From positions 434,001 to 498,000 of the forward strand of contig KB906737.1 in the NCBI GenBank assembly GCA_000381585.1: 64,000 nt of DNA. Reading direction: 5' to 3'. This document shows, piece after piece, positions 1 to 64,000 of the stretch (position 1 is its first letter; every line of letters starts with the position of its first letter). A program made the translations under genes and the position numbers. This DNA is from Acidobacteriaceae bacterium KBS 83 (GTDB lineage: Bacteria; Acidobacteriota; Terriglobia; Terriglobales; Acidobacteriaceae). Under the pieces are notes generated by a model. The model saw nothing but the letters and a program-made list of their open reading frames with translations, did not search any database and had not been told where the DNA came from.

Positions 1-168
1 GCGGAGATCGACCTCGGTCTGGTCAAGCGGGCGGCCAAGGGAGTGGTTCGCGAGATAGATGCCGGGCATGGCGAGCGTGCGCGAGAAGAGCGGATAGATG
101 TGGCGGCGCAGCGCTTCTTCCGTGAGTGGGCCGGCACCGAGGGGGGCGACTGCGTCATTGATATTCAT
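1..168 (-). CDS. kynU: Kynureninase, N-terminal fragment (runs off window)
   Basis: The reading frame opens with ATG at 168 and runs out of the window at base 1, so only the first 56 residues are visible. They include IYLANHSLGRPLDQT, which matches the N-terminal substrate/PLP-pocket stretch of kynureninase-type class V aminotransferase-fold enzymes (usually about 400 residues). Kynureninase cleaves kynurenine or 3-hydroxykynurenine to (hydroxy)anthranilate and alanine. It lies 12 bases downstream of tryptophan 2,3-dioxygenase on the same strand, so the two are probably one kynurenine-pathway operon. Another class V PLP enzyme is possible because the catalytic lysine lies outside the window. 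The neighbour makes kynureninase much the best reading. Confidence 0.75.
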   Translation of the reverse strand, partial: MNINDAVAPLGAGPLTEEALRRHIYPLFSRTLAMPGIYLANHSLGRPLDQTEVDLR

Positions 169-180
169 TCTTTGGGATCT

Positions 181-1035
181 TCATACTTTTGGCGCCTCAG
201 TCCGGGAGGCGAGTAGCTCGGGGAAGAACGTGAGCTCGAGCGCCTGACGGAGAAAGCCGACACCGGAGGAGCCGCCGGTGCCGCGACGGAAGCCGATAAT
301 GCGCTCCACGGTTTTGAGATGGCGGAAGCGCCAGAGTTGGAAGTATTCCTCCACGTCGACCAGCTTTTCGCACATCTCATAGGCTTCCCAGTGCTGCTTC
401 GCGTTGCGATAAATCTCGCGGAAGATCTCGACTAGGGTTTCGTTGCGGATGTAGGGCGCTGACCAATCGCGGTCGAGGCAGGCGGCGGGGATGTTGTAGC
501 CGCGGCGCGCGAGATAGTGGAGGAACTCGTCATAGAGGCTGGGTGAGTTGAGCGCGCGAAGGAGATCTTCGTAGACGGTGTGGTCATGTGCGAAGACCTG
601 GATGGTTTCAGCGTTCTTGTTACCGAGAAGAAACTCGAGTTTGCGGTATTGGAAAGACTGGAAGCCGGAGGCGTTGCCGAGGACGCCACGGAACTCCATG
701 TACTCGGATGGGGTGAGGGTTTCGAGTACGGCCCACTGGTCGAAGAGCTGCATCTGGACGAGTTTGACCCGGGAGAGGATTTTGAGCGTGGGTGGCAGGC
801 GGTCATCGCGGATGTGGTCGATCGCAGCGGTGAGCTCGTGGATGATGAGCTTGATCCAGAGCTCGGCGACCTGATGCTGAATGATGAAGAGCATCTCGTC
901 GTGGTGCGGCGGATCGGATAGCGGACGCTGCTGCGCGAGGAGACCTTCTAGTGAAAGGTAGCTGGAGTAACTGAGTTTTCCGGCGAAGTCGCGGACGATG
1001 GTGGGTTCGACGGGGCGTTGGTTGGTGTCTGTCAT
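181..1035 (-). CDS. kynA: Tryptophan 2,3-dioxygenase
   Basis: Heme enzyme that opens the indole ring of L-tryptophan with O2 to give N-formylkynurenine, the first step of the kynurenine pathway; cytosolic. The protein is 284 residues from the ATG at 1035, a normal bacterial TDO length. Visible family features are FIIQHQVAELW (active-site His about residue 54), the YRKLEFLLG segment, RFRHLKTVERIIG with the proximal heme-ligand His about residue 239, and the GTGGSSG loop near residue 252. A GTG at 1047 in frame would add four residues; the ATG is preferred because a CAGGT-type ribosome-binding sequence sits about 7 bases upstream of it. It leads into the kynureninase gene. No formamidase gene is visible nearby. 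Confidence 0.95.
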   Translation of the reverse strand: MTDTNQRPVEPTIVRDFAGKLSYSSYLSLEGLLAQQRPLSDPPHHDEMLFIIQHQVAELWIKLIIHELTAAIDHIRDDRLPPTLKILSRVKLVQMQLFDQWAVLETLTPSEYMEFRGVLGNASGFQSFQYRKLEFLLGNKNAETIQVFAHDHTVYEDLLRALNSPSLYDEFLHYLARRGYNIPAACLDRDWSAPYIRNETLVEIFREIYRNAKQHWEAYEMCEKLVDVEEYFQLWRFRHLKTVERIIGFRRGTGGSSGVGFLRQALELTFFPELLASRTEAPKV

Positions 1036-1080
1036 GTTGACCTGCACAAAATGGTACCGCCGCGGCCCAGCCGTGCGATA

Positions 1081-3168
1081 TCAGACGGCGGCCAGCACGG
1101 CGTCCGGCGCTTCGCTGGGCGCGCCGATGAACTCGATGCGCAGGACAGTGATGTCGTCGTTCTGTCCGAAGGCCTGTGCCTGCTGCACGATGGCGGCAGC
1201 GGGCTGGTTGCTGATGATGCAGGCGCGATCGAAACCGAAGAGCTCGTGCGCGGAGTTCATGGCCTCGACGACGCCATCCGTTAAGAATGTGAGGCGGTCG
1301 CCTGGCTGAAGCGTGAGAACGCGCGAAGAAGGATCGACGAGGTTGGCGGCACCGAGTGGAAGCGAACCTTCCAGATCGAGCTCCTGGCCGTTGAGGTAAG
1401 GCGGGAGATGACCGGCATTGGCGATCCGCATGGATCCGTCGGAGCGCAGCTCCGCAGCTACACAGGTGGCGAGGTGGCCTCCGGAGCGGCCGATGAGGCG
1501 CTGATTGAGCATGGTGAGCATGGCGACGGGATCGAAGCTCTCCTCTGCGCGCGTGCGGATAGCGCCGACAAGCACGGCGACGAGCATCGCAGCACTCATG
1601 CCTTTGCCGGAGACGTCGCCGAGTACCACCAGCAGGCTGCCGTCGGGTTTAGACAAAGTCTGGAAGAAGTCTCCGCCGACAGTCTGCGCAGGACGGTACT
1701 CAGTTTCGACAGAGAAGGCAGGCGATTGCATGACCTCGGGTACGAGGACGCGCTGCTGCAATTGCTGCGCCTGTTCCATGTCCAGTGCGACGATCTGACG
1801 GGCACGCTCCTGGCTCATCCGAGTGCGCAGGAAGCGCCGCATGACCAGCGCACCGATGACCAGCACCATGAGGATCCACGCGACATTCCCGACACTGATG
1901 CCGAGGCCAAGGAAGAAAAACACGCTTGAGATACCAAAAGTAGAGAGAAAGAAGACATTGAAGCTGGCGAACTCGATCAGCAGCAGAGGAAGCGCAGCCA
2001 GCAGTGCCTCAGCACGCTCGCGACGGAAGCCTTCCACGAGAATGACCAGCAGGAGCACGCCCAATGCGACCAGACATACAACAGGCACGTTGTTGAGCCA
2101 AGGCAGCCATGAGCGTGGAACCAGATTGATATCGGAATTCGGCAGTCGCAGGAAGAGCTGGGCCAGCATATGGGCCATCGTGATCAGCCCGGCGGCGCGA
2201 GGAATCCAACGTTTTCCGGCCAGACCAAACCAGTGCCACCAGAACATCGCCCACATCGGCAGTTGCAGCGGACCAAGGACCACGTCCAGCAGGAGTGTGT
2301 TGGGCCCAAGAGGCAGTGCGGAGCCCAGATTTCCGATCAAGAGCAGGACGCTTCTGAGGAGAGCGCACGAAAGTACGAGAAACAGCCAGAGATAGGTGCG
2401 TTCCTGCCGGTTCTGCAACCAGGCCCACAGTGCTAGCGGAATTACGAGAAGGGAGAGGAGGCACTGGAGAATGACGCCAAAGTAGAAATGCTGATTGGCG
2501 TCCTCGTCGGCCGCCTGGAGCAGATGCACGGTGGAGGCCAGCCCGAGCGCGGGAGGCTGGTGCGGGCCGCCAGCATCCGGAGACTGGAAGCGTGTGCCGC
2601 CGGTCATATAAAAGCGCAGCGCGAGCAGGATTTCGCCGTCCGGCCCGGGCGACGGCAGAGAGAAGGAAAAAGAGCGTGCGGAATACACCATTACATGGTC
2701 GGACGAAAAGTTGCCGAACTGGCCGATATAGCGACCATCGGCGTAGACCTGATAGGCGTCGTCCACGTCGTTCGGCATCTTGAGCTGGAGTGGCTGGCCG
2801 GGATCAGTGACACGCAAGCGCAGGCGATACCAGGCATAGCCGTAGAGATTGGGATAGCCACGCGCCGTCCAGCCGGGCACGAAGCCGGGCGTGCCATAGG
2901 CGGGATCGACTGAACCTTCCTTTGGAGCGAGATTCACCGACGCCCAGGCAGCATCGTCGAAGCCGGGCTGGGCCCACGCAGGCGAGCCGTTCTGCCACGG
3001 CGAGTCACCGGGAGCGAACTTCCACGGCCCGGGTAGTGTGGCTGCGGAATTGCCAAGCGTGATGGTTTCAGCAGCCGGAGCGGGAGAAGAGGCAGGCGCG
3101 GATTGTGCCAGCGCGAATGAAGAAAGCGGCAGGAAGGCAAACAAGATGCACGAGCCGATCTTGCGCAT
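1081..3168 (-). CDS. Membrane PP2C-type (SpoIIE) protein phosphatase with exported sensor domain
   Basis: About 695 residues from the ATG at 3168, where a signal peptide (MRKIGSCILFAFLPLSSFALA) begins. A start at 3228 would put 20 odd residues before it. Residues about 25-215 form an extracytoplasmic beta-sandwich-like domain (galactose-binding/7TMR-DISM type). Next come about seven hydrophobic helices (roughly 225-425), a short linker with QERARQIVALDMEQAQQLQQ resembling a signalling helix, and a C-terminal SpoIIE/PP2C phosphatase domain with GDVSGKGMSAAML carrying a metal-binding Asp, and GDRLTFLTDGVVEA. Such proteins dephosphorylate anti-sigma-factor antagonists or similar phosphoserine targets in response to an external signal. 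The partner is not encoded next to it, so its pathway is unknown. Confidence 0.85.
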   Translation of the reverse strand: MRKIGSCILFAFLPLSSFALAQSAPASSPAPAAETITLGNSAATLPGPWKFAPGDSPWQNGSPAWAQPGFDDAAWASVNLAPKEGSVDPAYGTPGFVPGWTARGYPNLYGYAWYRLRLRVTDPGQPLQLKMPNDVDDAYQVYADGRYIGQFGNFSSDHVMVYSARSFSFSLPSPGPDGEILLALRFYMTGGTRFQSPDAGGPHQPPALGLASTVHLLQAADEDANQHFYFGVILQCLLSLLVIPLALWAWLQNRQERTYLWLFLVLSCALLRSVLLLIGNLGSALPLGPNTLLLDVVLGPLQLPMWAMFWWHWFGLAGKRWIPRAAGLITMAHMLAQLFLRLPNSDINLVPRSWLPWLNNVPVVCLVALGVLLLVILVEGFRRERAEALLAALPLLLIEFASFNVFFLSTFGISSVFFFLGLGISVGNVAWILMVLVIGALVMRRFLRTRMSQERARQIVALDMEQAQQLQQRVLVPEVMQSPAFSVETEYRPAQTVGGDFFQTLSKPDGSLLVVLGDVSGKGMSAAMLVAVLVGAIRTRAEESFDPVAMLTMLNQRLIGRSGGHLATCVAAELRSDGSMRIANAGHLPPYLNGQELDLEGSLPLGAANLVDPSSRVLTLQPGDRLTFLTDGVVEAMNSAHELFGFDRACIISNQPAAAIVQQAQAFGQNDDITVLRIEFIGAPSEAPDAVLAAV

Positions 3169-3281
3169 GCTGGCGAGAGTACCACCGGCGGCCTGCCGGT
3201 GACACGATGATTCAGATAAGTACCACAAAGGGAGTACTAGAAGGCGGAGCTAAGTCCAAATAGCAGGGCGGGCTGGCTGTC

Positions 3282-5210
3282 TCAGGCGGCCAGGCGGAAT
3301 CCCTGATGAAGAACGCAGGTACTCATCAACATCATCAGCGTCGGATCGATCGCGACGTGGGCAGTTTCGTCCATGGTCTGGAGACTGTCGAGGAGAGCGA
3401 CGATTTTCTTTTGATCAAAGAATGGAATGGAGGCGAGAACCGATCCACGCAGCGTGTCGTTCACCATCTGGCTCAGTTTTTCCTTTGGATTGAGCGTGGC
3501 GGGCGGGCTCAGGAAGGGGTGCTTCTGCCTGCGGTAGACGGTGTCGGTGATGACGTCGCGGACTGCTTCACGGAGAACATATTTCTCGGTCATGCCGTGG
3601 ATCTTCTGGCTTACCGGCAGAGAGCGGATGACTTCGACGACATGGTGATCGAGAAAGGGAACGCGGCCTTCGATGGAATGACCCATCTCCATGCGATCGC
3701 CGAGCATGGCCAGAATGTAGTTGGGCAACATCGTCTTCGACCAGAGATAAAGCGAGACATGCACCGGATCGCGATCTTCGAGTTGTCCGCGAATATCGAG
3801 ATCGCTGAGCAGGGCGTGATAGCTTTCGCGATGTCCGAACTGCGCGACAAAGTCCGGCGCCAGCAAGTTCCGCATGGTGAAAGCCCGAGCGGAGAAAGCC
3901 TCTATCCACGACGGCACGAAACCTAGAACGCGCCTGACGTTCTCCAGCGGTAGCGATTCGCCATGGGGCAACAGGAGTCCACGCGATACGGGATTGAGCT
4001 TCTCGAGACTGGCAAGGAGGGCCGTAACCTCAGCCGGGTCTTGGCCCTGCTGGTTGTAGAGCAGCATGTCGCGGCGGAAGTGCGCGTAACCGCCGAGGAT
4101 TTCATCGGAGCCTTCGCCTGTAATCACGACTTTGTAGCCGGCGTCTCGTACGGCACGGCTCAAAAGGTATTTCGCCACGCCATGCGCGTTGATGCAGAGG
4201 GTCTCCGATTGAAGGATGGCATCGGCGAAGTGATCCGCGAGATCGTCCTGCCGAATGGGGATGGGGTAGAACTCGGCACCCGCTTTCGCGGCCATCTCTT
4301 TGGCCTCTTTTTCTTCATCGTAGTCAGCGCGATCGAAGGTGAGAGTGAAGGCGCGAATAGGATCGCGACGATGGAGCGACGCGAGGCCGAGTGCGGCGCA
4401 GGAATCGAGGCCGCCGCTGAGATAGCAGCCGACGGGGACATCTGCACGCAGACGCAGACGAACTGCTTCCTCAAGCGTGTGACGAAGTTCGGCGGCATAG
4501 TCTGCATCCGAGCGTGACGACCGAGTGCACTGCGCGCAGGGATAATTGAAGTCCCAGTACTGGTTGACCTGGATGTGTCTTTCGGTAGCGAGGAGATAGT
4601 GGCCCGGCGGCACCTGAAAGACGCCGTCAAAGAGAGTGCGCATCTGATGGCCGCCGAACTCGACCGAGTTTGAGACCGACTCGGCATCCCAGCGGGCGGG
4701 AATACCTGCGGCAAAGAGGGCCTTGACCTCTGAGGCCAAGTAGAGCGTCTGGTCGTGGAATGCGTAGTACAGCGGCTTGATCCCGAAACGGTCGCGCGCG
4801 GCGAAGATGGTGCGGTTGACTTCATCCCAAAGGACGAAAGCGAACTCGCCGCGCAGGCGATGGAGACACGCGGTGCCGAGGTCTTCGTAGAGGTGGAGCG
4901 CGATCTCGCTGTCGGACCGTGTGCGCAGGCGGTGGCCTGAGCGTTCGAGTTCCTGCTGGATGACTTCGTAACCGTAGAACTCGCCGTTGACGGCGATGTG
5001 CGTGCATTGATCTTCACTGGCGATCGGCTGGTCGCCGGTGGCGAGATCGATGATGCTGAGCCGTGCGTGCCCTAAAGCAACGCGGCGATCTGGGGAGATC
5101 CAGTGTCGCTGCCCATCGGGACCACGATGGTAGAGACTGCGCGTGGCGCGTTCAAGCGCCGCCACAGAGACCGGGTCCCGGCGCGAAAAAAGTGCGACAA
5201 TTCCGCACAT
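3282..5210 (-). CDS. asnB: Asparagine synthase (glutamine-hydrolysing)
   Basis: 642 residues. It begins MCGIVALFSRR, so Cys2 is the N-terminal nucleophile of the class II glutaminase domain (about 1-210). The synthetase domain follows, with the pyrophosphate loop SGGLDS starting near residue 265 and the typical ITGEGSDEILGGY and EGRVPFLDH segments. The enzyme converts aspartate, glutamine and ATP to asparagine, glutamate and AMP. Acidobacterial relatives of this length can also serve in exopolysaccharide or peptide-modifying clusters, but no such partner genes are adjacent here. It is a single gene, oriented like its neighbours but separated by more than 75 bases on both sides. Confidence 0.93.
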   Translation of the reverse strand: MCGIVALFSRRDPVSVAALERATRSLYHRGPDGQRHWISPDRRVALGHARLSIIDLATGDQPIASEDQCTHIAVNGEFYGYEVIQQELERSGHRLRTRSDSEIALHLYEDLGTACLHRLRGEFAFVLWDEVNRTIFAARDRFGIKPLYYAFHDQTLYLASEVKALFAAGIPARWDAESVSNSVEFGGHQMRTLFDGVFQVPPGHYLLATERHIQVNQYWDFNYPCAQCTRSSRSDADYAAELRHTLEEAVRLRLRADVPVGCYLSGGLDSCAALGLASLHRRDPIRAFTLTFDRADYDEEKEAKEMAAKAGAEFYPIPIRQDDLADHFADAILQSETLCINAHGVAKYLLSRAVRDAGYKVVITGEGSDEILGGYAHFRRDMLLYNQQGQDPAEVTALLASLEKLNPVSRGLLLPHGESLPLENVRRVLGFVPSWIEAFSARAFTMRNLLAPDFVAQFGHRESYHALLSDLDIRGQLEDRDPVHVSLYLWSKTMLPNYILAMLGDRMEMGHSIEGRVPFLDHHVVEVIRSLPVSQKIHGMTEKYVLREAVRDVITDTVYRRQKHPFLSPPATLNPKEKLSQMVNDTLRGSVLASIPFFDQKKIVALLDSLQTMDETAHVAIDPTLMMLMSTCVLHQGFRLAA

Positions 5211-5287
5211 TCAGGTTGCCTCTTGGTTCAGTGGCCGTGGGGCGTGGCCCGCAGAGTATCACGGCTGGCCGAGCGCCGCTTCGCAGG

Positions 5288-5791
5288 TCACGGCAGAATG
5301 ACTAATTCAGGCTTACGACCGCCACTCATTCCATAAATTGTCCCGGAAGTGAACGCGCCCACATCGTACTTGTAGCACCCCGGAACATTTGCTTTCGTCG
5401 TCACCTTCTTTTCTCCACCTCCCATGATCGGGTCATCGGGGTCAAACGGCGAGTCCGTACCGAACGAAACGCTAAACCCATTGTTCTTTTTCGAGCTCAA
5501 CCACACCACCGTAGTGCCAGCCTTGATGCAGAAGAATTGGTTGTTCTTCGCGTCCGGGATGCTGGGCTTTACGTTGGCGGAGCTCGATGACCTGGTGATG
5601 TCAATCCTGCAAGCAGACGATGCAGAACCGCAGGTGTTGGCCGCATTGCACATGGTCTCCGGCCGCTCTTCATCACATATGTATTTGCTCTTCTTTTCCG
5701 CCTGTGCAAAACCGCAGGTCAGGAGAACGATGCAAGTCGATAAAAACAATGCACTCCAAGTGCTGAACCGTTGTTGAGCTCTGATAGTCAC
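5288..5791 (-). CDS. Exported cupredoxin-like protein of unknown function
   Basis: 167 residues with a signal peptide (LFLSTCIVLLTCGFAQA). The mature N-terminus holds a cluster of four cysteines (residues about 39-61), likely disulfides. The C-terminal half has a cupredoxin-like beta pattern: KAGTTVVWLSS, an F-x-V-x-F strand, then GCYKYDVGAF and a final hydrophobic strand. The His-Cys-His-Met copper set of true blue-copper proteins is not obvious, so metal binding is doubtful. It lies 4 bases downstream of another exported protein and is almost certainly co-transcribed with it. Fold assignment is inference from pattern only. Confidence 0.7.
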   Translation of the reverse strand: MTIRAQQRFSTWSALFLSTCIVLLTCGFAQAEKKSKYICDEERPETMCNAANTCGSASSACRIDITRSSSSANVKPSIPDAKNNQFFCIKAGTTVVWLSSKKNNGFSVSFGTDSPFDPDDPIMGGGEKKVTTKANVPGCYKYDVGAFTSGTIYGMSGGRKPELVILP

Positions 5792-5795
5792 GATT

Positions 5796-6383
5796 TCACT
5801 TCCACTCGATGATGTTGGTCAGCTTCCAGGCATTCTGATTAAGCTCGAACTGCAACTCGCCTTCCTTATTGATGATGAGCTGCGCGGCAGGGTAAAGAAC
5901 ACCTGCACTCTTGCTCTTGTCGCTGTCATTCAAGGTGATTTCGCCGGCAGTGAGATCGAAACTCTTCGTTTGGGTATTCCAATAGGATTCACCGAAGGCG
6001 ATCTTGCGATTGGTGACAAAACGAATGGTCCTCCCAGTAGGCGTCACGATCTCCCGAATGAAGCTAAGATCGAACCCAAGTGTGCCGGGGATCGATATCC
6101 GACCCACGCTTTTCATCTTTTCGAGAGCATTCACCAGTCCCTTGTTCTGCCCTTGCTGAAACGCCTGTACAAGGATGTCTCTGTCCTCAGGACTCGAGAA
6201 CTCATAAATCAAGATTTTCACGCCGAAATTTCTTCCGAGCTGTGTGCTTGTACCAAAGGCTGTGGCGTCGATGGTTTCGGTATTCGACCGCTGTCCACGG
6301 CCGTCGACGGCAGCGATCATCAACAACCCAAGCAAAAGGATGGTTCCACGCGCGAAGTGTCTAATTCTTAGGTCAGTGAGCAT
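5796..6383 (-). CDS. Exported protein of unknown function
   Basis: 195 residues with a hydrophobic export signal (residues about 12-27, GTILLLGLLMIAAVDG) followed by a mature alpha/beta-looking domain. The mature part contains NFGVKILIYEFSSPEDRD, a segment with a trailing IVTPTGRTIRFVTNRKI strand pair, and a lysine-rich surface region. I do not recognise a named family; similar secreted proteins occur in acidobacterial genomes. It is the first gene of a two-gene operon with the cupredoxin-like protein 4 bases downstream, which suggests they act together in the periplasm or outside the cell. Confidence 0.7.
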   Translation of the reverse strand: MLTDLRIRHFARGTILLLGLLMIAAVDGRGQRSNTETIDATAFGTSTQLGRNFGVKILIYEFSSPEDRDILVQAFQQGQNKGLVNALEKMKSVGRISIPGTLGFDLSFIREIVTPTGRTIRFVTNRKIAFGESYWNTQTKSFDLTAGEITLNDSDKSKSAGVLYPAAQLIINKEGELQFELNQNAWKLTNIIEWK

Positions 6384-6563
6384 TCAGTTTTCTCCTGCCG
6401 GCCTGTATAAGCCGCCGTCTCAGATCCCGGCTTAGGACTCAATGCTAGGTAACGCCTCCGGTCTCAGCTACTGGTTAAATCCCTAGTCGCGTAAGTCGGG
6501 CACAGTAGCGTCACGATGATCGTTGCTTTCCGCGGAGTTCTTTTTGATACTTGAGCGCGACCT

Positions 6564-8270
6564 ATGTTGCGACTCAAGAGGCTGTTCCTCGCCGTCACGG
6601 TTGTCACAAATATCAGCTATCTAACCGCTCAGAGTGATCCCAGCCGCGAGCAATCGCGCTCCATGGTGATGACGCAGTACGGGATTGTGGCGACGAGCCA
6701 GGCGGTGGCGTCGCAGGCGGGCGCGGCGATTCTGGCGCGCGGCGGCAGTGCAGCGGACGCGGCGATTGCGGCAAATGCGGCATTGGGTGTGATTGAGCCG
6801 ATGATGAATGGCATCGGCGGCGATCTGTTCGCCATTGTCTATGACGCGAAGACCAAGAAGCTGTATGGCCTGAACGCGAGCGGGTGGGCGCCGAAGGGGA
6901 TGACGATCGAGAGCCTGAAGGCGAAGGGCGTTGCCGACGATATTCCGGACGCCGGCATCGACTCCGTGACGGTGCCGGGCGCGGTGGCGGGATGGGATGC
7001 GCTGCGGCGGCGCTTCGGAAAGCTCGGGATGGGCGAGGACGTGGCACCGGCGGCGGCGCTGGCGGAGAAAGGCATCGCGGTGCCGGAGACAGATGCGGAG
7101 AACTGGAAGATATTCGGGCCCCCGTTCGTGGCAAGTCCCGGCTTTGCGCGTGTCTTCTTGCCGGGCGGGAAGGCGCCGTCGGCGGGGCAGATCTTCCGCA
7201 ATCCGGAGTTGGCGGCGACGCTGCGGCGGATCGGCGAGCATGACCGCGATGGCTTCTACAAAGGCGCGACCGCCGAGGCGATGCTGAAGCTATCCAGTGA
7301 AGAGCATGGCTTCCTCGAGGCGGATGATCTGACCGACTTTCAGCCGGAGTGGGTGGAGCCGGTGAGCACGACGTATCACGGCTGGACGGTGTGGGAGATG
7401 CCGCCGAATGGCCAGGGCATCGCGGCGCTCTCGATGCTGAACATTATGGAGCACTTCCCTATCGCGCAATGGGGCCACGACAGCGAAAAGGCGCTGCATG
7501 TGGAGATTGAGGCGCAGAAGCTGGCATATGCGGATTTGCAGCATTACATCGGCGATCCGGATGCTTCGCATATTCCGGTGAAGCAGCTCATTTCGAAGCA
7601 GCTTGCCGCGAAGCGGGCGGCGCTGATTACGGACCGGGCGCAATGCAATGTGTTGCCGTCGGATTTGACGGACCAGCTTGCGCGGTTGTCGAGCGACACG
7701 ACGTATTTGGCGGTGGTGGACCGGGAGGGCAACGAGGTTTCCCTGATCCAGAGCAATTCGGGTGCTTTCGGTAGCGGGCTCGTGGCGGAAGGGACGGGCT
7801 TTGTTCTGCAAAATCGCGCAGGCGGTTTTACGCTCAAGCCGGGACACCCGAACACGCTGCGGCCGCGCACGCGTCCGCTGCACACGATCATTCCGGGGTT
7901 CATGCAACGCGGGAATCAGAGTATCGCGTTCGGCATCATGGGCGGCTTCAACCAAGCGCAGGCGCATGCTCAGTTTGTCTCAAATATCGCGGACTTTCAG
8001 ATGAACCTTCAAGCATCGCTTGAAGGTGCGCGCTTCCGGAAACTCGGCTTCTCCGGATGCAAGGTCGCGATCGAGAACGGCGTGGCACCGGAGGTGATTG
8101 ACGGGCTGCGCAGGCAGGGGCATGTGGTCACGGTGGAGTTGCGCTATTCGCAGACGATGGGGCGCGGTAATGCCGTGGAACACCATGACAGCAGCGGAGT
8201 GAACTATGGCGCTACCGATCCTCGCGCCGATGGAGAGGCGGTGCCGGAGGAGGCACCGTTTCAACCGTGA
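6564..8270 (+). CDS. ggt: Gamma-glutamyltransferase (glutathione hydrolase)
   Basis: 568 residues, exported (signal MLRLKRLFLAVTVVT..TAQ). The large-subunit signature GGSAADAAIAANAALGVIEP is present, as is the autoprocessing site SSDTTYLAVVD. By alignment with E. coli GGT, Thr379 (first Thr of TTYLAVVD) would become the N-terminal nucleophile of the small subunit. The later GSGL and LRPRTRPLHTIIP segments fit the family. It cleaves the gamma-glutamyl bond of glutathione and related peptides in the periplasm, or transfers the group to amino acids or peptides. It converges with the DinB gene, the two stop codons being 4 bases apart. Confidence 0.93.
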   Translation: MLRLKRLFLAVTVVTNISYLTAQSDPSREQSRSMVMTQYGIVATSQAVASQAGAAILARGGSAADAAIAANAALGVIEPMMNGIGGDLFAIVYDAKTKKLYGLNASGWAPKGMTIESLKAKGVADDIPDAGIDSVTVPGAVAGWDALRRRFGKLGMGEDVAPAAALAEKGIAVPETDAENWKIFGPPFVASPGFARVFLPGGKAPSAGQIFRNPELAATLRRIGEHDRDGFYKGATAEAMLKLSSEEHGFLEADDLTDFQPEWVEPVSTTYHGWTVWEMPPNGQGIAALSMLNIMEHFPIAQWGHDSEKALHVEIEAQKLAYADLQHYIGDPDASHIPVKQLISKQLAAKRAALITDRAQCNVLPSDLTDQLARLSSDTTYLAVVDREGNEVSLIQSNSGAFGSGLVAEGTGFVLQNRAGGFTLKPGHPNTLRPRTRPLHTIIPGFMQRGNQSIAFGIMGGFNQAQAHAQFVSNIADFQMNLQASLEGARFRKLGFSGCKVAIENGVAPEVIDGLRRQGHVVTVELRYSQTMGRGNAVEHHDSSGVNYGATDPRADGEAVPEEAPFQP

Positions 8271-8274
8271 GGGC

Positions 8275-8754
8275 TTACTTCATGAGGGCGGCCTGGCCGG
8301 TGTGAAAGGCGACGTGGTGGGTGCGGCTGATGAGGACAGCGAGACGATTGCGCGTGGGGTCTTTGGCAAAGTCTTCGTCGGAGACGGCAGTGTGTTTCTC
8401 GAGCCACTGCGCGGGAGTGAGTTTTTCGAAAGCAGCGGTGATCTTGCCGTTCACGTCGCTCCAGGCCTGCTTGAGGGCAGCGGCGGGGACGGGATCGGAG
8501 AAGGCGCGATCTGGACTCGTGATGTAAATCTCATCGAGTTCCGGGTGGAGACGGTCGCCGAGGCCGAGTAGCGGGAACAAGCGATCGTGCACCGCGGTGA
8601 GATGGCCGACCAGGTAAAGCAGACGATTCTTCCCAGGCGCAACCTGTTTCTGAAGTTGTGCTTCGCTGAGTGGGGCGATCACGCTGTCGAAACGGTCGGT
8701 GACGAGCTTCCATGCGTTGAGCGCGGTATATACCAGCATTTCTTCAGTCGTCAT
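8275..8754 (-). CDS. DinB-family four-helix-bundle protein
   Basis: 159 residues from ATG 8754 (MTTEEMLVYTALNAWKLVTD). A longer open frame extends upstream, but it would cross the 28-base palindrome and has no recognisable sequence. LVGHLTAVHDRLFPLLGL and the C-terminal HHVAFHTGQAALMK supply the His residues that bind the metal ion in DinB/YfiT-like proteins. The family includes thiol-dependent S-transferases and stress proteins; the substrate cannot be predicted. A perfect palindrome 27 bases upstream of the start suggests a dedicated regulator. Confidence 0.85.
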   Translation of the reverse strand: MTTEEMLVYTALNAWKLVTDRFDSVIAPLSEAQLQKQVAPGKNRLLYLVGHLTAVHDRLFPLLGLGDRLHPELDEIYITSPDRAFSDPVPAAALKQAWSDVNGKITAAFEKLTPAQWLEKHTAVSDEDFAKDPTRNRLAVLISRTHHVAFHTGQAALMK

Positions 8755-8780
8755 GATCCCTCGGCCTCTATTAATGGTTT

Positions 8781-8808
8781 TGTTCCTTCGATGCGCATCG
8801 AAGGAACA
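8781..8808. promoter_or_regulatory. 28-base perfect palindrome, probable operator of the DinB gene
   Basis: The bases from 8781 to 8808 read the same on both strands without a loop (core TTCCTTCGATGCGCATCGAA). The centre lies about 40 bases upstream of the DinB start codon on the minus strand, and just before a decayed regulator gene on the plus strand. A loop-free palindrome with no T-run fits a dimer-binding operator rather than a terminator. The cognate regulator is unknown; the adjacent MarR-like remnant is a candidate for the lost one. Confidence 0.6.
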
Positions 8809-8810
8809 GG

Positions 8811-9056
8811 ATGCGGAATTCGGAAACTGGAAACCGAAATCGAGGAGCGCTGGCGAAGAAGGTTTGGCGCGGATCGAGTGCACGCTCTTCGCGAGGCGAT
8901 GGAGGAACTAGGCGCGGGATCGGATGCCAAGTCGTCCGATTGTTTGGCGGCCTGGAACCCCACGCGAAGGGGTGGCAGGCGTCCCTTCCGCCTCCGGAAA
9001 CTCTGCCGCACTATCCGACGGTGCTGCATCGTGGTGGCTTCCCTGACGGGAGCTAA
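8811..9056 (+). pseudogene. Frameshifted C-terminal remnant of a winged-helix (MarR-like) regulator
   Basis: Two pieces in different frames look like one protein tail. From about 8812 to 8950 the frame reads KLETEIEERWRRRFGADRVHALREAMEEL. The adjacent frame then reads GLEPHAKGWQAS and PETLPHYPTVLHRGGFPDGS and stops at 9056. The order and wording match, from memory, the C-terminal extension of some MarR-type regulators in soil bacteria. The frameshift lies near 8930-8955 and no N-terminal DNA-binding part is present, so it cannot make a working protein. Confidence 0.45.
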
Positions 9057-9084
9057 GGCGGTATCAGCGTTGAAGAGAGTGAAA

Positions 9085-9627
9085 CTATGCTGCGGCGGCG
9101 GGGCGATTCATAGCGGCTAACGCAGTGCGCATTCGGATGCGGGCCGAGAACAAAGTGCGCTCAACCTGCTGACGAGGGATTTCGAGCAGGGCGGCGACGC
9201 GGTCGGCATCGTAGCCTTCGACATCACGAAGGAGGAAAACGATGCGCTCGTTGGGGGGCAGATCCTTGAGCGCCTCCTCCAGCTCGGTGCGCTTCACGTT
9301 GCGGTCGCCCAAGGTCTGGCCGGGGACGGCTTCTGCCGGTGCTGCCTGCTCGTCGAGCGGCATGCGCTGGCGGAGCTCGTCGACAAGCGAGCAATCAACG
9401 CAACGGCCGTCCGGCTCTTCGGCCTGGCGGAAGGCGCGAACGAAGGTATCCTGGGTGACCTCTTCGGCTTCGATCTCGTTGCCTACCATGTAATAGGCGA
9501 CGGCGTAGGCCCGATGTTTGTGGGTCTCATAAATGTCGCGCTGCCGGTGCTCGAGCGAACGCTCGGACATCTGGCATTGGACGACCCGGCATTTGCCTTG
9601 CGGCGAAAAATCCTTTTCAAAGTTCAA
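9085..9627 (-). CDS. RNA polymerase sigma factor, ECF type
   Basis: 180 residues with a short sigma-70 region 2 (RAYAVAYYMVGNEIEAEEVTQDTF, about residues 39-65) and region 4 (LPPNERIVFLLRDVEGYDADRVAALLEIP, about 125-155, the helix-turn-helix contacting the -35 element). The region 2-4 linker contains CVDC, a small cysteine pair. I chose the TTG at 9627 because GAGGA precedes it at good spacing; the ATG at 9570 is the alternative. No anti-sigma gene is adjacent downstream, so control is not apparent. It is divergent from the HD-GYP fusion gene. Confidence 0.85.
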   Translation of the reverse strand: MNFEKDFSPQGKCRVVQCQMSERSLEHRQRDIYETHKHRAYAVAYYMVGNEIEAEEVTQDTFVRAFRQAEEPDGRCVDCSLVDELRQRMPLDEQAAPAEAVPGQTLGDRNVKRTELEEALKDLPPNERIVFLLRDVEGYDADRVAALLEIPRQQVERTLFSARIRMRTALAAMNRPAAAA

Positions 9628-9914
9628 CGGGTGTCCTCATTCAACGGGCGTGTCCTCGACTGTGGGACGGCTGAGCCATTTACGGCCCTTTCTGTATGCG
9701 GACCAAACGCTGCCCCTAGGATGGCCGTCTATCCCACATCCGTCAAGTGACCATGTGAAATCAGTGGGATGGGTCATGGATGTTGCTACCACATCCGTGC
9801 AATCGAGCGTAATCGGTTTCGCACTCGAACATTACGGGAAGGGGGCCCTGTTTCCGCTATTATCAATCGGGCTCACAAGTAACGCAGGAGAAAGGTACCA
9901 ACGCCCGTTTCGGT

Positions 9915-11375
9915 ATGCCATCCCCGACCATTCTAGTTGTCGACGATGACGTCTCTGTGCGGACGATTGTCGCGGCCATGCTGGAGCCGGCAGGCTATGA
10001 GCCGGTGCTGGCGAGCTCGGCGGAAGAGGCGATCGCAAAGATCAACAACGGTCTGGAGCCAAGGCTCATCCTATCCGACATCGTGATGACCGGTATGACC
10101 GGCCTGAGGCTGCTGGACCAGGTGCGCGAGCGGCACTCTGAGATTCCGATCGTGATGGTGAGCGGGGTCAGCGATGTGGCGGTTGCCATTGGGACGTTGC
10201 GCAACGGGGCGTACGATTATTTGTTAAAGCCGTTTGAGCGCGACCAACTGCTTGGGACAGTACTGCGGGCCCTTGAATACCGCGCGCTGGTGGAGCAGAA
10301 CAACGTGTACCGAACCCACCTTGAGGAACTGGTGGCGGCCCGCACCGAAATGTTAAACAGCGCGATCGGGGACCTTGAGCGGTCCTACGACATCACGCTG
10401 GAGGCGCTGGGCGACGCGCTAGACCTGAAAGATACCGAGACGGAGGGTCACTCCCGGCGAGTGACGGCGTACACGATTGCCCTGGCTCGGGCGATGCAAC
10501 TGCCGCCCCAGGAGATACGCACCATGGCGCGCGGCGCGTTCCTGCATGACGTGGGGAAGATGGCGATTCCGGACGCGATCCTGTTGAAGCCCGGGCGGTT
10601 GACCCTGGACGAGCAGACCACGATGCGGGAGCACTGCGAACGTGGCTACCAGATGCTGCGCAAGATCCCATACCTGCGAGAGGCGGCGGAGATCGTTTAC
10701 AGCCACCAAGAGCATTTCAACGGCTCCGGTTATCCGCGCGGGCTACGCGGCGAGGAGATACCGCTGGGAGCGAGGATCTTCGCCGTGGCAGATGCACTGG
10801 ATGCGATTACTTCAGACCGGCCATATCGCAGCGCGACCAGCTTTGCGACCGCGCGCAAGGAAATCCGCAAGAATACGGGCACGCAGTTCGATCCGCGGGT
10901 AGTGGATGTGTTTCTGTCGATGCCGGACCGCGTGTGGGAGGATTTGCGGGCGGAGATCCAGGGAGAGGCGCAGAAGTTCAATCCTTTCTCGCTGGGCGCG
11001 GTGAAGCATCTGCTGCCGCGCAAGGATGGCCGTGCACCGAAGAATGGGATACTAAAGACCATGCCTGAGACCAAGAAGTCTGCCGCACTGGATCCCGACG
11101 CGTTGCAGGCGTCGGTTGCGAAGTTGCCCGGCTGGCGAGTGGAGCAAGGTGTGCTGACACGCACCTTCAGCTTCCCGAATTTCGTAGAAGCGCTGGCGTT
11201 TGTGCAGTCGCTGGGGGTGGAGGCAGAGCAGAAGCAGCACCATCCGGACCTGGACATCCGCTACAGCAAGGTCAAAGTGGCGCTGGTGACGCACGATGCC
11301 GGCGGCATCACGGCCAAGGACATCGCCCTGGCACAGACGGCCGATAACCTGGCTACCCCTCTGAACGGCAAATAG
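9915..11375 (+). CDS. Response regulator REC - HD-GYP - pterin-4a-carbinolamine dehydratase fusion
   Basis: 486 residues in one uninterrupted frame. Residues 1-120 are a REC receiver (phospho-acceptor Asp55 in LILSDIVM, VVDDD acidic pocket). A coiled linker follows (about 130-160). Residues about 165-345 are an HD-GYP c-di-GMP phosphodiesterase with HD at 211-212 and GYP at 272-274. Residues 383-486 are a complete pterin-4a-carbinolamine dehydratase, starting at an internal ATG (11061) and carrying the QHHPD motif (His442, His443). HD-GYP proteins hydrolyse c-di-GMP; PCD recycles pterin cofactor for aromatic hydroxylases. The joint has no stop codon, so it is either a true fusion or a recent stop-loss. 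PCD could also be made separately from 11061, although no strong ribosome-binding site is seen there. Confidence 0.88.
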   Translation: MPSPTILVVDDDVSVRTIVAAMLEPAGYEPVLASSAEEAIAKINNGLEPRLILSDIVMTGMTGLRLLDQVRERHSEIPIVMVSGVSDVAVAIGTLRNGAYDYLLKPFERDQLLGTVLRALEYRALVEQNNVYRTHLEELVAARTEMLNSAIGDLERSYDITLEALGDALDLKDTETEGHSRRVTAYTIALARAMQLPPQEIRTMARGAFLHDVGKMAIPDAILLKPGRLTLDEQTTMREHCERGYQMLRKIPYLREAAEIVYSHQEHFNGSGYPRGLRGEEIPLGARIFAVADALDAITSDRPYRSATSFATARKEIRKNTGTQFDPRVVDVFLSMPDRVWEDLRAEIQGEAQKFNPFSLGAVKHLLPRKDGRAPKNGILKTMPETKKSAALDPDALQASVAKLPGWRVEQGVLTRTFSFPNFVEALAFVQSLGVEAEQKQHHPDLDIRYSKVKVALVTHDAGGITAKDIALAQTADNLATPLNGK

Positions 11376-11706
11376 GGCAATATTCGAAATAGGTCATTAG
11401 TTCTGCGGTAAAACCTTGACAACTCAGGTACTGTGGGCGCCAAATGTGTGGTTGGGTGGGGAGTGGCGCCAGGATGCACCTGCCACCTTGCAGGTGGAAG
11501 GGATTTCGCGCAATTTTCAAAGAAAGTTGGCGAATTATGCAACATTTGGGCGGAGCCTGCGTCTATCCTTAGTAGAGCGGTTGAGGTGAAGGCCTCCCGC
11601 GGAGAGTTTTAGTACAAGTTGCGTCACTGGCCTCCCGGCACGAGCACCCCAAAATGTTCGTGCCGCTTTTTTTGTCTGGCGACGCCTTGCCTTTACACTG
11701 AGCACC
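11376..11706 (+). other. Gene-free stretch; possible small RNA ending in a terminator
   Basis: No protein gene is supported here. A TTGACA hexamer lies at 11416-11421 without a convincing -10. A hairpin CACCTGC-N6-GCAGGTG lies at 11477-11496. A strong intrinsic terminator closes the stretch, 260 bases past the upstream stop codon and 34 bases before the next gene. That distance and the internal structure would fit a separately transcribed small RNA of about 200 bases, or simply a long 3' untranslated region. Confidence 0.3.
11636..11673 (+). terminator. Intrinsic terminator
   Basis: An 11-base stem (CGGCACGAGCA with TGTTCGTGCCG, one G-U pair) around an eight-base loop is followed by a run of seven T on the plus strand. 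It ends transcripts from the HD-GYP fusion gene or from a small RNA upstream. Confidence 0.8.
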
Positions 11707-12156
11707 ATGCGGACCGCCCTGCTTGCCTTCCCCATCGCACTGTTAACGCTTGGCGCCTCGGCCCAATGGGCTGCTCCGACGGATGATGTGCCGGCATACC
11801 ATGCACAACCCCCTGCGCCAGAAACGACGCTTCCTCCGGTACTGACAGAGGCGCAGTTGCGCGCCGCGGGAGCCACGCTTCCCTGGCAGATACGCGTTTA
11901 TGCGCTGGCCGGGCGGATTCCGCGCGTGCTGTATCAGCTGCCCTGCAACTGCCATTGCGACCGGGCCCTGGGTCATACGAGCCTGCAAAGTTGTTTTTCC
12001 GGGACGCACGGCATGGAGTGCAGCACCTGCGCCCAGGAGGGCGTCTACGCCTACCGCATGACGAAGCAGGGGAAGACGCCGGCTGAGATCCGCGCTGGGA
12101 TTGCCTCGCATGCGTACGAAGCGATCGATCTGAACAGCCTGAGCGGGCAGAGCTAG
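11707..12156 (+). CDS. Exported PCYCGC-motif-like protein
   Basis: 149 residues with a signal peptide (LLAFPIALLTLGASA). The mature part carries PCNCHCDRALGH, then SCF.. and CSTCAQEG. This is the cysteine arrangement of the PCYCGC-motif family (small exported proteins of unknown function, known from Bacillus and acidobacteria). The spaced cysteines and histidines suggest metal binding, but that is inference. It converges with the GT87 gene downstream, 10 bases between stop codons. Confidence 0.75.
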   Translation: MRTALLAFPIALLTLGASAQWAAPTDDVPAYHAQPPAPETTLPPVLTEAQLRAAGATLPWQIRVYALAGRIPRVLYQLPCNCHCDRALGHTSLQSCFSGTHGMECSTCAQEGVYAYRMTKQGKTPAEIRAGIASHAYEAIDLNSLSGQS

Positions 12157-12166
12157 ACGTCAGGAA

Positions 12167-13495
12167 TTAATCCGAAATAGCGGGAGCGCGCCTGACTGAT
12201 CCCGCCTGTTTGTCGGTGTATTCGTTGAATGCATCCTCTTCGGTTGGTTTCGGCTTCTCTTCGAGGCGGTAGACGAGCAGCAGAAGGACGAGCACCGAGA
12301 GTGCCAGTGCCTTGAATGAGCCGGCGATGTGGGCCTGGCCAATGAACATCCAAGTCTCCGGGCAGAAGATGATGGCGAGCAGCAGAAAGCAAGCCGGCAG
12401 GACGCGGGAGCGGATGATGCCCGGCTCCGCCTCGAGCGCGAAGAGCGCGAGGACCAGCCATCCCGCGTAGAGATGTATCAGCGTGTAGTCGCCGGAGATG
12501 GGCGGCAACAGCAGAGCCAAGCTCAGCAGGATAACGATCTGATTCACCCGCGGCAGGCGAATGATACGCGCGAAGTATAGCAGCAGGCCGCCGAGAGCTG
12601 CCGTCACCATGTATCCATGGGCAAAGCGGGCAAAGCGCGCCGTGTCATTCGTGTAGGTGTGCTGTGCGAGATGTTTAAACACCGCCAGAAGCGAATGATC
12701 GAAGGGGATTTCCCAATAGTGATAGCCAAACACATACGCCTTTCCGAAGGTCTGGAGGGTGGCGGAGAGATGCTGATTGGCAAGTTTGATTGTGGGGCCG
12801 AGGATGGCGAGCGCGGTGATGTCGAGAACGCCCGCCGCGACAACGGCGATGAGAATGGCGAGAAATTTTTTGCGGGCTAGAAAAATTCCTAGCAACAAAA
12901 CGGGAAAGAGCTTGAGGGAGATCGCGATACCCAGAAGAAGGCCTGCGAGCTTCCAGCGTTCGCGCCAGAGCGCCGCGATGGCGAGCGAAGCGAAGATCCA
13001 GTTGACGATTTCGATGTTGGCGCGCTCGATGAGAAACATGAACGGATAGGAAGCGATTACGGTGACGCCGACAAAGAGAACAGCCGATGGAAGGCGCAGA
13101 CCGCGGCGCACAAGGGCACGCGCACTCCAGATGGCGCCGACGACCACAGTAAGCACAATGAAGAGACGAAAGAACAAAAGCTGGTGGACGGGAACGGACA
13201 AGAATGCCTTGATGACCAGCGAGTCCGCGGCGGGATACGCATAGGGCGGCGGTCCAGGAGCCCAGAACTGCGGCGTTCCGAAGAAACGAAACTGATCGCG
13301 AAAGATCTCGAAATCGTTGTAGACGGCGGTGCGCGAGAATAGGGGAAACCAGAAGAGTTCCGGCCGGTGACGGATGTGCCCCGCGACAAACGCCACTACG
13401 CCAACGATGGTCCACAGGACGAGCGTGGCGCACAGGAAGGTGCGCATTCCTGGGAACCATTTGAGGCTCTTGGTGCTTACAGGCATGTTGTCCAT
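12167..13495 (-). CDS. GT87-family membrane glycosyltransferase (DUF2029-type)
   Basis: 442 residues with roughly ten to twelve transmembrane helices. Family features are an acidic/aromatic first loop (YNDFEIFRDQF), the SYPFMFLIERANIEIVNWIF segment, and the SLKLFPVLLLGIFLARKKF motif seen in all three GT87 proteins of this window. GT87 enzymes use polyprenyl-phosphate-linked sugars, best known as mannose donors, on the outer face of the cytoplasmic membrane. The ATG at 13495 has AAGG five bases upstream. It is the most divergent of the three paralogues and opens the glycan island. Confidence 0.85.
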   Translation of the reverse strand: MDNMPVSTKSLKWFPGMRTFLCATLVLWTIVGVVAFVAGHIRHRPELFWFPLFSRTAVYNDFEIFRDQFRFFGTPQFWAPGPPPYAYPAADSLVIKAFLSVPVHQLLFFRLFIVLTVVVGAIWSARALVRRGLRLPSAVLFVGVTVIASYPFMFLIERANIEIVNWIFASLAIAALWRERWKLAGLLLGIAISLKLFPVLLLGIFLARKKFLAILIAVVAAGVLDITALAILGPTIKLANQHLSATLQTFGKAYVFGYHYWEIPFDHSLLAVFKHLAQHTYTNDTARFARFAHGYMVTAALGGLLLYFARIIRLPRVNQIVILLSLALLLPPISGDYTLIHLYAGWLVLALFALEAEPGIIRSRVLPACFLLLAIIFCPETWMFIGQAHIAGSFKALALSVLVLLLLVYRLEEKPKPTEEDAFNEYTDKQAGSVRRAPAISD

Positions 13496-13685
13496 GATGC
13501 CTTGTTCGTGTGTGGAGTGTGCGGGATGGATGTTACCTGTGGGGTTACACCCGGCGGAGAGAGATCAACGAGAACATCGCAAGCTGCTTCATTCGCGGTT
13601 CGCATGCTTTCTCGATGGCTTTCCAGAGCGGCGTCTCCAACCCCCACAAACACCCAATTGTATTATTTGGAATAGAGTATAGGCG

Positions 13686-14405
13686 ATGACTAGATTAGAG
13701 AATGAACGCGAGCACGGTCGCAAGATAAGCAGCCACGCAGAAGAGATATGGGGATGGGCATCACCCGCGGGTAAGGTACGTGCTGACAGACGAGCTGAAT
13801 ACTTCTCTGGCCTTGGGAAATATAAGAGAGGCGATAAGTTATTAGAAATCGGTTGCGGAACGGGCCTATTTACAGGGAAAGTCTATAACGCCACTCAAGC
13901 GGATATTACCGCCATTGATATTTCGGAAGACCTGTTAGCTCAGGCACGCACGAAATACGCTCAGTGCCACTTCCGGGTCGATGATGCAATGCATCTCAGC
14001 TTCCCTGACGATAGTTTTAATGGGGTATATGGCAGTTCCGTCCTGCACCATTTGGATATGGAGCAGGCTATGAGAGAAATATACCGCGTGCTAAAGCGAG
14101 GGGGGACCACTGTCTTTGCAGAGCCAAATATGCTGAACCCCCAGATATTGATTCAGAAAAATGTGCCCTTCATTAAAGCTGCACTGGGCGACTCACCTGA
14201 TGAAACGGCAGTCATAAGATGGAAGATGAAGGGCCTTATGAAGAAGCTCGGCTTTAAGAACATCAAGATTTTCTCTTATGATTTTCTCCATCCCTATACG
14301 CCGGTCTCAATGATTGGAATAGTAAGTTTTATCGGTAAAACTGCGGAAAAGATACCACTTCTAAAAGAGATCGCAGGCTCCAATATCATTTACGGAGAAA
14401 AATAG
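13686..14405 (+). CDS. Class I SAM-dependent methyltransferase, atypical base composition
   Basis: 239 residues with the Rossmann methyltransferase motifs: LLEIGCGTGLFTGKV (motif I, residues about 55-70), an acidic strand end at DITAIDISEDLL, a third segment FRVDDAMHLSFPDDSFNGVYG, and SVLHHLDMEQAMREIYRVLKRGG. The family methylates small molecules, often sugars or quinones. In this setting, between glycosyltransferases, sugar or lipid-sugar methylation is likely. Its base composition is clearly more AT-rich than its neighbours by eye (many AAA, ATA, TTA codons), a sign of recent transfer. The ribosome-binding site is weak (AGG seven bases before ATG). Confidence 0.85.
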   Translation: MTRLENEREHGRKISSHAEEIWGWASPAGKVRADRRAEYFSGLGKYKRGDKLLEIGCGTGLFTGKVYNATQADITAIDISEDLLAQARTKYAQCHFRVDDAMHLSFPDDSFNGVYGSSVLHHLDMEQAMREIYRVLKRGGTTVFAEPNMLNPQILIQKNVPFIKAALGDSPDETAVIRWKMKGLMKKLGFKNIKIFSYDFLHPYTPVSMIGIVSFIGKTAEKIPLLKEIAGSNIIYGEK

Positions 14406-14467
14406 CTTGCTTTAGTGAGATCAACGCTACCTAAGCTCACTCTTAGTCTTACACCTGACTGCAACGT

Positions 14468-15295
14468 ATGACACTCTCCCCTTCGCAAGCGCGCGCTGTA
14501 ACGGGTCTCTACTCGCTCACCCGCAGATCCGGATTGCTTGAGACGGCTTTTGGCAGGAAGCTTTTCACCACTTCTTATTTCCTGTATAAGCGCTACATCG
14601 AGGATCCATTCGCTTCGCTTGCCCATCGCCGGCCTGATCTTTTTCGCGGCGGCGACATTCTCGATATCGGCGCGAACATTGGGTACACAGCGTCGCTGTT
14701 TGCGCGGACCGGGGACGCTGATGCCAAGGTATATGCGTTTGAACCGGAGCCGTTCAATTTTCGGCTCCTGCAACGTAGCATCCAGGCCCGCAAGTTACAA
14801 CATAGAGTGATCCCGGTTCAATCGGCCGTGGGCGATCGCACCGGTGAGATTGACCTGTGGCTCAACGATCACCACCATGCCGACCATCGGATCGCGACTG
14901 AGAGCCTACGCGCTAACGTTCAACGAACGGACGAGGCGTATGTCACGATACCGATCATCAGCGTGGATGAATTTGTTAGTCACTCTGTCGCTGGTAGACC
15001 AATCTGCCTGATTAAGATCGATGTACAAGGCTATGAGCTTGCCGTCTGCCGGGGCATGGAAAAGACTATCGCGCAACACAGAGGTGCCGTAGTGGCCGTT
15101 GAATATACACCTGCGGCGATGAAGGAGCTGGGCTACGAGGCGAGCTCGATGCTCGATTGGTTCAGCGAGAGGGAGTTCAAGATGTATTCCCTGGCAAAGA
15201 ACGGCAAGCTTAACGAGGGGGTCAGTAGTGAACTCGAAGAAAAGGGCTATGTCGATCTCATTTTCTCGCGGACCAACCTAACTCAGTACACTTGA
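14468..15295 (+). CDS. FkbM-family methyltransferase
   Basis: 275 residues. GGDILDIGANIGYTASLFAR is the SAM-binding loop. VYAFEPEPFNFRLLQRSI and the later PICLIKIDVQGYELAVCRGM are the two most typical FkbM motifs, with an acidic residue ending each strand. FkbM enzymes O-methylate hydroxyls on polyketides, sugars and glycolipids. Lying inside a glycosyltransferase cluster, it is most likely to cap or decorate a surface glycan. Its 3' end overlaps the convergent GT87 gene by 18 bases. Confidence 0.88.
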   Translation: MTLSPSQARAVTGLYSLTRRSGLLETAFGRKLFTTSYFLYKRYIEDPFASLAHRRPDLFRGGDILDIGANIGYTASLFARTGDADAKVYAFEPEPFNFRLLQRSIQARKLQHRVIPVQSAVGDRTGEIDLWLNDHHHADHRIATESLRANVQRTDEAYVTIPIISVDEFVSHSVAGRPICLIKIDVQGYELAVCRGMEKTIAQHRGAVVAVEYTPAAMKELGYEASSMLDWFSEREFKMYSLAKNGKLNEGVSSELEEKGYVDLIFSRTNLTQYT

Positions 15296-16672
15296 GTCAC
15301 GGGAAGCGGAGAGTTGCAAATCTCCGAAGAGCGAGCTCGGCATGGGAAAGCGCAGGACTGTCAGGAGGATGAGGATGAGAAAAATCGTCTTCACCTGAGA
15401 CCCCACCGCAAAGGTGCGATTGTTAGGACCGGTAATCAAGAGATAGGAGAGAGGCACAAAGATGACGGCGCACGAGAATAACATCACGTGGATTGCCTTG
15501 GCAGGGATCCTGACCCTTCCGGTGGCGACATCATTCAAGAGAAACAATAGAAATGCTCCCCATAGTATATAGAGGTGAACCAGGGTGTAGTCACCGGAAA
15601 CATACGGCAGCGAGACGCAAAGAACAATATATGCAATGAATTGGTTCAAGAGCGGCAGGCGGCGCAGCCTAAGCCAATAAAGCAGGACAGCCGCCAACGG
15701 GATCATGACATTATAGACGCGCAACGCTCTTTCATTCGCCGGGCGGGTGCTTATGGTAAGCGGAGTGTTTCCTTCTTTATGGGTCCATGCGTTGAAGAAG
15801 ATCACATGTTTCACTGCCTGAAAGAGCGAGTGGTCAAATCCGCCATTGTCGTGTGGGATTACGTAGTTGTTCAACACGAACGGCGCGATTTTTGAACTGT
15901 CAACGGCTGCCTGGCGGATCGTAGGTCCAATTCCGGCCAATGCCAGCAGCGAAAGAGCCGCCGTCGTGGCTATGGCAACGACAAAGGTTCCGAACTTACG
16001 CCGGGCGAGAAACAGAACGAAGAACAAGCCGGGGAATATCTTCATCGACGCTGCAATGCTCCACAGAATCGCGGAGATCAGCATCCGGTTCCGTGTGAAG
16101 GCAACGGCTCCAAGAAGAATGAGGAGCCAAATAACAGCCTCGATATTTCCGCGATCGATCAAAAACTGCAGAGGAAATCCCAAAAGAAACGTCGACCAGA
16201 TTGCGATTTGGGGAAGCTTTTTTGGAGTAGCCCGCCTGACGCGAAGCGAAAAGAAGAAGGTTGCAAGAAGAAAGCTGAGAAGGACAAAGATCAGGAAGGC
16301 CCGCAAGGGATGAAGAGGAAACAGGCGAACAAAGAAGACAAAAACGTAGAAGGTTGGGGCCGGGTAGGAATATGGAAAGGGGTAATTCGGTTTGATGTCG
16401 GTTCGCGACAGGACGTGGGGCTCGCGCCAATGAGGGACGCGTTCGCTTAGGTCAAGGAAATCCGAGAATCGGACTTCAGGCTTGAAGAAGAGAGTGTTGC
16501 GGGGGTAGGGTTCGTGCAGCATCACACCGCGGATGCCGACGATCGTCCACCCGACTGCGGTCAGCACCAGCAGCGTGATCACGTAGATCTTAAGACTCTT
16601 GTATACGTCGGCTTCGGCGAGGCGGCGACATCCTTCGCGATCTGCCGCGGGGGATTTTTGCTGTGTATTCAG
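15278..16672 (-). CDS. GT87-family membrane glycosyltransferase, duplicate copy 1
   Basis: Multi-pass membrane protein of about 464 residues if it starts at CTG 16672. A conventional GTG at 16582 (434 residues) begins inside the first membrane helix and has no ribosome-binding site. The CTG has GAGG seven bases upstream, and the extension adds the expected basic residues (KSLK) before helix 1. Shared family segments include LSRTDIKPNYPFPYSYPAP, RGNIEAVIWLLILLGAVAF, MKIFPGLFFVLFLARRKF and LAGIGPTIRQA. It is clearly a paralogue of the next gene, produced by tandem duplication. Role: transfer of a polyprenyl-phosphate-linked sugar, probably mannose, to a surface glycan or lipid. Confidence 0.82.
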   Translation of the reverse strand: MNTQQKSPAADREGCRRLAEADVYKSLKIYVITLLVLTAVGWTIVGIRGVMLHEPYPRNTLFFKPEVRFSDFLDLSERVPHWREPHVLSRTDIKPNYPFPYSYPAPTFYVFVFFVRLFPLHPLRAFLIFVLLSFLLATFFFSLRVRRATPKKLPQIAIWSTFLLGFPLQFLIDRGNIEAVIWLLILLGAVAFTRNRMLISAILWSIAASMKIFPGLFFVLFLARRKFGTFVVAIATTAALSLLALAGIGPTIRQAAVDSSKIAPFVLNNYVIPHDNGGFDHSLFQAVKHVIFFNAWTHKEGNTPLTISTRPANERALRVYNVMIPLAAVLLYWLRLRRLPLLNQFIAYIVLCVSLPYVSGDYTLVHLYILWGAFLLFLLNDVATGRVRIPAKAIHVMLFSCAVIFVPLSYLLITGPNNRTFAVGSQVKTIFLILILLTVLRFPMPSSLFGDLQLSASRDSSVLS

Positions 16673-16687
16673 GCGATTACCTCGCTC
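16670..16687 (-). promoter_or_regulatory. Ribosome-binding site and CTG start of GT87 copy 1
   Basis: On the minus strand GAGCGAGG is followed after seven bases by CTG AAT ACA (Leu/fMet-Asn-Thr). The duplicate gene has the same CTG-Asn-Thr start behind AAGGAG at the same spacing. No ATG, GTG or TTG with a usable ribosome-binding site lies between the upstream stop and the first helix. Confidence 0.45.
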
Positions 16688-16782
16688 GAAAATGAACCGC
16701 AGAAGTTATATGCATGAGCGCGCTTCCAGAGGGCGCCTGACTGGTTCGAGGGAGCCAAAGCAAAACCAGCAGGTTGACCGGA

Positions 16783-16852
16783 AACGGCGCAATGGCAGCG
16801 TTATTGCATGCCATGCTTCCAGACCCTGTCTCCCGAGTCAACCGTTACGTAG
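16783..16852 (+). pseudogene. Vestigial start of the methyltransferase-GT2 gene left by a tandem duplication
   Basis: Bases 16783-16842 match 18314-18373 at 49 of 60 positions without gaps. In the intact copy this segment is the ribosome-binding region and first codons of the methyltransferase-GT2 gene (MPSSQMHSPESTF). Here ATG at 16808 reads MPCFQTLSPESTVT and stops at TAG 16850-16852, one base short of the end of the second GT87 gene. It therefore marks the junction of a duplication that carried a GT87 gene plus the beginning of its divergent neighbour. Confidence 0.8.
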
Positions 16853-16853
16853 C

Positions 16854-18206
16854 TCAATTCAAGTCTGGTTCAGGCTGAGAATCGCTGGGAAGAGCCCGCA
16901 GATCGCCGAAGAGTGAACTGGGCATTGGGACCCGAAGCACCGTCAAAAGGATGAGGAGGAGAAAGGTCGTTTTCACCTGGGCTCCAAAAATAAAGATGTG
17001 GCCAGCATGGGTAATGACCGCAAGCGAGTTCAGCGGGACGAAGATAACGGCGCATGAGAACAGGAACACGTGTGTCGCCCATGCAGGGATCTCGGCTCGG
17101 CCCGCAGCCACGTCAGCGAGAAGAAATAACAGAAACGCTCCCCACGCTAGGTACATCTGGACGAGCTTGTATTCATAGGAAACCTGAGGCAAAAGGATCA
17201 ACAGAACGATACAAGCGATGCACTGGTTTAAGAGCGGCAGATGGCGCAATCGAAACCAGTAGAGCAACACGGCTCCTATGGGGATCAGAATGGTGTATAT
17301 CCGCAGTGCGCTTTCCATTCCTGAAAAAATTGACCCGAACGGCTGGTCTTCGGTTCTACGTACGTAGTGGTATAGAGAAATAGCCTGCTTGGTCGTAGCA
17401 AAGAGTGACTCGTCGAAGTAGGGACTGACGCGTCCCAGGAGGTAGGTGTCACGCACCCATGGCGCGCTTTTTGAACTGTCGGAGAGAGCCTGACGGATGG
17501 TGGGTCCGACACCAGCGAGCGCGAGTACCGAAAACGCAACAGTGACAGCTATGGCAATGGCAAAGATCCGATACCTGCGCTTGGCCAGAAAGAGGGCAAA
17601 AAGCAGGCCGGGGCTTATCTTCATCGACGTCGCCAGAGCCCATAGGATTGCAGAAGTCAGCATCCGGTTACGCGTATAAGCCACAATTCCCAACAGAATG
17701 AGTACCCAAATCACCGCTTCAATATTTCCGCGAACGATCAAATACCACAGTGGAAACCCAAAGAGTAGAGTGGACCAGACCGCGACCTGCGGGAGCCACC
17801 CGGGGGCGATCCTCTTTACGTGCAACGAAAACCAACAGGTTGCAACGAAGAAAGAGAGGATTGCGAACACCAGATAAGCGGCCAAGGGATTGGGAAACAG
17901 GCGAACGAAGAAGAGGTAAGCGTAGATTGAGGGAACGGGATACGGGAAAGGACACTTGAAATCGGTACGCGAAAGCATGTCAGGCTCACCGAAGTGAGCG
18001 ACGCGTTCGGCGAGGTAGGTAAAATCCGTAAACCAATAAGGGTCGAATATTCTGTGTCCCCTGATGGCAAGGGCGCACACGGCGACGGCGGTCAGCAGCA
18101 AGAGGGTGACAACATACGTGCGAAGGCCCCTGCGGACCTCTGTTCCTGAAAGCGAGCGAGACGTGATTTCGAGCTGCGTCAGGGGGACGTTTTCCGGTGT
18201 GTTCAG
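16854..18206 (-). CDS. GT87-family membrane glycosyltransferase, duplicate copy 2
   Basis: About 450 residues from CTG 18206, or 415 from the conventional TTG at 18101, which lies inside helix 1. AAGGAG sits seven bases before the CTG. The extra N-terminus carries EVRRGLR just before the first helix, as expected for the cytoplasmic side. It shares FFVRLFP, RGNIEAVIWVLILLGIVAYTRNRML, MKISPGLLFALFLAKRRY and LAGVGPTIRQA with copy 1. Its gene is divergent from the methyltransferase-GT2 fusion, and the intergenic region is the source of the duplicated fragment. Function as for copy 1; having drifted apart, the two may use different acceptors. Confidence 0.82.
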   Translation of the reverse strand: MNTPENVPLTQLEITSRSLSGTEVRRGLRTYVVTLLLLTAVAVCALAIRGHRIFDPYWFTDFTYLAERVAHFGEPDMLSRTDFKCPFPYPVPSIYAYLFFVRLFPNPLAAYLVFAILSFFVATCWFSLHVKRIAPGWLPQVAVWSTLLFGFPLWYLIVRGNIEAVIWVLILLGIVAYTRNRMLTSAILWALATSMKISPGLLFALFLAKRRYRIFAIAIAVTVAFSVLALAGVGPTIRQALSDSSKSAPWVRDTYLLGRVSPYFDESLFATTKQAISLYHYVRRTEDQPFGSIFSGMESALRIYTILIPIGAVLLYWFRLRHLPLLNQCIACIVLLILLPQVSYEYKLVQMYLAWGAFLLFLLADVAAGRAEIPAWATHVFLFSCAVIFVPLNSLAVITHAGHIFIFGAQVKTTFLLLILLTVLRVPMPSSLFGDLRALPSDSQPEPDLN

Positions 18207-18219
18207 ACGAACACTCCTT
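18204..18219 (-). promoter_or_regulatory. Ribosome-binding site and CTG start of GT87 copy 2
   Basis: Minus-strand AAGGAG (18214-18219) is followed after seven bases by CTG AAC ACA. It parallels the arrangement at 16670-16687 in the duplicate. An in-frame TAA lies upstream, so few other starts are possible. Confidence 0.5.
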
Positions 18220-18338
18220 GCAGAGAATTAATGCTGGGTGTTGCACATTACAGCTGTGTGTATTTCCGGTTCCCTGAAACGATCGCTGGGTTTGAGAGGT
18301 AAATTTGACGTGTAACGGTGCAGTGGTAGCGTTATTGC

Positions 18339-19811
18339 ATGCCATCCTCCCAGATGCACTCCCCGGAGTCAACTTTCAAGAGACCCTCGGACCAGAGCTC
18401 TGCGTACACGGAAGAGCGCAAGCGCTATTGGGAGGAGTATGCGGCCACTGCTTCGAAGTGGGCGGGCATTCGCCGGTACTATCAGAGCCGGCTGGCGGAG
18501 ATCTATAAGCTGTCCGTTCCCCCCGGCATGCGGATCCTGGAGCTTGGGTGCGGCGATGGGGATTTGCTTGCGAAGCTGGAGCCAGCCTACGGCTACGGCA
18601 TCGATCTCTCGTCGCAACTGATCGACAAAGCGAGGCACAAGTATCCGGGTCTGCACTTCGAGTCGGCGGACGCCAGTGATCTGCAACTGGAGGGCGAATT
18701 CGATTTCATCATCTGCTCTGACCTGCTGAATGATTTGTGGGATGTGCAGAGCGTCTTCGAGCGGATCGCCGACCATTGTCATCCGGGGACGCGGATCCTT
18801 CTCAATTGTTATAGCCGCCTGTGGGAAGGGCCGCGGCGCCTGGCGGAGGGGCTGGGGTTGGCAAAGCCGCAGTTGGGCCAGAACTGGCTGACTGTGGAAG
18901 ACATAGAAAACCTGCTTACGCTTGCAGGCTTTGAAATGATTCGAAGCTCGGCGGAGATCCTGTGCCCTGTTCGCGTACCGCTGGTGGCCACACTGTGCAA
19001 CAGATATCTGGTGAAGGTGTGGCCATTCCGCTGGCTGGGACTGACGAACTTCATCGTGGCGCGGCGCACGCCGGTGGCCAATGCGTCGCCTGATCCAATT
19101 GTCACAGTGGTGGTTCCGGCGCGCAATGAGGCTGGCAATATTGCGGCGATTCTGGATCGAGTGCCGGAGATGGGTGCAGGGACAGAATTGATCTTCGTTG
19201 AGGGGAATTCAAGCGACGGGACGTATGAGCGTATCGAGCAGGAGATCGCGGCGCGGCCGGGCTCAACTGCGAAGTTGTATAAACAGACGGGCAGAGGCAA
19301 GGGGGACGCCGTTCGGCTGGGATTTGAGCGATCGACCGGCGACCTGCTGATGATTCTGGATGCCGACCTGACGGTTCCGCCTGAAGATCTGCCGCGATTT
19401 TATGAGGCGTGGCGCACGGGTCGAGGCGACTTCATCAACGGAGTGCGTCTGGTCTATCCCATGGAGCAGAAGGCAATGCGCTTCTTCAACCTGCTCGGGA
19501 ACAAATTCTTCAGCCTTGCATTCACCTGGCTGCTCAGCCAGAGCGTGAAGGACAGTCTTTGCGGCACAAAGGTCCTGAGCAGAGTTCACTATCAGACGAT
19601 CGCGGCGAATCGAGCTTACTTCGGAGAGATCGATCCCTTTGGCGATTTCGATCTTCTATTCGGAGCGGCCCGCTACAACCTCAAGATCCTCGGGTTGCCG
19701 ATACGCTACCGGGAGCGCAAGTACGGAGAGACGAACATTCAGCGCTGGAAACACGGAGTGCTGCTACTGCGCATGGTTGTGTTGGCGTCACGACGGATTC
19801 GCTTCGTGTAG
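18339..19811 (+). CDS. Methyltransferase - GT2 glycosyltransferase fusion protein
   Basis: 490 residues. The N-terminal half (about 1-235) is a class I SAM methyltransferase with ILELGCGDGDLLAKL and YGIDLSSQLIDKAR. The C-terminal half (about 245-490) is a GT-A glycosyltransferase of family 2: VTVVVPARNEAGNIAAILD, LIFVEGNSSDGT, GKGDAVRLGF and the LMILDADLTVPPEDL metal-binding DxD-like site. The latter resembles dolichol/polyprenyl-phosphate sugar transferases, which make the lipid-linked donor used by GT87 enzymes. That fits the two GT87 genes divergently placed upstream. No C-terminal membrane helices are evident. It is probably co-regulated with GT87 copy 2 through a shared intergenic region. 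Confidence 0.88.
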   Translation: MPSSQMHSPESTFKRPSDQSSAYTEERKRYWEEYAATASKWAGIRRYYQSRLAEIYKLSVPPGMRILELGCGDGDLLAKLEPAYGYGIDLSSQLIDKARHKYPGLHFESADASDLQLEGEFDFIICSDLLNDLWDVQSVFERIADHCHPGTRILLNCYSRLWEGPRRLAEGLGLAKPQLGQNWLTVEDIENLLTLAGFEMIRSSAEILCPVRVPLVATLCNRYLVKVWPFRWLGLTNFIVARRTPVANASPDPIVTVVVPARNEAGNIAAILDRVPEMGAGTELIFVEGNSSDGTYERIEQEIAARPGSTAKLYKQTGRGKGDAVRLGFERSTGDLLMILDADLTVPPEDLPRFYEAWRTGRGDFINGVRLVYPMEQKAMRFFNLLGNKFFSLAFTWLLSQSVKDSLCGTKVLSRVHYQTIAANRAYFGEIDPFGDFDLLFGAARYNLKILGLPIRYRERKYGETNIQRWKHGVLLLRMVVLASRRIRFV

Positions 19812-19829
19812 GTGCTCTGTGAGGCGGGA

Positions 19830-20228
19830 TCAGGAATTGGAGTTCCAGATGTCGACGTGCCATTTCCAACCGCTGTCTTCCTGCTGCCAGTAGACCACGT
19901 ATTTCACTTCCATCTGTGCGGCGGGCTGGCCCGGTGGCTCGACGGTGAGAGTGGCCTTGCCGATTTCGACGGCGGCGTCACCGACGGGCATGACGTCTAC
20001 GGAGGCGAGAACGGCGGATGTGGCATTGGCGGACTGGACCATGTCGCTCCAGAACTTTTTGATCGCTTTCCTGCCGGAAATCATCGGTGCGCCGGGAGGG
20101 AGGATGCGGGCGTTGCGGGTGTAGATGTCGTCCAGAGCTGCGAAATTCCGCTTGCCAAAGACCTCGGAGTTGAAGAGGTCATTGGTGCTCTGCATGGAGC
20201 GCTTGATCTGATCGAGGGTTGCGGGCAT
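19830..20228 (-). CDS. SnoaL-like / DUF4440 protein
   Basis: 132 residues with no signal peptide. The pattern is that of the NTF2-like fold: a helical N-terminus (TLDQIKRSMQSTNDLF), YTRNARILPPGAPMISGRKAIKKFW, and closing beta strands ending KYVVYWQQEDSGWKWHVDIWN. This is the usual DUF4440/SgcJ type architecture, small cone-shaped domains that bind or process small molecules. No catalytic role can be assigned. It is a single gene converging with the fusion protein. Confidence 0.8.
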   Translation of the reverse strand: MPATLDQIKRSMQSTNDLFNSEVFGKRNFAALDDIYTRNARILPPGAPMISGRKAIKKFWSDMVQSANATSAVLASVDVMPVGDAAVEIGKATLTVEPPGQPAAQMEVKYVVYWQQEDSGWKWHVDIWNSNS

Positions 20229-20363
20229 GGCTCAGGAACTGTACGCCTGCATCTAGACTGCCTGCAATGGTTTCGTGTGGCGTGCCGAGGGAGGAATTGC
20301 GAAGAGGCCATGCGATATACTGATCGGAGGCACGATCGCTCGTTTCGAGTGCTGACCCGAGTT

Positions 20364-20716
20364 GGGGGCGTCACGGTTTCGACGGGATTGATTGCGGCTC
20401 GAGAGGCATGCCGGGGTGTGGACACCCGTAATCGCTCACAAAAACAATAGTTGCCAACAACAATCTGGCACTTGCTGCTTAATTAAATAAGTAGCCGTCC
20501 TCCGAGGCTTTGTCTGCGGGCCGAGGCAGGACGTCATACAGCAGGCTGGTTCCCATGGTTAGGTCCGGGCCACGGGGATGAGATCAACGGGCTAGTGGCG
20601 TGCGCATCTTGTCCGTTCTGAGCGCACGTTGCGAAATCTTCGGAACGCGACTACGCATGGAGTCTCTCGGCTGACAGCGATTTCGGACGCGGGTTCGACT
20701 CCCGCCGCCTCCACCA
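20364..20716 (+). ncRNA. ssrA: tmRNA (transfer-messenger RNA)
   Basis: The 5' end GGGGGCG (20364-20370) pairs with CGCCTCC just before the 3' ACCA (ending 20716), forming the alanine-type acceptor stem. The tRNA-like parts GTCACGGTTTCGACGGGATT and GCGGGTTCGACTCCCGCC are typical. The tag reading frame at 20453-20482 is GCC AAC AAC AAT CTG GCA CTT GCT GCT TAA, giving ANNNLALAA, a standard degradation tag ending in ALAA. It rescues stalled ribosomes and marks the product for proteolysis. Length is 353 bases. ssrA 3' ends are frequent integration sites, which matters for the DNA downstream. Confidence 0.97.
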
Positions 20717-20772
20717 TTCCATTTCTCACTTCTACGCTCTTCTCCCGAAAGGGAGAGGCATGCCTAAAGGAA

Positions 20773-21189
20773 GTGCATTCGGTCAAGGAGTATCGGGATT
20801 TGAGTTGCTCGTGTGACACGGTGCGACGTCTCGTCAAGGCCGGCGAAGTCAGGGCATTCAAGCTCATCGTCAATTTCCTCGAAACGGAAACGCCGGTTCA
20901 TTTACGCTTCGCCTCCTTGAGGCTGACTTGCCCGAATTCAGCCGCAGGGCGGCATGAAAGGAAAGGGCCCGCGCAAGCGGCCCTTTTTCTTTGTCTCGTG
21001 AGCTTCATTCGTCACCTCAAGGTCCAGGAACTCACGGTCCGGCTTTTCCTTTACGAACGCGAAAACCGCACCATGCGCCGTGAGCTTGTCTCCGCTTCTA
21101 GCAGCAACGCTCGTCAAGGCAAGATTTTTTTCATTCGTCAGGCGCCGATGCGCACAGAGCAAGCAGCCATTGAGAGCGATCTCAAATAG
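20773..21189 (+). pseudogene. Helix-turn-helix (excisionase-like) remnant downstream of tmRNA
   Basis: The frame from GTG 20773 reads a short stretch that looks like a MerR/excisionase-type DNA-binding helix pair: DTVRRLVKAGEVRAFKL at about 20815-20865. The rest is not recognisable and runs through an intrinsic terminator at 20962-20993, so it is unlikely to be an intact gene. A decayed excisionase next to tmRNA would be a leftover of an integrated element. The call rests on a single short motif. Confidence 0.3.
20962..20993 (+). terminator. Intrinsic terminator downstream of tmRNA
   Basis: Stem AAAGGGCC(C)GC with GCGGCCCTTT around a GCAA tetraloop (one bulged C), followed by a T-rich tail on the plus strand. 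It is about 245 bases past the mature tmRNA 3' end and may end the tmRNA precursor. Confidence 0.75.
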
Positions 21190-21342
21190 CTCGAAGCAGA
21201 GGAACGGCTCGGCGCCCGGACGTCTTCCAGCCCGCGTCAACGATCGAAGTGGGTTCTTCAGAGTGTTCGATCGTTAAAAAGTGATGGGTGGCAGAAACGG
21301 CGCCGCAATCGTGATCACTATGTGACAAAGGAGAAACACCGT

Positions 21343-21786
21343 ATGTTTCGTTTCAAGACTTCCCATCTGATGTTGTTTCCACTGCTGGGCCTGATTCCCG
21401 CCCAAAGCTTCGCAGCGAACTTCTGCATCGCGGTGGCTGGCGGCTTTGGTCATGGCGGCACGACTTTCATCGGCAAAGGCTTTGCTGTGCCAGCGGGAAA
21501 TAATTGCATACCATGGTCGGGCATCACCAAGACCGCTTCCACCGTCATCTTAACGACTACCGGTACGGGGTGCCTTTCGAGCGATGGCAAAGTGCTGACG
21601 GTCAGTGTTATGAATGCCGACCCGCCGTTTTTCGGAGCGGGCCAAGTCCGAGCGGATTACATCCGGATGTCCCGGCCGACGACAAGCGGCAAATTTAGTG
21701 GCCAGGACTTCGGGACCTTCGGCGGAAGTGCAGTACCGGTGACCTGCACGACCGCGTTGTTGAATCTGCCGGCCAACCACGATTAA
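21343..21786 (+). CDS. Small exported protein of unknown function
   Basis: 147 residues from ATG 21343, chosen because AAAGGAG sits nine bases upstream; the GTG at 21322 lies before that site. A signal peptide (SHLMLFPLLGLIPAQSFA) is followed by a glycine- and threonine-rich mature part with four cysteines (FCIAVAGG, NCIP, GCLSS, TCTT), probably two disulfide bonds and a beta-rich fold. I do not recognise the family. It sits alone in a stretch of decayed DNA but has a good ribosome-binding site and signal peptide, so it is likely expressed. Confidence 0.65.
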   Translation: MFRFKTSHLMLFPLLGLIPAQSFAANFCIAVAGGFGHGGTTFIGKGFAVPAGNNCIPWSGITKTASTVILTTTGTGCLSSDGKVLTVSVMNADPPFFGAGQVRADYIRMSRPTTSGKFSGQDFGTFGGSAVPVTCTTALLNLPANHD

Positions 21787-23243
21787 CTCGGCAGATGAAA
21801 AGCTTCTGTGCCAACCGGGTCCGTTCTTGCCTTCAGTGGTCTAGCTGGAAATAGGATGCATGCCTATGCAGCAGGAGACAGCCATGCATCCTACCAGCCG
21901 TTTCAGGACGTCGCACAGCAGGCTGGTTCCAGCGGTGTTGCGATGCATGCCAGCCGGCTGAACCTGCGCGGCCTGAAGATCACCGGAAGATGGCGGCGGC
22001 GGAGTCGCATATATCAGGATTGACGCCTATCTGCTGCTGCGTCGAGCTATAGTGAGCGGATTTATCGATGAGTGGGTGATCATGACTCTGACCTTGCCCG
22101 TTGCCAGTGTCTGATCACGTCCATGATTCCCAGTGTCAAGTCGCCTATAGAGAATTTTTCAGGCGTAGCTGCATCCGATTGTGGTCTCGAGAAGATCACC
22201 GAAAGATTGTCCGAGTAGATAGCGTTCCATCCCAGCAGCGGCAGCACTCGTGCCATGGGCAGTTCCTGGCGTTCGGCACGTCCTCCAACTCTCAGTTCGT
22301 CAGGGTCCTGAATAACTCACCGAATGGTCACCTGGATTTCCAATCGCGGGAGATCATTCATTGCGTGCCGCATCGCCCTTCGTGCCTTAGACGATTGTGC
22401 TCAGCTTGTGTGGCAAGGGGAAACCGCCAGGTGAGGCATACGGCGGAGGCCGGGCATTCGCCAACACGCTCCACTCGGACCGCATCGCCAAATGCATGTC
22501 CGCGGTGTTTGCACGTTATGGCAATTTTTTGCAATGCCGTCAAAATCAAATGTAAGGTCACAGATCCAAAAGGATTGTGGGATCTCAAGCCCCATTCGAC
22601 TTATCGTGCTGCTGCGCTCTCCGCCAGTGTCATATCGGAACTTTCGCAACCCCGCCTCTATATTGTGGAAATCTATTATGTCGATATGGGAAGAGGGAGA
22701 AAGCACTTATTACACTCATGCTCCGATAGTTTTTGTCCATGGGTGCCGAGATCTCATAGGAGCAGTACGTATCTATTCAGTGTGCTGTGCTTTAGAACTA
22801 CCACCTTGGAAGGTAAAAAAGGTATGTAACTTTCACCATGGCGCAAGGCGAGGTGCCTTTTTTCAGGCTGACGCCCCAGTAAGATAGGTTGCCTCGGAGG
22901 AAAGTTTTTTGGTGCAAAGTGTTGTCTCGTCGGATGCTGTATGCATCTATATCTGTTAGTTTCCACTTCAATGGTTTCTGCCTACGAAGCTCGGGCCGAG
23001 AGTAAACGGAGATGTTGCGGTATCCGCTCAAATCTCTTTCTACTTCCCGTCCTGAGCTGAGTGCTTCTGAGTCTGACCGGTGTACGGCTCCCGCAGACTT
23101 CCGAAGCAAGTAGATGAGGTTGTCGAGCTCTTCGAAGACGCGCAATATCTTCCGCTCAGACTGGCCCGGTGAGAATATGCGCTCCGGCCATCAAGGCGAG
23201 GCGCAGGGCCCTACGACAAACTCAACTGAAGCGAAGGGCAGAT
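21787..23243. other. 1.4 kb degenerate stretch without an intact gene
   Basis: Several open frames exist here (for example plus strand 22101-22829) but their translations are rich in Arg, Ser, His and Cys and resemble no protein. Base composition is lower in GC than the flanks. The only coding-like scraps are on the minus strand: 22080-22316 (membrane glycosyltransferase-like tail) and about 22798-23180 (frame reading RVFEELDNLIYLLRKSAG, unrecognised). Together with the tmRNA 1.1 kb upstream this suggests an eroded integrated segment. Confidence 0.5.
22080..22316 (-). pseudogene. C-terminal remnant resembling a membrane glycosyltransferase
   Basis: The frame ending at TGA 22080-22082 reads ELPMARVLPLLGWNAIYSD, then NLSVIFSRP and a short tail. 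LLGWNAIYSDNLSVIF is the sort of C-terminal beta pair (W-x-x-x-Y-x-D-x-x-x-V-x-F) that closes the extracytoplasmic domain of acidobacterial membrane mannosyltransferase-like proteins. An in-frame TGA at 22317-22319 cuts it off upstream and there is no start codon, so it is a fragment. Recognition is from pattern and is tentative. Confidence 0.3.
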
Positions 23244-23984
23244 GTGAAAACTTTCAGCGGCGCAGTTTTAATGCTCTTAGTACTCGTGGCACCCGCGTTG
23301 GCGGGCGGCCAAGCGATTCCCTCTAGCGCGGCCTCGTCGGGCGATCTCGCCGGCGCAAGCCGCTGGGAGTGGAATCACGATAAAGGCACACCTGGGACTT
23401 CCATCGGGTATAGCTCGTATCCCGTCGGCGGTCCATCGCTGGATGGGAAAGCGAGGGAATTCTCCGTAAAGTACTGGCACTATGGCGGGGAGATATATCA
23501 CCTCACGTATGGCAATGATAGATATGCTACTCATTTCGTCTACGACACCTACATCTATCTTGCAAATCCCGACCAGGTACAAAATCTGGAGCTGGATGTG
23601 AACCAGGTGATGTCCAATGGCAAAACTGTGATCTTCGGCACCCAGTGTTCCAGCATTTCGAAAAGGTGGGACTACGCCTACCAGACCAAGAACCACCCTC
23701 ACTGGCGTGCGTCCAATATTCCTTGCAACCCAAGGACCTGGTCTGCAAACAAGTGGCATCACGTAAGGATTGCCATGCATCGCAGCAGCACGGGAGTTGT
23801 CACGCATGACTGGGTAAGTCTGGATGGGGCTACGCATTATTTCCAAAACGCAACCGCATCTGCGGCCTTGTCTCTGGGCTGGGGGGAAGGCACGCTGATT
23901 CTGAATATGCAGGTCGACGGCGAATATTCAGGCAGAGGATCGATCAAAGGCTACTTAGACAAAATCACTATGTATCGCTGGTGA
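23244..23984 (+). CDS. Exported lectin/LamG-like beta-sandwich protein
   Basis: About 247 residues from GTG 23244, which has AAGG nearby and directly precedes a signal peptide (KTFSGAVLMLLVLVAPALAG). An earlier ATG at 23169 would add 25 mostly basic residues. The mature protein has the alternating strand pattern and aromatic clusters of a concanavalin-like jelly roll: WEWNHDKGTPGTSIGYSSYP, REFSVKYWHYGGEIYH, NKWHHVRIAMHRS and a closing GYLDKITMYRW. KWHHVRI is typical of LamG/glucanase-like folds. No catalytic acid pair is evident, so glycan binding is more likely than hydrolysis. Confidence 0.7.
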   Translation: MKTFSGAVLMLLVLVAPALAGGQAIPSSAASSGDLAGASRWEWNHDKGTPGTSIGYSSYPVGGPSLDGKAREFSVKYWHYGGEIYHLTYGNDRYATHFVYDTYIYLANPDQVQNLELDVNQVMSNGKTVIFGTQCSSISKRWDYAYQTKNHPHWRASNIPCNPRTWSANKWHHVRIAMHRSSTGVVTHDWVSLDGATHYFQNATASAALSLGWGEGTLILNMQVDGEYSGRGSIKGYLDKITMYRW

Positions 23985-24043
23985 GATAAAGGCCGAGAGG
24001 ATGCCGCGGCCATTTGATGCACGGCGGGTAAAGCGGCCGCGCT

Positions 24044-26014
24044 TCACTGCTTATCAGTGCAGGCTATCTCACATACGGCGTGAGCGAGATAGCCTGCTGC
24101 GGTCGCGAAAGCGCGTCCATTGGTATCAAGGATGCCGGTTGTAGGGTTGACACCTTCAGTGAAAACGCCGCCGTCCCATGGGCTGTCACGCAATACCTTC
24201 ATCGCCCGTTCTTTTCCATGCTTCAGCAGTAGATGGTCGGCCACAGCCCACGACGTGGTGAACGGCACGCGATAGCTCCCCGGCAGTCCATACGGCTCGC
24301 TGGAGTAGGAATATTTGTAGTTCGGCGAGTGCAGCCACTCATACGTGCGTTCGAAGACAGAGTCGGTTTCCGGCACAAAGCCGAGCGCCGGCAGACGCAT
24401 CAGTGAACCTGGGGGTATCTCGACGAAGAGCGGCGAGGTGCCATCGGTCGATGCCGCAAACATCGTGCCTGTCGAGCCCGGTGGACCGGGCACAACACAA
24501 TGCTTCAGGATGGCGGTTTTTAGATCCGCCACCCGCTGGGTCAATGCCCGCGCCTGATCTGGCTCCTTCAAACGATCGAAGAGCGCAGCCATGGCGAGCA
24601 GCGCGCGCCACGTGAGCACGTTGTCGTAAGTCAGATACGGACGCTTCTGGTACTCGTCCTGTGAATCCTGCAGCGAGGTGTAGAGACCAATGGAAGCGGC
24701 GTAGCGCGAGGCGAGACGATCGCGCAGGAAGATCAGGGCAGTTCGATGCGCTTCCAGAAATGCGGTGTCGTTTGTTTTGTTAACGTATGAGGCGAGCGCG
24801 ACGATGGGCGCATCCGCTTCATCCAGCTGAAAGCCATCTTCAAGTGCTACGCCATCGATGAAGCGGCTATGCGTGCCAGTGTTGCGCAACTGAAAAGTGA
24901 GAGCGTACTCAAGAGCCTCGCGCGCGATGACAGCGTCAGTGTCCAGCAGCGCCGGAAAGCTCCACAGCATGGCATCGCGGTCCCAGTATGCGGCAGAGAC
25001 GTAGTAGCGCGGGCTGCGCGAAGTCACCCCGACAAACTGCTCTGTATCGATGGTGCGACCCCACGCATAGAGGGTGGTGAAGATCAGGTTGCGATTCATC
25101 AGGGTGTCGAGAGCCGGGTCGCCCGTGGTGCGCGTATGCTTTGCGCACCACGCCGCGGTCCGGGCTATTAAAGCATCCGCACCTTCGCGGTCCAGCATCT
25201 CGCGGAGTGCCTTGGCGTTGTGCGGCGCACTGAACTCCTCGATGCCCGCGCCAATTACGTAAAGCGCTTCCATCTTCTGGCCGCGTCCGAGCGTCTGCGT
25301 CCTCTCCGCATTCACGGTCGGCGCGACGACATTGTTTGGTGGCAACACGATCACGCCCTGCGAGCCAGGATGCACGAGGGACCACGCGAAGTCGGTGTCC
25401 GTGGTGGAGAAGCTGAAGACTTCTCCATCCGCCACCCAGGGTGCGGGCCCTGTACTCAGGTTTCCCTTCAGCAGAACCGGGGTATAGGTGACGCGGCTGA
25501 GCGCGCCCCACGAGGCCTGCACGCCGAGCTTCGCCTCGACAGCACTCTCACGATGATTGGTCATGGTGAGGCGCAGGAAGGCTCCGCGTGCATCGGGCGG
25601 CGCGCACCAGGTAAGCGTCAACTCCAGACCATTGATGCTCTGGTGGGCCATCGGCGTCCAGTACTCCACGAGGCTCCAATCCGGATAGTGTAGGGGCACG
25701 GGCTTGCCATCGGCGGTGAACGATGGGCTAATCACCGGCTTGCCCTCGGTTCCCGAAACCGCGCCCGAAACCTGCAGCAGCCCACGGTGGACCATCGAAA
25801 GCACATTGAAGGTGCCGAGTGCGCCATCGGAGGCGCGGATGTCCGGGAGAGATATCCACTCGTTGCCCGTAGGCAACACGTCGTTCGGTTGCAGATGAAG
25901 CGGAGTGGTGTGGGTCTCGGCAGTCGCGGCGATCACCGGCAGCCAACAGCAGACCATAATGCAAAACATTGCACGACACCTTATTAGGACGTTTATTCTC
26001 GCTCGATCTCTCAT
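24044..26014 (-). CDS. Exported six-hairpin glycosidase-like protein
   Basis: 656 residues, with a signal peptide beginning near MFCIMVCCWLPVIAATA (alternative start 25969). The first 260 residues are beta-rich, with sugar-processing style strands (NGLELTLTWCAPP, TNHRESAVEAKLGVQASWG). The remainder is an (alpha/alpha)6 toroid: SAAYWDRDAMLWSFPALLD, EDGFQLDEADAPIVALASY, RPYLTYDNVLTWRALLAMAAL, WAVADHLLLKHGKERA. Candidate catalytic acids are the Asp residues of WDRDAML and FQLDEAD. The architecture resembles GH15/GH63/GH125-type clans, but I cannot choose the family. Its location near a GH38 mannosidase suggests action on mannose-containing glycans outside the cytoplasm. Confidence 0.7.
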   Translation of the reverse strand: MRDRARINVLIRCRAMFCIMVCCWLPVIAATAETHTTPLHLQPNDVLPTGNEWISLPDIRASDGALGTFNVLSMVHRGLLQVSGAVSGTEGKPVISPSFTADGKPVPLHYPDWSLVEYWTPMAHQSINGLELTLTWCAPPDARGAFLRLTMTNHRESAVEAKLGVQASWGALSRVTYTPVLLKGNLSTGPAPWVADGEVFSFSTTDTDFAWSLVHPGSQGVIVLPPNNVVAPTVNAERTQTLGRGQKMEALYVIGAGIEEFSAPHNAKALREMLDREGADALIARTAAWCAKHTRTTGDPALDTLMNRNLIFTTLYAWGRTIDTEQFVGVTSRSPRYYVSAAYWDRDAMLWSFPALLDTDAVIAREALEYALTFQLRNTGTHSRFIDGVALEDGFQLDEADAPIVALASYVNKTNDTAFLEAHRTALIFLRDRLASRYAASIGLYTSLQDSQDEYQKRPYLTYDNVLTWRALLAMAALFDRLKEPDQARALTQRVADLKTAILKHCVVPGPPGSTGTMFAASTDGTSPLFVEIPPGSLMRLPALGFVPETDSVFERTYEWLHSPNYKYSYSSEPYGLPGSYRVPFTTSWAVADHLLLKHGKERAMKVLRDSPWDGGVFTEGVNPTTGILDTNGRAFATAAGYLAHAVCEIACTDKQ

Positions 26015-26249
26015 CTCCTGCTCCCGCCTCGCGACTCCATTAGGTCAGCGTACAACGTCGCCGGAGCAGCGGGACGAGCGAGAGAGTTCGAAGCGGGCAG
26101 GTGAAGAGCTCACGGAGTGGAGTTTCATATCGAGTTTTTCCCTGTGTCTGACTGTCCAAATCCGTAGCTGGCGCCGAACGCGACCAGAGCCTGCATCGAC
26201 GAAACCACGCCGGTACCAGCTGGCCACATATCAATGAGAAAAGGTTCCG

Positions 26250-26297
26250 GAACTGTCTGAAGTGACAGTTCTCAGGCCATTAGTGGCTGGCTAAGAT
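26250..26297 (+). promoter_or_regulatory. Shared palindrome-promoter module, copy 1
   Basis: GAACTGTC-N6-GACAGTTC (26250-26271) is followed by TTCTCA (-35-like), 17 bases and TAAGAT (-10-like, 26292-26297), then AGGAG and ATG 26318. The block is almost the same as at 37436-37507, including TCTGAAGTGACAGTTCTCAG and the SD-ATG-AAC end. It now drives a dead DUF4136 gene. The palindrome is probably an operator for a dimeric activator. Confidence 0.65.
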
Positions 26298-26317
26298 CCG
26301 ACAGGTAGGAGACTGAA

Positions 26318-26500
26318 ATGAACAGGAGAGTAGGCAACAAAGTCGTTTTACAGGGCCCGCTTTTGATATTTCTGATGATCACCGCGAGGATGCTAGCCGC
26401 GTAGGACATGCGTTACAACTTCATGCCCGGAACAGATTTTTCGAAATATCACACTTGAAAAAGGGGCCACCATTGAAACTATCCACCCAAACAGAAATGG
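26318..26500 (+). pseudogene. DUF4136 exported protein, pseudogene
   Basis: ATG 26318 opens a signal peptide (VLQGPLLIFLMITARMLAA) that meets TAG at 26402-26404, where family members have a Gln codon (CAG). In the same frame the sequence goes on as DMRYNFMPGTDFSKYHT, the hallmark start of the DUF4136 domain, then meets TGA. The neighbouring frame continues as EKGATIETIHPNRN, resembling the following KWATIE..HPNQ part of the family. So the gene carries one nonsense change, one frameshift and a 3' loss. The promoter and ribosome-binding site upstream look intact. Confidence 0.6.
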
Positions 26501-26537
26501 AACGTTCGCCCCCTCAAGAGCCTGGGAAGGATCTGGT

Positions 26538-27266
26538 ATGAGAAACAAATCAGTTCGTGGTTTCAAGATGTCTCTGATTCTATGTGGGCTGGCGATTGGC
26601 GCGGCACTGCCGTATCCGATTGCCGCACAAAGCCCGGACCTGCAACAGAAAGTTGCTGAGATCAAGGAATCGGCCGCCAAGAACAAGCAGGCCCTTGCGC
26701 AATACACCTGGGTCGAGCAAGACACGATCAGCCTGAAGGGCGAGCAGAAGAAGCAGGAGCACTTCCAGGTCCGCCTCGGTCCCGATGGTAAGCCGCAAAA
26801 GACACCACTTGACGCCGCGCCAGCCGCAGAAAGTGGAGAGAAAGAAGGGCGCCTGAAGAAGCACGTCATCGAGAAGAAGACGGAAGAGTATAAAGAGTAC
26901 GCCGAACAGATAAAGGCGCTGATCCAGCAATATGTCCCAATAGATAAAGATGCGATCGAACAGGCACGCCAAAAGGGCAACATCAGCCTGGGGACGCAAG
27001 CTAACACGCCGGGAGAATACCGGTTGGTGATATCCAATTACATCAAACAGGGCGACAATTTGACGCTGGTGTTTGATAAGGCACAGAAAGCCCTCGCGAG
27101 CTTATCGATTGCTACCTACCTGAGCGATCCAAAGGACGCAGTCAATGTAACGGTGCAGTTTAGTTCCATGCCCGGTGGACCGCACCATGTATCAGGTGAA
27201 ACCATTAATGGGGTCAGCAAACAGCTGACAATCGCCGTTCAGAATAGCAATTATCAAAAGATTTAG
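26538..27266 (+). CDS. Exported protein of unknown function
   Basis: 242 residues with a signal peptide (MSLILCGLAIGAALPYPIAAQ after a short basic start). Mature residues 35-60 are helical (LQQKVAEIKESAAKNKQALA). QYTWVEQDTISLKGEQKKQEHFQV looks like a beta hairpin. Residues about 110-160 are a charged helix, and TATYLSDPKDAVNVTVQFSSMPGG-like strands close the protein. Similar proteins (QYTWVEQ..SLKGE start) occur widely in acidobacteria without a known role. It follows the decayed DUF4136 gene and may use its promoter module. The terminator at 27473 lies about 200 bases downstream. Confidence 0.7.
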   Translation: MRNKSVRGFKMSLILCGLAIGAALPYPIAAQSPDLQQKVAEIKESAAKNKQALAQYTWVEQDTISLKGEQKKQEHFQVRLGPDGKPQKTPLDAAPAAESGEKEGRLKKHVIEKKTEEYKEYAEQIKALIQQYVPIDKDAIEQARQKGNISLGTQANTPGEYRLVISNYIKQGDNLTLVFDKAQKALASLSIATYLSDPKDAVNVTVQFSSMPGGPHHVSGETINGVSKQLTIAVQNSNYQKI

Positions 27267-27472
27267 ATGGTTGGCGTTCACTGAATAGATGCAAATGCGG
27301 CCGGCCGTTGTCCGCATGTCTCGACCAACTGAAATCGCCCGAAAGGGTTGCATCGCGTAAGGGTCATGCTCCTGACTATGGACCTTAACCCTGACGTCGC
27401 GAGCGATGCTTTCGGATAGTGAATTCTCTAGGTGGGACCGGCGAAGATGCTGTGCGGATCTAGCTTCAACTC

Positions 27473-27513
27473 AAAGCCGACTGGCGGACGGACGTCTACC
27501 GGTCGGCTTTTTT
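27473..27513 (+). terminator. Intrinsic terminator
   Basis: Twelve-base stem AAAGCCGACTGG with CCGGTCGGCTTT (one G-U-type mismatch) around a 14-base loop, followed by six T on the plus strand. On the minus strand it lies directly after the mannosidase stop codon but has only three T, so it is stronger for plus-strand transcripts. Confidence 0.7.
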
Positions 27514-27518
27514 GCGTT

Positions 27519-30500
27519 TTACTGTCCGGGTTCGGCTGTGCGATCGAGAGTGTCGTAGAGCGGCCGGATGGGGTGCGTTTGCTCTCCGGCCGCAGCCGCG
27601 GTGATAGCGAGGATGCGAATGCGATCGTTGCTTGGCAGGGTGATGGTCTTCGCTCCTGCAGGAACATCGATGGTGTAAGCGTAAAGGTAAGAGTAATTGT
27701 AGATAGCGTTGCTGCCATCGGTGGAGTGGAGGTGGGATGCATACCACGCCACGGGCGCCCTCTTGATGAAGCCGGGCGTGAGTCCCACGTAGCTTGGCTT
27801 CATGATTGGGCCGTGCGCCTTCGTGAAGGCGAGCGTTCGGCGTGCGCGTTGAGCTTCCTTGCTGTTATCGCCAGCCGCAGGAGTGGCAGGAGGAGGAACG
27901 GGGATTGTCTTCCACTGGCGGTCGTCCCACTGGCCGATGTAGCCGGACCAGTCCTGGATGGTGAGTGGAACCGGCGTGCTCCCGATTTGGAAGGTGGCCT
28001 GTTGATCCCCACCATACGATGCTGCGAGCAGGTAGAGGCGGCTGTAGTTGCCTTCAGGCAGATTGATGGTCTGCCCGTTGGCGGTGACTGCGTTTGGCTT
28101 GCCTTCGGTTGCGGACGCGAGGTGGAATGCGATGCCGTCGTAGGCAATTTCAGAGGGGAGCATTTCGCCGGGCAAGGATTTCCCTTCCGGATCGAAGCCC
28201 CCGGTGGACGGCCTGTTCTCGGCTGTGGCGACCGATGCGTCATAATTCAGCTGGACTGGCTGCGATTGCGGAGGTGTCACCTTCGCATTCGCGTCAGAGA
28301 GCTTTATTGCAAAGGTGCGTGGCTGATAGCCGGTGAAGTCGGTGACGAGTTCCCCCTTGATAACAGTCACGGCACCCAACTCTTCTTCCGCTCCGTTGAT
28401 CTCGCGTGCGCTTGCGATAGCCACCGGGAAGCTGACTCGAACGGCAGTCTGCGGCTTGCCTGTCTCCTCAACCATGCGGACAACGATTTCATCGCTCTGC
28501 TCGGCTCGCTTTACCGCCATGACGCGAACTTGCGAGTTGTTCACGATGAGCAGCGAGAAGGTCTTGCCGAGCGCGCCATCGTGTTTCTGGCTTTCGAATG
28601 CGATGAGGGGTTGATTGAGGCGAATTCCCTGCCAGTTGGTGTTCTCTTTACGCCAGTCGCCAGCGTGACTAGCGATGCCGTAGTTGAATTCGTGATGACC
28701 CCAATCCTGCGTAGCCTGATCGCTATAGGCAATGCCTGCAGGACTGATACCGGGAGTGCGAAGCAGTGTGAGACGCAGGGTGCTGTCGTCGGGCTTGTCA
28801 GAGCCGTGTTTGTAGTCGGATAGCACGGTGATACCAAATGCTCCGTTCTTGTCAGTCAGGTCGATCCATTGATGGGAGGCGACTTCGAACTTGCGTTCGT
28901 CATTATTGCCGCGTTCGATCTTGCCTATGTCCCAGTTATAGGTGGCCTGCGGATTGGAGGCGGTGAGAGGGAAGGTTGCCTTCAGATTCGATTCTGAGAT
29001 CTTCCAGTCGACAACGTTGGCGAATTCGACGCGATTGCCGGCATCGCCCGCGGAGAGACGGATGGCCTGAACGAACTTCGATCCTTCCCTTTCGCGGGTG
29101 ACTTCAAGTGCGACGCGGGCCGGGCCGTTTTCGAGGATTTTGATTGTCGCCGGGCCGGAAACGAAGGCACGCGGCGGCTTCTGCTGGTCGGTCCAATCCA
29201 TATTCCATGCGGGCCATTCCTGCGGCTTATCGGTCTTGAGGGCGAGGCGCGCGGGAGCTGAAAGTAATTCCCGTTTGATCGATTTGTCGTAGATGCTGGA
29301 GACGTCGCCATTTTCGTCAATCTTGACGCGGTAGCGTGCATTCTCAAGCGAGGACTCGGTCACCTTCAGCGGGCTCGCGACAGGAGCGGCGGCTGCCGGC
29401 TGGACGTCGTAGACCGCGAAACCGACCGAGGGCACCTTCGCGAGGAAGACAATCCTGGCTGTATTGGTTGTGGAAGACGAGATTTGCGCGGGCACCTCTT
29501 TGCCGTCGGGACCAACGACGCGCACCGCTTTGGGCGTTCCGCTGGGGAAGGTGATGTTGCCTTCGACTATGTCTTCGCGCGCAATGGAAAGCTGGTTGTA
29601 GACGACGACGGGTGTGCCACCGGTTTTGGTATTGAGAGCGGAGCCGACAGCATCGGCGGCACTCTGCAGGACTCCGCCAAACTGGTTCATGGCAACGGAC
29701 TGATCGTTCCATGCGTATTCGTAAGCCTTCGGCGTGGCTGTGCCGGGGATGAGGTCATGGAATTGGCCGCCCATCACCAGCGTCCAAGCGTTGGTGAGCC
29801 GATCCTTCGGATAGGAGCGACCGCCCAGCCAGGCAGCGGCGACTGACGCGCGCTCGGCTGCATCGGCGAGGGTTTCATTCTCGCGATTCCAGCGCTTCAT
29901 ATAGGCTTCGGAGGTCAGAGAGCCGGCAGAGTGCTCGGTGAGCTCGAGGTCGCCGGTGTAATGCGGCATGTGGACGACGTCTTCCGGCTTGATGTCGAGG
30001 AACATCTGTTCGGAATTTGTCTGGACCACATGAAGGGGCCCATCTCCGACTTTGACGGGCTCGCTCTTCGCCGTGGCATTGCGCTCGGAGGGCAGCGCGG
30101 TGGTTCCCTGGGTCACGATCGCTTCCATCAACTTGATGGAGTTCTCGCGCGGTGCGCCACCGATGTCGCCGGTTCCGTAGTAACGATAGTCGACGTAGAG
30201 TCCACTGGATTTGCCGTTGTTCTCAGCGCGGCGGATCCATTCATCGCTCTTGGTGAGATCGTCTTTGACGTTACCGTTGTAGTCAGTCGCATTAAGAGCG
30301 GCGATGATGCTCTTGCCATCGGGCCCCTGCCACGCACCTACATTGAAGGGAATGCCCTTGGGCGTGTCCTGCGGAGAACCGGGGCCGCCCGCGGTGGTGG
30401 CGGAATGCCAGGTGAGTTTCTGCGTGGAGAATCCCTTGATGCCCATGTGCGAGAGGATGGTGGGCAGAGATGCGGGAAATCCAAAGCAATCGGGGAGCAT

Positions 30501-31316
30501 GTATTCGGCGCTGGTGCGTCCGAAATCGTGACGGAAATACTCCTTGCCATAGAGGATCTGACGAATGATCGACTCTGAGGATGGGTTGTTGACGTCACCT
30601 TCTTCCATGGACGAGCCGGCGACGAACCAGCGGCCAGCGGCGACATATTTCTTCAGGGTTTCATAGTCGGCTGGGTAGTACTCCTTCATGAAGCGGTAGC
30701 GGTTGGCTCCGCTGAAGTTAAAGACATAGTGCGGATATTTTTCGAAGAGGGCGAAGTTATCGCGCATGGTGCGGGGGAGATATTCGCCGATGGTGTTGGG
30801 GTACTCCCAGCGCCACTCGGTATCGAGGTGGGCGTAAGGCACAACGTAGAGAGTGGCGTTCTTGCCGGGATCGAGCGTGGCAGGAGACTGATCGGGTTTG
30901 GCTGCGGCATCTGCCGGCGGCGGGGACGGAGGTGCGAGTTTCTCCTCGGGATCGCCGGGGTGGTGTAGTTTGGCGGTAAAGCCACCCTCCATTTCATAGG
31001 GATCGACGAAGATCTGGCCCTTCATCTCGGAAGCGGAGCTGACGGTTCCCTGAAAGGAAATAATCAGCATGGTGCCACCTTCGTCGACTCCGGACTGCCA
31101 CATGGCCTGATCGCCGTTAACCGTTCCGGTAACATCGACCAACTGATTGTCATCGAGCTTGCAGGAACCCGTGAGCAGGTCGGCTTGCTGCTTCAGGTTG
31201 CAGATCGCGGAGACGGGATTTCCGCCAACGGTGCCGTTGACTCGCCAAACTCCGCTGATGTCCGCTGCCGCCGCGGGAATTGCGGCAAGAATAAAAGCCA
31301 GACTTAGTAATCTCAT
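27519..31316 (-). CDS. GH38 alpha-mannosidase, exported, with N-terminal extra domain
   Basis: 1265 residues from ATG 31316, which has an AGAGGGAAGA site upstream and starts the signal peptide (LLSLAFILAAIPAAAA). Residues about 20-110 form a small beta-rich domain (SGVWRVNGTVGGNPVSAIC..), then a Pro-rich linker. The GH38 catalytic domain follows, with metal-ligand HLDTEW (His163, Asp165) and the nucleophile Asp276 in LPDCFGFPASL. The large beta-sandwich domains of family 38 complete the rest. The enzyme hydrolyses terminal alpha-mannosides, probably in the periplasm. With the six-hairpin glycosidase nearby it points to scavenging of mannose-rich glycans. Confidence 0.9.
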   Translation of the reverse strand: MRLLSLAFILAAIPAAAADISGVWRVNGTVGGNPVSAICNLKQQADLLTGSCKLDDNQLVDVTGTVNGDQAMWQSGVDEGGTMLIISFQGTVSSASEMKGQIFVDPYEMEGGFTAKLHHPGDPEEKLAPPSPPPADAAAKPDQSPATLDPGKNATLYVVPYAHLDTEWRWEYPNTIGEYLPRTMRDNFALFEKYPHYVFNFSGANRYRFMKEYYPADYETLKKYVAAGRWFVAGSSMEEGDVNNPSSESIIRQILYGKEYFRHDFGRTSAEYMLPDCFGFPASLPTILSHMGIKGFSTQKLTWHSATTAGGPGSPQDTPKGIPFNVGAWQGPDGKSIIAALNATDYNGNVKDDLTKSDEWIRRAENNGKSSGLYVDYRYYGTGDIGGAPRENSIKLMEAIVTQGTTALPSERNATAKSEPVKVGDGPLHVVQTNSEQMFLDIKPEDVVHMPHYTGDLELTEHSAGSLTSEAYMKRWNRENETLADAAERASVAAAWLGGRSYPKDRLTNAWTLVMGGQFHDLIPGTATPKAYEYAWNDQSVAMNQFGGVLQSAADAVGSALNTKTGGTPVVVYNQLSIAREDIVEGNITFPSGTPKAVRVVGPDGKEVPAQISSSTTNTARIVFLAKVPSVGFAVYDVQPAAAAPVASPLKVTESSLENARYRVKIDENGDVSSIYDKSIKRELLSAPARLALKTDKPQEWPAWNMDWTDQQKPPRAFVSGPATIKILENGPARVALEVTREREGSKFVQAIRLSAGDAGNRVEFANVVDWKISESNLKATFPLTASNPQATYNWDIGKIERGNNDERKFEVASHQWIDLTDKNGAFGITVLSDYKHGSDKPDDSTLRLTLLRTPGISPAGIAYSDQATQDWGHHEFNYGIASHAGDWRKENTNWQGIRLNQPLIAFESQKHDGALGKTFSLLIVNNSQVRVMAVKRAEQSDEIVVRMVEETGKPQTAVRVSFPVAIASAREINGAEEELGAVTVIKGELVTDFTGYQPRTFAIKLSDANAKVTPPQSQPVQLNYDASVATAENRPSTGGFDPEGKSLPGEMLPSEIAYDGIAFHLASATEGKPNAVTANGQTINLPEGNYSRLYLLAASYGGDQQATFQIGSTPVPLTIQDWSGYIGQWDDRQWKTIPVPPPATPAAGDNSKEAQRARRTLAFTKAHGPIMKPSYVGLTPGFIKRAPVAWYASHLHSTDGSNAIYNYSYLYAYTIDVPAGAKTITLPSNDRIRILAITAAAAGEQTHPIRPLYDTLDRTAEPGQ

Positions 31317-31791
31317 TCTTCCCTCTTTGTCGTTCAAGTGCTTCGTACGGGGCAACGCGTTGGTTGAAAGCTATTGTCTGAAATATGAACAAGGCAATCC
31401 GCTGGGCGACCTCACGGCACTCGTCGACTGTGTCGATTGCCGTGATGATGATACGGCACGAATCAGGCGTAGGGATGCTAGTCCGGATGAACCGGCGGGT
31501 TGTGTCATTTTTGGCGTCTGACGCGTTCTCGGGCTGGTTCTCTCGTTTTGGCGGGAATACTAGCGTATTTCCAGGAGAGTTCAACAGGAAGGCAACTGAG
31601 CAAAGTATCTAATTACCATTCCTCTACGAGAAGACAACGGGAGCGAGACGGCTGGGGAAGATCACTTCGACCACGATCTGCTGATCGTCTCGTGATCGAA
31701 GCTGCGTACCTTCATTCTGCGGTTCAATGACGCCGAATCGTTGCGAGCATTGAAGTCCTGGCTGCAAAACTCACTCTTGGCGCAGTCGCAA
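31317..31791. other. Gene-free stretch between GH38 and DUF2950 genes
   Basis: It contains the 5' region of the mannosidase gene. I find no intact gene. A minus-strand frame ending at 31624 reads FGVIEPQNEGTQLRSRDDQQ and more, which looks coding-like, but it has no start codon and is only about 45 residues. A small hairpin ACGATC-TGCT-GATCGT lies at 31673-31688. Nothing else is supported. Confidence 0.4.
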
Positions 31792-32733
31792 TCATTCCTC
31801 GACAGGTTTCCACCCTGCGTCAGGATTGAACTGTGTCATTGCGATTGCTGTCTCTTGCGTGGATTTCCCCAGATCCTTCTGGAGGAGCACGCCATCCTGG
31901 TTGATCATGAAGGTCATCACTCCTGAGTTGCCGTATTCGGCAGGATAGGCGACGAGTGCGAATCCATCAATCATTTTGCCGTCGTGAACATAGTCCTTCG
32001 CACCCCCGGGCGCGCTACTGCCCTGCCCTTTCAACATGTGAAAGAAATAGCCATGAAAGGCTGCATGCGCGTCGGGCTTGGCGCTGTAGCCCTCCGCTGT
32101 TGCAAACGCGACCAATGGTCCGAGCGGACTCTGGGGCTGACCTTGAGGTGAGGCCCAGTACAAGCCGTTCTGCTTGCCGGGATCGCTGAGGAACTTCTGC
32201 GCGTACTGCTTCGTGGTCGCGCCATCATGAAGCTGAGAGAAATATTCGGCCTGAGCATCCGCCGCGGCCTCGCAAACCTCGATCATGGCGAGTTCGTTTC
32301 GGCCAATCCGACGATTGAGAACCTCGTCTCTGCCTGACGCCGTGTCGAAGAACCATTGGCCGGCGGCATTTTTCTTCAGAGGAATGGGAAACGGGAAATT
32401 GTCAGCGCCCACCAAAAGGATCTGCGCACCGTCGCCCAGGTTGCGCCAGCGATGCATCACGTCATACCGTTTCACAAACGCGTCGCCGGCATTTTTGTCC
32501 TGTACGGCATCGCCAGATGAAATGAGCTCCTTCGAGCTTGGGCCGAAGATTGCAACCAGTTGTGCCTGGTCGCCCGATCTTGCCGCTGCGAGTAGGGCAT
32601 TCGCTGCGTCATCGGGTGTAGAAAACAATCTGGTCGCAGGTTCTTCTGATTTATGGCAGGCAGCAAGCGGAATCAATATCGCCAGGAGGAAGAGCCGGGC
32701 CGCGAGGGCAACTCTGAATGGCTTAGGAGACAT
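31792..32733 (-). CDS. DUF2950 lipoprotein-like protein
   Basis: 313 residues. The signal sequence ends in LIPLAAC, a lipobox, so it is likely lipid-anchored. The mature sequence has the DUF2950 features: SSKELISSGDAVQDKNAGDAF, GQWFFDTASGRDEVLNRRIGRNELAMI, YWASPQGQPQSPLGPLVAFA, GYFFHMLKGQGSSAPGGAKDY and YGNSGVMTFMINQDGVLLQKDLG. DUF2950 is commonly encoded next to DUF3300, as here, where the DUF3300 gene lies 73 bases upstream on the same strand. The pair is probably one operon. Molecular function is unknown; an envelope-assembly or stress role is conjecture. Confidence 0.9.
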   Translation of the reverse strand: MSPKPFRVALAARLFLLAILIPLAACHKSEEPATRLFSTPDDAANALLAAARSGDQAQLVAIFGPSSKELISSGDAVQDKNAGDAFVKRYDVMHRWRNLGDGAQILLVGADNFPFPIPLKKNAAGQWFFDTASGRDEVLNRRIGRNELAMIEVCEAAADAQAEYFSQLHDGATTKQYAQKFLSDPGKQNGLYWASPQGQPQSPLGPLVAFATAEGYSAKPDAHAAFHGYFFHMLKGQGSSAPGGAKDYVHDGKMIDGFALVAYPAEYGNSGVMTFMINQDGVLLQKDLGKSTQETAIAMTQFNPDAGWKPVEE

Positions 32734-32806
32734 TTGATCCTCCGCAAGATTCGGATTTCAGATTCAAGAGTTTTAACAACACCAGCAATACTTTCCCGAT
32801 GTCACT

Positions 32807-34345
32807 CTATCGGCGACCATGCCAGCCACCACCGCCGCCACGGCTGAAGGAACCACGGGCACTCGCCTGCCGGGATTGCCATCCGCCCCCGCCGCCGCCT
32901 CCACCAAAAGCCGAGGCATGGGCGCTGCTCTGCTGTTGTCCGTATCCTCTGGAGGAAGTGCCCTGGCTCTGTTGCCAGCCACTTCCAGTGTTCTTGTAGA
33001 CATTCCCGTTGGAGGCGGCATATTTGTTGCCGTTTGCCGATTGTCCCGTAGCGTACCTGTTGCCGTTCGCAGATTGTCCTGCGGAAAAGGTGTTACCGTT
33101 TGCGCCCGCACCAGCAACAGCCTTGCCCCCTGAGGAAGTCTGAATCGACGATGCGGTTCCTTGTGCAGTGGTCTGGTGCTGGGTATACGCAGTCTGGCCG
33201 TTCTTTGAGACGACGGAGCTTCCGTAGTTCCCATAGGCATTGGCGCCTTGCGCCGTAGCGGCATAGGTCCCGGTCCTCGCGTTGTAAGCCTGGCCTGCTG
33301 CTGCGGCTCCGTTGGGGCCCGTCCCAGACACGCCACGCGCAACTGTGCCAGTGCTGGGATTGTAGCCTTGAGCGGCACTTCGCGTGCCGTAAGGAGTCGC
33401 AACAGTTCCGCCTCTCGCATAGGCACCCGTTGTTGGGTTATACGCAGTGCCAGCGCGAGCTGCGCCATATGGACCGTACGCCGTGACACTGGACCCATAG
33501 ACCCCACCGTGCCACGCATTGTTTCCGTAATAGACGTTGCGGTTGTACACCACTGTGCCGCCATGCCAGTTGCAGCCCCAGTAGCTGTAGCCCCAACCAC
33601 AACAACTGTTATTTATCGCTGCTCCTACAGCGATGCCGACGCCGAAGGCCAGCAGACCGGTTGCCACTACATCTGCAGTGCTATAACCCGGAGTTTGGAC
33701 CGGCACGCCATAGACTACCGTGGGATTGTATTCCGGAATGTAGACGACTTGCGGATTCGTAGGCTGAATCACGATGGTTTGCGGCGACTGCTGAACGACG
33801 GTAATCTGCGACCCAGATTTGAGATTGCCAGCAGCTTTCGCCTCGGCACGCATGGCCTGGATCGCTGACATGATATCGCTGGTCTGGGTGTGATACGCCT
33901 CGCCCAATGCGGAAGTCCAGCTCAGATTTTTCGTCATGTTGTCGAGAACCGAAGGAAACTGCGTGAGGGCCTTCACGCTGGGGTCCCATGGCTGCTTATC
34001 CACCGCCTGCATCAGGTTATCCCCGGTTAGATTCTTATTTTGCTGAAGCCAACTGTCGGCACCAGCGACCTGATCCGGAAAAGTCGCAGCTCCGAGAACC
34101 TGAGCCACCAGCGCGTCGGGGTATAAGGCGATGGGCGCTACCAGTTGTTGCAGTTGATCCGCAGGAAGCGGCGCACCTTGACCTGAGTATCCCGCGGGGG
34201 CACCCTGTCCCGGTGACGTTTGTGCGGCCGGGGCCGATTGTCTGGCAGGCGCTTGCTGACCTTCAGCGTCAAATGGCGCCGTGGCAAAAACCAGCAGCAG
34301 CGACAACGTATTCGAGAAAAGCTGTTTCGCGATGGTCCTGATCAT
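32807..34345 (-). CDS. DUF3300 exported protein with Gly/Ser-rich tail
   Basis: 512 residues from ATG 34345 (AAGAGGA upstream). A signal peptide is followed by the DUF3300 domain: LPADQLQQLVAPIALYPDALVAQVLGAATFPDQV, then KQPWDPSVKALTQFPSVLDNM and VVYIPEYNPTVVYG. The last 250 residues are low-complexity, rich in Gly, Ser, Thr, Tyr, Asn and Gln with repeated GNxYATGQSANGN units, ending in a run of Gly and Arg. Such tails are typical of surface-exposed or aggregating proteins. It probably leads the DUF2950 operon and is divergent from a beta-barrel gene, with a palindrome between them. Confidence 0.9.
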   Translation of the reverse strand: MIRTIAKQLFSNTLSLLLVFATAPFDAEGQQAPARQSAPAAQTSPGQGAPAGYSGQGAPLPADQLQQLVAPIALYPDALVAQVLGAATFPDQVAGADSWLQQNKNLTGDNLMQAVDKQPWDPSVKALTQFPSVLDNMTKNLSWTSALGEAYHTQTSDIMSAIQAMRAEAKAAGNLKSGSQITVVQQSPQTIVIQPTNPQVVYIPEYNPTVVYGVPVQTPGYSTADVVATGLLAFGVGIAVGAAINNSCCGWGYSYWGCNWHGGTVVYNRNVYYGNNAWHGGVYGSSVTAYGPYGAARAGTAYNPTTGAYARGGTVATPYGTRSAAQGYNPSTGTVARGVSGTGPNGAAAAGQAYNARTGTYAATAQGANAYGNYGSSVVSKNGQTAYTQHQTTAQGTASSIQTSSGGKAVAGAGANGNTFSAGQSANGNRYATGQSANGNKYAASNGNVYKNTGSGWQQSQGTSSRGYGQQQSSAHASAFGGGGGGGGWQSRQASARGSFSRGGGGGWHGRR

Positions 34346-34717
34346 TCCTCTTGCCTCCACAGCTATTCGCAAGGCGCCTGCAAGGAGTCAGATCGTCGCG
34401 AATTATAGTTATTCCGGAATCTGTTGAGCCCGTAGCTTGCCACGCCTCTCTTCTCGCTTCAGCTGCCGGGTCCAGATCCACTACGACCTCGTAAATCGTG
34501 CCGGCGAACTATCGCGCATTCGCCGAATTCCACTGCTCAAGGGCGCTGGGCACGGCAAGCAGATAACGACAATAAGCATGAAGTTGCTGCCTACAAGCTG
34601 CAACTGTCACATCTGCCAGTCGAAGAGCACTTCGTCCCTTCTGTCATTTGTGACAGTTCCAAATCGATCTTCTATCGCATTAGAAAAGTAGCTGCGCCCG
34701 TGCGTTTGAGGAGTCCT
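34346..34717. promoter_or_regulatory. Divergent control region with palindrome, module copy 3
   Basis: CTGTCA-TTTG-TGACAG lies at 34641-34656 and continues as TTCC, echoing the right half (GTGACAGTTC) of the two other copies. TAGAAA follows 22 bases later at 34681, in the same place as TAAGAT in those copies. An additional AACTGTCA half-site lies near 34605. The region separates the DUF3300 gene from the outer-membrane protein gene, so either or both may be controlled from it. No other gene is seen. Confidence 0.5.
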
Positions 34718-35551
34718 ATGAAACTTCCGCGATCTTCGTTTTTACTTTTGCTGACACTCGTTGCGCTCGGACGGTTTGGAATGCCTGTGGCGATTGCGCA
34801 GCAGCCTACTTCGAGCGCGAGCACATCGCCCCCGCCGAGTAGCGCTCCAGAGGCGGACACCAGTGGCGCCATGGACGACAAATGGCACATCGGGTTTGCC
34901 CCTTACCTCTGGTTCCCCGGGATGCATGGCACATCCGGGATTCGCGGGTTTGATACCAGCGTGCGTGCCTCAGCTGGGGACTTGCTCTCGCACTTCAACA
35001 TCGGGCTCATGGGGACAACGGAAGTGCGCAAGAACCATTTCGTGTTGGCCACCGACCTCATGTGGGTTCGGCTCAGTGACGACAAGGCACTGCCAGTAAA
35101 CGAAGTTGGCATCAACTCCATCAGCTTCAGAGCCGGTCAGTTCCTGCTTACACCGATGGGGGGATACCGGGTCGTCGATAAAGAGAAGCTAAAAGTGGAT
35201 GGGCTGGCGGGTTTGCGCTACTGGCACCTAGGACAAAAGATCGAGTTTAGTCCCACCATCCTGAACGGGGTATCCGCGTCGCAGAACTGGGTGGATGCTC
35301 TTGGGGGCGCGCGATTCCTGTTGCTTCTGACCCCCAAAGTGTCGGCGAGTGTCATCGGCGATGCGGGAGGTGGGGGCGCAAATTCCGATTATGAAATAGC
35401 GGGTTTGCTGGGACTGAAGGTCAAGAAGAATATCGACTTGAAGGCGGGCTGGCGTTATCTAGTCGTTGATTATAGAAATAGCAGCAATCAATATCTTTAT
35501 AACGTAGCGTCAAGCGGGTTCATTCTTGGAGCACTCTTTAATTTCAAGTGA
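34718..35551 (+). CDS. Outer-membrane beta-barrel protein
   Basis: 277 residues from ATG 34718 (GAGGAG upstream). A signal peptide precedes a Ser/Pro-rich spacer. The rest alternates strand-like segments (WHIGFAPYLWFPGMHGT, HFNIGLMGTTEVRKNHFVLATDLMWVRLSD, PMGGYRVVDKEKLKVDGLAGLRYWHLG) and ends in Phe, GFILGALFNFK, as outer-membrane barrels commonly do. The WxxGFAPYLWxPGM start is typical of an acidobacterial/proteobacterial barrel family of unknown cargo. It is expressed from the region with module copy 3. Confidence 0.8.
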   Translation: MKLPRSSFLLLLTLVALGRFGMPVAIAQQPTSSASTSPPPSSAPEADTSGAMDDKWHIGFAPYLWFPGMHGTSGIRGFDTSVRASAGDLLSHFNIGLMGTTEVRKNHFVLATDLMWVRLSDDKALPVNEVGINSISFRAGQFLLTPMGGYRVVDKEKLKVDGLAGLRYWHLGQKIEFSPTILNGVSASQNWVDALGGARFLLLLTPKVSASVIGDAGGGGANSDYEIAGLLGLKVKKNIDLKAGWRYLVVDYRNSSNQYLYNVASSGFILGALFNFK

Positions 35552-35723
35552 GGGGTTCTTGAACATTTTCGCCATCATCGTCAACTTCGGCCGTTTACCT
35601 AATTGATCCGGGCCGCACGAACGCACTTCTAGATCGAACGCTTACACTGAACTCCGGAATCGCGGTCTACATTGATCCTCCGCACACCCGAGCTGAATCG
35701 AGTTACTCGGAAGGACCAAGGAC

Positions 35724-36695
35724 CTACTTTTGCATTGCCTTCAGCTTTGCCTTCACCTCCGGAGGCAACTTCGGAAACAGGAATGCAACTTGTAAGCGCA
35801 TGCTCCAAGGTGAGCCGTCCACGGTATGCGCAGCATTTCCGTAAAACTGCGCGGTGACATTTACCGGTTGCAGACCCAATCTGAATATTCGTCCCACACC
35901 GCCCCCGACTGGCACGGTCCATACATTTCCGCTGGAAGCCTTCCAGTTCGCGGTAACGATCGGCGAATATGACAGAAACCAGCCCTTCTTCAGGTTGTAG
36001 TTAATGAAATATTGCAACGTCATCTGGTTCACGTCATTGCGGTCCGAAGGGCCGGCGACCGACCACGCATTATTCACAAGCGCGCCAATGGTCCAATGGC
36101 CGGGCTGAATCAGCGCAACGACGGAGGGCCCGATGCTGAGTTTCCCCTGACCCAGTACCTTGCTGGTGGCCGTTGGCAGAACAAATACTGGCCCGGCTCC
36201 CCAGATCAGCTTGTGCGGCGCGGCGGGCGAAAAGAAAAACGTTGGAGTCATATCCGCAAAGCCGAATACGCCGGCACTGCGCTGTACTGCCTGCGCCGCA
36301 AAGTAGGCGGGAGTATCTTCCACAATGCCATACACCTCCAGGTTCGCGGTACCTGGAGCAGGTTGCCAGAGGATCGGGGCAATCCAGCGAATGATCATGT
36401 TCCAGTCTTTGCTGACCTTCATCGGAATCACGGGCTGGATATTCAGCACATTCTGTACCCGGTCATACGGACCGATGCCGAAATTGCTGTTGTTCTGAAG
36501 CGGAACACTGATCAGGCTCGCGACCGGGTTCTGCGTGGCCTTCTGCAAATCTGCCGCTCCGCTGCCGGCGGGCTCAGGCGCGTTCGGAACAGGATCCTGT
36601 TGTGCTGACGAAGACATCGGGGTGTAAAGAGACGCCCAAAACACAAGTGCAATTTTCAGTGATCGCGTCAATTCCTTCCTCCTGCGACTAAGCAT
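35724..36695 (-). CDS. Outer-membrane transporter-like barrel protein
   Basis: 323 residues with an N-terminal signal (SLKIALVFWASLYTPMSSSA). Repeated features are NPVASLISVPLQNNSNFGIG, NVLNIQPVIPMKVSKDWNMI and a set of aromatic-girdled strands (WTIGALVNNAWSVAG, MTLQYFINYNLKKGWFLSYS). The NPVASLISVPLQNN start is the hallmark of a conserved family often mislabelled 'neuromedin U' or simply 'transporter'. Substrate is unknown. It ends with a charged helix (PPEVKAKLKAMQ), not the usual Phe. The gene is convergent with the preceding barrel gene and lies 172 bases from it. Confidence 0.8.
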   Translation of the reverse strand: MLSRRRKELTRSLKIALVFWASLYTPMSSSAQQDPVPNAPEPAGSGAADLQKATQNPVASLISVPLQNNSNFGIGPYDRVQNVLNIQPVIPMKVSKDWNMIIRWIAPILWQPAPGTANLEVYGIVEDTPAYFAAQAVQRSAGVFGFADMTPTFFFSPAAPHKLIWGAGPVFVLPTATSKVLGQGKLSIGPSVVALIQPGHWTIGALVNNAWSVAGPSDRNDVNQMTLQYFINYNLKKGWFLSYSPIVTANWKASSGNVWTVPVGGGVGRIFRLGLQPVNVTAQFYGNAAHTVDGSPWSMRLQVAFLFPKLPPEVKAKLKAMQK

Positions 36696-36797
36696 TACGG
36701 CATGAGTTTAGGATCGGGCTTCGACTGCTTGAGAACGGTTTTACTGGATGTGCAGTTGACGTACAGGGCGGACGAGTTTTCTGATGTTTCGTCTGTC

Positions 36798-37316
36798 TTA
36801 CTGATCGGTTTGTTCAGCGCGACGATGAAAGAATAGTTGCGCCAACTTCTCTTCGCCAACTATTCTTTGCAGCTCCCCGTATGCGACGAACGGAATGAGC
36901 ACCACAAACAGAAGTATGGTGAGAGTAAGAATTCCTTTCCCGGTCCCCCCGGCAAGATCAGCAATACTCTCGTGAAAGGACCTATGGTGAAAGTATCCTA
37001 TGGCGAATTCTTCCAAGATCTTGAAACAAGCCAGCACAACAGCAAATAGCGCGGACTTCAGAAGCGTCGAATAGATGAGTGGCGCCTCCTCGACGCGTTT
37101 GCCGAGGTGGAGGCCCTGTGCAATGAGCATCACTTTCGCGAGTGCCAGCGCATTGATAAGGGCTAAACCGTGGTAAGTAACGTCGATGTTGTATGCCCCA
37201 AGAACAATCGACTTGTACGCAATGAAACAACTGAAGACCACCAAGAGATAGAGCGTGATAATGACAAATTCTCTTAGCTCCCGATAGGCCTTTTGCTTCA
37301 GGCTTTGTTTCGACAT
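36798..37316 (-). CDS. Four-helix membrane protein of unknown function
   Basis: 172 residues from ATG 37316, with GGAGGTAGT immediately upstream; the longer frame to 37403 has no such site. Four hydrophobic helices are evident (about 16-38, 47-65, 78-102, 131-152). The N-terminal KQSLKQKAYRELREF is amphipathic and basic, and the C-terminus FFHRRAEQTDQ is cytoplasmic-like. AYGELQRIVGEEKLAQLF follows the last helix. I do not recognise the family. It shares an intergenic region with the palindrome module copy 2, so it may belong to the same regulon. Confidence 0.7.
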   Translation of the reverse strand: MSKQSLKQKAYRELREFVIITLYLLVVFSCFIAYKSIVLGAYNIDVTYHGLALINALALAKVMLIAQGLHLGKRVEEAPLIYSTLLKSALFAVVLACFKILEEFAIGYFHHRSFHESIADLAGGTGKGILTLTILLFVVLIPFVAYGELQRIVGEEKLAQLFFHRRAEQTDQ

Positions 37317-37435
37317 ACTACCTCCTCTGCGCGGCACAAGAACCGGCGTCAACGAAGCGGGACCAGTCGTAAGCGCGCCGGCTGTAGAAGATCCTGAGGG
37401 CACCCACCATCACAACATTCCGAAAAGGGCATCCG

Positions 37436-37484
37436 GAACTGTCTGAAGTGACAGTTCTCAGTCTGTCACTGGGCTGGTTAAGAT
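37436..37484 (+). promoter_or_regulatory. Shared palindrome-promoter module, copy 2
   Basis: GAACTGTC-N6-GACAGTTC at 37436-37457, TTCTCA, 18 bases, TAAGAT at 37479-37484, GGAGG and ATG-AAC at 37505. The spacing from TAAGAT to ATG (20 bases) equals that in copy 1. It sits between the divergent four-helix membrane protein gene and the carbonic-anhydrase-tail gene. Confidence 0.65.
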
Positions 37485-37504
37485 CCAGCAGACAGGAGGT
37501 CGAA

Positions 37505-37654
37505 ATGAACGAAAGAAGCGCAATCAATGCGAGTATTCACGCTGAATTGCTGCGCACGTGCTCAACCGTCATTCGCGATGCCGTCAAGGGTGGCGCTCTG
37601 AAAATAGGGGCCGGAGTTTATGATCTCGCAACTGGCACAGTTCCATTGAGCTGA
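37505..37654 (+). CDS. Mini-protein resembling the C-terminus of beta-carbonic anhydrase
   Basis: 49 residues from ATG 37505 with GGAGG five to six bases upstream. LLRTCSTVIRDAVKGGALKI and GAGVYDLATGTVPLS match the last helix and final strand of beta-class carbonic anhydrases, where the usual wording is SPVLRE.VE.G.LKIVGA.YDL.TG.V. The zinc-binding Cys-His-Cys part is absent, so it cannot be an enzyme. It is either the remains of a truncated gene captured by a mobile promoter, or a regulatory peptide. The intact control signals argue that it is still translated. Confidence 0.55.
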   Translation: MNERSAINASIHAELLRTCSTVIRDAVKGGALKIGAGVYDLATGTVPLS

Positions 37655-37714
37655 ACGACCAGCCAGAATAAGCGAATAGCGGGTGTGCGCCTTGCCCAAC
37701 GGTACGTGTGCTTC

Positions 37715-38452
37715 ATGCCACTGACACGACAACATTGGTGTCTGGCCCTCCTACTTACGATGCTCTGCTTTTGTCTTCCGGCCGTTCGTGCCAGAGCGCA
37801 ACAACAGCAGGCGCCCGAAGACCCAGAAGATGAAAAGCAGGTAGGCCTATGGCTCGACCAGGGGATCTCTGCCGGGCTTTCACGCAACAGGTCCCTGGAA
37901 GCCGAATTCCATCAACGCTTCGACGAGGGAGCCTCAAATCTCTTCGAGTATTTCTTTCAGGGCGGCGTTGCCTTTCGCCCGCGACCGTGGCTCATCGTGC
38001 TGCCGTCGTATCGCTATCAGCGCTTTCCCGGCAATCCCACAGTTGACTACGAAAACCGGCTGCTACTCAACCTGACGCTGAACGCATCCCGCGGTCCATG
38101 GCAGCCTAATTTCCGCACTCTCATCGAGGGACGTTTTCCCGATGGTCTTACTGCTTCGGCACGCCTCCGGTTTCGTCCGGGAGTGATCTATACCTTGCCG
38201 CTGCCTATGGCGCGGCGTCCCGCGCTGGTTGTGAGCAATGAATTCTTCGTCGTTCCAGGAACCAATAGCTTTGCAGCAGGGGGCAGTTTTACCCAGAACC
38301 GATTTCAGGTGGGAATTAGGTTGCCCATCACGGATTCGTTTTCCACTCGGCCCTACTTCATGCTGCAGTCAGTGAATTTGCCTCCCGGCTGGGATACCAA
38401 TGAAATCATAGGCATCTCCGTCGCATTCAGAATTCTACGCAAGAGCAAGTAG
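37715..38452 (+). CDS. DUF2490 outer-membrane protein
   Basis: 245 residues from ATG 37715; the in-frame GTG at 37685 is possible. A signal peptide (HWCLALLLTMLCFCLPAVRARA) is followed by barrel-like strands: VGLWLDQGISAGLSRNRSLEAEFHQRFDEGASNLFEYFFQ, FRPRPWLIVLPSYRYQRFP, YENRLLLNLTLN. These are the typical RxExRFRD-like DUF2490 strands. It ends in FRILRKSK. The cargo is unknown. It lies 60 bases downstream of the carbonic-anhydrase-tail gene on the same strand and may be its operon partner. Confidence 0.8.
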   Translation: MPLTRQHWCLALLLTMLCFCLPAVRARAQQQQAPEDPEDEKQVGLWLDQGISAGLSRNRSLEAEFHQRFDEGASNLFEYFFQGGVAFRPRPWLIVLPSYRYQRFPGNPTVDYENRLLLNLTLNASRGPWQPNFRTLIEGRFPDGLTASARLRFRPGVIYTLPLPMARRPALVVSNEFFVVPGTNSFAAGGSFTQNRFQVGIRLPITDSFSTRPYFMLQSVNLPPGWDTNEIIGISVAFRILRKSK

Positions 38453-38454
38453 GG

Positions 38455-38583
38455 TTATTTCGCTTGAGACGCTAGCTCACAGTTCGTGATGGCTGTTGTG
38501 CCAAGCACGAGGGTCAGGGTGACAGCGAAGATGGCCGCAAGAGGTTTCCTCGGGTTTCTTGGACCTCGACGGCTGGTCCCCAT
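38455..38583 (-). CDS. Short exported or membrane peptide
   Basis: A 42-residue frame from ATG 38583 to TAA 38455. GGAAGG lies five to six bases before the ATG. The N-terminus is strongly basic (MGTSRRGPRNPRKP), followed by a hydrophobic run LAAIFAVTLTLVLGTTAI and a short polar end with one Cys. That is the shape of a signal/anchor peptide. It converges tail-to-tail with DUF2490. Without homologues in view it remains a candidate. Confidence 0.35.
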   Translation of the reverse strand: MGTSRRGPRNPRKPLAAIFAVTLTLVLGTTAITNCELASQAK

Positions 38584-38907
38584 TCCAGCCTTCCCCCTAG
38601 CTCCTATGACTGCCCCAAGCCGGCCCACGCAAGAGGGCGTTTTGCGCTCCGCTTGCCGCTGCCTCTGCCTTTCACCTCATAATCACTTGTAAGAATCGGA
38701 TAGGCGGTACCGTGGAGACGATGTCCGTCAGTTCCAACGCCAGTTCGGCCGGTTGCACGTCCCGCCTGTTTGCCTGAGCCAGCTGGCCGTGTACGGCAGC
38801 CGTCGTCACCTCTAATCGTCAATTCCTTCGGAATCGGAACTCTTATGCGGAAGCAGGATTCTCTCGCTGCTAACTAATCTTCTAGTTGCTCGTCTCACCA
38901 GAAGAAC
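38584..38907. other. Gene-free stretch before the BlaI-type regulator
   Basis: I see no gene here. Open frames in all directions are short and compositionally unlike the neighbours. It presumably holds the promoter of the BlaI-BlaR-protease group, and perhaps the operator that such a regulator would bind, but I could not pick out a clear TACA-N-TGTA-like dyad. Confidence 0.4.
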
Positions 38908-39327
38908 ATGCCCCCGAAGCGCTCCAACACGTTGACAGAAGCGGAACTCCGGATCATGCGCATCCTCTGGGAGCGCGGCGAATCATTGGTGAGCGAGCTG
39001 GTGGCCGCCATGCCAGAGAGCACGCCCCTCGCCTACACCTCGGTGCTGACGACGGTACGGATACTGGAGCAGAAAGGGTACGTCCGCCATCGTCAGGAAG
39101 GGCGTGCCTTTGTCTATCGTCCGTGTATTGCGGAAAATGACGCGAGCCGTTCAGAGATTCGACATATGCTGGATCGCTTCTTCGGGAACTCGCCGGAGCG
39201 TCTACTTCTAGCGCTGCTCGGCGATGAGGACGTGTCACACGAGGAATTGCAGCGCCTCAAGGCTGCCATCGCTCAGGCCGAATCTGCGGCGACGGAAGAG
39301 AACGCGATACCGAAGGGGCGCAAGTGA
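38908..39327 (+). CDS. BlaI/MecI/CopY-family repressor
   Basis: 139 residues with the family's winged-helix N-terminus: LTEAELRIMRILWERGESLVSELV, then TSVLTTVRILEQKGYVRHRQEGRAFVYRP, and a C-terminal dimerisation helix (LLLALLGDEDVSHEELQRL). These repressors bind promoter dyads and are cleaved after signalling by a BlaR1-type membrane protease. The next gene, overlapping by four bases, encodes exactly such a protease, so the pair forms a sensor system. The ligand cannot be told from sequence; beta-lactam or envelope stress are family-based guesses. Confidence 0.92.
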   Translation: MPPKRSNTLTEAELRIMRILWERGESLVSELVAAMPESTPLAYTSVLTTVRILEQKGYVRHRQEGRAFVYRPCIAENDASRSEIRHMLDRFFGNSPERLLLALLGDEDVSHEELQRLKAAIAQAESAATEENAIPKGRK

Positions 39328-40628
39328 ATTTCCCTTCCGAACTCTTCCGCATGGGCGCTTACGTATTCTTTGCCGGACTCTGGCAGGGCGCGGTCCTGGT
39401 CACGGCCGTAGCTCTCGCTCTCCGCCTTTGTTCCCGCGTTGGTCCCCGGCTTCGATTCGCCATCTGGGCAGTCGCATTCATCGTGCTCCTCGCCACGCCG
39501 CTACTGAACCTTCGGACGCATTCTTCTCCGTCGGGTCCGCTTGTGGCTAGCCTGCGGGTGAGCGAGACGTGGGGATATGTGATCGTCGCGTTGTGGCTGA
39601 TCCTGATGTCTGTCCGAGCTGTACAACTCACCGTGCACCTGTATCAATTGCGGGGCACCTGGAAACGTGCCACACCGATCCGTGCTGACGAGAACACTTC
39701 GGAGCTATTACAGCGCAGCCCCCGATCCGTGGAGCTATGCACCTCCGCGGATGTGGATTCTCCGAGCGTCATCGGCTTCGGATCTCCTCGTCTGCTTATT
39801 CCTGAATGGCTGGTTGGAAAGCTGTCGCCCGAAGATATGGCTCAGATAGTGCTCCATGAATTGGAGCACCTCCGCCGCAGGGATGACTGGCTCAACCTCA
39901 TCCAGAAGGTGGGTCTTGTGCTCTTTCCGCTAAATCCAGGCCTCCTTTGGGTAGACCGTAAGCTATCCGTCGAGCGCGAGCTCGCATGCGATGCCGGTGT
40001 TGTCGCCTCGACAGCCCAACCACTTGAATACGCACGCTGCCTTACGAGACTAGCCGAGCAACGCTCGCAGTACCGCAAACTGGCTTTATCGCTTGCAGCA
40101 TGGAGTCGCCAATCCGAAGTTGGACGACGCATCCTGAGTCTGCTTCAACCCGTCAGCGCCTGGTCATCCCGTCCCGCGAGATTCGCAAGCGCTCTGCTTG
40201 TTCTGGTCATCACGGGCAGCGCCGTGGAGATGGCTCGCGTGCCACATTTCGTGACCTTTGCCGATCCGCATACCGTACCTGAGTCTCACGCGTCCGCTGC
40301 TGTTGCAGATTCGCAATCTGCCGTCCCTGTCGTCTACTCCGAAACCGTACAACCGCGAGCGACGTTTCTGAAGGCCGTGATGGATCCTGCCCCGCACGTG
40401 GAGCCTGCTCGAGAGGCGCTTCCGCGGCAGCCCTTGCGCAAAGCTCATGCCGTGAAGCTACGGCAGCAGCACCCCCGCATGCTGCCCGCTGCAGCGCGCA
40501 CCTCAGCACGGGAAACGAATCTAAACAGCGGAAGGCTTTTCCAAGCCGTTTATGTGCTGCCTGACGAATTCTCGCCATCGTATACAGCCGTCGCATTCGC
40601 GAATGGCTGGCTAATCGTACAACTTTAA
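39324..40628 (+). CDS. BlaR1-like M56 membrane metalloprotease
   Basis: 434 residues starting at GTG 39324, the stop codon of the BlaI gene overlapping (GTGA). Helices lie at about 10-30, 38-56 and 77-95. The zinc site HELEH (His178, Glu179, His182) is followed by a further helix and the acidic ligand stretch SVERELACDAGV. Residues about 315-434 are an extracytoplasmic tail without a recognisable penicillin-binding sensor domain, so the inducer is likely not a beta-lactam. It should cleave the BlaI-type repressor encoded upstream. The Do protease gene 27 bases downstream is probably part of the same operon. Confidence 0.9.
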   Translation: MNFPSELFRMGAYVFFAGLWQGAVLVTAVALALRLCSRVGPRLRFAIWAVAFIVLLATPLLNLRTHSSPSGPLVASLRVSETWGYVIVALWLILMSVRAVQLTVHLYQLRGTWKRATPIRADENTSELLQRSPRSVELCTSADVDSPSVIGFGSPRLLIPEWLVGKLSPEDMAQIVLHELEHLRRRDDWLNLIQKVGLVLFPLNPGLLWVDRKLSVERELACDAGVVASTAQPLEYARCLTRLAEQRSQYRKLALSLAAWSRQSEVGRRILSLLQPVSAWSSRPARFASALLVLVITGSAVEMARVPHFVTFADPHTVPESHASAAVADSQSAVPVVYSETVQPRATFLKAVMDPAPHVEPAREALPRQPLRKAHAVKLRQQHPRMLPAAARTSARETNLNSGRLFQAVYVLPDEFSPSYTAVAFANGWLIVQL

Positions 40629-40655
40629 CCGCCAACGCATCCGGAGGAAGTCTTT

Positions 40656-42200
40656 ATGCGCGCATCAACTAATGAACTAGTTGCAAAGTTACGTAAATTT
40701 GCTTTGCCCGCCAGTGTGACTGCTCTTGCAGTCATTGGCGCCGCACTCTTTGTCCACCAGAACAACGTTCCTGTCGCGGCAGAGACCGTCTCCCCACTGG
40801 ACAACAACAGTATTGCGGCACTAACTGAAATGGATCACGCCATGGAGTCACTTGCAGCGCGCGTGACTCCAGCCATCGTCAACGTCGCGGTTACTTCGAA
40901 AGCGGAGGAGCAGGCCGTTGACATGCAGGGCGGCGGTCCGCAGGATCTGCCCCCCGGTCTCCAGCAGTTCTTCGGCTTCGGGAGCGGCGGCCGGCACATG
41001 CAGATGCCACAACAACCGGAACTCCAACACGGCATCGGTAGCGGCGTCGTCATCTCGCCGGATGGATACATCCTGACCAACAATCATGTAGTGGACGGTG
41101 CAACCCAGATAAAGGTCACGCTGCACGATCGCCGCGTGCTGAATGCCAAGGTGATCGGAAGGGACAAGCTCACCGATCTCGCGGTCGTCAAAGTCGATGC
41201 GCGCGATCTTCCCACGATCCCGTGGGGCGACTCATCGAAGCTCCATCCCGGCCAGACTGTTCTCGCATTCGGCAGTCCATTCGGCTACTTCCAGTTCTCC
41301 GTCACTCGTGGCATCGTCAGCGCTGTAAATCGCCAGAATCCATACTCGGATGACCCGCGGAAGTTAGGCGGCTATATCCAGACGGATGCAGCGATCAATC
41401 CGGGCAACTCCGGTGGCGCTCTCGTCGATGCACACGGCGAACTTGTGGGCATCAACACCTTCATCATCTCGAATAGCGGTTCCTTCGCGGGGGCAGGTTT
41501 CGCCATCCCACAACAGATCGCCAAAGCCGCTGCAGACCAGATCATCAAGACAGGCGGTGTCCATCATGGATACCTCGGCATCAGCATGAACGATGTCACG
41601 CCGGCAAACGCTCACTTCTTCAATTTGAACGAGGCTTCAGGAGCGATCGTCGCACAGGTCACACCTGATTCGCCGGCAAGTCGGGCGGGGCTGAAGAACG
41701 GCGACGTGATTGATCAGCTCAACGGACAGAAGATGCCCAATGGAAGCGCCCTCCAGATGGCGGTCGCAGACGTGCCACCCGGAACAAAGGTTCAGCTTGG
41801 CATTCTTCGAAATGGGCATCCGCAGACTATCGATCTGACTGTTGGTGAATACCACGGCAACAGCCAAGTGGCCGATAGTGAGGACGCAAACGGCACAACC
41901 AATCAGGGAGGAAAGCTTGGTCTCGCCATGTCCGACATCACGCCGGATGTGCGCCAGCAGCTCAATCTGCCCGACAATGTGAAAGGCGCGGCAATCCAGA
42001 GCGTCCGGCCCGGCAGCCCGGCCGAAGACGCAGGCTTGCAGCCTGGTGACGTTGTCGTGCAGGTGAACCGGCATGACATTGATTCGGCCAGCCAGGCGGT
42101 GGCGGGCGTTCGCTCGATTCCCGCCGGTCAGGACGTGCTCCTGCTCGTCTGGTCGAAGGGCGGAGAGAGTTATCGGGTACTTCATCCGGACCAGGGTTGA
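40656..42200 (+). CDS. Do-family serine endoprotease (DegP/HtrA)
   Basis: 514 residues, GGAGGAA upstream of ATG 40656. An N-terminal membrane anchor or signal (LPASVTALAVIGAALFV) is followed by a trypsin-like domain with catalytic triad His144 (TNNHVVDG), Asp174 (LTDLAVVK) and Ser252 (NPGNSGGAL). Two PDZ domains follow (about 300-390 and 410-505; VTPDSPASRAGLKNGDVI and VRPGSPAEDAGLQPGDVV). The linker before His144 carries a Gln/Met/Pro-rich loop, typical of the family. It degrades misfolded periplasmic proteins and is a standard envelope-stress output. It sits directly after the BlaI/BlaR pair. Confidence 0.95.
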   Translation: MRASTNELVAKLRKFALPASVTALAVIGAALFVHQNNVPVAAETVSPLDNNSIAALTEMDHAMESLAARVTPAIVNVAVTSKAEEQAVDMQGGGPQDLPPGLQQFFGFGSGGRHMQMPQQPELQHGIGSGVVISPDGYILTNNHVVDGATQIKVTLHDRRVLNAKVIGRDKLTDLAVVKVDARDLPTIPWGDSSKLHPGQTVLAFGSPFGYFQFSVTRGIVSAVNRQNPYSDDPRKLGGYIQTDAAINPGNSGGALVDAHGELVGINTFIISNSGSFAGAGFAIPQQIAKAAADQIIKTGGVHHGYLGISMNDVTPANAHFFNLNEASGAIVAQVTPDSPASRAGLKNGDVIDQLNGQKMPNGSALQMAVADVPPGTKVQLGILRNGHPQTIDLTVGEYHGNSQVADSEDANGTTNQGGKLGLAMSDITPDVRQQLNLPDNVKGAAIQSVRPGSPAEDAGLQPGDVVVQVNRHDIDSASQAVAGVRSIPAGQDVLLLVWSKGGESYRVLHPDQG

Positions 42201-42299
42201 TGTTCGGCTCAGATCTCTTCGGGCTGCCACGATCAACTTGTGCGGCCCGAATTGTCTGTCGCAGAATCCAATGTTAATTTTTCGCTGGGGTCGGCTGCG

Positions 42300-43124
42300 T
42301 CATGACCCTATTCCATATTTCTTACTCAGCCACGTCCTCATCGTTTTAGGCAATGTGGCAGCGATCTCCTGCCAGGTGGCCAATTGCAGTTGTGAACGGA
42401 GTGAGACAAGCCTGACTGCTCTGGCCACGCTGAACCACGCATCGACGAGATCGGGGCGACGCGCATCGCAGATCACGGAGTAACGAGTGCCCTGTTCTGC
42501 GTATACGGACAGAACACCTCGAATCAGTTGATAGTGGAGATAGGAGTCCGTCGTCTGGGGCAGTAGATTCATGTCGAATACCGACGAAAAGTCGCGATAT
42601 CGTTCGACCCAAGCGCGGGGAGCGCGATGAAATTCGGCCTCTGTTAATTTCGCCTCGATCGAAAGGTCCCCGATGCGAAGGTCTATCTCAGTGCGCTCGA
42701 TGTGATTTGGGACGAGCGGGATGCGCGGCTTCCAGCCGAACTGGAGGCGCTCCGGCGCATGCGTAGCAAGCAATAGACGAAGAGAACTGCCCGCGGCAAA
42801 GGCCTGCGGGTGACAGAAAATATTCATGAGAAGCGCGTCAGAGCTCGCGGCTGTGTCCAGTTCGCTGCGTTCAGCGTCGTGGCTAACGAGGTTGCGCCGC
42901 GCGGAGGTGTGAGATTTCCGAAGGCGACGATTCCACTCCGGCTTCTTGCAGATGCATTTGTAAGAGGCTGGATGAAAATTTCCGTGTGTGGCGTCGTCCG
43001 CCTCGCGGAATAGGACAGACGGTTGATTTCCTATGGTGCACTCGTGCGGCAGTTCATTGTCTTCGGCCCAGGAAAGCGCTCGGAGACTAAGTTCTTCCCG
43101 GAGACGATTGGCGTAATTGATCAT
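42300..43124 (-). CDS. PGN_0703-like putative PD-(D/E)XK nuclease
   Basis: About 274 residues from ATG 43124 (MINYANRLREEL); the frame also runs on to 43220. The region RTEIDLRIGDLSIEAKLTEAEF has the E..D..(I/V)G...EAKLTE spacing of a PD-(D/E)XK nuclease core, with Lys in EAK as the catalytic lysine candidate. SYLHYQLIRGVLSVYAEQGTRYSVICDARRPDLVDAWF follows. CTIGN and a possible zinc site (CHPQ..., KCICKKPEW) precede it. Relatives are annotated as PGN_0703-type putative restriction endonucleases. No methyltransferase is adjacent, so a restriction role is unproven. Confidence 0.55.
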   Translation of the reverse strand: MINYANRLREELSLRALSWAEDNELPHECTIGNQPSVLFREADDATHGNFHPASYKCICKKPEWNRRLRKSHTSARRNLVSHDAERSELDTAASSDALLMNIFCHPQAFAAGSSLRLLLATHAPERLQFGWKPRIPLVPNHIERTEIDLRIGDLSIEAKLTEAEFHRAPRAWVERYRDFSSVFDMNLLPQTTDSYLHYQLIRGVLSVYAEQGTRYSVICDARRPDLVDAWFSVARAVRLVSLRSQLQLATWQEIAATLPKTMRTWLSKKYGIGS

Positions 43125-43572
43125 CATGCAGCCACTGGGAAACCGACTTTTGAACGAATATGCACAGTGCGCAGCATATCCGGAAGTGTCCGTGTGAGGC
43201 AAACAAAAGGCGAATATCACTCGGCGCCGAAGTCAGGCACCACGAGAGGACCTAGAACGACTGCGGCTCCGTGGCGATTCCGCCAGATGGACTCGAAGCC
43301 GCCGGGCTCGATCATTACGATCAGGCCTACCATCGACCATGGATCCGACAGAGTAGCGGCCGAAGAAACTCCAATGTTAACAATTTGGGACTTCACCGCG
43401 ATGCAACTTTGGCTTGCGGTTGACGCCTCCAAGTAGCAGGGTTGACGCGACAATCGAGCGATAGTGAGATCGCTCATCTTTATCTTGAGTGAGGTCGAAC
43501 GGAAGCATCATGGTGACGAGCAGGCTGCAAACGATTACCCAAAGCCGTGAAGAGCTGCTCCCGAGAGGGAGT
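43125..43572. other. Gene-free stretch between nuclease-like and small protein genes
   Basis: Open frames here are short or antisense and give compositionally unlikely proteins. I see nothing recognisable besides the upstream regions of the two divergent genes. Confidence 0.4.
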
Positions 43573-43761
43573 ATGACGAGCGAAGTAAAGATATACACGG
43601 TAGAGATTGACAGCTGCGGTTGCGGCAATGGCGCAGGATTTACGGTGATCGGCCCTGACGGAGTCGAAGAATGCGCGGTCTATAACGATCGCGGAGCGGC
43701 CGAAGAGATTGCCCAGCTGATGAACTTTGCATACGAACAAGGGCGTAGATCGGCAGCCTGA
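43573..43761 (+). CDS. Small conserved-looking protein of unknown function
   Basis: 62 residues from ATG 43573, with GAGAGGGAG just upstream; the longer frame from 43489 has no such site. The sequence is compact and soluble: KIYTVEIDSCGCGNGAGFTVIGPDGVEE, CAVYNDRGAAEEIAQLMNFAYEQG. It looks like an antiparallel sheet plus one helix, with three cysteines (two in CGCG). I do not recognise the family. Its location before DNA ligase genes is probably coincidental. Confidence 0.5.
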   Translation: MTSEVKIYTVEIDSCGCGNGAGFTVIGPDGVEECAVYNDRGAAEEIAQLMNFAYEQGRRSAA

Positions 43762-43954
43762 CGTTTCTGCGTCCTCGACAGATTGGTTGGAGATCTGTTT
43801 AGCACTGATCCCTACTCCGCCAGCTGCTGCGGCCACCCGGCTGACTGCGTAAAGGGCAGACTGTCGGCATGGCGATGCGTGCGATGCGCGCGACTCTCTC
43901 GCCGGTCCATTGGCGAGGTCGTGATTCCCGGGTTAACGAGAGTTACCATGAGGC

Positions 43955-45034
43955 GTGCGCCTGCCCGTAAAGCCTCCCATCCTGCCGATGCTTGCGAAAC
44001 GCCTTCAGGAACTGCCAGAAGAGGGCACATGGATCTTCGAGCCCAAATGGGATGGGTTTCGCGCACTGATTTTTCGCGACCATGACGAAATCCTTATTCA
44101 AAGCCGGGATCAGAAACCACTGAACCGCTACTTTCCCGAGCTTATCGATCCCCTGCTGCGGCAGCTACCCGAGCGTTGCGTGCTGGATGGTGAGGTCGTG
44201 ATCGCCAGGGACGGAGCACTTGATTTCGATGCCCTGCAGCTCCGGATTCATCCAGCCGCCTCGAGAGTGAGGCTTCTGTCGCAGCAGATGCCATCATCTT
44301 TTGTATGCTTCGATGTGCTTTCGGAGGGAGAAGATGACCTGTGCGGTGAGGCGTTTCATAGACGCCGCCCTCGTCTGGAGGAAGTATTTCGATCGGCCGC
44401 TCCCCCGCTCCATCTGACACCGGCTACAAACGATAGAAATATCGCCTCAGACTGGTTTCGCCGCTTTGAAGGCGCGGGTCTCGACGGGGTAATGGTCAAG
44501 CCGATGGATGGGATTTATGAGCCGGGGAAGCGAGTGATGTTCAAGGTCAAGCATGAGCGCGACTGCGACTGTGTTGTCGCGGGCTTTCGGTGGTACAAAG
44601 ATGCTGAAGGCGAAGCCGTCGGTTCCCTTCTGCTAGGGCTATTCGATGAGTCCAGAACACTGCAGCATGTCGGCGTTTGCGCAAGCTTCACGAAGGAGAA
44701 CCGACGAGAGCTCCTGGAGTATTTGACGCCTTATCGAAAGAATGCGCTGACTGACCACCCCTGGGCCTCATGGGCAGACGCAGGGGCCGCTACTGGAAGT
44801 CGTATGCCGGGTGGGCAGAGCCGCTGGAGCCAGGGCAAAGACCTTTCATGGGAGCCGCTTCGCCCAGAGCCTGTGGTGGAGGTGGCTTACGAACACATGC
44901 AAGGCAGACGCTTCCGACACATGGCCCACTTTCGCAGATGGCGTTCAGATAAGAGTCCGGCAGATTGCACCTATGCACAGCTCGAGGTGGTGGTGCCGCA
45001 CGAGCTCGAACAGATTTTCGCAAGTGGACGATAG
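43955..45034 (+). CDS. ATP-dependent DNA ligase
   Basis: 359 residues beginning GTG 43955. Nucleotidyltransferase motif I is EPKWDGFRAL, where Lys31 becomes adenylated. Motif III-like CVLDGEVVIARDGALDFDALQ, motif IV (GLDGVMVK) and motif V (VMFKVKHERDCDCVVAGF) follow. The C-terminal OB domain is present (SLLLGLFDESRTLQHVGVC). It seals nicks and double-strand ends with ATP. It has no polymerase or nuclease domain, matching the LigC type. It converges with a LigD-type polymerase gene 10 bases away, so together they form a two-gene NHEJ module. No Ku gene is in the window. Confidence 0.92.
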   Translation: MRLPVKPPILPMLAKRLQELPEEGTWIFEPKWDGFRALIFRDHDEILIQSRDQKPLNRYFPELIDPLLRQLPERCVLDGEVVIARDGALDFDALQLRIHPAASRVRLLSQQMPSSFVCFDVLSEGEDDLCGEAFHRRRPRLEEVFRSAAPPLHLTPATNDRNIASDWFRRFEGAGLDGVMVKPMDGIYEPGKRVMFKVKHERDCDCVVAGFRWYKDAEGEAVGSLLLGLFDESRTLQHVGVCASFTKENRRELLEYLTPYRKNALTDHPWASWADAGAATGSRMPGGQSRWSQGKDLSWEPLRPEPVVEVAYEHMQGRRFRHMAHFRRWRSDKSPADCTYAQLEVVVPHELEQIFASGR

Positions 45035-45044
45035 TCCGCGAGAC

Positions 45045-46394
45045 CTAATTCTCAGTTGCGTCCTTAGATGAGCGCTCGCGAGATAGGCGTTCGCGCCATT
45101 CACGCGTCGGATCGTCATCCGGATCGGGTGGTTCCTGCGGAGGCCGTCGGTCTTCCGGTACGTGGCGCAGATTCACCCGAATACGTGTCCATGTAGACGA
45201 GCGACCGCGCATTCTGTCGACCAGCACATCATCTACAGCCAGATGCCCGGCCGCTTCGGGATGCTTACTCTTCCATCTCTCGAGACCCGCCAGAGCAGCG
45301 CTTTCACTTGGTGAATTTGCAATCACCAACAGAGGCATTTTTGTCCGCGGCCTCTTAGCGGACTTCTTTTCGGACGAAGTCCTGGCAGCGCCCTTGGCCC
45401 GGGAGGGAGCTACGCGTGGAGCCTCGCCTTCCGCCTTGCGGAAATGTGGAGGCCATGGAGCGTCGCCCAGGCCTGCGGCCTCATCACGAGCCGCGAGCTC
45501 GAGCAATCGATCGAGCGATCCGGCAGATGCATCGATAGATGCGTGAGGGTCGCCAAGCTCCGCAAAGCGGCTTGGCATAGTGAATACAGTAAAGTCCTCC
45601 GGATCACAGTCGGAGACTTCATGCCAGTGCAGCGGCGCGGATACGCGCGCATCAGGCAGCGGGCGCACAGAGTAAGCAGAGGCAGTCGTGCGATCTTTCG
45701 CGTTCTGGTTGTAGTCCAGAAAAACGCCGTGCCGCTCCTCCTTCCACCATTTGGAACTGGCAAGCGCTGGCAGACGTCTTTCTACTTCCCGTGAAAGTGC
45801 TAGAGCCGCGCGGCGGACTTCGCTGAAGCCCCAGCGTTGCTGGATCCGTATGATGACGTGCATCCCGCGTGAGCCGCTCGTCTTGGGCCATCCGCGAAGG
45901 CCACTCTCCTCGAGCACCGATTTCACTTCGAGCGACACGCGCCGGACATCCACCCAGGAGATGCCAGGGCCCGGATCGAGGTCAATTCGCAGTTCGTCCG
46001 GATGATCCAGATCGCCGGACCGGACTGGATGCGGATGCAGCTCGATGCATCCCAGGTTGACGATCCACGCAAGACCGGCGGCGTCGTCGACTACGAGTTC
46101 TTCGGCTGTCCTACCGGACGGGAAAGACAGCGTGACGGTACGCAGCCAGTGAGGCCGATCGGAGGGAGCTCTCTTTTGATAGAACGCTTCGCCCTCCGCA
46201 CCATTCACAAAGCGCTTGAGAACGATAGGACGACCCTGGATCCCTGAAAGCGCGCCCGCAGCAACGGATAGGTAATAACGTACGATGTCGAGCTTCGACA
46301 GCTGGGCTTGTCTGGAAAAATAAAGCTTGTCCGGATGTGTTATCCGGACCTCGCGACCGTCGATTGAGAGTACTTCAGCTTCTCCTTGTTTCAC
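45045..46394 (-). CDS. LigD-type NHEJ primase-polymerase (PolDom)
   Basis: 449 residues. Core features of the archaeo-eukaryotic primase-polymerase domain of bacterial LigD are VRITHPDKLYF, the metal-binding DLDPGPG, KTSGSRGMHVIIR, and a final AYSVRPLPDARVSAPLHWHEV. It fills gaps at DNA ends in non-homologous end joining. The ligase and 3'-phosphoesterase domains of canonical LigD are absent. A basic linker (SRAKGAARTSSEKKSAKRPR) joins a C-terminal domain (LLVIANSPSESAALAGLERWKSKHP...TWTRIRVNLRHVPEDRRPP) whose role I cannot name; it may contact DNA or ligase. Confidence 0.9.
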   Translation of the reverse strand: MKQGEAEVLSIDGREVRITHPDKLYFSRQAQLSKLDIVRYYLSVAAGALSGIQGRPIVLKRFVNGAEGEAFYQKRAPSDRPHWLRTVTLSFPSGRTAEELVVDDAAGLAWIVNLGCIELHPHPVRSGDLDHPDELRIDLDPGPGISWVDVRRVSLEVKSVLEESGLRGWPKTSGSRGMHVIIRIQQRWGFSEVRRAALALSREVERRLPALASSKWWKEERHGVFLDYNQNAKDRTTASAYSVRPLPDARVSAPLHWHEVSDCDPEDFTVFTMPSRFAELGDPHASIDASAGSLDRLLELAARDEAAGLGDAPWPPHFRKAEGEAPRVAPSRAKGAARTSSEKKSAKRPRTKMPLLVIANSPSESAALAGLERWKSKHPEAAGHLAVDDVLVDRMRGRSSTWTRIRVNLRHVPEDRRPPQEPPDPDDDPTREWRERLSRERSSKDATEN

Positions 46395-46443
46395 GTCAGT
46401 AGGCTACACCGGCCGACCGTGAGGGTCATGGCCGAGCGTCTAT

Positions 46444-48756
46444 TTAGAAGCTCGTGTTTAGCCGCGCGGCAACGCTTCGACCAGGTCCAATCGCATTCCC
46501 TGAAAACAGGCCACCGAAGTCGATGACGTTGAGGCGGTTGTTTAAGTTGATTCCGTCCAGCTGAAAGCGCATGTTCATCTTCTCGCCCCTGTAGATATCG
46601 GCGCCCAGCGACGCGTTCACGGCAAGCGATGGCCGTATGCGCCCGCGCTCGAAATTGATCCGGCTCACCACCTCCGGGCCGTATCGGGCTAACGCATCCG
46701 CTTCGGTCCCCTGGTATTCGAAGGGCAGTCCCGAACCATATTCCGCACCAGCAGCAAACCAGATACGTGGAAGCAGCTGATATTGAAAGCGCGTCCTGAG
46801 CGTGTTTCGCTGGTCCTGTGAGTCAGGAAAGTGTCCGTTTAATTGAGTAATTGCGTCGTCTACGTCATCGCCGAGGAAGAGGCCGCCGGTGACCGGAAAC
46901 CATACGTTGCCCACCATGTACGAATAGCTGACATAGCCATTCATTTTGCCGAGCCGTACGACGTCCAGTTTGGCTTCCGCTCCATAGATGACAGATTTAT
47001 CAAACGCGATCGGGTAGCTCACTCCGGTATTCAGAAGTTGATCGTCGTCAGCGTAATTTCTTACGTCACGGCGGTAGACATTCATGTCAAGTCGCATTCG
47101 ATGGAAGAGCGCCTGGCTGAAACCGCCTTCGTAGTAATTACCCAGGGAGGGCTGAACAGGCAGACGGAGGAATTGACCGCTGAGGGCGTCGATTTCCGGA
47201 GAGCTGGAGATCAGGATGTTTTCAAACGACGGTGTCTGAAATACGCGATCAAATGAGCCGTGAAGCACCAGATTGAGTGAAGGCACATAGCGGCCGACTG
47301 AGATCCGTGGACTGAAGGCATTCTCGTTGAGCAGGAGTTGGTAGTGGTCCCAGCGCAGTCCAGCGCTGATTGTCCAATTTCCTAGACGGATCAGATCTTC
47401 AACAAAAGCTGATTGTTCAAGATCCGGGCGCTGATCGGCAAAGGTCAAAGTCGGCGGAGTGTCATCATCGAAATCATCCGGATTGGTGATTTTGTAGTTG
47501 AAGTGCTCGTGCAGGAAGACTGCATCCGACTCAACACCGACTTTGAACTCATGGCGACCACGATGCAGTGAGACCTTTCCCTTGAAGTATCCTTCGCGAA
47601 AATCGTTGTGCTGGAACGCGATTATGGGCGTGGATTGCAGATTGGAATAAAGGTCGTTCGCGTTGTCGCGTACCATGCCGGCAAGGGCTACGAGAGTATC
47701 CGACGAGACGATGTGCTGATAGTGCACCGTGCCCATCGTTTCGAAATTGTCTCCATTCTGAATCTGCCCCGCCTGCTGCTGCAGAAGTTCATTGGGAATG
47801 AGGAATCGAGAAAACTCATGCCGGACATCGAAGCTTGCTCGGTCCCGAGCGGAGAAGTCGCGCTCGTATCGCGCGGAAAAGTCGGCGATAGTCCCGGTAT
47901 TGGTAAAGTTTTCCGGAACCACCGGATTGAGGTAATGCGCCGTCGTGCTACCAGACGCCGTCACGCCGACGGTATTTCTGCCCCATACATCTTGTAATTG
48001 TCCATAAGAAGAGACGCTGTCGTAGCTGCCACCCGATAGGACAAGCTGGCCGTGAACACCGGCATCGGTTTGACGGCGCGTATCGAGTTCGACGACACCG
48101 CCCAATTTTCTGCCGTACTCTGCCGAATATCCTGCCGTGTAGATGCTCATCGCATCCAGATCGTCCGCCTCAATCTCCGGGCCGAAGCTCGGAGAGCGGT
48201 CGTCGGTAAGCGGAATACCGTCGATGACGAACTGAGTTTGGTACTCCGAGCCGCGCGGGTGGAGAACTGCGTTGCCTTCGTAGATCCATCCAGGCTGGGT
48301 ATTCACAAGGTCCTGGACGGAGCGTCCCGGAAGGGAGGAGAGCCGCTTCTCGATCTGCTTTGACCCGATCTGCATAACAGAAGACGGACTGCTCGGGTCT
48401 ATCAATGTGCTCGCGGCATTGACGTTTATTTTGGTGACGACTGAGGCGAGGTTGAGCCGGATGTTTTCAGAGATAGGCAGCGCAGAACGGATTTCAATAG
48501 ATGTTGAAGAAGGTGCGAAGCCCGACTTTGTTACCTGAATCTGATACACGCCATAGGGCATGCTGTGGACCGCGAGGGCCCCGGATTCATCCACGGTGAA
48601 GCTCTTGGAATATCCATTTCCTGAGGAGATCAATTCGACCGAAGCCGCCACTGCGGAACCAGAAGGATCCGCAATCTTGAGACGCAGCTCACCGTAGTTC
48701 ACCTGCGCGATAGCAGGCACAGCCATCCAAAGGAAGAATGTGATTAGCTTCTTCAT
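46444..48756 (-). CDS. TonB-dependent receptor
   Basis: 770 residues with a signal peptide (KKLITFFLWMAVPAIA). A carboxypeptidase-regulatory-like domain lies at about 22-105 (GELRLKIADPSGSAVAASVEL). The plug is at about 125-230 (RSVQDLVNTQPGWIYEGNAVLHPRG, FVIDGIPLTDDRSPSFG). A 22-strand-type barrel ends in ARLNTSF. The receptor imports an unknown substrate through the outer membrane using TonB energy. It is smaller than the Oar-type receptor later in the window and is a single gene. It lies 49 bases from the polymerase gene on the same strand, in a separate promoter unit. Confidence 0.9.
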   Translation of the reverse strand: MKKLITFFLWMAVPAIAQVNYGELRLKIADPSGSAVAASVELISSGNGYSKSFTVDESGALAVHSMPYGVYQIQVTKSGFAPSSTSIEIRSALPISENIRLNLASVVTKINVNAASTLIDPSSPSSVMQIGSKQIEKRLSSLPGRSVQDLVNTQPGWIYEGNAVLHPRGSEYQTQFVIDGIPLTDDRSPSFGPEIEADDLDAMSIYTAGYSAEYGRKLGGVVELDTRRQTDAGVHGQLVLSGGSYDSVSSYGQLQDVWGRNTVGVTASGSTTAHYLNPVVPENFTNTGTIADFSARYERDFSARDRASFDVRHEFSRFLIPNELLQQQAGQIQNGDNFETMGTVHYQHIVSSDTLVALAGMVRDNANDLYSNLQSTPIIAFQHNDFREGYFKGKVSLHRGRHEFKVGVESDAVFLHEHFNYKITNPDDFDDDTPPTLTFADQRPDLEQSAFVEDLIRLGNWTISAGLRWDHYQLLLNENAFSPRISVGRYVPSLNLVLHGSFDRVFQTPSFENILISSSPEIDALSGQFLRLPVQPSLGNYYEGGFSQALFHRMRLDMNVYRRDVRNYADDDQLLNTGVSYPIAFDKSVIYGAEAKLDVVRLGKMNGYVSYSYMVGNVWFPVTGGLFLGDDVDDAITQLNGHFPDSQDQRNTLRTRFQYQLLPRIWFAAGAEYGSGLPFEYQGTEADALARYGPEVVSRINFERGRIRPSLAVNASLGADIYRGEKMNMRFQLDGINLNNRLNVIDFGGLFSGNAIGPGRSVAARLNTSF

Positions 48757-49207
48757 CTGAACCAGCCTCGGGTAGATGCGTGTGCACTGCGCAGACTATT
48801 TGCCTCAAAGCCTCGAATGCCTCTCGCAGTGTGCCATAGTCTAACGTGCGTTGACCCTCCCCGGAATGATGCAGCATAGCCCGACATTTCAGGGCGTCGC
48901 CGCTGCTGCCGAAGTTCCGACCTAGGGCCGCCTAGCTCACCGCAAACCGGGTAGGATTGCGATAACTCCGCAATGGTCCTTGCGAGCCGAGATTGACCTT
49001 GGCCAATTGACCTTGGTCCCTTGCTTCCCTCTCCGGCCTTCCTTCCACATCTGTAAAACGGGCGGGCGTTACGACAAATCCAACACAGAAGTGCCGCTCC
49101 CTATTATGATGGGCGCGCGATGCTCGCGTAGATTTGAAGCGTGTCCAGTCGGATGCACATGTAGCGGCGTGCCTTAAACGGCCAAGATTAAAAGCTTGAA
49201 AGGTTCC
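48757..49207. other. Gene-free divergent region between TonB receptor and MFS transporter
   Basis: No gene is supported. An 11-base direct repeat ATTGACCTTGG occurs at 48992-49002 and 49006-49016, 14 bases apart in phase, about 190 bases before the transporter start. It could be a pair of activator half-sites or a slip duplication. A TATTAT hexamer at 49102-49107 may be a -10 for the transporter. Confidence 0.4.
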
Positions 49208-51007
49208 ATGTCAGAATTGCCTGTTCCGGATACGAAACGCAGCTACAACCGGTTTCTCTTGCTGGTGGCGGGCCTCGGCGGTCTGCTCTATGGCGTAGAT
49301 GTCGGCATCATTGGTGGCGCGCTGCCCTATCTGGAGGCTACGTCGAAGCTGACCGCGGGACAGCTTTCCATCATTGTCGCTGCTGTCCTGCTTGGCAGCG
49401 TTATTTCGACCCTGTTTGCCGGTCTGCTGGCCGATTGGTTGGGCCGTAAGCCGCTGATGACGCTCAGCGGCTTCGCCTTCGTTGTCAGCATTCCAGTCAT
49501 CGCGCTCTCCCATGGCTACGGCTACCTCTTTTTTGGGCGTCTCCTCCAGGGCATTAGCGGCGGACTGATCGGAGTGGTGGTGCCGCTCTACCTTGCCGAA
49601 TGTCTCGCGGCAGCAAATCGCGGCAAGGGTACGGGAGTCTTTCAGTGGCTGTTGACGCTGGGCATCGTTTTGGCCGCTCTGATCGGGATCTATTACAGCT
49701 ATCGGGTGGAGGCCGTTACCCGCATTGCAAACGCAGCTACCGTACTCGCATTCAAGAACCAGGCATGGCGACGTATCTTTTGGGTCTCGCTTCCTCCGGG
49801 AATACTGTTTGTCCTCGGCAGTCTGTTTGTAGCCGAGTCTCCACGCTGGCTTTTTGCGCGCGGCAAAAAGGAGCGCGCATATGGAGCGCTGCTTCGTTCG
49901 CGCACCCCGGAGCAGGCTGACCTTGAGATAAGCGAAATGGAGGAGACGGCGCTGGCCAAGGCTTCCGTCACACCGGGAAAGCATCTCAAAGATTCACTGC
50001 TGCGGCGGAAGTACGTCATACCATTTCTTCTGGCCTGCGTCATCCTCGCCTGCAACACGGCGACCGGCATTAACTCGGTCGTTGCCTACAACACCGACAT
50101 TCTTTTGCAAAGTGGTTTGTCTGATCTGCATGCACATTGGGGATATGTTGTATTCACATGCATGAATTTTTTGATGACCATCGGCGGCATGGCACTGGTG
50201 GATCGCAAAGGGCGCAAGTTCCTCTTCATTCTGGGCACCAGCGGCATTACCGTTTCAATGATCAGTGTGGGATTGCTGTTCCTGACTACGGAGAGAGCCA
50301 ATGTTGACTGCAGGACGATCGTGCAATCAATGGTTGGAGCAGATCAGACGCTTACCCTTCCGTTCGATAAAGCGGAGGCGAAGAGACTACTTGCAGCGAA
50401 GGCCTATTCAGGCAACGAGATCAACAGTGATCGCGCTTCTTTCGGGGTCATCTACTCGTACGGTGACTTCACAGCTGCTACTAGCTTTGTTCGCTCGGAT
50501 GATGCAGGGGCCTCTCCGATTCAAATCCTCCGTGACAACTGTGTACCGAAAACTAAGATAGAAGCATTTTTCAAGAACCCCTTCGGTGATCTAGACGCCG
50601 CGCGCACGGCCCCCTTGAAGATCGAGCGGGCGCTGATCCAAGGAGTTCCCAGTGTCGGACACGGCTGGCTGGTCGCCGCAGGGCTGTACCTGTTCGTGGC
50701 GTTCTATGCAGTCGGTCCGGGCGTCTGCGTTTGGCTTGCTCTCTCCGAACTCATGCCGACACGCATTCGATCGAACGGCATGAGTATCGCGCTCGTCCTC
50801 AATCAACTGGTCTCTACGACGCTGGCGGCAATTTTTCTTCCGGTTGTCAGCAAGCATGGCTATTCCACAATGTTTTTCCTCTTTGCCGGCTTCACCATCA
50901 TCTACCTCATAACGGTGACCTTCTTCCTTCCTGAGACAAAAGGGAAAACGCTGGAGGAAATTGAACGATACTTCGAAGGGACGACTGCGGTTCGGGCCGC
51001 ACAATGA
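49208..51007 (+). CDS. Sugar-porter MFS transporter with large extracytoplasmic insert
   Basis: 599 residues from ATG 49208 (AAAGG upstream). Sugar-porter motifs are present: DVGIIGGALPYL in helix 1, DWLGRKPLM, RLLQGISGGLIGVVVPLYLAE, ATGINSVVAYNTDILL in helix 7, RKGRKFLFI, PTRIRSNGMSI and PETKGKTLEEIE at the end. The protein is about 120 residues longer than usual because of an insert at about 365-475, between helices 9 and 10. This insert contains Cys residues and no hydrophobic helix (NVDCRTIVQSM ... NCVPKTKIEAFF), so it is probably a folded periplasmic domain. Substrate is likely a hexose or pentose with protons. Confidence 0.9.
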   Translation: MSELPVPDTKRSYNRFLLLVAGLGGLLYGVDVGIIGGALPYLEATSKLTAGQLSIIVAAVLLGSVISTLFAGLLADWLGRKPLMTLSGFAFVVSIPVIALSHGYGYLFFGRLLQGISGGLIGVVVPLYLAECLAAANRGKGTGVFQWLLTLGIVLAALIGIYYSYRVEAVTRIANAATVLAFKNQAWRRIFWVSLPPGILFVLGSLFVAESPRWLFARGKKERAYGALLRSRTPEQADLEISEMEETALAKASVTPGKHLKDSLLRRKYVIPFLLACVILACNTATGINSVVAYNTDILLQSGLSDLHAHWGYVVFTCMNFLMTIGGMALVDRKGRKFLFILGTSGITVSMISVGLLFLTTERANVDCRTIVQSMVGADQTLTLPFDKAEAKRLLAAKAYSGNEINSDRASFGVIYSYGDFTAATSFVRSDDAGASPIQILRDNCVPKTKIEAFFKNPFGDLDAARTAPLKIERALIQGVPSVGHGWLVAAGLYLFVAFYAVGPGVCVWLALSELMPTRIRSNGMSIALVLNQLVSTTLAAIFLPVVSKHGYSTMFFLFAGFTIIYLITVTFFLPETKGKTLEEIERYFEGTTAVRAAQ

Positions 51008-51122
51008 CGACTGTTTCCGACCGAGCGAGGACGGCTCTGGGTGATTCTTATCGCCCTCCTGCTGCACAAAAGCGGGCGCTGATTCTATGGCTGCGCCGCA
51101 CGGTCGCGCTCCATTTTGTGAA

Positions 51123-52529
51123 ATGAACGTCACCCTTCTGCCAGCCGTCGCACAGCTTGCCCTGCTTGAACAGCGCAAAATCTCTCCGCTTGAATTGGCC
51201 GAAGAACATATTCGACAGGTTGAGCATCTAAACCCCGCCTTGAATGCGATCATCGACTTCGATGCTGAGCGGGTACGTAGCCAGGCGCGTCAGGCGGGCG
51301 GCGGCGAACTTGTAGGCCTTCCGCTTACGATCAAGTCTTCAATATCGATCAAAGGACATCGATGCGAAATAGGGAGCGTTCTGCGTCGAGGATCGATGGC
51401 CGAGCACGATGCGGAGTCGGTTACTCGTCTACGCGACCACGGCGCTGTGCTTCTTGGGGCGACGAATTGTCCTGAATTTCTGATGGCGTATGAGACCGGC
51501 AACCTGCTCTACGGAAGGACCAACAACCCCTGGGACCTGAGCCGTTCCGCGGGCGGATCGAGTGGCGGTGAAGCCGCGGCGATTGCCGCAGGTATGTCGG
51601 CCGGCGGTTTAGGGAGCGATAGCGGGGGTTCCGTGCGCGAGCCGGCGCATTTCTGCGGCATCTGCTCACTGAAACCGACGCCCGGACGGGTGCCCGGACG
51701 CGGCCACAATCCTCCCTGCATCGGACCTTTTTCCACACTTGGCGCTATTGGCCCGATGGGTCGCACAATTGCAGATGTAAGCCTTCTATTTCGCCTGCTT
51801 GCCACACATGATCCTTTGGATCCGGCGAGTGCGCCGGTTGAGTTGCAGCCAGTAACGATTGAAGATGCAAAGGCGATCGCTGTCGGATGGTTCGAAGACG
51901 ATGGGCTTGTGCCGGTCACGGAGAGCACTCGAGATGCTGTGCGCCACGCCGCACGTGAGTTGGAAGAACAGGGCTTTGATGTTCGGCCATTCCGCCCGGC
52001 GTGGCTCGAGGCAGCGCGTGAACTATGGTGGAAGTTCTTCGTTCAATGCGGGGCGATGTTCTATGCTCCGACCATTCGCGGACGGGAGGAAGAGCTGAGC
52101 CCAATTTTCAGGAATTTTCTCGACATTGCCCGCTCCGAAACACCACTGACGGCTGAATCTTTGCTGCAAGCATGGGCGGATTGCGACACGATTCGCTCGA
52201 GGCTGCTGGCTGAGATGCGCGAGGTTCCGATTCTGCTGACACCAGTCTGCTCGGTGCCTGCTTTTCGGCATGGCGAGCGCGAGTGGAAGATCGACGGCTC
52301 GACAGTTGGATACCTTGATGCGATGCGCTACACGCAATGGTTCAATGTGCTTGCATCACCTGCTGCGGTCGTTCCGGTTGGCACTTCACCAGAAGGGCTT
52401 CCGATTGGAGTGCAAGTAGCAGGTCGGCCATTTGAAGATGAGCTCGTGCTCGCAGTGGCGGCTGCGATCGAACGCGCGTTCGGATACCGGCGCCCGCGAT
52501 TCGCTGAGAGCAAAGGTCACCGAGCATAA
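51123..52529 (+). CDS. Amidase (amidase-signature family)
   Basis: 468 residues from ATG 51123; an in-frame ATG at 51087 would add 12 residues without a better site. The Ser-cisSer-Lys catalytic triad is visible as Lys71 (TIKSS), Ser147 in the AGGSSGGEAAAIAAG stretch and Ser170 in GSDSGGSVREPA. The GatA-like fold and C-terminal PVGTSPEGLPIGVQVAG segment are typical. It hydrolyses amides to acid and ammonia; substrate unknown. No GatB or GatC gene is near, and the C-terminal half is not GatA-like in detail, so it is a stand-alone amidase rather than a transamidosome subunit. Confidence 0.88.
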   Translation: MNVTLLPAVAQLALLEQRKISPLELAEEHIRQVEHLNPALNAIIDFDAERVRSQARQAGGGELVGLPLTIKSSISIKGHRCEIGSVLRRGSMAEHDAESVTRLRDHGAVLLGATNCPEFLMAYETGNLLYGRTNNPWDLSRSAGGSSGGEAAAIAAGMSAGGLGSDSGGSVREPAHFCGICSLKPTPGRVPGRGHNPPCIGPFSTLGAIGPMGRTIADVSLLFRLLATHDPLDPASAPVELQPVTIEDAKAIAVGWFEDDGLVPVTESTRDAVRHAARELEEQGFDVRPFRPAWLEAARELWWKFFVQCGAMFYAPTIRGREEELSPIFRNFLDIARSETPLTAESLLQAWADCDTIRSRLLAEMREVPILLTPVCSVPAFRHGEREWKIDGSTVGYLDAMRYTQWFNVLASPAAVVPVGTSPEGLPIGVQVAGRPFEDELVLAVAAAIERAFGYRRPRFAESKGHRA

Positions 52530-52592
52530 GTGACTCGCTTCGAGCGTACCTTTGTCTGAACCAATTAATCGATCTAGATCCCCTGCGAGCAG

Positions 52593-54386
52593 CTATTTCT
52601 TTTGCGGCTGTGGACGGATCTTCTCAGACGGAACGATACCCTGCCCCTCAAGAACGGAGTAGTACTTATCGACGACCAAATTGTTCAATGTCTCCACCCT
52701 GCCGGATGGCCAATGAATCGTAACACTCTGAATTTTGTCGGAAGCGCCGAGTCCGAAATGAATCCGCAGATCGTTCTGCGATAGATAACTGCCGCCGCTA
52801 TGAACCTCATCGGTTTGCGTCACCCCGCCGGCAACGATGCTGATGCGCCCGTTGAGCGCGAGCCGGTTGCTCTTTGTTCCGGCAAGCTCAAAACTAACCC
52901 AGTGACGACCTGGTATGCCTAGATTGCGAAGAAGCATCGGAGCGCCATCGATGTCCCCGATAACGATATCCATATTGCCGTCGTTGAACAGGTCGCCGAT
53001 GGCAAGGCCGCGCGAGACGCGCCGTTCCTTCAATGCGGGGCCAGCCTCTTCGCTCGCATCGCAGAAGGTGCCATCTTTCTGATTGAGATTGAGCAGCTTC
53101 GGCTCACGATATCCGCCCCCGGAAGGTAACGAATCGACCTGTGGGTAGACATGGCCGCTCACCGCGATGAGGTCGACCCAACCGTCATTGTCCACATCGA
53201 CGAATGCCGTTCCCCATTTGACCCAGGGAAGCGACGGCAGAGCGATGCCCGCGGCGTAGGAAACTTCTTTGAAGTTCCAATCGCCCTCATTGCGATAGAG
53301 GAGGTCGTTTTCGTCCGAAAAATTGGTGACCGAGATCGACGGACGGCCGGTGTGGTTATAGTCGCCGAGCGCAATGCCCATAGACGCTTGCTCCGAGCCG
53401 TCATCGCTCACGGCTGTCCCCGACTCCAGGCCCACATCCTGAAATTTGCCGTTACCAAGGTTCTTGTACAGATACTTCGGCGTAGAGTCGTTCGCTATGT
53501 ATATGTCGGGCTTGCCAGTGTTGTTAAAGTCTGCCCAGACCACTCCGAGCCCATAATAGCCGGTAGCATCGTTGACACCTGCTGTTTTGGAGACGTCCGT
53601 GAAGGTTCCGTCTCCGTTGTTGTGGAACAAAGAATCGCCAGCGCCACGCAGACCGCGCGGTCCGCATTGCACATCAATACCGCGATATTTGCAGAACGGA
53701 GCACTGCCGAAGCCGGGTAAGTCATCGAGATGGAAGTCCACGTAGTTGACGACCATCAGGTCTACAAAACCATCGCCATCGTAATCTCCGAAGGCTGCTC
53801 CGGTTGACCAGCGACCGTCCGCAACGCCGGCTTTCGCGGTGACATCAGTAAATGTGCCGTCGCCGTTGTTGCGATAGAGGACATTTCCGCCCAGGCAGGT
53901 CTCGTAGAGGTCCGGCCAGCCATCGTTGTTGTAGTCGCCAACCGCGCCTCCCATGCCGAAGCACGAGGTCGTCAGGCCAGATTTAACGGTTGCATCCGTG
54001 AAGGTTCCGTCATGATTGTTGTGATACAGGACCCCGAGACTTTTGGCGCCCTTGGTGGCCATTTCCACCGTCGGTGCGTTTGTGAAATAGATGTCTGGCC
54101 AGCCATCGCGATCGTAATCGATCAGTACAACACCTCCACTCATCGACTCGACGATATATCGCTTCGACGGGTCGGAAGTATGGGTGAAGGCAATGCCGCT
54201 GGCGGTAGTGACATCCTCAAGCTGGGACACCGGACGGCCGGCGCATTTAATGCTCTTCGCTCCGGGAGGGGGCGGCGGCGGCGTGGGATGTCCGCTCTGG
54301 GCCGCAGCGAGAGTGATCGACAAAGAAAAAATCGTGACTGAGCGAATAACCTGTGAGGCAACGCGAGAGGATCTCAAATCATTCAT
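52593..54386 (-). CDS. CRTAC1-family exported protein (FG-GAP repeats, ASPIC/UnbV end)
   Basis: 597 residues with a signal peptide (RSVTIFSLSITLAAAQ). Residues 60-450 are FG-GAP/VCBS-like repeats of a beta propeller, many with calcium-type loops (DYDRDGWPDIYFTN, DYNNDGWPDLYE, DYDGDGFVDLMVVN, DVDNDGWVDLIAV, DLFNDGNMDIVIG). The C-terminal ASPIC/UnbV domain follows (SYLSQNDLRIHFGLGASDKIQSVTIHWPSGRVE). Family members are exported or surface-attached; function is unsettled. It is the second gene of an operon with a TPR protein 9 bases upstream. A second member starts at 63412. Confidence 0.9.
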   Translation of the reverse strand: MNDLRSSRVASQVIRSVTIFSLSITLAAAQSGHPTPPPPPPGAKSIKCAGRPVSQLEDVTTASGIAFTHTSDPSKRYIVESMSGGVVLIDYDRDGWPDIYFTNAPTVEMATKGAKSLGVLYHNNHDGTFTDATVKSGLTTSCFGMGGAVGDYNNDGWPDLYETCLGGNVLYRNNGDGTFTDVTAKAGVADGRWSTGAAFGDYDGDGFVDLMVVNYVDFHLDDLPGFGSAPFCKYRGIDVQCGPRGLRGAGDSLFHNNGDGTFTDVSKTAGVNDATGYYGLGVVWADFNNTGKPDIYIANDSTPKYLYKNLGNGKFQDVGLESGTAVSDDGSEQASMGIALGDYNHTGRPSISVTNFSDENDLLYRNEGDWNFKEVSYAAGIALPSLPWVKWGTAFVDVDNDGWVDLIAVSGHVYPQVDSLPSGGGYREPKLLNLNQKDGTFCDASEEAGPALKERRVSRGLAIGDLFNDGNMDIVIGDIDGAPMLLRNLGIPGRHWVSFELAGTKSNRLALNGRISIVAGGVTQTDEVHSGGSYLSQNDLRIHFGLGASDKIQSVTIHWPSGRVETLNNLVVDKYYSVLEGQGIVPSEKIRPQPQKK

Positions 54387-54395
54387 TTCCTTGAA

Positions 54396-56798
54396 TCAGG
54401 GATTCGCTTTCGTTGCCTGTGCAGCACGCGCACGCGATTCGGCTTTGAGCTGCTTATAGATGGCCAATTCCCGATCCGCTTCCGCTGTGCGACCTTCTTT
54501 GCGATAAGCAGCCTGCAGTTGATAGTGCATGTAGTCAGTCTTGGGACTAAGCTGGGCGGCCGCCTCAAAATGAGCAATAGCATCGGCTGTGTTACCGCGG
54601 TTAAGAAGTATTTTGCCAAGCTCATACTGTGCATTCGCGTAGCCAGGATGTGCGGCGATCACCTGCTCAAAGAGTTGTGCTGCTTCGTCGATGCGCGATT
54701 GCTGCACGTAAACGAAACCCAGATGATATTGCGCTGAGGGATCGCCGGGATATAGGGACAGCTCCTGCTGAAATTGCTGCGCCGCCTCCGGCCAGTGCTC
54801 CCAGCGAATGTATGCCAGTCCGGAGTCGTAATGGGCTTTACGCTGGCGGGGGTTGGCCTGGAGTACTTCAGAAAAAATGGCGACAGCTCGCGAATAATCG
54901 CCGATCTCTGTCCACAGCTCGCCTACTAAGAGGAGAACCTCACTGGGCCGCGGCGTAGCCTGAAAGGTATTGAGAACCTCCGTCGCCCGTTTCAGGTCGC
55001 CTATGTGCGCAAGCGATGCCGCCCACGCATATCCTGTTTCGCCATCACTCATACCTCCGGCTCCCAATGGAGCAAACGTCCTTGCCGCATCGACATATCG
55101 GTCAGTCGCAAAGTAGGACATCCCCAGCATGGCACGTATCGGAGCCGCAGCAGGTGTTTGTGCGAGCGCTTTGGAGAGTCCGTCGATCGCTTCCGGGTAA
55201 TTACCGGCGCGAAAGGCGGACTGCCCCAAATTCTTTTCCAGGCCTGGAACCGAAGGATCCCAATGCTTCGCCTCGAGATAATAGTTCAATGCTTTTTCGT
55301 AATCTCCGGTAAGCGCATTCGAGGTAGCAAGATCGCTGTATGCGAGGCCAAGTACCGGGCGCAGTTTGTTCTCCCGCGCAATCGCGGCATCGCGCTGTGC
55401 TGCAGTCAGCTTGCTTTTGGCAATCGTAGCGGCGTCGAGCTTAGACGAAGAATTAATGGCGGATTGAGGAAGTGGCGCCGCCTCGGTCTCCTGCTGTCTG
55501 CTGAGAGGAACGACCGCAGCGCCGGTTCCGGCTCCGTTGGCTGAGGCGATCGACGCGATGCGCTGCTGACTCTGTTCCATGGTCTTGTTCTGCAGATCGC
55601 GCGCCTTGGTTAAAAAGACTTCAGCTTCCTCTTTGCGGCCGGAGGTCGACAGGATCCGCCCGAGGTCCACATAAGCACGGCGAATCTGATAGTTCGATCT
55701 GGCTTCGTCTTTGCCGGTGAGCAGAACGGCCTTGCGCAACATTGTTTCTGCTCGCTGGTTATTGTCCTGCGCATAGGCGTTGAGCCCCATATACAACGGA
55801 GGCTCCGGCGCCTCTGGGTTTATCTGAGCAGCGAGGCCGAGGTAGTGATCCGACTCGGGATACCGGCGCTCTTCGGATGCGAGAAACCCAAGCATGTAGT
55901 TCGCGAGATAGTCATGAGGGTAGTTGCGCACTTCAGCCTTCATCTCGGTTTCGGCCTCCGGGATCGGCTTCCATTCATTCTGGGAGAGCTGCGCGAGTCC
56001 CAGGAAATAATGAGCGTGAGGTGTTGTGGGATCGATCTGGATCGCACGTCGAAACTCGTTGATGGCCGACGGCATATCCTCGGCATCGCGATACGCTCGA
56101 CCGAAGAGTACGTGCAGCGAACCGCTGTCACCGGCGATGTTCTGCATTTGACCGAAGACTTGAACCGCGCGCTGTTTGTCCTCCGGCTTCTTCGTCGCCA
56201 GCAGACAGAGTGACAGCGAGTAGAGCGTTGGGATATCAGGCTGCGCATTCGCGAGGCGCGTAAGGCTCTCTGCAGCGCGTGCATAGTCGCCCTTCTGCAT
56301 CAGCGCACGCGATAGTACCTGGTCCGCCGTGACGTTGAGCGGCGAGGTAGCTCTTGCCATATCTGCATCAGAGATCGCCTCATCCAGTTTCCCCTGCTGC
56401 AGCTCGGCTAGTCCGAGATCTGCCCGGGTTTCGGCGGACGCATCAAAATCGAGGGCCTTGCTGTAGAGTTCGGCGGCTTGCGGGAAGGCTGCCTCGACCA
56501 TCCGTAACTCTGCCATCTGGCGCAATGCCGCCGCGATGAGGTGTCGACTCGCCGCGTTGATCGCGATGGGGTCACCGGAGGCGCGCGCCGTGTTCGCTTC
56601 GGCGATTCGTGCGTTCAATTCAGAAAGATCGGGATCTGATTTCGGTTCGCTTCGGCTGGTGGCGGTGTGCGTTCGAGATTGTCCGCAGACGACAGGCGCG
56701 AATTCGCTTTGAAAAGGAACACCGCTGAAGAGAGCGATCGCAACGAGAAGGGATATGGCCCGGGGCAGATTAGAAACGGATTGGACCATGCGAACCAC
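54396..56798 (-). CDS. Exported TPR-repeat protein
   Basis: 800 residues with an N-terminal export segment (PRAISLLVAIALFSGVPFQS). Almost the whole length is helical tetratricopeptide repeats; the A-helix pattern is clear (AELYSKALDFDASAETRADLGLAELQQGKLDEAI, VFGQMQNIAGDSGSLHVLFGRAY, AHYFLGLAQLSQNEW, YQLQAAYRKEGRTAEADRELAIYKQL). A Gln/Ser-rich non-repeat segment lies at about 395-450. TPR proteins are protein-protein scaffolds. It is co-transcribed with the CRTAC1 gene (9-base gap), so the two likely form a complex in the periplasm or at the outer membrane. Confidence 0.85.
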   Translation of the reverse strand: MVRMVQSVSNLPRAISLLVAIALFSGVPFQSEFAPVVCGQSRTHTATSRSEPKSDPDLSELNARIAEANTARASGDPIAINAASRHLIAAALRQMAELRMVEAAFPQAAELYSKALDFDASAETRADLGLAELQQGKLDEAISDADMARATSPLNVTADQVLSRALMQKGDYARAAESLTRLANAQPDIPTLYSLSLCLLATKKPEDKQRAVQVFGQMQNIAGDSGSLHVLFGRAYRDAEDMPSAINEFRRAIQIDPTTPHAHYFLGLAQLSQNEWKPIPEAETEMKAEVRNYPHDYLANYMLGFLASEERRYPESDHYLGLAAQINPEAPEPPLYMGLNAYAQDNNQRAETMLRKAVLLTGKDEARSNYQIRRAYVDLGRILSTSGRKEEAEVFLTKARDLQNKTMEQSQQRIASIASANGAGTGAAVVPLSRQQETEAAPLPQSAINSSSKLDAATIAKSKLTAAQRDAAIARENKLRPVLGLAYSDLATSNALTGDYEKALNYYLEAKHWDPSVPGLEKNLGQSAFRAGNYPEAIDGLSKALAQTPAAAPIRAMLGMSYFATDRYVDAARTFAPLGAGGMSDGETGYAWAASLAHIGDLKRATEVLNTFQATPRPSEVLLLVGELWTEIGDYSRAVAIFSEVLQANPRQRKAHYDSGLAYIRWEHWPEAAQQFQQELSLYPGDPSAQYHLGFVYVQQSRIDEAAQLFEQVIAAHPGYANAQYELGKILLNRGNTADAIAHFEAAAQLSPKTDYMHYQLQAAYRKEGRTAEADRELAIYKQLKAESRARAAQATKANP

Positions 56799-56973
56799 GG
56801 CTGCGGGATGGGTTGATTCTACAGACAGAACGAGCGGCGATGCTTATCAAAAGCGCCGCCGCTCAGGATTCCAAGCGATTTATCTAGGAGGCTTGTGTAG
56901 TGGCCCAAGTACAGGTGCGCCGGGAGGATCCATTCTGCCAAAGAACCCTCCCAGAGGTTATCGACGAACCTCT

Positions 56974-59900
56974 TTAGAACCGGAACCTAAGGGTGTATTG
57001 CAAATTGCGTCCCTGGTTCAGATTCTGACTACCAGCGGAATTGAAACCTGTAGGCGTGCTGGCAGAGGTGATCACGTTATTGGTTGGACTGCAAGGCTGT
57101 CCGGTAGTTGCTGTCGCTCCGCCGCAATAGACAGGACTTGACGAGGTGAATCCGGAGCCTTCCAGGTTGCTGCTGTTGAAGTTTGGATGGTTGAAGAGAT
57201 CGAAGAAGTCCATGCTGAACTTGAGGTTGTACTTCTCTTTGATGGCCCAGTTCTTTGCCAGCTGGGCATCTACGTTGGTGTTGGGCGCGCCGTAGCAGGA
57301 GCCGCGCGGCGCAAGGTTGCTCGGGAAAGTGCCGATCGTGTAGCCGATCAGCGTGAAGTGGTCATAGTTCTCAATCTGGGGACCATTTCGTCCCACATTG
57401 CAACCGACACTGGTGACCAGAGGCCGTTGGTTGTTGGTGTAACCGGTCCCGGCCAGTGAGTTGAGGGTGCTGGCGACGCCATTGACCGATGCGCCGCTAG
57501 CACCTGATGAGAAGACGCTGAAGGAACTGCCCTGGGCCATGCTGAAGATACTGTTGACTTCCCATCCGCCTGCTGTGTTCTGCACCAGCTTGTTCTGACC
57601 CTCAAACTTGGGCAGGAAGAACACCTCGTTGGCCACGAAGATGTTCGGCCGGTTGATGTTGGTGTTGCCCTTGTCCAGACCAGGATTGTCCTGGTTGGTG
57701 ATGGCCTGCTGGTTGATGCCGCCGGATGAGTTATTCAGCTCGACATTTCCAAGCGAATGCGACCAGGTATATGCCGCCTGGAAGGTGGAGTAGGCGCCGG
57801 TCTGTGCACGGAAGAGCACCTGCAAGGAGTTATAGGAAGCGTGGCCGCCGCGAGCAAAGCCGCCGATCTGCCCGAAGTTGAAGGCAGGACGAAATGCATT
57901 GATCGCAGTGCCACCGTTGGCAAATGCGGAATTCAACCAATTGCCAGGCTGAATGAAGTTCCCGTCGTACATCGACGTAAGGTGCTCACCCACATTGCCT
58001 ACGTATCCAATTTGGAGCGTTGTATTCCGTGCCACTTCCTGTTCGAGGGAGACGTTCCACTGCCAGGAGTTTGGAATAAAGCCACCTGTTGACTTGGTTG
58101 CACTGGGAGATACCGATGCGCTCGTTAAAGGTACGGGTGCATCCATAGCTCGGTTGGTGTTGATACCGAGGACGAACGGCGCGTTGCGAGCCAGGCCCTG
58201 CGCAAGACCGACGGGTTCACGCTGGAAGAACTGGCCGGCGCCGACCCGCACCGCTGTTCTTCCATTGCCGAAGACATCCCAGGCAATGCCGAATCGAGGA
58301 GCAATGCTGTGATGGTTTTGCTCAACCAGGGAATTGTTCGAACCCGGCGTTCCGCCTGAGAGCGGCAGGTTCACACCAATCGAAGCAAGGAATGCCTTCT
58401 GGCTGGCGCAGGGGGAGGTACCTGGCACGACGAGCATTCCGTTACAAGCGTCGCCGGGATTTGCTGTGGCTTCCGCCGCGCTCCAGTTCTTCATGTTGAA
58501 GTTCGCCCATTGGTTGGGGAAGTTGCCGCCGGGATTATGCGCAGCGTCGGTATTTCCTCCGGTCGATGATGCATAGGGTTCCTGGTAGAGAGACCACCGG
58601 AATCCATAGTCGATGGTGACGTTACGCCGGATCTTCCATGAGTCACCGATGTACGGTTCGATGTCGCGCCAGCGAACATCGGCAATACCATCGATGCTGT
58701 TCTCCGAAATACTAGAGAACATCTGGGGATTGGCACCGGTGCCCGGTAACAAGATGTTAGCGAGAGCGTTGTTCGTCTGAGCGTTTGCGGTGAGGGCACC
58801 CAATGAGCCGGGGCCGGTATAGATGCCGCTGGGCAGTACGGGCCGGTCAGCGCCGTTACCGTTGCTCTCGATCTTCGCATTCCAGCTGAGGAAGATACCG
58901 GTCTTCAGCAGGTGATTCCCCTTCACCTTGGAGAGATTATCCTGCACCGTGTAGAGGTCTTCATGGTTGCCGTACGGCGCAATGTTCCACATCGAGGTCG
59001 TGCCCGAGCCGCCGCCTGTGTTGCCGCCGATGTAACCGTAAGGATTCAGACCGCCCCACCCGCCAAAGAACTCACCCTTTTGCTTGATCGATGAAGGGAA
59101 GGTAGCCGGGTAAGCCGCTTGGAGCTTCGGTACAACATCTGCGCGTGTCCCTCCCAGCGTGGTGATAATTGCGTTGTGCCCATAACCGAACTCGACATCG
59201 TTCACCATGGAGTTGGAGATGGTGGAGCTCAGTTTGGCCAGTACACTCTTGGAAGGCTGGCTCCAACTGGAATTGATTGTTGGGAAGTTCGACTCTCCCC
59301 AGAATGCTGAGCCATCGTTCTGCGCCGGGTTTTCCCAGGAATCATTAGTCCAGCGTAGGGTGACGCGATTGGACTTCGTTATGTCGTAGTCCCCGCGGAC
59401 GTTCCACTCGCTCCAGTTGAGTTGGTTATTCAGGAGCTGAGAATAGTTGTTGCCATTGTTGAGCGTGGAGAGGTTCGGAGCTGGATAGAACTGTGCGATC
59501 AGCAAGCCCGCGGCGTCAGGGTTTGCTATCTTGCCACCCGGAGTGGTGTTGCCCGGCAGCGTCGGTAGCGTCGCCCCGCACTGATCGGTAGTAGCGCCGG
59601 GTGCGAAGCCGGTGAAGTCGCCCTGGGACTCGGCAACAGTCGGAACGCAAGACGCCAGCGGAACGCCCTGGATCTCCTTGTTCCACTCCTGGTTCCACCA
59701 CAGGAACAACTTGTCTTTCAGTACCGGACCGCTGAAGTTGTAGCCATAGTCGTTACGGCGCTCTTTTGCTTTGCCCAAGTTGTTGTGATTGGCAAACCAG
59801 TTGTTGGCGTTCAGGGCGTCATTACGGCCGGCGTAAAAGACGCCTCCGTGGAACTGGTTGGTGCCGGATTTCGTGTTGATGCTGATGATGGCGCCGGAGG

Positions 59901-60657
59901 CCTGGCCATATTCAGGCCCGTAGGAATTGCGGATCATCTTGAATTCGGAGATGGTGTCGACCGAGGGATAGACGAGGATGGTACGGCCCGATCCAACGTC
60001 GTTGTTGTTCACACCATCGACGAGGAAGAGGTTGTAATTGTAAGGGTTGCCATTGACGGAAAAGTTCACGCCGCCGTCCAGTCCCTTGCCTACGAAATTG
60101 GCTCCCTGGGCCGCGCTGACACCGGGCGAGAGCTGCGTCAGACCAACAAAGTTTTCGCCGTTCAGCGGAAGTTCGCGGACCTGAGTGCCGCTGATGACTT
60201 CACCCACAGATGCGGAAGTGGTTTGTACCTGCACAGTGTCAGCCTGAACCATTACCTTCTCGCTGACCGTGCCAACCTGCATGACGACATTCACTTCGGC
60301 GTTCGACGAACCGTGCACTTCGACGTTGTTGGTGACCGCCTCCTTGAAATTGGCGGCCTCGGCATGCACGACGTACACGCCAACCGGAAGCTGAGCGATC
60401 GAATAAGAACCCGATCCGCTGGTCGTGGCGGTGTACTTGCCGTTGGTGCCGGTGTTGATTGCGGTTACAGTGACATTCGGTATCGAGGCGCCGCTGCTGT
60501 CGGTTACGGTCCCGACAATCGTGCCGTTATAAGCTTGTGCATGCGCAGTGGTCGTGAACGGCGACACCCCGGTCATCAGGGTGAATGTTCCGATCAGCAG
60601 TCCCAATCCGAAGCAGTGCGGGACTGCTGCACGGTTGTGCAGAAATCTACTTCTCAT
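56974..60657 (-). CDS. Oar-type TonB-dependent receptor
   Basis: 1227 residues, the length of acidobacterial Oar-like receptors. Signal peptide near residues 10-40. Carboxypeptidase-regulatory domain at about 42-125 (YNGTIVGTVTDSSGASIPNVTVTA), plug at about 125-250 (RELPLNGENFVGLTQLSPGVSAAQ, FLVDGVNNNDVGSG, EYGQASGAIISINTKSGTNQFHG). The barrel ends QYTLRFRF. These receptors take up glycan or other large nutrients. A TTGACA promoter lies about 150 bases upstream, and a LacI regulator is divergent with a palindromic operator between, so sugar-responsive control is likely. Confidence 0.9.
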   Translation of the reverse strand: MRSRFLHNRAAVPHCFGLGLLIGTFTLMTGVSPFTTTAHAQAYNGTIVGTVTDSSGASIPNVTVTAINTGTNGKYTATTSGSGSYSIAQLPVGVYVVHAEAANFKEAVTNNVEVHGSSNAEVNVVMQVGTVSEKVMVQADTVQVQTTSASVGEVISGTQVRELPLNGENFVGLTQLSPGVSAAQGANFVGKGLDGGVNFSVNGNPYNYNLFLVDGVNNNDVGSGRTILVYPSVDTISEFKMIRNSYGPEYGQASGAIISINTKSGTNQFHGGVFYAGRNDALNANNWFANHNNLGKAKERRNDYGYNFSGPVLKDKLFLWWNQEWNKEIQGVPLASCVPTVAESQGDFTGFAPGATTDQCGATLPTLPGNTTPGGKIANPDAAGLLIAQFYPAPNLSTLNNGNNYSQLLNNQLNWSEWNVRGDYDITKSNRVTLRWTNDSWENPAQNDGSAFWGESNFPTINSSWSQPSKSVLAKLSSTISNSMVNDVEFGYGHNAIITTLGGTRADVVPKLQAAYPATFPSSIKQKGEFFGGWGGLNPYGYIGGNTGGGSGTTSMWNIAPYGNHEDLYTVQDNLSKVKGNHLLKTGIFLSWNAKIESNGNGADRPVLPSGIYTGPGSLGALTANAQTNNALANILLPGTGANPQMFSSISENSIDGIADVRWRDIEPYIGDSWKIRRNVTIDYGFRWSLYQEPYASSTGGNTDAAHNPGGNFPNQWANFNMKNWSAAEATANPGDACNGMLVVPGTSPCASQKAFLASIGVNLPLSGGTPGSNNSLVEQNHHSIAPRFGIAWDVFGNGRTAVRVGAGQFFQREPVGLAQGLARNAPFVLGINTNRAMDAPVPLTSASVSPSATKSTGGFIPNSWQWNVSLEQEVARNTTLQIGYVGNVGEHLTSMYDGNFIQPGNWLNSAFANGGTAINAFRPAFNFGQIGGFARGGHASYNSLQVLFRAQTGAYSTFQAAYTWSHSLGNVELNNSSGGINQQAITNQDNPGLDKGNTNINRPNIFVANEVFFLPKFEGQNKLVQNTAGGWEVNSIFSMAQGSSFSVFSSGASGASVNGVASTLNSLAGTGYTNNQRPLVTSVGCNVGRNGPQIENYDHFTLIGYTIGTFPSNLAPRGSCYGAPNTNVDAQLAKNWAIKEKYNLKFSMDFFDLFNHPNFNSSNLEGSGFTSSSPVYCGGATATTGQPCSPTNNVITSASTPTGFNSAGSQNLNQGRNLQYTLRFRF

Positions 60658-60784
60658 ACGCCCTTACCCCCTAAAATCCAAAAACCATTTGCAGCGCTTG
60701 TTTGTTTTTCGTTATCGCCCGGTTTTAGGCGTTACCGGTTTGAGCCGGCACTCATTCTTTCGGTGGATGACCCCGCGCGCTAGA

Positions 60785-60813
60785 TATTTAGCGACCAGAG
60801 GCTGTGCTGTCAA
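60785..60813 (-). promoter_or_regulatory. Probable promoter of the Oar-type receptor gene
   Basis: On the minus strand a perfect -35 TTGACA (60808-60813), a 17-base spacer and a weaker -10 TAAATA (60785-60790). An inverted repeat AATAA-TG-TTATT overlaps just upstream at 60817-60828. The start codon is 128 bases downstream. Confidence 0.45.
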
Positions 60814-60923
60814 CACAATAATGTTATTCTTCGAGGCAAAACCGCCATTCTGTCCCGTTACGAGCACGTTTTGGTTCTCTGAGCGGCTCTGCGGACGGGG
60901 ATAAACAGACGGGAACATTCAGG

Positions 60924-60935
60924 GTTATCGATAAC
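60924..60935. promoter_or_regulatory. Probable LacI-family operator
   Basis: GTTATCGATAAC is a perfect 12-base palindrome with the central CG typical of LacI-family operators. It lies 178 bases upstream of the LacI-type gene and about 110 bases upstream of the putative receptor promoter, in the only intergenic region they share. Confidence 0.6.
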
Positions 60936-61112
60936 GCTCGGCGGTCAGGTAGAGTCGAAAGGATTCCAAGGTCGCATCCCACAGACTTCGTGGACTTTGG
61001 CAGGCGAGGTCAAGTTACCGATTACGCTTCAGGAGCATCGTTCGGGAAACGAACGCTACCATTCTCAACAAGGAGTGAGACTCGCGCGGGTGATCTGCAA
61101 GAGCCACAAACT

Positions 61113-62186
61113 ATGCCACAGCGATCCTCGGAAATAAAGGAGCCCCGAAAAGAGCCCAGAGTCACGCTGAAGACGCTCGCCGAGCATTTACATCTGACCG
61201 CCGGCACGATTTCAGCGGCTTTGAACGATTCGGCAGCAGCCCGTGCTATCCCCGAGCACACAAAACGGCGGATTCTGGAAGCCGCGCGGGAGCTCAACTA
61301 CAAGCCTAATTATTTCGCCCGCTCCCTGCGCCTGCAGCGCACCTATACGATCGGCGTGATCGCCCAGCAAATCGGCGATCCCTACGGAGCTGGGATCATT
61401 AGCGGAATCGAAGAGTATCTCCGGAACACGGAATATTTCTTTCTTACCGTGATCCATCGCCATGACCAACGGATTTTGCAGACCTACTCCCAGATGCTGC
61501 TGGCGCGCGGTGTCGAGGGATTTATCACTGTCGATACATCGATCAAAGAGGCGCCCGCGCTTCCGACCGTGGCGGTTGCAGGACATCGGCAGGTACCCGG
61601 GGTCACGAATCTCACAATCGACCACAAGGTCGCTGCACGGCTGGCGCTCACTCATCTTCTGGAGTATGGGCATCGTGAGATCGCATTTTTCAAGGGACAC
61701 AAGCACAGCTCTGATTCAAAGACGCGATGGGCGGCGATTTGCGATGTCGCCAAAGAGCTGGGGATACACATCCGGCCAGAGCTGACTGTGCAGCTCGAGA
61801 CCGATCTGGCAACACCGGAGCTGGGATATCCCGCAGCAAAGCAGTTGGTTGCGGGGGAACACCGCTTTACCGCTCTTTTTGCGTTCAACGACATCTCTGC
61901 GATCGGAGCCATACAGGCGTTTCAGGAGGCAGGGCTGCGCGTGCCGGAGGACGTCTCCATCATTGGATTCGACGACATACCATTGGCCGTGATTTTCAAA
62001 CCTGAGCTGACCACAGTCAGCCAGCGCCTCCCGCGAATGGGCCAGATTGCGGCGAAAACAATCATCGACCAGATCGAGAAGACCGCCGACTATCAATCGG
62101 AAATCATGGTGGAACCGGAGCTCATTCAACGTGCCTCCTCTGGACCGATGAAGATCCATGTTGCGTTACCGAAAGTGGCGAGCTGA
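61113..62186 (+). CDS. LacI-family transcriptional regulator
   Basis: 357 residues from ATG 61113; the frame extends to 60990 but the added residues are unlike a regulator. The N-terminal LacI helix-turn-helix is VTLKTLAEHLHLTAGTISAALN, with hinge RILEAARELNYKPNYFARSLR. A periplasmic-binding-protein-like ligand domain follows (TIGVIAQQIGDPYGAGIISGI, FAFNDISAIGAIQAFQEAGLRVPEDVSIIGFDDI). Such regulators release DNA, or bind it, in response to a sugar. A GTTATCGATAAC operator lies just upstream. Divergence from the Oar receptor makes that gene the likely target. Confidence 0.93.
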   Translation: MPQRSSEIKEPRKEPRVTLKTLAEHLHLTAGTISAALNDSAAARAIPEHTKRRILEAARELNYKPNYFARSLRLQRTYTIGVIAQQIGDPYGAGIISGIEEYLRNTEYFFLTVIHRHDQRILQTYSQMLLARGVEGFITVDTSIKEAPALPTVAVAGHRQVPGVTNLTIDHKVAARLALTHLLEYGHREIAFFKGHKHSSDSKTRWAAICDVAKELGIHIRPELTVQLETDLATPELGYPAAKQLVAGEHRFTALFAFNDISAIGAIQAFQEAGLRVPEDVSIIGFDDIPLAVIFKPELTTVSQRLPRMGQIAAKTIIDQIEKTADYQSEIMVEPELIQRASSGPMKIHVALPKVAS

Positions 62187-62265
62187 GGTCAGACCCTCGC
62201 GGTCTCAGGCGCCTGCGATCGCGAGGGTCTAAACTTGCGGTCGAGTGTTCGGTTCAAGGCCTTCC

Positions 62266-63408
62266 ATGCGTCATCGGATCTTTCGCACAGCAATCACGGT
62301 CCTCTTGCTGTTGCAGGTATCTGCTCTGCCGGGACAGTTGTCTACTGAAGACCACTTAGCGGACCGAGGATTCTGGCCCACGCAGCCGGCGAAATCGCGA
62401 AAAGACTTCGCGGGCCCTGAGGCGTGCGCGAGTTGCCATTCGAACAAGTTCGCTTCCGCGCAACTGACACCCATGAAGAACGGCGCGATGATGGCTGCGA
62501 CCGCAGAGGTCCTTAAGTCCCATCCCCATTTGCATTTCGTCGCGAAGCAGTACCAGTACGCTATCGACACTGGACAAGACGCGAGCCGGTACACGGTAAC
62601 TGATGGCCAGCGTTCGCTCTCTTACGAGCTCACCTGGGCGTTCGGCACCGCGCGTGTGGGTCAATCGTATCTGTTCAAAGACGGCGCACAGTACTACGAG
62701 GCCAGAGTGACCTATTTCGACAAGTTGAAAAATCTCGCCTTTACGCCCGACCGGGACTTGTCCTCTCCGAAAGACCTTGCGGAAGCTATGTACCGCCCCG
62801 TACCCACCCAGGAGATACAGCGCTGTTTTGGCTGCCATACGACGGCCTCTGACATCGGAGGCAAATTCGATGAAGCCCACCTGATTCCAGGGGTGACGTG
62901 CGAGGCATGTCATGGGCCGGGCGCGAATCATGTTCGGGCCATGAACTCGCCCTCAGTCGTTCCAAACGCCAATGATGTTGCCATCTTCAACTCGGCCCGT
63001 CTCAATCCAGTCGAGGCAGTCGAGTTTTGTGGCGCGTGCCATGGATCATGGTGGGATGTGAAACTGGCCGGCGTGAAAGGCGTATCCACGACACGATCCG
63101 CGCCATACCGCCTGGTTACGAGCAGGTGTTGGGGCAAAGGCGATCAGCGGCTTGAATGCACGGCGTGCCATGATCCGCACGCGCCGTTGCAGACAGAGGC
63201 TGCGGGATATGACAAGGCTTGTCTAAGCTGTCATCTCAATGCTCAGGGAGTGAAGCCAAGCGCGAGTCTTCCGGGTCGCGCATGCCCGGTGGGAACCGGA
63301 AACTGCACGTCCTGCCACATGCCGAAGGTTTACGTGCCGGAGATGCATGACACGTTCACAGACCATCGCATTCGCATCGTGAAGGCCGGAGAGCCATTTC
63401 CGGAGTAG
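62266..63408 (+). CDS. Exported seven-heme cytochrome c
   Basis: About 380 residues from ATG 62266, before a signal peptide (RTAITVLLLLQVSALPG). Seven CxxCH heme-binding motifs are visible: CASCH, CFGCH, CEACH, CGACH, CTACH, CLSCH, CTSCH. Additional His residues (SHPHLHFVAKQ) may be distal ligands. Multiheme proteins of this kind pass electrons in the periplasm or across the outer membrane; no electron donor or acceptor gene is visible nearby. A CRTAC1 gene converges 3 bases downstream and the LacI gene lies upstream on the same strand. Confidence 0.88.
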   Translation: MRHRIFRTAITVLLLLQVSALPGQLSTEDHLADRGFWPTQPAKSRKDFAGPEACASCHSNKFASAQLTPMKNGAMMAATAEVLKSHPHLHFVAKQYQYAIDTGQDASRYTVTDGQRSLSYELTWAFGTARVGQSYLFKDGAQYYEARVTYFDKLKNLAFTPDRDLSSPKDLAEAMYRPVPTQEIQRCFGCHTTASDIGGKFDEAHLIPGVTCEACHGPGANHVRAMNSPSVVPNANDVAIFNSARLNPVEAVEFCGACHGSWWDVKLAGVKGVSTTRSAPYRLVTSRCWGKGDQRLECTACHDPHAPLQTEAAGYDKACLSCHLNAQGVKPSASLPGRACPVGTGNCTSCHMPKVYVPEMHDTFTDHRIRIVKAGEPFPE

Positions 63409-63411
63409 GCG

Positions 63412-64000
63412 TCAGGTCCACTTTCCCGTTCCCTCAACGAGTGTGACGTAACGGTCGATCGGCAAGTTGGCAAAGCGTTCGGTTGCTCCGCTGGGCCGAG
63501 GCCATTTCACTTCGAGCCAATCCAATTTGGGCCGAATTCCGATGCCCAGTACGAGTCGGGGATCTTGCGACGAGAGGAAACTGCCACCGGCAACTTTCAT
63601 ACGCTGCCGCGTGAGATCACCTGCTTGGTAAGTGACCCGCGCACCCACCGCATCGCGGTTGCACTTTCGCCCGACAAGACGGATACCGAGCCAGTGGTTG
63701 CGATGTCCTGCATTGTTCCGCAGCAGGAGCGGCGCGGCATCATTGTTGCTAACGAGCACGTCCACTGCGCCATCGTTATTGAAGTCTCCGATAGCGAGGC
63801 CGCGTGCGGCAAATCTTTTGGAAAAGACCGGTCCACTCTGCGCGCTCACATTGCGGTAGCCCTTTCCCTCGCGATGGAAGAGCAGCAGCGGTTCCTTCCA
63901 TGTGACAGTGGCCGAAGTCTGGTCGATCAGATCGTCTGGAAATCCATTGGAAAGAATCAGGTCCAGGTCACCATCGTTGTCGTAATCAAAAAACTTGAGC
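63412..64000 (-). CDS. CRTAC1-family protein, C-terminal part (runs off window)
   Basis: The frame continues to the right edge without a start, so the N-terminus lies outside. Visible are FG-GAP-type loops (FFDYDNDGDLDLILSNG, DFNNDGAVDVLVSNNDAAP) and the ASPIC/UnbV end (GGSFLSSQDPRLVLGIGIRPKLDWLEVKWPRPSGATERF). It is a second copy of the type of protein at 52593-54386, with the same domain order but clearly different sequence. Convergent with the seven-heme cytochrome. Confidence 0.85.
   Translation of the reverse strand, partial: LKFFDYDNDGDLDLILSNGFPDDLIDQTSATVTWKEPLLLFHREGKGYRNVSAQSGPVFSKRFAARGLAIGDFNNDGAVDVLVSNNDAAPLLLRNNAGHRNHWLGIRLVGRKCNRDAVGARVTYQAGDLTRQRMKVAGGSFLSSQDPRLVLGIGIRPKLDWLEVKWPRPSGATERFANLPIDRYVTLVEGTGKWT

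Follow-up and report, generated by a model that had tools for sequence, protein, structure and literature searches.

A CTGTCA palindrome at promoters of an acidobacterium and the response regulator family predicted to bind it

Results

Predicted operators and genes of the window

The window, which is the whole stretch of 64,000 nucleotides analysed here (Acidobacteriaceae bacterium KBS 83, contig KB906737.1, positions 434,001 to 498,000), contains the following features:

26238..26323, + strand: duplicated promoter cassette, copy 1, with operator, -10, ribosome site and ATGAAC (81% over 89 bp to 37422-37510)
26250..26271, + strand: predicted operator palindrome GAACTGTCTGAAGTGACAGTTC, core 26252-26269
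26292..26297, + strand: TAAGAT as -10 element, beginning at offset 31 relative to the centre of the palindrome
26318..26404, + strand: frame of 28 codons, taken as the opening part of a DUF4136 gene that has decayed, from comparison by eye with intact DUF4136 proteins
26538..27266, + strand: 242-aa frame without a Pfam match; possible surviving target, judging by its position
32807..34372, - strand: gene of a DUF3300 protein (PF11737, E=1.3e-62), transcribed away from the 34603 and 34640 sites
34603..34620, + strand: additional predicted operator ACTGTCACATCTGCCAGT, core matched exactly
34640..34657, + strand: predicted operator TCTGTCATTTGTGACAGT
34681..34686, + strand: TAGAAA (offset 32), a possible but weak -10 that does not end in T as a good one does
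34718..35551, + strand: predicted exported protein without a Pfam match; the listed frame opens at 34700 with GTG, and an ATG behind GAGGAG stands at 34718
36798..37403, - strand: frame divergent from the operator at 37436, without a Pfam match
37422..37510, + strand: duplicated promoter cassette, copy 2
37436..37457, + strand: second, identical copy of the predicted operator palindrome, core 37438-37455
37479..37484, + strand: -10 element TAAGAT, offset 32 from the centre
37505..37654, + strand: 49-aa mini-frame with a weak likeness to a carbonic anhydrase C-terminus
37685..38452, + strand: gene of a DUF2490 protein (PF10677, E=5.9e-26); possible surviving target, judging by its position

An earlier note on this DNA, made from the sequence alone, had described a palindrome-promoter module at three sites, and its observations were confirmed. 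The palindrome GAACTGTC-N6-GACAGTTC has exact copies at 26250 and 37436, both with the 6-base spacer TGAAGT, followed by TAAGAT at offsets that agree within 1 bp and by an AGGAG/GGAGG ribosome site and ATGAAC. When up to 3 mismatches are allowed, there are three matches in the window (26250, 34638 and 37436), while 0.21 are expected and none of 100 shuffles gave three. The shorter relative CTGTCA-N4-TGACAG is present at 34641, with TAGAAA behind the 34640 site, and a further site overlooked in the earlier note lies 37 bp ahead of it. The divergent gene does encode a DUF3300 protein, and on its side of the two sites no TANNNT was found at offset 31 or 32. The barrel reading of the exported protein and the membrane reading of the frame at 36798 are those of the earlier note.

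The dead DUF4136 gene reported behind 26250 is borne out by eye. Past the stop of the 28-codon frame, an in-frame DUF4136-like reading, DMRYNFMPGTDFSKYHT, can be followed by eye to another stop. One intact protein encoded in the same genome reads EVKSNAMPGVDFSKYHT; a PF13590 search did not pick up the remnant. Likewise, the mini-frame reported as a carbonic anhydrase tail is present, but the likeness is weak: the sole other genome match of its product covers 41 residues at 39% (E 0.27), at the end of a frame that reads by eye like a beta-carbonic anhydrase. The first genes behind both window copies appear to have decayed, and the next genes on the same strand may be the targets of today.

The two identical operators arose by duplication of the whole promoter cassette; the similarity between the copies (81% over 89 bp) ends at the start codon. 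A second duplicated promoter pair was found on C2 and C3 (83% over 200 bp). The module could on these grounds be mainly a copied or mobile promoter, as the earlier note had also considered, with the shared palindrome reflecting copying and not regulation. Out of 3596 flank comparisons in this genome, however, no others depart from the rest as these two pairs do, with 39/31 and 28 of 50 positions against a next-best of 25 (mean 16.4, s.d. 2.2), and two copies of each were found. Sites from different phyla, moreover, share the core and often the distance to the -10, which refutes copying as the main explanation and leaves it very improbable, although it did take place locally.

The motif across the genome and its distance to the -10 element

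According to the earlier note, a regulon would be refuted if the genome had only these copies. The exact 22-mer indeed occurs only twice in the whole genome, both times inside the window, which goes against the proposal in that form, yet this string extends beyond the motif that the sites share. The core ACTGKCA-N4-TGMCAGT with at most 1 mismatch has 26 copies in this genome, compared to 6 for the reversed control, and the excess becomes weaker at 2 mismatches (99 versus 67). This modest excess and the rarity of the 22-mer speak for chance palindromes, but the 1-mismatch counts, the placement of the sites and their linkage to a regulator (below) refute chance, to which we give practically no weight.

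Within all loci examined, 127 of 149 sites lie between genes, in sequence that is 81% coding by the same gene caller (binomial p 5e-68). The earlier note had named many envelope genes with the same spacing to TAAGAT as support for a regulon. Among the 76 sites with a gene on one side only, the commonest start of TANNNT, counted from the centre of the palindrome, is offset 31 (23 sites), compared to 5 at offset 32 and a mean of 0.5 elsewhere. Of the 11 such sites in this genome, just 3 show TANNNT at one of these two offsets, as do the two window copies, which have genes on both sides. The predicted operator would then be centred near -43.5, a position of activator type, and abut or overlap the -35 region. 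Such a position does not alone decide between activation and repression, and a dimer of the same regulator family could block the polymerase there. The preferred 31-bp distance, which is also seen in 13 of 52 oriented flanks of the motif variant described below, suits activation beside the polymerase, and a repressor would presumably tolerate more positions; repression is therefore unlikely, though less so than the other alternatives considered here. A CRP/FNR-type activator appeared improbable and was dropped, the position near -42 being suitable but the half-site unlike the CRP/FNR patterns, and sigma-54 enhancer sites were rejected as no -24/-12 elements were seen by eye behind the window sites.

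Linkage to a response regulator family

A NarL/FixJ-type response regulator family with the recognition helix RTVA(F/Y)HKY is, in our view, the likely user of the palindromes as operators. This genome has three paralogues. In three family members of the loci examined, the C-terminal LuxR-type HTH (PF00196) matches at E=8.6e-15 (L031:7256-7894), 4.7e-16 (L046:13913-14575) and 3.2e-13 (L031:15869-16597). The receiver domain (PF00072) matches the first two at E=2.5e-21 and 1.5e-25, and the third more weakly (6.8e-05, below the curated cut-off). The column of the phospho-acceptor D54 is nearly invariant among 11 aligned members, with a gap in L031:15977-16597. Kinases with HisKA_3 and HATPase domains are encoded near the regulator (L031:13300-15084, L046:14556-17360, L098:16457-18706 and L091:4770-7820), and all four contain ABC_sub_bind, so that one sensor-kinase architecture is found in 4 kinases of 3 genomes.

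In this genome, 6 of the 26 sites lie within 10 kb of one of the three regulator genes, where 0.21 would be expected (p 5e-8). Another candidate for a local regulator, the BlaI-like gene at 38908, was dropped since the motif tracks another gene family. Among 120 genomes of the taxonomic family, the 18 with a regulator relative (E<1e-50) have a mean of 12.3 sites (control 2.8) and the 102 without one a mean of 1.84 (control 2.07; Mann-Whitney p 5e-6), with the E-value and enrichment cut-offs chosen after the data were seen; this set in part coincides with the assemblies from which named loci come (e.g. L223, L169). Exceptions are six regulator-bearing genomes without a clear motif excess (G031, G018, G109, G074, G038 and G063) and two regulator-less genomes with one (G102 and G106). 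The recognition helix is unreadable in five of those six (G018, G038, G063, G074 and G031), and in the loci of G018, G038, G063, G074 and G031/G095 an unbiased palindrome search brought up no other motif that was convincing.

The 80 loci fetched by the regulator protein alone contain 96 sites, in 40 loci, and none for the control. Some loci of the analysis overlap in part (L137/L144 count 2 sites twice, and L089/L090 overlap). The top inverted repeat in the 80 loci, after runs of N, is CTGTCA-N4-TGACAG itself (47 occurrences, 0.10 expected). There are 27 sites in 305 kb round family regulators and none in 391 kb round other LuxR-type regulators. Motif, placement, preferred -10 distance and linkage to the regulator family and its helix are computed results.

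The mechanism is inferred, as regards binding, phosphorylation, the direction of the effect (activation, not repression) and the signal. The regulator would be phosphorylated by a histidine kinase that combines HisKA_3 and HATPase domains with an ABC-substrate-binding-like sensor, and a dimer of the regulator would bind CTGTCAN-NN-NTGACAG in the 7-2-7 layout of NarL, with a centre that is usually A/T. Placed at about -43.5, this dimer would abut the -35 region and activate a promoter of the sigma-70 type, with the -10 beginning 31 bp further along.

Recognition helix and DNA word

Relatives with the helix KTVE... have ACTAGG-N6-CCTAGT in place of the CTGTCA motif. The 50 loci with an A- or G-type helix contain 81 CTGTCA sites and no ACTAGG sites, while the 25 with an E-type helix contain 24 ACTAGG sites and no CTGTCA sites (Fisher 3e-24); 15 of the 50 and 10 of the 25 fetched stretches are without the expected motif. 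Contigs that carry a member of the family have assignments to Acidobacteriota, Nitrospirota, Pseudomonadota and Planctomycetota, the non-acidobacterial loci being mostly MAGs, for which misbinning is possible.

This split bears on two further candidates. PhoB deserves consideration since E. coli PhoB boxes are direct repeats of CTGTCAT (PMC3333781, in part), and another regulator from the same clusters could also be involved, as 2 of 74 neighbour proteins in named loci are Crp-like. Direct CTGTCA repeats with an 11-bp period are, however, absent from the 80 loci, compared to 47 inverted ones, and all 120 genomes have matches to the PhoB model, although no match exceeds its cut-off; such matches cannot account for a patchy motif. 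As any second regulator leaves unexplained that the motif changes with the helix of the response regulator, such readings are very unlikely, marginally less so than copying.

Another possibility is that an AHL quorum-sensing receptor of the LuxR/AfeR type uses the sites as lux boxes. The afe-box of Acidithiobacillus ferrooxidans, GCTGTCAA-NN-TTGACAGC, is near-identical to the core and overlaps the -35 of a sigma-70 promoter (PMC3759942, in part), and lux boxes generally overlap the -35 (PMC1766932, in part). Yet the AHL-binding domain PF03472 has no match in this genome (G000) and only weak ones in 24 of the 120 family genomes (best 34 bits), mostly in frames of at least 670 aa, and just G026 and G106 of the 14 motif-enriched genomes have such a match. 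The AHL synthase domain PF00765 is without a match in all 120, and equally in the control genomes. As the helix split is again left unexplained, this reading is highly improbable, although the likeness makes it possible that AHL-type LuxR proteins elsewhere bind the site.

Returning to the response regulator, a broader joint reading is offered tentatively, with a chance slightly below even. In it, the recognition helix would have switched between RTVAFHKY/ACTGTCA and KTVEFHKS/T/ACTAGG, with Ala...Tyr reading ACTGTCA and Glu...Ser/Thr reading ACTAGG, while three features would have been retained, namely the dyad of 18 bp, the outer ACT and a -10 that lies 31 bp away. The A-type would have arrived at, or kept, the DNA word of the AHL quorum-sensing lux box. 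The regulon would be portable, that is, present or absent between congeners and clustered round its own kinase and regulator genes, with further envelope genes recruited partly via duplication of whole promoter cassettes.

Regulon content

Neighbours of the sites include DUF3300 (5 of 56), DUF4136, sulfatases, OmpA and two-component genes, and cytoplasmic and signalling proteins besides envelope ones. The earlier proposal of an envelope regulon under one dimeric activator is supported by the genome copies, the intergenic placement, the -10 distance and these envelope-type neighbours. It has gained a candidate regulator from gene neighbourhood, phylogenetic profile and the helix/motif split, but this is a paralogue family (three members here) and not one protein, and the content is not purely envelope. 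In soil bacteria, the most likely role of the family is control of genes for the envelope and for stress.

An uncharacterised two-component family thereby gains a predicted DNA site and a candidate gene list, which opens DUF3300, DUF4136 and secreted sulfatases to study as one response. The helix/motif split offers a natural experiment on the choice of DNA by LuxR-type HTH regulators, in which a few helix residues and three half-site base pairs change while the geometry is kept. As one of the two DNA words is also a lux box, it raises the question of cross-talk where both kinds of regulator coexist. Literature searches over titles and abstract openings, with subscription journals mostly outside their coverage, found no paper on this regulator among those listed.

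Comparison with known systems

At the positions aligned with the DNA-contacting Lys188 and Lys192 of NarL, the family has Ala and Tyr, and the E-type variant Glu and mostly Ser/Thr. NarL of E. coli (PDB 1A04) shares the receiver and LuxR-type HTH with this family and binds inverted heptamers 2 bp apart, in the 7-2-7 layout also predicted here, but its operator is TACCCCT-AA-AGGGGTA (PMC4549865, in part). VraR (PDB 5HEV, 4GVP and 7VE6) provides the best-scoring solved full-length relatives (E 8e-37 with the profile); these are relatives in sequence only, and the recognition helix differs (IKTVKTHVSNIL). MctR/MctS are the second-best NCBIfam model for the regulator at L031:15869-16597 (91.4 bits) and the best for the adjoining kinase (171.6 bits), and membership (MctR equivalog NF052445) was rejected at curated cut-offs of 300 and 700. 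DevR/DosR of Mycobacterium (PDB 3C3W) belongs to the same regulator superfamily (E 2.9e-26) and controls a stress regulon through a palindromic operator; its kinases are haem GAF sensors, while those found here carry an ABC-substrate-binding-like sensor. The DNA shape itself is already known for LuxR-type HTHs through the afe-box, which has a near-identical palindrome over the -35 region and a LuxR-type HTH reader (PMC3759942, in part); here, in contrast to AfeR, the regulator linked to the palindrome is a response regulator that has a receiver domain and comes with a kinase.

The palindrome in the window and across the genome

Two identical 22-bp palindromes had been claimed by the earlier note at 26250 and 37436, and this was borne out, the spacer being identical as well. 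The TAAGAT said to follow at matching distance begins 31 bases from the palindrome centre at one exact copy and 32 at the other. Two further sites lie between them:

34603: fourth site, ACTGTCACATCTGCCAGT
34638-34659: third palindrome, three mismatches to the 22-mer

Within the window, 0.21 matches with up to three mismatches are expected, and three were reached in 0 of 100 shuffles. A genome-wide scan had been proposed as the check on a shared regulon. In the source genome (G000, 6.25 Mb) the exact 22-mer has only two copies; up to three mismatches gave 31 sites versus 13 for the reversed pattern. A shorter core, ACTGKCA-N4-TGMCAGT, was derived from these 31 matches. It has 26 sites in G000 at up to one mismatch (6 for the reversed control) and 99 at up to two (67 for the control), so the signal resides in the close matches. 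The 26 sites are clustered: 18 have a neighbour no more than 12 kb away, whereas 2000 random draws gave a mean of 2.6 and never more than 11.

Candidate regulator and kinase

Two of the site clusters in G000 enclose signalling genes:

C1:69805-79840: HisKA_3 kinase, lone receiver, two LuxR-type response regulators
C6:203308-210903: kinase, lone receiver, one LuxR-type response regulator

Six of the 26 sites are no more than 10 kb away from one of these three regulator genes, where 0.21 would be expected. The C6 regulator, a third paralogue (G000:C6:205918-206541; L046:13913-14575), sits amid CTGTCA sites and has a differing helix, VSEKTVMFHKYHIM. In one of the two C1 regulators (L031:15869-16597) the column of the phospho-acceptor aspartate is gapped, so this protein may act independently of phosphorylation. 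Reading of the frames in three other genomes of the family (G070, G105 and G118) again placed receiver and kinase genes amid sites; Pfam confirmed the kinase domains in G070 and G118, and four kinases from three genomes have ABC_sub_bind, HisKA_3 and HATPase domains in common.

Across the 120 family genomes the motif is distributed patchily, differing even among congeners. A regulator relative at E<1e-50 is present in 18 genomes, which have a mean of 12.3 sites (control 2.8); the remaining 102 have a mean of 1.84 (control 2.07). If a genome counts as enriched when it has 7 or more sites with an excess of 5, 12 of the 18 are enriched versus 2 of the 102 (p 1.4e-10, the E-value and enrichment cut-offs both having been set after the numbers were seen). 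No clear motif excess was found in G018, G038, G063, G074, G031 and G109, which have a relative; the sole readable helix among these six, that of G109, is RTVAYHKY.

Loci were also fetched from named genomes with an alignment of 11 regulators, ignoring the motif. The best 80 among the matches listed (about 1.18 Mb) contain 96 core sites, or 94 minus a double-counted overlap, and none of the reversed control. Sites are present in 40 of these 80 loci: 26/34 acidobacterial, 5/26 from Nitrospirota, 5/10 from Gammaproteobacteria and 4/10 others. An unbiased tally of the inverted repeats in the same loci put CTGTCA-N4-TGACAG first, runs of N aside, with 47 occurrences in 25 loci (0.10 expected). Around the family regulators there were 27 sites in 305 kb, and around other LuxR-type regulators of the same family (20 loci, 10 of them from motif-carrying genomes) none in 391 kb. 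RTVA is absent from every helix readable in these control loci (10 of 20).

Helix type and a second palindrome

The inverted-repeat search also raised ACTAGG-N6-CCTAGT, a second palindrome that appears operator-like. It occurs in L158, L165, L172, L173, L177, L178, L184, L188, L194, L198, L200-L203, L206 and L211, on contigs mostly titled Nitrospira, and adjoins E-type relatives of the regulator (the L206 helix was unread). We sorted the best 80 listed loci by the helix residue following TV.

Table. Sites by helix type in the best 80 listed loci (reversed control in brackets)
A- or G-type, 50 loci: CTGTCA 81 (0), ACTAGG 0 (5)
E-type, 25 loci: CTGTCA 0 (0), ACTAGG 24 (1)
Unreadable, 5 loci: CTGTCA 15, ACTAGG 2

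In readable loci the split is complete. Phylum alone is insufficient to account for it: an A-type helix with CTGTCA occurs in three loci under a Nitrospira title (L154, L156 and L161), and an E-type helix with ACTAGG in L194, whose title is Woeseiaceae. Three of the four E/Y-type loci were examined (L192, L196 and L199), and neither motif was found in them. In the alignment, the differing residues fall in the columns of NarL Lys188 and Lys192, residues that contact DNA.

Promoter architecture and duplication

After removal of overlap duplicates, 76 of 130 oriented sites have a gene on a single side, and a TANNNT starts at offset 31 from the palindrome centre in 23 of them and at 32 in 5 (mean at other offsets 0.5); outside G000 the counts are 22 and 3 among 65 sites. 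The ACTAGG variant, with 26 sites read in both directions, has a TANNNT starting at 31 in 13 of 52 oriented flanks (mean elsewhere 0.57). If the -10 element spans -12 to -7, the palindrome centre lies at -43.5, a position which suggests that the bound regulator would activate. Over 103 sites the half-site is ACTGTCA, its core positions partly preset by site selection, with A/T beside the dyad; at the T five bases out from the dyad centre, G comes next in preference. The 149-site set used for counting placement between genes keeps duplicates from overlapping loci, and the gene caller, a simple longest-frame script, missed some regulator genes.

The alternative of a promoter spreading by copying is upheld in part: the window pair belongs to a duplication (81% over 89 bp, from operator to ATGAAC), of which a third copy was not found. 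A second pair, at G000:C2:590379-590578 before a sulfatase gene and C3:287546-287743 before an aquaporin gene, is 83% identical over 200 bp. These two pairs alone stood out in 3596 flank comparisons in G000. The window copies front the remains of a DUF4136 gene and a scrap that resembles carbonic anhydrase, and may still serve the same-strand genes next in line (26538 and 37685).

Genes adjoining the sites

Pfam matches of chosen site neighbours in G000 comprise four sulfatases, DUF4136, DUF3300, OmpA, DUF2252, patatin, sortase, aquaporin, PEP mutase, transglycosylase, an NADH-dehydrogenase-like protein and others; several neighbours have no match. G000 has three intact DUF4136 genes; sites lie upstream of two, and the third has none at up to two mismatches in its own 3.4-kb locus. 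Among 56 neighbour proteins from G000 and three relatives, DUF3300 occurs 5 times, OmpA 4, and sulfatase, DUF4136 and sortase 3 each. The 74 neighbours in named loci (receiver domains 13, HATPase 9, OmpA 6, HisKA_3 6) are biased to signalling genes because these loci were fetched by regulator.

The window also has DUF2950 and DUF3300 genes side by side (31792-34372), and a penicillinase-repressor (BlaI-like) gene overlapping a 434-aa frame (38908-40628) that is perhaps a BlaR-type peptidase.

Comparison with a quorum-sensing box

In Acidithiobacillus ferrooxidans, the palindrome upstream of afeI, GCTGTCAA-NN-TTGACAGC, covers the -35 region of a sigma-70 promoter (PMC3759942). This afe-box, the lux box of AfeR in quorum sensing, is a nearly identical word to the proposed response-regulator operator here. 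An AHL receptor is unlikely as the binder here, since its domain (PF03472) has no match in G000; matches occur in 24 of the 120 family genomes, all of them weak, and 2 of these genomes are among the 14 motif-enriched. The AHL synthase model (PF00765) matched in none of the 120 genomes and in none of the control genomes either. The likeness of the two palindromes supports a LuxR-type HTH as the binder and an activating position, and shows the word as such to be a known one.
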